24,305 nucleotides of DNA, taken from positions 1-24,305 of IMG/VR virus record IMGVR_UViG_3300007516_000140. The stretch is one strand, 5' to 3'. The DNA comes from a virus. Of this stretch, positions 1 through 24,305 are shown piece by piece (position 1 is the first letter of the stretch; every line of letters begins with the position of its first letter). The position numbers and the translations under genes were made by a program. The notes under the pieces were generated by a model. The model saw only the letters and a list, made by a program, of their open reading frames with translations, was not told where the DNA came from and did not search any database.

Positions 1-23
1 AGATTTACATATAAATTAAGAAT

Positions 24-359
24 ATGAGGGTAGGTGTAATTGGAGGAAGGTCATTTGTTGATTATTGTTTATTAGAAGATACGTTACAGCAATTAGAAAT
101 AAGTCTTTTAGTAAGTGGTGGTGCGAATGGAGCTGATGCATTAGCTGAAAAATATGCTACCAAACATTTTATAGAAACTTTAATTTTTAAACCAGATTGG
201 TCTATCGGAAAGTCAGCCGCTGCATTACGAAACTTAAAAATCGTAGAAAATTCTGATATTATAGTTGCGTTTTGGGATGGAAAATCTAAAGGAACTAAAA
301 TGACAATCGATATGGCTGGACATAAAGGAATACCAGTTATTTGTAAGATATATACTTAA
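24..359 (+). CDS. DUF2493 / SLOG-fold nucleotide-binding-like protein
   Basis: A 111-aa protein with a full set of DUF2493 motifs of the SLOG (Rossmann-like) superfamily. These are GGRSF at residues 7-11, the phosphate-binding-type loop SGGANGAD at 31-38, PDW at 57-59, AALRN at 66-70 and AFWDGKSKGT at 82-91. SLOG proteins bind nucleotides or nucleotide-derived ligands, and family members are common in phages, but no specific reaction can be assigned. The ATG at 24 is preceded by an A/T-rich leader with a TATAAATT at 10-17, and there is no Shine-Dalgarno sequence. The stop codon lies in the first copy of a 25-bp tandem duplication. The downstream phosphoribosyltransferase gene starts 36 nt later, so the two may form a nucleotide-related pair. 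The family call is firm; the function is unknown. It is not an obvious virion protein. Confidence 0.88.
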   Translation: MRVGVIGGRSFVDYCLLEDTLQQLEISLLVSGGANGADALAEKYATKHFIETLIFKPDWSIGKSAAALRNLKIVENSDIIVAFWDGKSKGTKMTIDMAGHKGIPVICKIYT

Positions 360-388
360 AAATATTTGTAAGATATATACTTAAAAAT
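339..388 (+). repeat. Perfect 25-bp tandem duplication
   Basis: Two identical, directly adjacent 25-bp copies (339-363 and 364-388), each beginning ATTTGTAAGATATATAC. The first copy contains the last codons and the TAA stop of the SLOG gene; the second fills the leader of the next gene, which starts at 396. A duplication with no base difference suggests a recent slippage or recombination event, or selection on both copies. Each copy also carries a GATATATA core resembling the candidate promoter elements elsewhere in the window. Confidence 0.95.
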
Positions 389-395
389 AGAGTAT

Positions 396-1166
396 ATGTT
401 AGATTTTAGTCAATTTGCCAAAATAATAAACGAAGGGTTTATTGTAAAGGATAATGTTGTTTATTTTGACGCTAATAGTTCAGATTTCATTAATACGTCG
501 TTCGGAAAATCCAAAGGTTTAAAACCATTTGAATCAAAAATGGAGAATGGTGTTATATACTCTGTATATAACAAAGATAAATATTCTGAAGATAAAAATA
601 TGTATAAAGACGTTCTAGATACAATTAAAGGACAGAGTACTAAATATACAATGGACTATAATAGCTACAAATCCTTTATTAGTAGAACTGCGATTTATAT
701 GGCAAACTTAATACTAAAAGAAGGAATTGACACTATTTTAATAATGGATAGTTCTTCTCCATTATTAACAGACTTAACACTTGAAATAAACAGAAGACTA
801 CCAAAATATTTCGAGATGTTTACTTTCAATAAGCAAATTTTTAAAAACCCAGATATACAGGACATTCATATTGATACTATGGGAATAGATATATCTGATA
901 CCAATTATAAAAGTATCGAGAGCAGTATCAAAAAAATGAAAAGAGAAGGCCATTTTAAAATTCATAATATTTTTCTACCAAATAGAAAATTTGTTAAAAA
1001 TTGGCTAAAAATAAATGATAACATGTTGTCAAAAATCGTAGATAAAAAAGTAGCATTAATTGATGACATATTTACAACAGGATCAACTATATATGAGGCT
1101 TCAAGATTGATAAATGACGCAGGAGCCTCATATATAATGGCACTTACTATCGTTAAAGGTAAATAA
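396..1166 (+). CDS. Phosphoribosyltransferase-like protein (type I PRTase fold)
   Basis: A 256-aa protein. Near its C terminus it carries the classic PRPP-binding signature of type I phosphoribosyltransferases: a hydrophobic strand, Asp223-Asp224, then Thr227-Thr228-Gly229 (VALIDDIFTTGSTI at 219-232). A helix and a final hydrophobic strand follow, as in ComF-like and other PRTases. Residues 95-125 include a strand ending in a Ser-Ser-Ser loop (ILIMDSSSP) that could be the pyrophosphate loop region. The N-terminal ~90 residues are not recognised. The acceptor base or other substrate cannot be told from sequence. The gene sits between a SLOG gene and the baseplate genes, so it is probably accessory. 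The first 14 residues (MLDFSQFAKIINEG) resemble T4 capsid-targeting peptides, with aromatic residues at 4 and 7 and an I-x-E-G cleavage-like site. This is discussed as a finding. The fold call is strong; the substrate is unknown. Confidence 0.8.
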   Translation: MLDFSQFAKIINEGFIVKDNVVYFDANSSDFINTSFGKSKGLKPFESKMENGVIYSVYNKDKYSEDKNMYKDVLDTIKGQSTKYTMDYNSYKSFISRTAIYMANLILKEGIDTILIMDSSSPLLTDLTLEINRRLPKYFEMFTFNKQIFKNPDIQDIHIDTMGIDISDTNYKSIESSIKKMKREGHFKIHNIFLPNRKFVKNWLKINDNMLSKIVDKKVALIDDIFTTGSTIYEASRLINDAGASYIMALTIVKGK

Positions 1167-1431
1167 ACTTTAACAAATATTTAATACTATTAATGGAACA
1201 TGGATTTGTCTTGGATGATACGTGTTGAACCAGGGAAGACATAGAGTATAGCGACTATATAATATATAAAAGAAAGAGGTTGCTCTAGAAGTGAAAGATG
1301 AACCCCTGATAGACCTTGAATTTTAATAATTTAACAGAAGTTCAATACATACATAATGCTGGATATTACAGAGTATATGATAACGTGTCTGATACGTTTG
1401 TATTCACTGAAAAATTATAATATATACTAGT
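1167..1431 (+). other. 265-nt stretch without an intact gene; coding-like fragments and inverted repeats
   Basis: No open frame of normal length crosses this gap, the longest non-coding gap in the window. Visible content: an 11-codon ATG frame at 1192-1227; a 9-codon ATG frame from 1215 to the stop at 1242-1244; and a coding-like open stretch at 1270-1323 that continues in the +1 frame to a TAA at 1418-1420. Three inverted repeats could form a junction. CAGGG 1231-1235 pairs with CCCTG 1304-1308. They enclose TATAG 1247-1251 with CTATA 1255-1259, and AGAG 1275-1278 with CTCT 1283-1286. A TATATAAT-like element sits at 1255-1263. The stretch may be a decayed or frameshifted gene, a structured RNA, or the leader of gene 25. 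I cannot choose between these. Confidence 0.5.
1270..1420 (+). pseudogene. Possible frameshifted small gene or gene remnant
   Basis: Frame 1 is open from 1270 to 1323 (18 codons ending PLIDLEF) and then meets TAA at 1324. The +1 frame from 1325 is open for 31 codons, with natural-looking composition (LTEVQYIHNAGYYRVYD, then FVFTEKL), and stops at 1418-1420, just before gene 25. The junction TTT-TAA is a place where a +1 slip would join the two. In the second frame an upstream ATG at 1298 is blocked by tandem stops TGA TAG at 1307-1312; a TTG at 1316 is the only near start. No upstream start serves frame 1, because a TAA lies at 1267. It could be a decayed gene, a programmed frameshift gene with a hidden start, or chance. 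Confidence 0.25.
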
Positions 1432-1785
1432 ATGGAATTATATATAAAATCTATTGAAGACCCTAATTTTGACAGTAATCAACTACAAGTCGATGAAGAT
1501 ATTCAATTACTATTGCTTCAAATTGAAACTTTATTGTTTACTAGTCCTGGTGATGTTTTAGGAAAAGATACTTTTGGTTTAAGTCTAGAGGACCTTATCT
1601 ACACATTTCAATATAATGACGATATGTTAAAGGGAGTTATTGATACTGCGATAGCAAGATATATTCCTCTTTCTTCTAAGTTTCCAGTAAGCGTAGTTGT
1701 AGAGTTTATGGAACAAGCAGACAGAAATATAGTCTACGTAGATATTAGCATAGATAATAAGTACGGAATAGGACTTTATATATAA
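1432..1785 (+). CDS. 25: Baseplate wedge protein, gp25/GPW family
   Basis: A 117-aa protein (T4 gp25 is 132 aa) with the family pattern: a helix leading into LLFTSPGDVLGKDTFGLSLED (about 34-54), where T4-type proteins have a small-residue loop and an F-G-x-x-L box. Amphipathic helices follow, then a C-terminal beta pair (VVEFM...VYVDISI). gp25/GPW proteins are the sheath-initiator component of the contractile-tail baseplate. They bind the gp6 dimer and nucleate the sheath. The next gene encodes a gp6-like protein, the conserved order in contractile injection systems. The Glu-Pro-Arg motif typical of gp25 appears to be replaced by Ile-Pro-Leu in the segment ARYIPLSSKF. The start at 1432 follows an A/T-rich leader containing TATAAT at 1416-1421. 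The identification rests on pattern plus context. Confidence 0.82.
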   Translation: MELYIKSIEDPNFDSNQLQVDEDIQLLLLQIETLLFTSPGDVLGKDTFGLSLEDLIYTFQYNDDMLKGVIDTAIARYIPLSSKFPVSVVVEFMEQADRNIVYVDISIDNKYGIGLYI

Positions 1786-1802
1786 TATATAACTTATAAA
1801 TA
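1778..1802 (+). promoter_or_regulatory. Candidate late promoter (ATATATAAT plus TATAAATA)
   Basis: ATATATAAT at 1778-1786 overlaps the stop of gene 25, with 18 nt between it and the gp6 ATG. The exact T4 late-promoter octamer TATAAATA follows at 1795-1802, ending 2 nt before that ATG. The first element has sensible promoter spacing; the second is too close to give a leader. The 9-mer recurs at 12938, 18822 and 23956. Such AT-rich words also occur inside genes, so this call is tentative. Confidence 0.35.
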
Positions 1803-1804
1803 CA

Positions 1805-3631
1805 ATGGCACAATATAACTTTAAATTTTTATCAACCGCTAGAATAAAGACTGCTGATATGTTAGCAGACACTAGAACATATATTTCTAGAGTATATGAA
1901 AGAACTGGTAATTTGTTTACAACAGCATCACCATTCTCTCAAATACTTGAAGTTTTGACCGAGCTTACAAACTTAGTATTCTTCTATATTGAAGATGCTA
2001 CAGTAGAGCAAAATATCTTGACTGCTCAAAACCCTGAGTCTGTTTATGGTCTTGCAAGACTTGCAGGTCATGACGCGTTTAGAGGTTCTTCAGCGGTTGG
2101 CGAAATTAAAATAAGACTAAACACAAGTGCATTTCATGAAATAGCTGGAGATGCTATTAATATTCCAGCAAACACTATTATAAAGGCTAGCAAAAATGGT
2201 CTAGAATACGTTTTAAAAACTAATGCTGATCAATTTAGAATAGAAAAAAGCAATGCAGACTATATATATGTTCCGATAGTACAAGGTTCTACTGAAAAAC
2301 AATCAGTAACAGGTACTGGTTCAAAATTACAGTCATTCAATGTTATTGTTAAAAAGAATACAGATCATCACTCAGTTAGAGTAAGTGTTAATAGTGAACT
2401 TTGGACTAAATACGATTCTTTATATGACATGCGAGTTGGTACTAAAGGATATATTGTTAAGACTGGGATAACGGGAGGCTTAGATTTTTATTTTGGGAAT
2501 GGGTCGTTTGGTGCAATTCCTAGACAAGGATCTAGCATTGTTATCGAATATATTATAACTGCAGGTTCTAAGGGTAATTTAACAGGCTCTAAAGACCTTA
2601 ACTTCAAGTATATTTCTGAAGGATTTGATTCTCTTGGAAATTCATATGACTTAAACAAATTGCTAGAATCTTCATTCACAACAGCTCCTGTTATGGGATC
2701 TGACCCCGAACCAATGGAACTTACTAAGATAATAGCACCACTACAAAGCCATTCATTCGTGTTGGCAACTCCTAACAACTACGAGGCATTCTTATCAAGA
2801 TATGGTATGTTTTCATATCTTGATGCTTACAATTCAACAGATGATGGGTACCTTGACGATGACAATGTAATTTATTTGTTTATGTTACCTGATACTGCCA
2901 GAAAACTTTCAGGAAATAATGACTATTTTAACTTGCATAAAGAAGAATTCTTTTTCTCTGAAGACGAAAAGAATGGAATCTTAAAAGTTCTAGAAGAATC
3001 AGGCCAGCAAATGGTAACTACTGAAGTTAAAATAGTAGATCCAAAGGTTCAATACTTTAGAATGGATATTAAAGTTAGATACTTTGAAGGATATATTAAA
3101 GCAAACATATATACTGCTATACGATCTAAAATATCAGAATATTTAATTAATATAACTAGAAGAGACAGGTTACCTAAGTCAGATATTATAGCGTTATTAG
3201 AAGGAATTGATGGAATTGATTCGGTTAATGTTAGATTTGTTTCTGAAAAAGAGGAGACTGCGAGAAGACTTGGTTATTATATAAGTGAAATTGTTACAGT
3301 TACTCCAAGTACTCCAGTTTTAGAGGACATTGGCAACGGAAAACAAAAATACGTTTTCTTCAAAAGAAGCGTACAGTCTAATCAAGTTATTTTTGAAGCT
3401 GGAGCTGCTCTTCCAGAAAATGTAATTAATCTAGATTCTTTTGGGGATATTCTCTTAGAAAAAGAAGAGGTTGCTTTATTTAGAGGCGGTTGGAAAGATA
3501 GGGATGGTTTTGTTGTTTTAGACGATGTTAAAATGGGAGAAATGGCAGCACTTTCAATTTATTTTGATGAGCCTGCGGTACCAAACAGTGTATTTAGTAA
3601 AATACAAGCACAAAATAGAAAATTGTTATGA
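1805..3631 (+). CDS. 6: Baseplate wedge protein, gp6 / baseplate-J family
   Basis: A 608-aa protein (T4 gp6 is 660 aa). The N-terminal part has the helical gp6/J region: a long helix around 38-68, then NPESVYGLARLAGHDAFRGS (about 76-95), where Gly-Leu-Ala-x-x-x-Gly and an Arg-x-Ser-x-x-Gly step are typical of baseplate-J proteins. The middle holds the beta domain (about 100-270), including FGNGSFGAIPRQGS near residues 231-244, the usual 'FG(D/N)G..G..P..G' turn. The C-terminal third is alpha/beta with a conserved-looking Asp-Gly-Ile-Asp-Ser segment. In contractile tails two gp6/J copies per wedge form the inner iris clamped by gp25 and gp7/I. The gene lies 19 nt after gene 25 and overlaps the next gene by ATGA (3628-3631), implying translational coupling. 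This is a strong family call supported by synteny. Confidence 0.87.
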   Translation: MAQYNFKFLSTARIKTADMLADTRTYISRVYERTGNLFTTASPFSQILEVLTELTNLVFFYIEDATVEQNILTAQNPESVYGLARLAGHDAFRGSSAVGEIKIRLNTSAFHEIAGDAINIPANTIIKASKNGLEYVLKTNADQFRIEKSNADYIYVPIVQGSTEKQSVTGTGSKLQSFNVIVKKNTDHHSVRVSVNSELWTKYDSLYDMRVGTKGYIVKTGITGGLDFYFGNGSFGAIPRQGSSIVIEYIITAGSKGNLTGSKDLNFKYISEGFDSLGNSYDLNKLLESSFTTAPVMGSDPEPMELTKIIAPLQSHSFVLATPNNYEAFLSRYGMFSYLDAYNSTDDGYLDDDNVIYLFMLPDTARKLSGNNDYFNLHKEEFFFSEDEKNGILKVLEESGQQMVTTEVKIVDPKVQYFRMDIKVRYFEGYIKANIYTAIRSKISEYLINITRRDRLPKSDIIALLEGIDGIDSVNVRFVSEKEETARRLGYYISEIVTVTPSTPVLEDIGNGKQKYVFFKRSVQSNQVIFEAGAALPENVINLDSFGDILLEKEEVALFRGGWKDRDGFVVLDDVKMGEMAALSIYFDEPAVPNSVFSKIQAQNRKLL

Positions 3632-3900
3632 TGGATTTGAATAGTGATTTGTTTAAAGTACGTAAGAAAAAATTGTATGATAGTAAGTTAATTATATTAG
3701 ATGATAGATTACATGGTGTAAATGATTACCGTGAAAACATATTGTTAAACTCTATTTCTAAATATATTTTACGAAATAATACAATGAATGACTTTGCTAT
3801 ATTAATACAAAATGTAATTGCTGATTGGGTAGATTCGGTAACTTATTTAAAAGTATATAAGTCCTTTACCGTCCAAAAGAACTACAAAAAAGTTAGATAA
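3628..3900 (+). CDS. Small protein of unknown function between gp6 and gp7-like genes
   Basis: A 90-aa protein starting in an ATGA overlap with the gp6 stop. A second in-frame ATG lies at 3631, so the true start may be either. It is rich in charged residues, with a basic N-terminal patch (KVRKKK, residues 10-15), a central helical-looking segment with Ile/Leu/Val spacing (about 35-65) and a basic C terminus (KNYKKVR). No signal peptide or membrane segment is seen. I do not recognise the family. Its position inside the wedge operon, with tight coupling on both sides (2 nt to the next gene), suggests a baseplate component or assembly factor. That is inference from location only. Confidence 0.7.
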   Translation: MMDLNSDLFKVRKKKLYDSKLIILDDRLHGVNDYRENILLNSISKYILRNNTMNDFAILIQNVIADWVDSVTYLKVYKSFTVQKNYKKVR

Positions 3901-3902
3901 CA

Positions 3903-6707
3903 ATGGTTTATAATAATTTAAGATTCTTTGATAGCGAGTCGAATGACCTTAATCTTCTCTATAATTCCACATCGGATATATGGGAAGGTGTTTGCTATTT
4001 ACCTGTAGTTTCTGTTGGTTTATATGAAACTCTTACTATTTATATTTTAGAAGAAACCCAAGGACCTCTTGGAAACGCGAAGTATATTACACCAATCGCA
4101 GCGACTCCTTCAATTTCACCAAATATAACAGAAACTACCTTTAAATTAGAGTTCTTCAGTGGATACGATTACAGTGAAGACATATTTTTATATAGCGCAT
4201 CTAATACTAACGGCAAACTAGAAATTCAAAAAGATAAAACTCAAACATTTAGTTTATTGCCTTCAACAACATCTACTTCACTTAACAATTCCGGTATAAA
4301 AATAATTGAAGAAAATATAGAAATGCACCCTATTAAATGCAATGTTGCTTTAATGAGTCATGAGGATAATTTTCACACTAGATTGTTAGATGTTACTGAG
4401 GTTGTGACTATAAAGGATGCTAATAACGTTATTGTTTCTAATACTGAAACTTTAATTGCAACCATTAGGATTTATGGTGAAACTGAGGAAGAAGACGAAA
4501 GACTTTCAGTATTACTAGCAAACATGGGTATGTCAATTACACCAGAAGACTATGTTATTCTTAAAGATTCAAATGTTAAGGAACTTTCTCCTGACTGGAT
4601 CTTATTGAATCAAAAAAGAAAAGAACTTCTATTAGAAGCTAGTAAAATTAAACCATTCGTTGGCACATACAAAGCTATATTAAATGCTATTGATTTCTTT
4701 GGGTATGATAAAATAACTCTTAAGGAGTATTGGTTAAATATAAACGAGCAATCAGAAAACTTTGGTAAATTAAAGGCTGTTGCTGTTCCTAACCAGGACA
4801 CTGTTGGTTTTTTAGCTAATAAAAACAAGGGTAATGAACTTCCAAGCTCTAACCTTAAGAAAACTAGTCGTTTTAGCCTAGTTTACAGACTAAACGAAGC
4901 TGATGGTAAAGTTGACGAGTGGGATATCCCTACCGTTACTGAATCTACTGATTATTCGCCAGATGAAGTGATGATTAAGCTATATGGTTTAAAAAATAAA
5001 CTCCAAAAGGACTTTTTACCTCTTCAAGCAAAGATAATAGATATTACAGGTGAAGGTGACTATTTCTCTCAATTTAACTTAAATGTTTGGCACAACCAAC
5101 ATGTTATAAAACAGCAAACAGCTGGTCAAAACATTGAGTTTAGTAGGTTCCCAGAAACAAAAAAATTATATATTGAAGACCTTAGAAAGGTTGACTACCG
5201 ATTAACTGGAATTAACCAAGACTTTTCAATACTTTCAGAAGCTGATCGCGTTGCAATAATAGCTTCTATAAAAACATTCTACGATGGATATTATGATGAA
5301 GACATGTCTACTTTTAATACAGTCGCAGGTATTCCAATAGGATGTCCAGTTATATTAAAGGCAGATTCATTCCTTGAGTCATGGGACTCTGCTGAATTTT
5401 CATTTATGGATGCATCCGATACCGGAGATCATATGTTAACATGGGAAAATTGGTGGAATCAAGGAATTTATGAAATAGAATGGACAGTAACTGGACCTAA
5501 TAACTATAAAAAAACATATAGAGGAGGAGTTGGAACTATTCATGCTACTACTGGTGTATTAATACCAGAATATCAAGAAATACCAGTCGTTCTGCCTTTT
5601 GCTGGTGAATATACAGTAGAGATGGCGGTGTATGACTTATATAATGTAAGAAGCTCATGGAGAGAATTAAACTATATTGAAGTTAATAATAAGAACGTTG
5701 AAGTGTATGGCTTATTGCAAAGAATGCTTCCTGAATTAAATTGGAATCAATATAAGTATACATATGATGTTGCTGGTAGTGATTGGGATTGGTCCAGAGA
5801 GAACACATCAACAGTTGACAGTATTATTGCTTCTTATTATTTGACGTTAGACAGGGCTAACTATGTGAATGACGGATATAATGGCTTAGAGTTTTCTACG
5901 GTTAGAAGATATAATGATACTAACAGTGTTACAGGATTCAGCGAAACTACTGGGCCATACCAATGGAAAGCATTAAAAACACACGAGTGGAATGATGGAG
6001 CTGCGGTTACTTGGGATATGATGAGAGTCGGTTCAGATATTAACTCTTCATTTATGATAGATTTGAATGGATATTCTAGTGGGTATAAGATATTCATAAA
6101 ACAAATTGATGTAATTACTAATGTTGAGGTTCTTGATGAATACACTATAACAAGTACGTATCCTACTAGCTCAACTGATTTAGCAGCTTGGAGCGCAGTA
6201 TCTGCTGAGCTATCTGGTTTAAGTGACATCACACACCCTCTCTTGTCTAAGTTTAATTTCAACCCAGTAATAGTAGACACTAACAGTGACGGAATATTAG
6301 ACAAGTGCGAGTATATTTTAGTGGTAGCAAACGAACCATCAAGAGCCTATGATTTCTCTGAGGTTGGTTTCGACAATGTACTCGGTGGTATTATAGTAGC
6401 AGGTTCAGAAGTGCACTTCACTAGTTATAACCCTGATTTCAATGATGTGTATATTATTGACACACATGTTGAGGTAAATAGATTAAATCATGTTACATTC
6501 TCATATGACACCACTAAAATGCCAGGTATTGCATCTCAAAAATGGACGCTTAAAAATAATAGCAAAAATGTTGGTGATATATATTATAGTAATACATGGC
6601 TGACATACTTATTTAAGCATAAAGGAGACTATAATGTTGAGTTAGAGGTAACAGACGTCAATGGTAATAAAAACGTAATAAACAAAAATATATTAAAAAT
6701 AATTTAA
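3903..6707 (+). CDS. Large baseplate wedge protein, gp7/tail-protein-I-like with PKD-like domains
   Basis: A 934-aa protein (T4 gp7 is 1032 aa). Residues about 200-285 contain a helix rich in Lys/Arg/Leu (NQKRKELLLEASKIKP), then GTYKAILNAIDFFGY and a following KEYW. This order (helix, Gly-Thr, Ala-x-x-x-Phe-Gly-Tyr, x-Glu-Tyr/Trp) resembles the core of P2 tail protein I, the counterpart of T4 gp7 in the wedge. Residues about 480-600 and 828-934 look like PKD/Ig-type beta-sandwiches. The last ends in Gly-Asp-Tyr-Asn-Val-Glu-Leu-Glu-Val-Thr-Asp followed by Asn-Gly-Asn, a typical PKD closing strand and turn. Between them lies a beta-rich Trp/Tyr-rich section. The gene follows gp25 and gp6, matching the gp25-gp6-gp7 / W-J-I order. 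The wedge role is well supported by context; exact orthology to gp7 is inferred. Confidence 0.68.
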   Translation: MVYNNLRFFDSESNDLNLLYNSTSDIWEGVCYLPVVSVGLYETLTIYILEETQGPLGNAKYITPIAATPSISPNITETTFKLEFFSGYDYSEDIFLYSASNTNGKLEIQKDKTQTFSLLPSTTSTSLNNSGIKIIEENIEMHPIKCNVALMSHEDNFHTRLLDVTEVVTIKDANNVIVSNTETLIATIRIYGETEEEDERLSVLLANMGMSITPEDYVILKDSNVKELSPDWILLNQKRKELLLEASKIKPFVGTYKAILNAIDFFGYDKITLKEYWLNINEQSENFGKLKAVAVPNQDTVGFLANKNKGNELPSSNLKKTSRFSLVYRLNEADGKVDEWDIPTVTESTDYSPDEVMIKLYGLKNKLQKDFLPLQAKIIDITGEGDYFSQFNLNVWHNQHVIKQQTAGQNIEFSRFPETKKLYIEDLRKVDYRLTGINQDFSILSEADRVAIIASIKTFYDGYYDEDMSTFNTVAGIPIGCPVILKADSFLESWDSAEFSFMDASDTGDHMLTWENWWNQGIYEIEWTVTGPNNYKKTYRGGVGTIHATTGVLIPEYQEIPVVLPFAGEYTVEMAVYDLYNVRSSWRELNYIEVNNKNVEVYGLLQRMLPELNWNQYKYTYDVAGSDWDWSRENTSTVDSIIASYYLTLDRANYVNDGYNGLEFSTVRRYNDTNSVTGFSETTGPYQWKALKTHEWNDGAAVTWDMMRVGSDINSSFMIDLNGYSSGYKIFIKQIDVITNVEVLDEYTITSTYPTSSTDLAAWSAVSAELSGLSDITHPLLSKFNFNPVIVDTNSDGILDKCEYILVVANEPSRAYDFSEVGFDNVLGGIIVAGSEVHFTSYNPDFNDVYIIDTHVEVNRLNHVTFSYDTTKMPGIASQKWTLKNNSKNVGDIYYSNTWLTYLFKHKGDYNVELEVTDVNGNKNVINKNILKII

Positions 6708-6708
6708 A

Positions 6709-7281
6709 ATGGCAAGTATAACAACAATCTTAGGAACTGACAGCGTTTCTTCATCTAGAATTGTATTTAACAATAATTTTGCGGCACTTAACACTGAGTT
6801 GTCTGATATCGCTACTTTATTTAATACAACAACACAAACTATTACCTTAACAGGTGAGGTTGCATGTGGAGCATTAAAGGTCAACAATGGAACTATTGAT
6901 ACGTTTAAAGTTACAACAACTTCAGCGACAATTAGCGTTGAATCTACCTTTTCCAAAAAAATAACAATGTCTGGCAGCGCTATCATTGAAGCTATTGAAA
7001 GCGCAGTTACTACGATACCTATCGCTGGAGAATATAAAGCCGCAACATATGTATTAGATGCTTCTGGTGGTGCGTTTAGTAGTGCTATAGTTCTTCCAGC
7101 AGCTACAACAGGCCAGAAGGTAACATTCGTCTCAGATGGCGGTCCTATTACATTTGACGTTACCAATGTAATGGCAACTTCAGTTGCTGTTGCTGCTAAA
7201 GGTTCAGTAACCTTTGTATATGATGGCACAACTTCAAAGTTTTACATTGTTTCATCAGTAAATGCTACTATAGCATATTAA
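6709..7281 (+). CDS. Small fibre-like virion protein with Asn-x-Asn-Phe N terminus
   Basis: A 190-aa, Ser/Thr/Ala/Val-rich, almost certainly beta-structured protein. The N terminus carries DSVSSSRIVFNNNFAALN (residues 11-28); its Asn21-x-Asn23-Phe24-x-x-Leu27 recurs in the two collagen-stalk fibres downstream. The C-terminal ~85 residues (YVLDASGGAF, LPAATTGQKVTF, GSVTFVYDGTTSKFYIVSS) resemble a beta-domain often seen at the end of phage fibre and appendage proteins. There is no membrane segment, and I could find no cysteine apart from one near residue 50. The gene begins 1 nt after the upstream stop, so it is in the same transcript. It is probably a minor appendage or an adapter on the baseplate. 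The structural role is likely; the precise role is unknown. Confidence 0.72.
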   Translation: MASITTILGTDSVSSSRIVFNNNFAALNTELSDIATLFNTTTQTITLTGEVACGALKVNNGTIDTFKVTTTSATISVESTFSKKITMSGSAIIEAIESAVTTIPIAGEYKAATYVLDASGGAFSSAIVLPAATTGQKVTFVSDGGPITFDVTNVMATSVAVAAKGSVTFVYDGTTSKFYIVSSVNATIAY

Positions 7282-7302
7282 TAAAAATATAAAAACGCTT
7301 AA

Positions 7303-9234
7303 ATGGCAACACCATTAATAAGAATACCTCAGGAGCAAGGAGGTACCATGTTCGCATTTTCAAGTGCAGCAAGGGATCTTACAAGAGCTTATTATAACCC
7401 AGATATTAATTTTGAGTATTCTAAGTTCGCATTATTAGACATACCATTAGTTGCAACACCATCTAATGGAGAAAACTATATTAACTTTGCAAATCTTTAT
7501 GAAGGTGGAGCTTCACCAGCGACATCATACACACCAAATTCAGATGCAAATGTAAATTTCGCAGAGACGTTACAGAATTACGCGTTAAACCTTGAGAATT
7601 TTATTCTTAATGATGACGATTTCGACGAAGCAATATATGCATCTGATGCTGAAAAGATTTTCTTCAAATGGCTACATCATCTAGGTGCATTTGAGGTTAA
7701 ATCTGCAAATACGCAACAGGCAGTCTCTGGATATTCCAGATTAATCGAAAATGAAGATACTACAAATAGTGGTAATAATTATAGTAGAGTAGTAAAGTAC
7801 CTAGGAAACATCGACGTTTCAAACGATAAAAACTATAAAGGAAACACTTATAATGAAATATTTGTGAATGTACCATCGTATGTTGGTTATACTCCGGATA
7901 TTTTGTTTAAGTCTTCAAACTATAATACGACTGCTACTTCTTATTTGCCTCTATCTGACATTAATGGTAGGGCAAATCAAACTCATCCGGATTCATTTTT
8001 AACAATGGGATCCCTTTCAGACAATGGTACAGGTACTATTAATATATCGACGGCTACACAGTATCATTATGGTATTGATTGGAATTCATCAATATATTCT
8101 AAAATAGTAACTGATCCTAAATTAAACAACTTCTTAGATTATTCTAAACAAGGTGGAGACTTTAAGTTTAATGCTATATTAGTGTACTATGATGTATATT
8201 CAAAATCAAACGTAGCTAATAAGTCCACAAACTTATATGGTGTAATCTTACTTGATAATTTTAAGAATGACCCTAATACTACAGGTTCTATCATACCTCA
8301 ATTAACAAAATATAAACCTAACGATGTTACTGGGTTGAATGGTAACGCATTTGCTCTTAAGTTGAATGTTAAATTCAACTCTTCATTAGATAATGTTGGA
8401 GTAGAGTCAAATATAAATGACTACTCGACATTCTCAATGGACATTTTCTTAAACACAACAACTGCTTTAGAAAATGCGGCAAAGCTAATGATCGAAGCAA
8501 ACACTAGATATTCTGCAATTGTTGATAGATTAGTTTCGGTAGAGAGTATCTTAATGACTTCAAATCAGACAACTGCAATTGCTGATAGGATTGCAGCAAT
8601 TGAATTAGCTTTAGTGAACGCTACTTTAAACTTTGCCTCTTCAACTTCAATTATAGATATGATAACTTCAGTTAACTCTAGACTAAACCAAGTTATTAAT
8701 GGCAATATACCAACGGAAGTTCAATATAATACAGATGTTTTTGCAGCGGGCGATGGTGTTAAAATAGATAAAACAAATCCAGTCAAAATTAAAATATTAA
8801 ATGATAATAACGGTTACTCATTAAACGACGTTTTCGTTTATGAGTTTACTGGAGGGGTTACAGGTAATATTATTAATAGCTCTAACTTGTTTAATATGGG
8901 TCTTACAGCAGCTAATGGAATAATCACTAGAGTTAAACCGTTTGACAATCTAGTAAGACTTAATACTAATAGCGCAGTGCTAACTGGTGATTTGAATATA
9001 TATTTAGATGATAGTATAAATACATGGAAAAAAGGTCAAACGGTAAAGTTTGCTTTTAAAAACATGCTGCCTTCATTAGCAATATATAAAATTAATATTT
9101 ACACAGACAAAAATAATAGCTGGGTGCTTAAAGCAACTTTAGAAACTTCTAATATGCTTAGCCAAACACCATATGCTGAATTTATTTGTGTAGACGAAAT
9201 AAACAAGACATTTGAACTTGAAATTATAAGATAA
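7303..9234 (+). CDS. Large virion structural protein with central coiled coil, unrecognised family
   Basis: A 643-aa protein. The N-terminal ~390 residues are rich in Asn, Tyr, Ser and Asp, with aromatic beta-like stretches. They begin with ATPLIRIPQEQGGTMFAFSS and include KIFFKWLHHLGAF near residue 120. Residues about 395-470 form a helical segment with heptad-like hydrophobic spacing (AAKLMIEANTRYSAIVDRLV, then IADRIAAIELAL), a likely trimeric coiled coil. After it comes a compact C-terminal beta domain (about 475-643). This head-stalk-tip layout fits a baseplate-peripheral or fibre protein. A 21-nt gap separates it from the previous gene, with a TATAAAAA stretch at 7288-7295. No convincing match to T4 gp8-gp11 was seen. 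It is a structural protein by context and composition. Confidence 0.68.
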   Translation: MATPLIRIPQEQGGTMFAFSSAARDLTRAYYNPDINFEYSKFALLDIPLVATPSNGENYINFANLYEGGASPATSYTPNSDANVNFAETLQNYALNLENFILNDDDFDEAIYASDAEKIFFKWLHHLGAFEVKSANTQQAVSGYSRLIENEDTTNSGNNYSRVVKYLGNIDVSNDKNYKGNTYNEIFVNVPSYVGYTPDILFKSSNYNTTATSYLPLSDINGRANQTHPDSFLTMGSLSDNGTGTINISTATQYHYGIDWNSSIYSKIVTDPKLNNFLDYSKQGGDFKFNAILVYYDVYSKSNVANKSTNLYGVILLDNFKNDPNTTGSIIPQLTKYKPNDVTGLNGNAFALKLNVKFNSSLDNVGVESNINDYSTFSMDIFLNTTTALENAAKLMIEANTRYSAIVDRLVSVESILMTSNQTTAIADRIAAIELALVNATLNFASSTSIIDMITSVNSRLNQVINGNIPTEVQYNTDVFAAGDGVKIDKTNPVKIKILNDNNGYSLNDVFVYEFTGGVTGNIINSSNLFNMGLTAANGIITRVKPFDNLVRLNTNSAVLTGDLNIYLDDSINTWKKGQTVKFAFKNMLPSLAIYKINIYTDKNNSWVLKATLETSNMLSQTPYAEFICVDEINKTFELEIIR

Positions 9235-9235
9235 T

Positions 9236-12200
9236 ATGAGCGCTAGCAATTCAATATCACAATTACTTGAGCAATTTCTAGAGATGAATACTAATTCGCT
9301 AGAAACATTCAATAGAATTAATGAGGCAATAACTACAGATAAAGAAACTGTTGTTATTAACCTGTTTAACAGTAAGACAAATAAAATGGAAACTATTCAA
9401 ATACCCGCTTTTGGTTATTTGAAGAGAGAGATTGAACGTTTGAATACTAACCTTAATTCAATTAGTGGACTTGAAGGATCTAACGCTAATATTAGACTAA
9501 AGGATGGTTCCTTTAGAACAATACATACTGCTAGATTAAAAGGACCTTCTCCTTCCATAACGTCATTATCAGCTCCTACTGTTTTTAGCACTAAATTAAA
9601 TGAGTTCTTCGAGGACTTTTTAAATCCGCTGTTAACTGTTAATTTAGATGTTTCTGGTCAAATACCAGTAGAAACTGAAAAGGTTTATGTTGAACGATTT
9701 ATCTTTAACGAGACTGACTTGGCTTCTACGACTGCATTTGACGAAATCTATAAAGGTGGTAGTGAAATTGATTATGCTAAATTTATAGTAGACTTAAAGG
9801 ATAATGGATATACATACATTGTAGATGCTGAAGTTTTGGATATGCCAATTAGGTTAATACAATACACTGGATTCTTAGATATTATTAAAATTGAAAATGC
9901 TGAGAAAAAGTATATCATCGATGGTATCTCGCAAACACTTAGTGTTAAATTATATACTGCTAATAAATTAACATACACTGATTCTACGAAATTACTTAAG
10001 GACACTGAAACTTTAAAGGTTGGTGATTCTTTAATAGTTAATTCTGGAAAATATAGAACAAGATATAAAGTAGTTTCAATAGAGAATGCATCATCCCAGA
10101 TAGAACTTTTATTAATTGAAGGTTCAGAGGCTGTAAAGTTGGGAATTAATCAATTAGGAATTTATAAAGATGTAGATACTAATTTAGATATTGAGATTAA
10201 AGTTGGGTTTAATGAAAGACAAGTTATTTTTGTTAAACCAATCGATCCTTCTTCTAAAATACCAGCAGAGCATTATTCTCCGGGTATCTCATTCTACTCT
10301 AACGAGTTAGAAATAACTGATATGTTTGGTACTAAAATGAATCTTGCGGAATACTACAAAAATGAAGTTTCTGACTTTAGTCAATTTATAAAATCATTGA
10401 AGGTTGATTATATTCCACCAGCTGCTATTGGTATTATTCCAAATAAACCAGTGATAGCAACTACGAATTTTAAAGTTGTTCAAGTTAATAAACACCTTAC
10501 CGATAATACAACAACTGATAAGATAAAACAATTGAAGTCTGATAAAGTATCGATTGAACAATCTTTAAAGAAATTAGATGATTCTATAAAACAAAAGAAA
10601 TCTCTAATCAACACAAAGAAGTTTACTTCTGATGCTGAAAGAGATACTCATAAAAACGAGCTTAATTCATTAATCTTACAAAGAGATTCTGAGACTAAGT
10701 TATTTTCATCAATAGTCACTGAGATTAAATCATCTGCGGAGTCTATAGATTTACAAAGCGTTACTCCAAAATACAGAGTAAGAGGATTCTGGTCAATTCC
10801 AGAGCCTAAAGCGATTTTAGGCGGTATTTCACAGAAAATTGTACAGTTTAAAATTAGGTACCGTTATATTTCTGCATCAGGTAAGACTTCAACTGTTGAT
10901 CAAATTCCATTCACGGATGTTACTAATCAAGTGGAGAAGACTGCTGCGTTTTCAAATTGGATAGAAGTTCTAGGACCTGTTGCTAAAAGAGAGTTGAGCA
11001 TTAAAGAAAAATACGAGTGGATCATTGAAAGTGAAGAAGATGCAAATGCAGTAAACTTCAACTCAATGGATATTTCTATTAACCCAGGAGAATCAGTTGA
11101 GTTCATGATTAAGTCTATTTCAGAGGCAGGTTACCCTGCAAATCCATTAGAATCTAAATGGTCTGACTTATATACTATACCGTTCCCTTTAGGAGAAATT
11201 AACACGGATACTTTAGGAAATGTTATCAACTCAAATGAAATGGACGCTTTAAGAGTTCAAATCCAACAAGACTTAGAGTCTGCTGGTGTTTATTCTCATG
11301 TTAGTGAATCGTTTGCTATTGGAGATTCTAAATATTCACATAGCGCAAGTTCTATAGCTTCTGGATTTTTAACAAGCCAACAATCCCCAGTTACTGTCTA
11401 TGAAAAACTATTAGCGTTACAAAACGAGGTTCTTAGCTTAAGAGCACTTATTGAGAATACTACTGGAGAGCTATTGGTAAGAATTGTTGATGAAAGTGGT
11501 AATGTAACACCAGTGACTAATAACACAACAGTACAGCTGTTCGCTGGATATTATGTTAATGAAATCCCTGCGACTAATGGTAAAGGATTTATTGTTACTA
11601 AGAACTTTAAGATAGAACTTACAAATACACAAGCAACTAATCTAGAATTAATTTCTAGAATAGTAGGAGATACCACTAAACCAGTTGCTATATCAAGCGG
11701 AAGTACTATTTTTGGACTAGGAACTGGAGCATCTTCAATAGATCCTAATTATGTATATAACTCATACTATATTAACGAGGCTAAATACGATATGGTTCCT
11801 GTTATTTATCAAAATATAGAAAACTCTACACTTGATTATTTTAATAATGGACCAGACCAGTCAACTCAATTAAATGGACAATTCATATATTCTAGATTTA
11901 GAAATATAGCTAATGATGATAACTTATATGTTATTAATGAAGGAGTCAATGGTGATGTTAATTCGGCTGATCTTAAGGGTTACGATACTTATGAATATAG
12001 CTTAAAATTTAATTATAGTAGAGTTATCACTGTAAATGCACAAACAGTAACATCATTTGCTGCACAATATCAAAGTGTGTTACCATACACTGCGTCAACA
12101 GGAACAGAAGACTTTATATGGGCTGGTAGCTACACTGGTAGCACGCCTAATACTACTTCATTATCTACTATTACACAAGCTAACTATACTAATGGAATAT

Positions 12201-12883
12201 TTATGCATGTAGACCACCCTCTACTACAGAATGGTGCTATAGACCCGCTATCTATCGTAAGTAATGGATTAGTTGGTATGCCTAAAACCGCGCCGTTAAG
12301 AGCAGATGATCTACACGGAAAGAAACAAACTCCATTTAGACTATTACAAACATTAAGCAGTACTGGTGTAGTTGGTGTCAGGTCCACTATTAAGAACGGA
12401 TTCTCAGCTGATGACCAATACTTATTAGGTGGTAGATCTTGCGGATCTTTCTTGTATGTTTCACCTCTAACGACCACTTCATTGTCTGTTGATGCTGGTA
12501 ATAAAAACGGTAAGAAAATATTACCAGGTGGAAGCGCAAACTCTGTGTCAATTGATTTAGTGTTCCAGTATAGAATGACTGATTATTTCGGTAAGAGTGA
12601 TGGAATAGGCAGAGTTGGTGGGGTAACTTCAAATACTTTCTCAAATATAACATACGCTAAAAAAATAGGCTTAGATATACTAAACAAAAATGGAGAAGAT
12701 TTCTTGTTCGATGTTGAGGTTTATGCAAAATATGCAACTCAAGGCAAGAATGTAAATAGTATTACAAGCACTATGCTTTCTAACTACACCCAAAATTATA
12801 CAACTGGAACTAAAGGAAGACGAAGATACTTGACAGACAACACTGTTGATTTCTCTTACCCAGAAATTACAAAACAGGTATAA
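9236..12883 (+). CDS. Very large virion protein with coiled coil and fibronectin-III-like domain
   Basis: A 1215-aa protein starting 1 nt after the previous stop. The first ~85 residues are helical (SQLLEQFLEM..., GYLKREIERLNTNLNS). A beta-rich part follows. Residues about 428-503 form a charged coiled coil (IKQLKSDKVSIEQSLKKLDD and onward). Residues about 508-650 look like a fibronectin-III-type fold, with the terminal pattern VEFMIKSISEAGYPANPLES then Lys-Trp-Ser-Asp. A short helix around 722-742 (VYEKLLALQNEVLSLRALIE) could start another trimeric stalk. The remaining ~470 residues are Asn/Thr/Ser-rich beta, including GRSCGSFLYVSPL and LVFQYRMTDYFG. I recognise no T4 counterpart. Position and composition indicate a baseplate or host-contact protein. 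Use of an FN3-like module suggests an extended, surface-exposed architecture, which is inference. Confidence 0.68.
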   Translation: MSASNSISQLLEQFLEMNTNSLETFNRINEAITTDKETVVINLFNSKTNKMETIQIPAFGYLKREIERLNTNLNSISGLEGSNANIRLKDGSFRTIHTARLKGPSPSITSLSAPTVFSTKLNEFFEDFLNPLLTVNLDVSGQIPVETEKVYVERFIFNETDLASTTAFDEIYKGGSEIDYAKFIVDLKDNGYTYIVDAEVLDMPIRLIQYTGFLDIIKIENAEKKYIIDGISQTLSVKLYTANKLTYTDSTKLLKDTETLKVGDSLIVNSGKYRTRYKVVSIENASSQIELLLIEGSEAVKLGINQLGIYKDVDTNLDIEIKVGFNERQVIFVKPIDPSSKIPAEHYSPGISFYSNELEITDMFGTKMNLAEYYKNEVSDFSQFIKSLKVDYIPPAAIGIIPNKPVIATTNFKVVQVNKHLTDNTTTDKIKQLKSDKVSIEQSLKKLDDSIKQKKSLINTKKFTSDAERDTHKNELNSLILQRDSETKLFSSIVTEIKSSAESIDLQSVTPKYRVRGFWSIPEPKAILGGISQKIVQFKIRYRYISASGKTSTVDQIPFTDVTNQVEKTAAFSNWIEVLGPVAKRELSIKEKYEWIIESEEDANAVNFNSMDISINPGESVEFMIKSISEAGYPANPLESKWSDLYTIPFPLGEINTDTLGNVINSNEMDALRVQIQQDLESAGVYSHVSESFAIGDSKYSHSASSIASGFLTSQQSPVTVYEKLLALQNEVLSLRALIENTTGELLVRIVDESGNVTPVTNNTTVQLFAGYYVNEIPATNGKGFIVTKNFKIELTNTQATNLELISRIVGDTTKPVAISSGSTIFGLGTGASSIDPNYVYNSYYINEAKYDMVPVIYQNIENSTLDYFNNGPDQSTQLNGQFIYSRFRNIANDDNLYVINEGVNGDVNSADLKGYDTYEYSLKFNYSRVITVNAQTVTSFAAQYQSVLPYTASTGTEDFIWAGSYTGSTPNTTSLSTITQANYTNGIFMHVDHPLLQNGAIDPLSIVSNGLVGMPKTAPLRADDLHGKKQTPFRLLQTLSSTGVVGVRSTIKNGFSADDQYLLGGRSCGSFLYVSPLTTTSLSVDAGNKNGKKILPGGSANSVSIDLVFQYRMTDYFGKSDGIGRVGGVTSNTFSNITYAKKIGLDILNKNGEDFLFDVEVYAKYATQGKNVNSITSTMLSNYTQNYTTGTKGRRRYLTDNTVDFSYPEITKQV

Positions 12884-12937
12884 TTGTTAATATATTGATT
12901 GAGATTCCGTTTTGATTAGTGCTTCCTATATTCTGAG

Positions 12938-12946
12938 ATATATAAT
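12938..12946 (+). promoter_or_regulatory. Candidate late promoter element ATATATAAT
   Basis: Within the 83-nt gap between the 1215-aa and 1483-aa genes, ATATATAAT sits with 20 nt between it and the ATG at 12967. That is almost the same spacing as the copies before 1805 and 18849 (18 nt each). This gap is one of only three above 50 nt, and the element would let the giant downstream gene be transcribed independently. No clear terminator hairpin is visible in the gap. Tentative. Confidence 0.35.
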
Positions 12947-12966
12947 CTAAATAAAAGAGTGTCTAA

Positions 12967-15900
12967 ATGCCTATAATTAATACCAGTATTGAAAACAATT
13001 CAATAGACAATAAATCTTTCGCGGTACTAAGAACTAACCCAAAGTTAACAAGTAATGTAAAGTTACTTGTTAACTCAGATGGTAATTTGTTCATGAGCGC
13101 TTTTAGAGCCAATAAAGAACTTTCTAAAATTGAGTACCAAAAATATGCAGTAAAATCTACTAGCAGATACTCACATGATATTGCTTCTTTTTATGGAAGT
13201 TTACCAACATCTGAAAGATACCAAACTCTTAGAAAATATTCTGACACCGTAATATATTCTAACTATGAATTTCAATATGAGGACCAATACCATTTCGGAG
13301 CTACTCATAATATCACCAAGCTATATGACGAGCAATACTCATTGTTTGCCCCAATTTGGTTAGATAAGAAAATTCCTTCTAAGTTCGTAGTCTATAGAAT
13401 AGAAGATGTTAAATATAAGCAAAATTACGCTGAAACTACAGATGGTCAAACGTCAAGATTAATAGAACTTCTTAGCAATGCTACGATAGTTAAGACATTT
13501 GATTTGAGTAACTCTTCAAAAATTGGAGAGTACTTATCTAATCATGTTAATGACAATTTGTTTCCAAATGCTTTGATTAGTATTAACTTCAAGGAGGGCG
13601 AACAATCTACTTTTAATGGTATTGACATAATTAATGGAGGCTTTGCTAATAAACCAGAGCAACTTGACAATTACTATACGCAAGTCGACTACCCTGAAGT
13701 TTTTAGCAATGAGATTATAACTAATGGGTTTGAAAGAAACTCATTAGCATGTGCTAATCTAATTAATTTAGAGTTTCTTTTCGATGACAATGATGCAACT
13801 AACTATAATATTTATAGATACTTTGGTATTTATGTTGATGATACTGTAGAGGGATCCTTTATAAGTGAAGGAGTTACTGATAGTGGACTTATTAGAGTTA
13901 ATGAAAGCACTTATAAAACAGAGTATGACTTAAGTGGCACGTCACTAACATCTCTAGATATGTTTCCTAATGTTATAGATTTTGGTACTCCGGAGCTTAA
14001 ATACGTAATAGATAAGAACAAGAAATTATATAATTTAAAGGAAGCTATTAACACACCACATAACAGCCTTATTATAAGTGTTGATTCAAACGTAGATTCC
14101 CTTTTCGGAGGATATGGGAAAACTGGTAAAACCATAACGTCTATTACAAAGACTTTAAATGGTAGAGGATTTATTAAGTTAACAGTCACTTCTATTCCAA
14201 ATCATAATGATAGAATTTTTATTGGAGACAAGACAGAACTAGAAATCTCTAACTACAATTTAGGAGAGTATGTTATTTTAGCAGATTCTACAATAGTTGC
14301 TGGTAGGGCTGATGGTAATAAGTTTTCAAACCAAGGAAGCTTACAACAAATAGCGATAGCAATATCTCAAGCTATTAACAATGGTGAAGTTATAACATAT
14401 AAAACTAAAGTTTTTGATACTTCAATTGTTATTGAGGACTATGCTGCTGGCAGCAAAAGAAGACAAAATGCGCTAGGTATTTATACTTCAAACTTTGTTA
14501 ATTTTATAGAAATTAATGCTGGAGAATTGAACAATATCGGTCTTATTGATTCAATAGTTCCTGCAGGCACCCCAACTGTTTTTAGCGATTGGAGCATCTA
14601 TACTATGATTGGTGGTGCGGTCGAAGGCCAATCAATATTAGTAGCTGCTAGTGAAATTGGTAATGTTAAAGTTGGAGAATGGGTAAAACAAAAAGACTTT
14701 GATAAATTTATACAGATCATCGAGGTCGTAAAGGATCCAATAGACTCTGATTTATATAGAATAATTTTGAATGCGGTTACTAAGGTTTCTAACGATAATG
14801 TCTTTGAAATATATGAAATATATAGAACTTCGCATGGTAGATTTTCAGCATATGATTTTAAAGACTTTGACTTTGACTTTTATTCTACACGAAACTCTAA
14901 GCTAGGAGATTTAACACTAGATACTCATTACGATAATGAAAATCCACCAGCACTCATAGATCTAGGAGCCTTTTATGCAGGTCTAGACTCTGTTTTAAAT
15001 GTTGAAAGAGTTGAAGACTCTGTTGCTCCGATTGCTATTAAAAATGAATATGATCGTTTAAATGAAAACAAACTAAAAGAAACAGCTCTTAAGAGTAGAA
15101 TAGTTCCTACTATTTGTAAGTTTGAACTTAAAGATTCTTCAAATGCAAGAAACTTACCATATGTTTTGAATGTTAATGAAGCGTTTGGCGCTGACAATTT
15201 GTCACCTAATATTGAACTTGATTCTAACAGAAGAACAGAATACATGAATATGGAGCACTTCCACATCAACAAAATTCCTGCAGATTTAAGAGCATCTACA
15301 ACAAAACAAGACTTAAACAATTATATTGACTTTGCTGGAGACGGTGGATTGACTTTAACTAAATTAAAGGATGTTAGTTTTAATTATTTTGATAGTCATT
15401 TTAATTGGAATGGTTATTATGACACGGTTAACCAAGTATGGCATGATAATACCCATAAAAAACTTTGGAGCAGATTTGACATAGGAAACTCTGAAAAGAA
15501 TTCATCCACAGTATTTAGAGGACTTAGATATTCTTATAGAAAAAGAAAAGAAATCATCAAGGCTATACCTACTGAGTTTATTTCCGATTCAAACGTAAGT
15601 GACTATAAATTCGGGGTTGTGTTTTCATACTATAATATAGATGATGTTAACGGCGAAGTTATAAGTGACAATACACTAACTATAAATTCTGTAAAGAATG
15701 ATAAATTTAAGTTCATATGTATTTTGATAGAGCTTAACTTAGTTGAAAATGACATTACTGAATTAGATCGATACTTAATGTACACTTTGAATGATATTGA
15801 TTCCGGGAATAATATACTAAACACTTCTGTACCTTTTTATATTGACTTCAATGCTTCATCGTTTGATCCAGTTGAACAAGATAATGAAGCCACCTTGAAT

Positions 15901-17418
15901 GCTTCTAATTTTGCGGTTACTGATGGAAGTGCTAAGTTCACAAATTATATAAAACCAGATTCGTTTGGACAGTATTCTTGGATATATTTCCAAATATTAA
16001 GTACTTGGTACGCTGTTAAAGTTCTTAAAGTTATTAGTGATGACTCTGTTATTGTCGCTGGTTGGCCATATGAATTCGATATTAATACTGGCTTGCCTAC
16101 TATACCATCTGTTCGAGTTAACCCAACACAGTTCTCTTTAATTCCTATCAATGCTACTTTTAAATATTATGCTGGAGGTAAAAATGGGTTTGCTAACATA
16201 TTAAATGAGGTTAATGCTTATAGATTTGCTAATAAATTTAACACATTCGGAGACATTAAGTATACCAATATCTCTGTTGATGGTAAAATAACATATAATG
16301 ACTATGTTTTATCTGTAGAATCTGGAGTTGACATAATTAAACCATCTCTTATAGTGGCCCAAACAGATCCTGATAGACCAAAGGCATATCAATTGTCTTC
16401 TGGAGAAATTGGAAGCATTATAACTGATAGGCCTGATGGTGGTTACCTTACTCTTTTACGAAGAATGAATGGAGACTACATTCCTATTTTCAATAATGTA
16501 GTAACATTCTCTGATGTTCATTCTAACGAGAAAATTACAGGAAACGGCGCGACTACTGAGAGATCTAAATTAATCTATAATAAATTCAATGGACGTGGAG
16601 TGGCCTTTGATTCTTACAAACTAAACAGAGATGATTACGGATACATCAATAATTATTTTTATCACAAAGCAAATGATGAAGATTCTAATGGAATATTAAA
16701 ACTTTCACAAACATCTGATAAGTTACCAGTATATCCTGTAATTAATGAGATTGCAATAGATAAAAAGAATATAAATGTATTTAAGTCTAAATATTCTAGT
16801 GACTATTTTTCAAAATCATTAGCGGCTGGAGCAGTTTTATTAGTTAATGGAACTTTAAGCCCTGTAGAGAAAAAGAGCTTTATGGCATCAACAATCATGA
16901 AAGTTAAGGATACGTATGACATTACAACTTTCACAAATGCACAAGAGACTTCTATAGAATATTTAGATAAAATAAGACTTAATAAAATAAATGTTAAAAC
17001 TATACATTGGTTCGAAGACGATCAGCAGGTCATAGCAGACGTTTATTTGGGAGAAGCAATACTTGGAGAACTTATAGAGGACGGTATTCAAAAGCCGTTC
17101 GCGAAGTATGTTGATCCATTGTATTCATATGGAGAAAAATCTACAATAGACGATGATTTAAAGCTTTACACAAAAACAAATGTAACTCCTAGATTCATAA
17201 TTGATCTAATAGATATTTATGGAATTGAAGGAAAGAATTTAACTACAGATTTCAAATCAGCTTTAAGTTTTACTGATTTAACAACTGACAGTTTTAGGAA
17301 ACTTACAAACTTCAATATACAAGGCTATCAAAATGATGGGTTAAGTTTTAGACTAATATATAATAAAAGACGTGGATATTCTTATAACTTTAAAATACAC
17401 GTTAAAATACAAGCATAA
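12967..17418 (+). CDS. Giant virion structural protein (1483 aa), unrecognised family
   Basis: The largest gene in the window. It is Asn/Asp/Tyr/Ser-rich with only a few Cys, and predominantly beta by eye. The N-terminal ~160 residues are distinctive: NPKLTSNVKLLVNSDGNLFM (about 24-43), then a Tyr/Lys-rich part, then FAPIWLDKKIPSKFVVYRIE around 131-150. This reads like a virion assembly or docking domain. There is no coiled coil, no signal peptide and no membrane span; no catalytic motif is recognised. The C terminus ends in a beta-like basic stretch (RRGYSYNFKIHVKIQA). The next gene follows after 3 nt, so the two fibres downstream are probably co-transcribed. A large baseplate-periphery or long-fibre scaffold is likeliest. 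A tape-measure role is unlikely because there is no long helical content. Confidence 0.66.
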   Translation: MPIINTSIENNSIDNKSFAVLRTNPKLTSNVKLLVNSDGNLFMSAFRANKELSKIEYQKYAVKSTSRYSHDIASFYGSLPTSERYQTLRKYSDTVIYSNYEFQYEDQYHFGATHNITKLYDEQYSLFAPIWLDKKIPSKFVVYRIEDVKYKQNYAETTDGQTSRLIELLSNATIVKTFDLSNSSKIGEYLSNHVNDNLFPNALISINFKEGEQSTFNGIDIINGGFANKPEQLDNYYTQVDYPEVFSNEIITNGFERNSLACANLINLEFLFDDNDATNYNIYRYFGIYVDDTVEGSFISEGVTDSGLIRVNESTYKTEYDLSGTSLTSLDMFPNVIDFGTPELKYVIDKNKKLYNLKEAINTPHNSLIISVDSNVDSLFGGYGKTGKTITSITKTLNGRGFIKLTVTSIPNHNDRIFIGDKTELEISNYNLGEYVILADSTIVAGRADGNKFSNQGSLQQIAIAISQAINNGEVITYKTKVFDTSIVIEDYAAGSKRRQNALGIYTSNFVNFIEINAGELNNIGLIDSIVPAGTPTVFSDWSIYTMIGGAVEGQSILVAASEIGNVKVGEWVKQKDFDKFIQIIEVVKDPIDSDLYRIILNAVTKVSNDNVFEIYEIYRTSHGRFSAYDFKDFDFDFYSTRNSKLGDLTLDTHYDNENPPALIDLGAFYAGLDSVLNVERVEDSVAPIAIKNEYDRLNENKLKETALKSRIVPTICKFELKDSSNARNLPYVLNVNEAFGADNLSPNIELDSNRRTEYMNMEHFHINKIPADLRASTTKQDLNNYIDFAGDGGLTLTKLKDVSFNYFDSHFNWNGYYDTVNQVWHDNTHKKLWSRFDIGNSEKNSSTVFRGLRYSYRKRKEIIKAIPTEFISDSNVSDYKFGVVFSYYNIDDVNGEVISDNTLTINSVKNDKFKFICILIELNLVENDITELDRYLMYTLNDIDSGNNILNTSVPFYIDFNASSFDPVEQDNEATLNASNFAVTDGSAKFTNYIKPDSFGQYSWIYFQILSTWYAVKVLKVISDDSVIVAGWPYEFDINTGLPTIPSVRVNPTQFSLIPINATFKYYAGGKNGFANILNEVNAYRFANKFNTFGDIKYTNISVDGKITYNDYVLSVESGVDIIKPSLIVAQTDPDRPKAYQLSSGEIGSIITDRPDGGYLTLLRRMNGDYIPIFNNVVTFSDVHSNEKITGNGATTERSKLIYNKFNGRGVAFDSYKLNRDDYGYINNYFYHKANDEDSNGILKLSQTSDKLPVYPVINEIAIDKKNINVFKSKYSSDYFSKSLAAGAVLLVNGTLSPVEKKSFMASTIMKVKDTYDITTFTNAQETSIEYLDKIRLNKINVKTIHWFEDDQQVIADVYLGEAILGELIEDGIQKPFAKYVDPLYSYGEKSTIDDDLKLYTKTNVTPRFIIDLIDIYGIEGKNLTTDFKSALSFTDLTTDSFRKLTNFNIQGYQNDGLSFRLIYNKRRGYSYNFKIHVKIQA

Positions 17419-17421
17419 TTA

Positions 17422-18786
17422 ATGGCTATTGATATTAAGGAATTATTCAAAACTGACCTAGATGCAAACAGCATTCTCTGGTGGTCTAATGACAAAATTG
17501 ATAAGATTAATCATAATTTTAAACAGTTGTTAAGCGGAGGAATGCCTGGACCTCAAGGATTGACTGGATTTTATGGAGGATTTGGAAATGTCGGTATTGC
17601 TGGGGTATTAGGCGATGATGGAGCTCAAGGACCTCAAGGGACTCAGGGGCCGGCATTGTTGAGTGGCTGGGTATATTATCCAGATACTATAAATTCTATA
17701 GGTTATTTATTTCCAAAGCGAAACGCAGCGACTATCACACAATACTCACCATCTCCTTTGCTTATTGGGGTAGACGGCGGAGACTCTCTATATAATCCAC
17801 CGTCCCTTTGGTATAAATATGTTGTCTTATCTAATGTTAACTCACCAACACAAGTTGGAAGTATTCGATTAAATTTAAGAATTCAACATGATGATAAGAC
17901 CGCAGATTTTAAATTAACTAAGGATCCGGATCCAGCGATGTATATTGGTAAGCTTGATTCTACTGATGTTGGTTTTAAATTAGAACATATTTCAGGAAAC
18001 ACAATATTAAAGTCTATTACACCATCAAACACAACACCTACTAATGCTCATGAGATTAATGACACTTTAATAAAAATAAATCCTAGGTTAGCTGTTGGTG
18101 TAGCTGTTGAAGCAACTGCTGATTTAAGTAATGTTGCTGGTAAAAATACTAAGTCTAATCATACTTTAATATATGATAAAACAGCTCAGATAGATAATGT
18201 ACTAGTTTCTAGTGATGTTGCAGGTACTTCAAATTGGGTAGACAAGAAAACAATGTTTAATGATTTTCCAGTTGGGTCAATTATATCAATAAGAGAAGAG
18301 GATTTCAATTATAATAACTTCTACTTGGATGAAGCTATAATACAGACTGGACTTATTTTATCAGCTTTAAGCAACCGATATGGAAAAGGAAAACCAGACA
18401 CTCCGTTTATGGGTTGGTACTTGTGTAATGGAGAGTATTGGAAGGAAGGCACTACATATATTTTAACACCTAACCTGAACTCGTTTAATAGTGTTATTGA
18501 TGGAAATGGCGGAAACCAGCCAGCAGTAATTGGAGGTGATGATTCACCAATATTAGTAGCCGGTTATGATATAGGTCTCAATGCTTCTGTAAATGATAGT
18601 GGTGTATATTCCATTAGTTTTACAAATACGTTTGATGACAATGATACATCATCATTACCAGATGAAATAATATTAGGTGCTGGGAGTGGTGCTAGAGTTA
18701 ATAGAATGGTTCATTTAGTTTACTTAGAAAATAAAAACTTAACATGGTCAAGGACTTACTCAGGGGCTACTGCACCTAGTATATAG
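17422..18786 (+). CDS. Collagen-stalk tail fibre with tail-collar-like head (paralogue 1)
   Basis: A 454-aa protein. Its N-terminal docking-like motif is IDKINHNFKQLL (residues 26-37), followed at 40-78 by 13 uninterrupted Gly-X-Y triplets (GMPGPQGLTG ... GPQGTQGPA), a short trimeric collagen-like stalk. The middle is beta-rich. Residues about 287-360 carry the tail-collar/short-tail-fibre pattern: PVGSIISI, then MGWYLCNGEYWKEG, then TPNLNSF. The C-terminal part is Gly/Ser-rich (GAGSGARVNRMVHLVYLE). This matches the general design of phage receptor-binding short fibres (gp12-type), although sequence identity to gp12 is not evident. It shares every one of these blocks with the next gene. It starts 3 nt after the giant gene and is followed by a 62-nt gap with promoter-like sequence. 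Fibre role: high confidence; receptor: unknown. Confidence 0.85.
   Translation: MAIDIKELFKTDLDANSILWWSNDKIDKINHNFKQLLSGGMPGPQGLTGFYGGFGNVGIAGVLGDDGAQGPQGTQGPALLSGWVYYPDTINSIGYLFPKRNAATITQYSPSPLLIGVDGGDSLYNPPSLWYKYVVLSNVNSPTQVGSIRLNLRIQHDDKTADFKLTKDPDPAMYIGKLDSTDVGFKLEHISGNTILKSITPSNTTPTNAHEINDTLIKINPRLAVGVAVEATADLSNVAGKNTKSNHTLIYDKTAQIDNVLVSSDVAGTSNWVDKKTMFNDFPVGSIISIREEDFNYNNFYLDEAIIQTGLILSALSNRYGKGKPDTPFMGWYLCNGEYWKEGTTYILTPNLNSFNSVIDGNGGNQPAVIGGDDSPILVAGYDIGLNASVNDSGVYSISFTNTFDDNDTSSLPDEIILGAGSGARVNRMVHLVYLENKNLTWSRTYSGATAPSI
17539..17655 (+). repeat. Collagen-like Gly-X-Y repeat, 13 triplets
   Basis: Thirteen consecutive Gly-X-Y codon triplets (residues 40-78 of the 17422 protein). The set includes GPQ twice, GAQ and GTQ, with bulkier triplets (GFY, GGF, GVL) in the middle. 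Proline is sparse and Gln is common at Y, as in other phage collagen-like stalks, which lack hydroxyproline. Confidence 0.93.
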
Positions 18787-18821
18787 CGAATATAGACACG
18801 AAAGCAATATAAAGAATTTGA

Positions 18822-18837
18822 ATATATAATATAAATA
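18822..18837 (+). promoter_or_regulatory. Candidate late promoter (ATATATAAT fused to TATAAATA)
   Basis: ATATATAAT at 18822-18830 leads directly into the exact T4 late octamer TATAAATA at 18830-18837, in the 62-nt gap between the two collagen fibres. The 9-mer has 18 nt between it and the ATG at 18849, and the octamer has 11 nt. This is the best-placed candidate in the window and would allow the second fibre to be expressed separately from the first. Confidence 0.42.
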
Positions 18838-18848
18838 ATAGAATAAAG

Positions 18849-20486
18849 ATGATAAATCTCAAGCAAATAAATGTTTCTGATAGCGATAACATTAAGCTAG
18901 ACAACGTTAATTATAACTTTGACCAACTTATTGTTAATTGTGGTGGACCCCAAGGACCTACGGGGTCTGATGGAGCTACTGGCGCTCAGGGAGTTACTGG
19001 CGCTCAAGGAAGTCAAGGTTCTACAGGGACTCAAGGGTTTCAAGGACCCATTGGGGCGTCTAGCACTACTTATTGGAACAATATTGCTGGAGATGCTATT
19101 ACATTTTCAGCAGACACACTAGTACCTAAACATACTGCGCCCATGGAGTATCCACCAGTTATTAGTGTTGGTTTTTTAGATACAGATTCTCAATATAATA
19201 CAAGTCAAGCTCTTATTGCTGGTCAATCACCATATCAATTCATTATCAATAGAAAGGATCATTTTGAGTCTAATCTGCGTTTCACTAGTTCAGACATAGA
19301 TGGCAATCATTTTGACTTTAAGATGTCTAATGACCCTTTGTCGGATCTTGATACTTTTACTTTAGGGTTCGGTGTTCCAGTAGCGACTTCTATTGTTTGG
19401 TATGCTCAAAATCATATTTTTAAGAGCAATGTTACTGGAAGTAATTTAATGGAGATAACAGACTCTACTATTAAATACAACGTAGACACTGAATTTAATA
19501 GACCAGTGACTATTAAAGAACAATTAGTAATAGGTAATTCTGGAGCTGGTGTTGATAAATTAGCGGTATCATCTGATACTTTAGGTACTGTTGTTTTTAA
19601 GTCAGTTAACGAACTTGGAGGAACCGTTCCTTTCGGAACTATAGTTTCAATGCTACCGTCAGTATTCAGTGATAGTACTAAATTTATAAATTCTCAAACA
19701 ATAGATACTGTGACAGCTCCAGATGATCCTATACAAATTAGAATGGGAGCTGGAATTGGAGATTATTTAGGCTGGTATCTTTGTAATGGAAAAGTATGGG
19801 AGGGTATAGTTGCTCAATCACAACATAATGTACCGGATCTTAATTCATTTTCATACAGTATTGAAGATAACCCTACATCAATTGATATTAACAGCCAGGG
19901 TTCTGTTTCGGTAAGCAATACAGATACTCACTTGATTGGAGGAGCTGACATAGATATGGCTGCTGTTTTTGCTACTCCAAGCACTTATAATATTAGTGGA
20001 ACTGTTACAACAACTGACACTACCGTAGGTGGTGGTGGATCTTCAACGTTTAAGATTAAAAGACTGCCTCAGATAATTTATTTAGGAGAAACTGATTGTT
20101 ATTGGAAAGACAAAGGAACTAACCAAAACCCTCCAACTTTAACGTTTACTTTGTCCGATGATAACTCAGGTACAACTGCAATTTCACCAAATCCGACATC
20201 TCTTGGAAGTGGTACAGAGGCGCCAACTACTGAATATTCAATAACATTCACTGTTGCTGCACCTAACAACCATTACTGGAGTAGTGCCCCGACTTTTGCT
20301 TTCAGCGCACAGACATATCCTTATATATCATCAATAACGCAACCTACTGCAATTCCGGTTGATAGTTTCCTTAGCTACGTGTCATTAACCATACATATAT
20401 CTAGTCAACCTGCAATTGACACGCCAGTAACAATAACAGTAGATACGGGAAGCAACATAACAATTCTTCCATTCGAACCAGGCTAG
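18849..20486 (+). CDS. Collagen-stalk tail fibre with tail-collar-like head (paralogue 2, extended tip)
   Basis: A 545-aa paralogue of the preceding fibre. It has the N-terminal motif LDNVNYNFDQLI (17-28), 13 Gly-X-Y triplets at 33-71 (GPQGPTGSDG ... GFQGPIGAS) and a beta-rich shaft. The collar-like blocks are PFGTIVSM, LGWYLCNGKVWEGI and VPDLNSFSYSIE, and a closing strand LPQIIYLGE follows. The C-terminal ~100 residues (from about 445, NPPTLTFTLSDDNSG onward) are absent from paralogue 1 and look like an added Thr/Ser/Pro-rich Ig-like or carbohydrate-binding beta domain. A fibre/receptor-binding role follows from the collar and collagen architecture. The extra tip suggests a different receptor or a decoration. 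It is separated from paralogue 1 by a promoter-like gap and followed after 4 nt by a membrane protein gene. Confidence 0.85.
   Translation: MINLKQINVSDSDNIKLDNVNYNFDQLIVNCGGPQGPTGSDGATGAQGVTGAQGSQGSTGTQGFQGPIGASSTTYWNNIAGDAITFSADTLVPKHTAPMEYPPVISVGFLDTDSQYNTSQALIAGQSPYQFIINRKDHFESNLRFTSSDIDGNHFDFKMSNDPLSDLDTFTLGFGVPVATSIVWYAQNHIFKSNVTGSNLMEITDSTIKYNVDTEFNRPVTIKEQLVIGNSGAGVDKLAVSSDTLGTVVFKSVNELGGTVPFGTIVSMLPSVFSDSTKFINSQTIDTVTAPDDPIQIRMGAGIGDYLGWYLCNGKVWEGIVAQSQHNVPDLNSFSYSIEDNPTSIDINSQGSVSVSNTDTHLIGGADIDMAAVFATPSTYNISGTVTTTDTTVGGGGSSTFKIKRLPQIIYLGETDCYWKDKGTNQNPPTLTFTLSDDNSGTTAISPNPTSLGSGTEAPTTEYSITFTVAAPNNHYWSSAPTFAFSAQTYPYISSITQPTAIPVDSFLSYVSLTIHISSQPAIDTPVTITVDTGSNITILPFEPG
18945..19061 (+). 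repeat. Collagen-like Gly-X-Y repeat, 13 triplets
   Basis: Thirteen consecutive Gly-X-Y triplets (residues 33-71), dominated by GAQ/GAT/GSQ/GTQ. At the DNA level an 11-bp word ACTGGCGCTCA recurs 18 bp apart (18978-18988 and 18996-19006), showing recent expansion by a two-triplet unit. The triplet number equals that in the upstream paralogue. Confidence 0.93.
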
Positions 20487-20490
20487 TATC

Positions 20491-21306
20491 ATGATAAACT
20501 TAAGAAAATATATACCAACTGACAGAAATACTCTAATATTTATAGGAGTTGTTTTGTTTGTTTTGCTTTTTTTAAGACAATGTAATTCTACTGCTAATTT
20601 GAAAAGAGAACTAGAGCAAGAACAAATGGTTTCTGGAAGAGCACTTAATAATTACAGAGCTAGCTTAGACACTATTAAAAATGAGAGAAATAAAAATGGA
20701 GACTTAGTATCTTCAAAACTTTCGTATGAATACGACATTAATTCTTTAACTGCTGAAAATAAAAAAGTAATTGAAGACTATCAAAGATCCTTAAAACTTA
20801 CAAAGGACATTAAAAATGTAAATTCATTATTGAGAGCAGAGATTAGAATTAAGGATTCTATAATTAATTCTAATGGAACTGTATTAAATACTTCAGATTC
20901 TACAGCAACTATAGCATTTAATGATATAAAAAATTGGGATAAATATAACTGGAGAAGGTTCAATGGAACTTTAGATGTTTTAAGAAATCATGAAACAAAC
21001 AAAATCTCATTAGTTTCTAGTAGATTTGATTTTGAACAAGGTATAGAGTTAAAAGCTGCTATATTAAATGAAGGTGGAATTAATTCTTTAAAAATAACAA
21101 CTGTTTATCCAGGTATTGTGTTTACGAATATTGAAAATATTAATTTAGTTAATGATAAACTAAATAAAAAAAATGAAAAGAAAGCAGGCTGGTCTATTGG
21201 TGTTGGTGCAGGTTATGGGTTGAATCTAAACGCAAACAAGGTTGTTAGTGTTGGTCCTTCAATAAACATCGGTGCTATGTGGTCACCAAAGTGGCTTAGA
21301 TTTTAA
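20491..21306 (+). CDS. Membrane-anchored coiled-coil protein with outer-membrane-like C terminus; possible spanin-like
   Basis: A 271-aa protein. After a basic N terminus (RKYIPTDR) comes one strong transmembrane segment (about 14-28, LIFIGVVLFVLLFL). A long charged, probably coiled-coil region (about 33-125) and a beta-rich domain (about 145-215) follow. A Lys-rich linker then leads to a Gly-rich C-terminal stretch (GWSIGVGAGYGLNLN ... VGPSINIGAMW) ending in Trp-Leu-Arg-Phe. A terminal Phe after alternating Gly/hydrophobic strands is the hallmark of outer-membrane beta-strand sequences. The inferred topology is an inner-membrane anchor, periplasm-spanning coil and outer-membrane-inserting tail, like a single-chain spanin used in lysis of Gram-negative hosts. 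It could instead be an ejection-conduit protein. The segment LRQC at 28-31 is not a good lipobox. No endolysin or holin gene is adjacent. Topology: good; function: tentative. Confidence 0.55.
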   Translation: MINLRKYIPTDRNTLIFIGVVLFVLLFLRQCNSTANLKRELEQEQMVSGRALNNYRASLDTIKNERNKNGDLVSSKLSYEYDINSLTAENKKVIEDYQRSLKLTKDIKNVNSLLRAEIRIKDSIINSNGTVLNTSDSTATIAFNDIKNWDKYNWRRFNGTLDVLRNHETNKISLVSSRFDFEQGIELKAAILNEGGINSLKITTVYPGIVFTNIENINLVNDKLNKKNEKKAGWSIGVGAGYGLNLNANKVVSVGPSINIGAMWSPKWLRF

Positions 21307-21320
21307 AAAAGTATATAAAA

Positions 21321-23402
21321 ATGGCAAAATCATCTAGATTCCTAAAAATTGACGACGATATTTTAATGGAATTCATCTATCACGATCAATCATACCCTGA
21401 TTTGGTAAAGATTGATAATGATAATAATGGAAGTCAACTAAAGTATCTAAATACTGTTAGTGCTAATGACAGTGCTTCCAGATTTTTAATACATGAGCTA
21501 GGTGCTGATGTTGTTGAGTTTGTTGTAACAACTGCTAATGGGTATGTTGTTGTTAATAATTTTGCAGGAAGGCACCTATTACTACGAAATGGTAAGACAT
21601 ACAGGTTTGATCTAACAGATGCTAGTGTAGATAATGTCACTGGTTTTAATATACCAGGTGGTAATGGATATTTATCAGGGTCGGTATACATATATACACC
21701 AACTACTAATGGTAAATATGCTTACACTTATTCTAATGCAGCTTTAAATAGTTTAATTGGTGGAGAAATTGAAGTTTCAAACCGGGCAAGTTCTCTTTTC
21801 TCAGTTCCGGTTGCTCAAACTGGAAATGACATTAAAACAGCAGCCGGTGAAAGCGGAAGATATTATGCTGTTCCTTCTGGAATAGAAAGTACAATGGCTC
21901 TTTTAAATAATTCTCTAGATTATTTAGATTCAGCAGAATGGTTAGGTACTAATTCTGTAGGGCTTAGCGTTGTTCCTGTATCAACGGTACAGGCTGTTTG
22001 GTATGATACTATAAAATTACACTTAAGAACTGGATATTCTTTTAGCGGGAGAGGTTATAGCGGATTTTTGTTTCAAACTAAAGTTAAAAGAAACTCTGGA
22101 GTCTATAATTATTTTAATTCAACAGTTTACTTAAATCACTCAAACTTTGAAACCCAAAACCCAAACCCATTCATATTAGGAGAATCTTCATACTCAAAAT
22201 ATATTGAAATCAAAGTACCGTCATTGATTTATATGCATGATTCTAGTAAAAATGGAGATTTTGAAGATAGTTTCTTTGGAGCCGCTACGGTTTCACCAGC
22301 ACCTGTAAATCCTGATGCAACAAACGCTTCTATTAACTATGAATTTGATTTTAAATTAATAAGCTCAGTGTTTACCAATAATGGTTATGAATATATTAAC
22401 TTAGTAGAGGGAAAATCACTAGTGCTTTCACAAGAAGACGAATTCGTTGACTTAGCAATTAACATTGAGCATGCTACTGATGGCGACTATTTTAAGATAT
22501 ATGGAACTAAAGATGGGTCACAGACTGGTTTTGAAGGCTATATTAATGGAAGAATGCAAACTTCAGGAGATGACTTAACAGTATTTTATGAAGTTCAAGT
22601 TGCTGAGCAGATTGGTCTTAATTATGTTAGCACATTTGTGAACACGTTTACACAAACAACACAATTTGATACTCCTATTGTATTTAGACCGGTAATTATG
22701 AACTCCTCAGTTTCTAGTAATTTTTTAATTACGGTAAACATGCGAGTGTATAATGAAACCGATAATACTCAAATATTAAAAACAGGTTCTTTAATATATA
22801 GCCAACCTAAAAAATATGGGAAGAATCTATTAAAATTAAATTTGAATTCAAGTTTTTCACCTACTATTATATACAATACTCTTGATAATACTAGTGTTAA
22901 CAGGGAATTAAATCAATTTGTAAATTCTATAAGACCAGATATTGGAGAGACTAAATATGTACCAGTAGCTTTAGACACTTATGGAATTTTAGCCGGAAGC
23001 ACTAATGTAACTACAGAAGGAGCTATAATCAGCACAACAAATGTATTCAAATATGAGACAGAAGGAAAAGGTACAATAAGTCTTTCTAAAGTTTCAGACA
23101 ATTTCATTAAATTTAAAGTTGTTCAACCCGATGGCAATAATTTTAAGTCAATAAGTTTAGTAAATGCTGAAGATATTGTTTTGATTATTAAAAGTGGAGC
23201 AATAGAGCAAAGAATATCACACGACCCTAGTTTTCCTGGAGTTGATATGGGTGCTGGAGAAACTCTATTCAAAATACCTAAAAGTGTTGCTGTTAGATTC
23301 GATCAATCAGATACTAATCAAAACACAGATAGATTCTATATAAATATTAAAAACGGAAGTACAGAATCTTTATTGTACTACGGAAAAGTAAATATCATAT
23401 AA
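21321..23402 (+). CDS. Large virion structural protein (693 aa), unrecognised family
   Basis: A 693-aa beta-rich protein with a distinctive N terminus: SSRFLKIDDDILMEFIYHDQ (residues 4-23), then a Gly/Asn-rich region (FNIPGGNGYLSGSVYIYTP). Cysteine is absent as far as I can see. There is no signal peptide, transmembrane segment or coiled coil. It starts 14 nt after the membrane protein gene behind an A-rich leader (GTATATAAAA). Its stop overlaps the next start as TAATG (23400-23404), so it is translationally coupled to the tail-tube-fold gene. It is probably a tail or baseplate protein made in fixed ratio with that protein. No enzymatic motif is recognised. Confidence 0.65.
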   Translation: MAKSSRFLKIDDDILMEFIYHDQSYPDLVKIDNDNNGSQLKYLNTVSANDSASRFLIHELGADVVEFVVTTANGYVVVNNFAGRHLLLRNGKTYRFDLTDASVDNVTGFNIPGGNGYLSGSVYIYTPTTNGKYAYTYSNAALNSLIGGEIEVSNRASSLFSVPVAQTGNDIKTAAGESGRYYAVPSGIESTMALLNNSLDYLDSAEWLGTNSVGLSVVPVSTVQAVWYDTIKLHLRTGYSFSGRGYSGFLFQTKVKRNSGVYNYFNSTVYLNHSNFETQNPNPFILGESSYSKYIEIKVPSLIYMHDSSKNGDFEDSFFGAATVSPAPVNPDATNASINYEFDFKLISSVFTNNGYEYINLVEGKSLVLSQEDEFVDLAINIEHATDGDYFKIYGTKDGSQTGFEGYINGRMQTSGDDLTVFYEVQVAEQIGLNYVSTFVNTFTQTTQFDTPIVFRPVIMNSSVSSNFLITVNMRVYNETDNTQILKTGSLIYSQPKKYGKNLLKLNLNSSFSPTIIYNTLDNTSVNRELNQFVNSIRPDIGETKYVPVALDTYGILAGSTNVTTEGAIISTTNVFKYETEGKGTISLSKVSDNFIKFKVVQPDGNNFKSISLVNAEDIVLIIKSGAIEQRISHDPSFPGVDMGAGETLFKIPKSVAVRFDQSDTNQNTDRFYINIKNGSTESLLYYGKVNII

Positions 23403-23953
23403 TGATTTTAAATAGTAGAAATAACTTATTTAACTTTAAGTTTCCTAGGACTTTTATACCTAAGGAGGTCGCTGACAAATATAGAAAGTATTTGAATAGA
23501 ATGCCGGGTAATTTGATTACTGAGCCTATAGATTTTATTAATTATTCTATACAGGGTTTAGGGGTTCCAGGAATATCATTTGAGCCTATATTAATATCGC
23601 CGAACGACGGGACAGTAACTTATCATAGAGGCTCTATTCCTATACAAAATACAATAGATAGACAATTTAAAGTTTCTATGCAATTATTGGATGGTTATAT
23701 TAACTATTGGATTATGCAAGATACTCTTCTTTATTATTATTCAAAGAAAGTAAAGGAACCATTTTTAAATGATATGAAACTACAGATAATGGATGCAGAA
23801 GGAATTCATATCATGAGTGCTGTTTTTGAAAAGCCTATCTTAAATTCTATATCAGAACTAGAGTTAAATATGAGTACTAACATTGCTGAATTTACAACAT
23901 TTGACCTTAACTTTTATTATAATAAGTTTAACATTAAATTAGAAATTGATTAA
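23402..23953 (+). CDS. Tail-tube-fold protein (tail tube gp19-like or tube initiator gp48/gp54-like)
   Basis: A 183-aa protein. The pattern fits the myovirus tail-tube fold. An early strand with YSIQGLGVPGISFEPI (about 48-63) sits where tube proteins have the small 'P-G-I' loop. A basic strand and QFKVSMQLLDGYINYWIM (about 88-105) correspond to the 'F...V...D...x...W' strand-helix of gp19. Then come LNDMKLQIMDAEG, a strand pair, and LELNMSTNIAEFTTFDLNFYYN (about 153-174), the terminal 'S...N.E..TF.v.f.Y' strand. T4 gp19 is 163 aa, and the tube initiators gp48 and gp54 share the fold but are longer. The size therefore favours tube, while the position near baseplate genes favours initiator. The start overlaps the upstream stop (TAATG). 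The fold is inferred from pattern only. Confidence 0.6.
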   Translation: MILNSRNNLFNFKFPRTFIPKEVADKYRKYLNRMPGNLITEPIDFINYSIQGLGVPGISFEPILISPNDGTVTYHRGSIPIQNTIDRQFKVSMQLLDGYINYWIMQDTLLYYYSKKVKEPFLNDMKLQIMDAEGIHIMSAVFEKPILNSISELELNMSTNIAEFTTFDLNFYYNKFNIKLEID

Positions 23954-23955
23954 AG

Positions 23956-23964
23956 ATATATAAT
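23956..23964 (+). promoter_or_regulatory. ATATATAAT element, candidate promoter
   Basis: An exact copy of the 9-mer seen before 1805, 12967 and 18849, in the 13-nt gap after the tube-fold gene. It ends only 2 nt before the ATG at 23967. If it is a promoter, transcription would start inside the annotated reading frame, so either the element is coincidental here or translation starts later, for example at the Met codon at 23988. Confidence 0.2.
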
Positions 23965-23966
23965 AT

Positions 23967-24305
23967 ATGAAAACATTTTTAGATTATATGCTAGCAGAAA
24001 ACATAACATCTGCTGAGCTAGAAATATTAAACGAGTCTCTTCAATCAGAATGGACTGAAGAACTAGAGGCTAGGGTGGATATAGCCTTAGATGAATTCAC
24101 GAAGCAGTATATGAATAAAGATGGGTCTTATAACATTCATGAATTTAATAATGAACTTACAAATGAAGGTATCTTAGGAAGTATATTCGGAGGATTAGTT
24201 GGATTTGCGTTAGGTAAAACTGTAGGTAAAACCATAGCTAGAATTCTTGGAATTCAATCGGGTGTTATGTATGACATGTTAACCTCACGTCTTGTTGGTG
24301 CGGCT
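23967..24305 (+). CDS. Partial gene: capsid-targeting-like N terminus plus glycine zipper, possible packaged membrane-active protein
   Basis: The open frame runs off the window end (113 codons seen). The N terminus MKTFLDYMLAE closely resembles the T4 capsid-targeting peptide of the internal proteins (MKTYQEFIAE): Met-Lys-Thr, aromatics at 4 and 7, then Leu-x-Glu. L9-A10-E11 and L21-N22-E23-S24 fit the (L/I)-x-E cleavage pattern of the gp21 prohead protease. An acidic helical part (about 15-65) precedes a hydrophobic segment with Gly at 71, 75, 79, 83 and 87, an exact GxxxG zipper, followed by basic KTVGKTIARILG. Such zippers pack transmembrane or membrane-inserting helices. The protein may be packaged in the head and ejected to act on the host membrane. 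It could instead be a holin-like or scaffold protein. The C terminus is missing, so the call is inference. Confidence 0.5.
   Translation, partial: MKTFLDYMLAENITSAELEILNESLQSEWTEELEARVDIALDEFTKQYMNKDGSYNIHEFNNELTNEGILGSIFGGLVGFALGKTVGKTIARILGIQSGVMYDMLTSRLVGAA

Follow-up and report, generated by a model that had tools for sequence, protein, structure and literature searches.

T4 and phages closely related to it are already known to have internal proteins bearing a capsid-targeting sequence (CTS). The T4 CTS is 10–19 aa long; mutagenesis assigned residues 4 and 7 to targeting and residues 8 and 10 to processing, and a CTS with Asp at position 10 was blocked in processing while targeting stayed intact (PMC9026906). 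The protein described here resembles the T4 internal proteins IPI, IPII, and IPIII in its MKT[FY]xx[FY][ILM] N terminus, in a basic mature part, and in the presence of an S77 protease in relatives of its phage, and it resembles IPI in an (L/I)-x-E↓small cleavage-type site at residues 19–24 (the arrow marking the cut). Its mature sequence, however, is unrelated to theirs and is predicted to form a glycine-zipper hairpin, and it carries a second invariant site at E67; furthermore, the IPs are variable and dispensable, whereas this gene is core and syntenic with the tail tube gene. The ejection proteins of phiKZ and SPN3US likewise have propeptides processed at multiple sites by a gp21-type protease (putative in our case) in large phages, but those propeptides are long (>100 aa in several) and are cut at S/A-x-E in phiKZ, whereas here the T4-type CTS is short and precedes an acidic segment.

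The stretch of viral DNA analyzed, 24,305 nucleotides in full (the window), ends within an ORF that starts MKTFLDYMLAENITSAELEILNES and meets no stop codon. The window copy comprises the first 113 codons of an approximately 122-aa protein, about 9 codons being absent, because orthologues with a complete ORF on viral contigs are mostly 122 aa; these orthologues supply the complete protein, which the original prediction lacked. The features of the locus are as follows.

23402–23953, plus strand: tail tube protein (gp19-like), the conserved neighbor directly upstream (PHROG 45 tail tube, E = 1.3e-6).
23967–24305, plus strand: ORF of the putatively head-targeted glycine-zipper protein, which the end of the contig truncates after 113 of some 122 codons (full-length orthologues).
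23967–24035, plus strand: N-terminal capsid-targeting propeptide, residues 1–23, with F4 and Y7 at the T4 targeting positions (conservation, profile test, and T4 rules in PMC9026906).
24027–24038, plus strand: putative S77-protease site 1, L21-N-E23↓S24 (E23 invariant in 83 sequences).
24036–24167, plus strand: acidic segment, residues 24–67 (calculated net charge of residues 1–67 in the window protein, −12).
24159–24170, plus strand: putative S77-protease site 2, T-N66-E67↓G68 (E67 and G68 invariant).
24171–24248, plus strand: predicted helix 1 of the hairpin, residues 69–94, GxxxG ladder with K84 and K88 (AlphaFold2 of orthologue residues 68–122).
24264–24305, plus strand: predicted helix 2, residues 100–119, with a TSR motif at 106–108, the window ending at residue 113 (same AlphaFold2 fragment).

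Relatives of the protein are encoded on hundreds of viral contigs (a single further scan gave 254), and none was found in the bacterial genome contigs searched. Pfam, PHROGs, and PDB sequence searches with the protein returned weak compositional or chance matches only, including phrog_767 (E = 0.027) and a single PDB match (E = 0.52). We also considered, and rejected, a second copy in tandem behind the tube gene, as the extra matches were low-score alignments or the protein itself after a short insertion. We aligned 83 distinct orthologous sequences (mean column identity, 65%). CTS residue 4 was F in 82 of them and Y in the other, residue 7 was Y in 79, residue 8 was hydrophobic in 82, and residue 10 was E in 64, with mostly D, N, S, K, or T in the remainder; the N-terminal consensus of the family was KTF-x-[DE]-Y-[LIM]. 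The closest layout match is T4 IPI, MKTFKEF...ITE↓A, whose N terminus, MKTFKEFTSTTTPVSTITEA, equals in layout the MKTFLDY...ILNES of the window. Cleavage of IPI falls after the Glu of ITE↓A.

The CTS was further examined with a 10-column profile built from 22 N termini of a 236-kb relative (G001), with the protein under study and T4 left out of training. Among 253 T4 ORFs, this profile ranked IPII first, IPIII second, and gp22 third, and none of the internal blocks of the T4 ORFs scored as high as IPII and IPIII. The first four columns of the 14-column version of the profile do not fit the T4 internal proteins, which it therefore missed, whereas the 10-column core found them. With the 10-column profile, orthologues of the glycine-zipper protein ranked 28 of 298, 20 of 192, and 12 of 149 in their own genomes, two of them having an N-terminal extension ahead of a preserved KTFxEYL, and the window copy scored poorly because of a one-residue shift. 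The reading of the N-terminal peptide as a T4-type CTS is well supported, since a profile from G001 alone placed T4 IPII and IPIII first and second. Thus, the original prediction that MKTFLDYMLAE nearly copies the T4 targeting peptide agrees with both the conservation of F4 and Y7 and the cross-genome profile test, and the protein is very probably packaged via its CTS.

At putative site 1, L21-x-E23↓S/G/A, E23 was found in 83/83 sequences, L, V, or I at position 21 in 83/83, and S, G, or A after the Glu in 82/83; at site 2, E67 and G68 were each found in 83/83. Judged from invariance and motif, a cut after E23 is likely, and one after E67 is moderately likely. The original prediction had placed a cleavage-like site at Leu9-x-Glu11. 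This site was rejected, as it is peculiar to the window copy, relatives having mostly E10 and some D, N, S, or K; the gp21-like sites that are kept are L21-x-E23 and N66-E67↓G68. In most members, the net charge before E67 was −12 to −16 and that of the 55 residues after E67 was +3 to +6. An S77 (gp21-type) protease, whose absence was to count against the original prediction, is present in relatives: PF03420 scored above the cut-off in 6/10 and 6/10 records searched, some of them fragments, and most larger relatives and Lak-A1 carry a Peptidase_S77 gene. The window record contains neither head genes nor a protease and is too short to tell for the whole phage.

The head module of G001 is in T4 order, namely, portal, small acidic CTS-bearing protein, S77 protease, and major head protein, the acidic protein (7503–7853) taking the gp67-like slot. 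The S77 prohead protease of G001, an ORF of 640 aa (L079:5510-7432), has a long extra tail rich in L/V-x-E and is possibly a protease-scaffold fusion by its sequence; a second S77-like ORF of 132 aa is located at 156286–156684 of G001. This arrangement bears on the reading of the glycine-zipper protein as a prohead core or scaffold component like T4 gp67, gp68, or gp22, which would be targeted to the core and chopped by the protease, its fragments either staying in the head or being lost from it, while its Gly-rich part organizes or anchors the core and nothing is ejected. We consider that reading unlikely. It agrees with the T4 core proteins sharing a CTS and at least two internal protease sites and being cut to peptides (PMC9026906, PMC5694885), with the gene being core to its family, and with the S77 protease gene of Lak-A1 lying about 5 kb away from the homologue there. 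The protein shares with gp67 and gp68 its small size, its charge, and predicted cutting by the prohead protease. However, the gp67-like slot of G001 is already occupied by another CTS-bearing acidic protein, and the strongest conservation of the glycine-zipper protein lies in the hairpin, not in the acidic part. Its profile had no significant match in T4, and homology to gp67/gp68 was rejected on this ground and because the slot is filled by a different protein.

The original prediction had described a five-glycine GxxxG ladder, and this was confirmed: G71, G75, G79, G83, and G87 of the window are all invariant in the 83 distinct sequences. Such a five-step ladder was found in only 1 of 339 ORFs of G001, the orthologue itself, compared with a mean of 0.31 ladder-bearing ORFs in shuffled G001 proteomes, and in 0.1% of shuffled copies of the protein. 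The small-residue ladder runs beyond these five glycines to 91 (A), 95, and 99 and then 107 (S), 111, 115, and 119. AlphaFold2 modeled the orthologue fragment 68–122 as helices 69–94 and 100–119 with a mean pLDDT of 73; the full-length model was poor (pLDDT 57.6). The predicted 55-aa product would be a basic two-helix glycine-zipper hairpin, with K84 within helix 1, K84 and R108 invariant, and K88 nearly so. Those residues and the net charge of +3 to +6 would also suit a basic DNA-associated internal peptide packed with the genome via K84, K88, K92, and R108 and having no membrane role, and an interaction with DNA was assumed for the T4 IPs, which are basic as well (PMC9026906). That alternative appears quite improbable, given that the invariant Gly/Ala/Ser ladder and the hydrophobic faces fit helix-helix packing better.

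The hairpin shares GxxxG runs in hydrophobic helices and a predicted helical-hairpin shape with glycine-zipper membrane domains (PF13488, PF05433, the T6SS effector Tde1, and tape-measure C termini). It differs from them in its weak Pfam matches (best, 4e-4; Gly-zipper_Omp PF13488 and Rick_17kDa_Anti PF05433), in that no lipoprotein signal was seen, in lacking an enzyme fusion, and in having a head-targeting propeptide. One T6SS effector requires its glycine zipper to permeabilize and cross the target inner membrane, and phage tape-measure proteins have similar zippers (PMC10240207). The best 19-residue hydropathy was 1.05–1.54 versus the usual transmembrane threshold of 1.6. Membrane insertion is therefore only plausible, the hydropathy being just under the cut-off and the Pfam matches weak, and we lean slightly toward it. 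Of the original prediction of a head-packaged, membrane-inserting protein, the packaging half is thus strongly supported, by the CTS, the S77 protease in relatives, and the two invariant Glu sites, whereas the membrane half stays at plausibility.

Of 80 loci anchored on the tail tube gene, 79 have this gene no more than 650 bases downstream of it, indicating a core gene rather than variable cargo. This position has consequences for two further readings. One is an ejected membrane-active factor against host membrane functions or superinfecting phages, which the original prediction had offered as an early inhibitor. A head-packaged basic glycine-zipper peptide could depolarize a membrane, and glycine-zipper toxins are known (PMC10240207). 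Anti-host cargo such as the IPs, however, varies (PMC9026906), whereas strict conservation and synteny with the tail tube gene make a core role the more likely one for this gene; the inhibitor role seems improbable to us. The other reading places the protein in the tail or neck, traveling inside the tail tube as a tape-measure-like plug, its CTS likeness being coincidental. Its almost constant place after the tail tube gene and the glycine zippers also found in phage tape-measure proteins (PMC10240207) speak for this, but the conserved CTS determinants, the cross-genome profile test, and the invariant gp21-type sites speak against it, and at about 122 aa the protein is far too short for a tape measure, making this reading very improbable. 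Identity with the tail tape measure itself, a long coiled-coil protein that sets tail length, was rejected for the same shortness. Elsewhere in the window, two neighboring tail-region proteins (17422–20486) have short collagen-like GxxGxx stretches near their N termini.

Diverged homologues were found in a 462-kb phage (LR756500) and, by profile, in the Lak megaphages (E = 7e-15); a canonical CTS is not present in the Lak homologue. The hosts may be Bacteroidota, judging from pT24 (Tenacibaculum) and Lak (Prevotella).

The CTS is not confined to this protein. In G001, 28 ORFs begin with a peptide of the type MK[HK][IV]KLFE[QED][FY][VIL][NGAT]E↓[ASGK], about 10% of the ORFs tested in this 236-kb genome, and they are separated by a wide score gap from the other ORFs, with two internal matches at an equal level. 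The motif starts 22 ORFs in G011, 9 in G012, and 23 in G016, all counts resting on mechanical ORF calls rather than curated genes (loci L079–L091 and L189–L224 across the four genomes). No set of this kind was found in Tenacibaculum phage pT24 and the part of Lak-A1 searched. Most CTS-bearing proteins match nothing. Among those that do is an Acb1-like protein (L089:9974-10540; G001 204974–205540) with the CTS MKRIKLFEEFLNEK and a Pfam Acb1 score of 31.2 bits (cut-off, 27), its sequence suggesting that an anti-CBASS protein is packaged and injected. T4 Acb1 is encoded beside ipI (Acb1 paper), and the main text of that paper does not use the word "virion." Other cargo matches were to Zeta-toxin/AAA kinase, HD, cytidylyltransferase-like, and leucine-rich repeat proteins and to a DUF2201 peptidase/VWA pair. 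Separately, a CTS-like LKKFKSFEQFINES occurs internally, from about residue 170, in the G001 ORF at 37762–38538; T4 gp61.1 (gene 61.1, L225:18966-19130), small and annotated as hypothetical, has the CTS-like start MKTFKEFIKEDM; and a window ORF with a phosphoribosyltransferase-like motif (396–1166) starts MLDFSQFAKIINEGF, which is faintly CTS-like at a nonsignificant score of 2.3. In our literature search, with most subscription journals outside its scope, neither this glycine-zipper head protein nor CTS sets this large came up.

Taken together, we tentatively favor a core internal head protein of a family of large, uncultured T4-like phages, whose matured hairpin is ejected as a membrane entry aid. 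The CTS would carry the protein into the prohead core, where the S77 prohead protease would cut after E23 and probably also after E67, stripping the acidic part so that a basic peptide of about 55 aa stays in the capsid with the DNA. This peptide would adopt the two-helix glycine-zipper hairpin, travel down the tail at infection, insert into the host inner membrane, and oligomerize via its glycine ladder, thereby aiding entry of the DNA and co-packaged proteins. That the hairpin forms the entry conduit itself is possible, if somewhat more doubtful. The widest form of the idea, in which the T4-type CTS would be a general export code of large T4-like phages, Acb1-like enzyme included, and the conserved head-matured hairpin would be the membrane conduit for DNA and cargo alike, is rather doubtful. 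How DNA and packaged proteins pass the inner membrane is unsettled for T4-like phages, and a head-carried, protease-matured glycine-zipper peptide would be an easily tested candidate. Furthermore, a common N-terminal label would give a simple sequence rule predicting which of the numerous uncharacterized large-phage proteins, anti-defense enzymes included, are injected at time zero.
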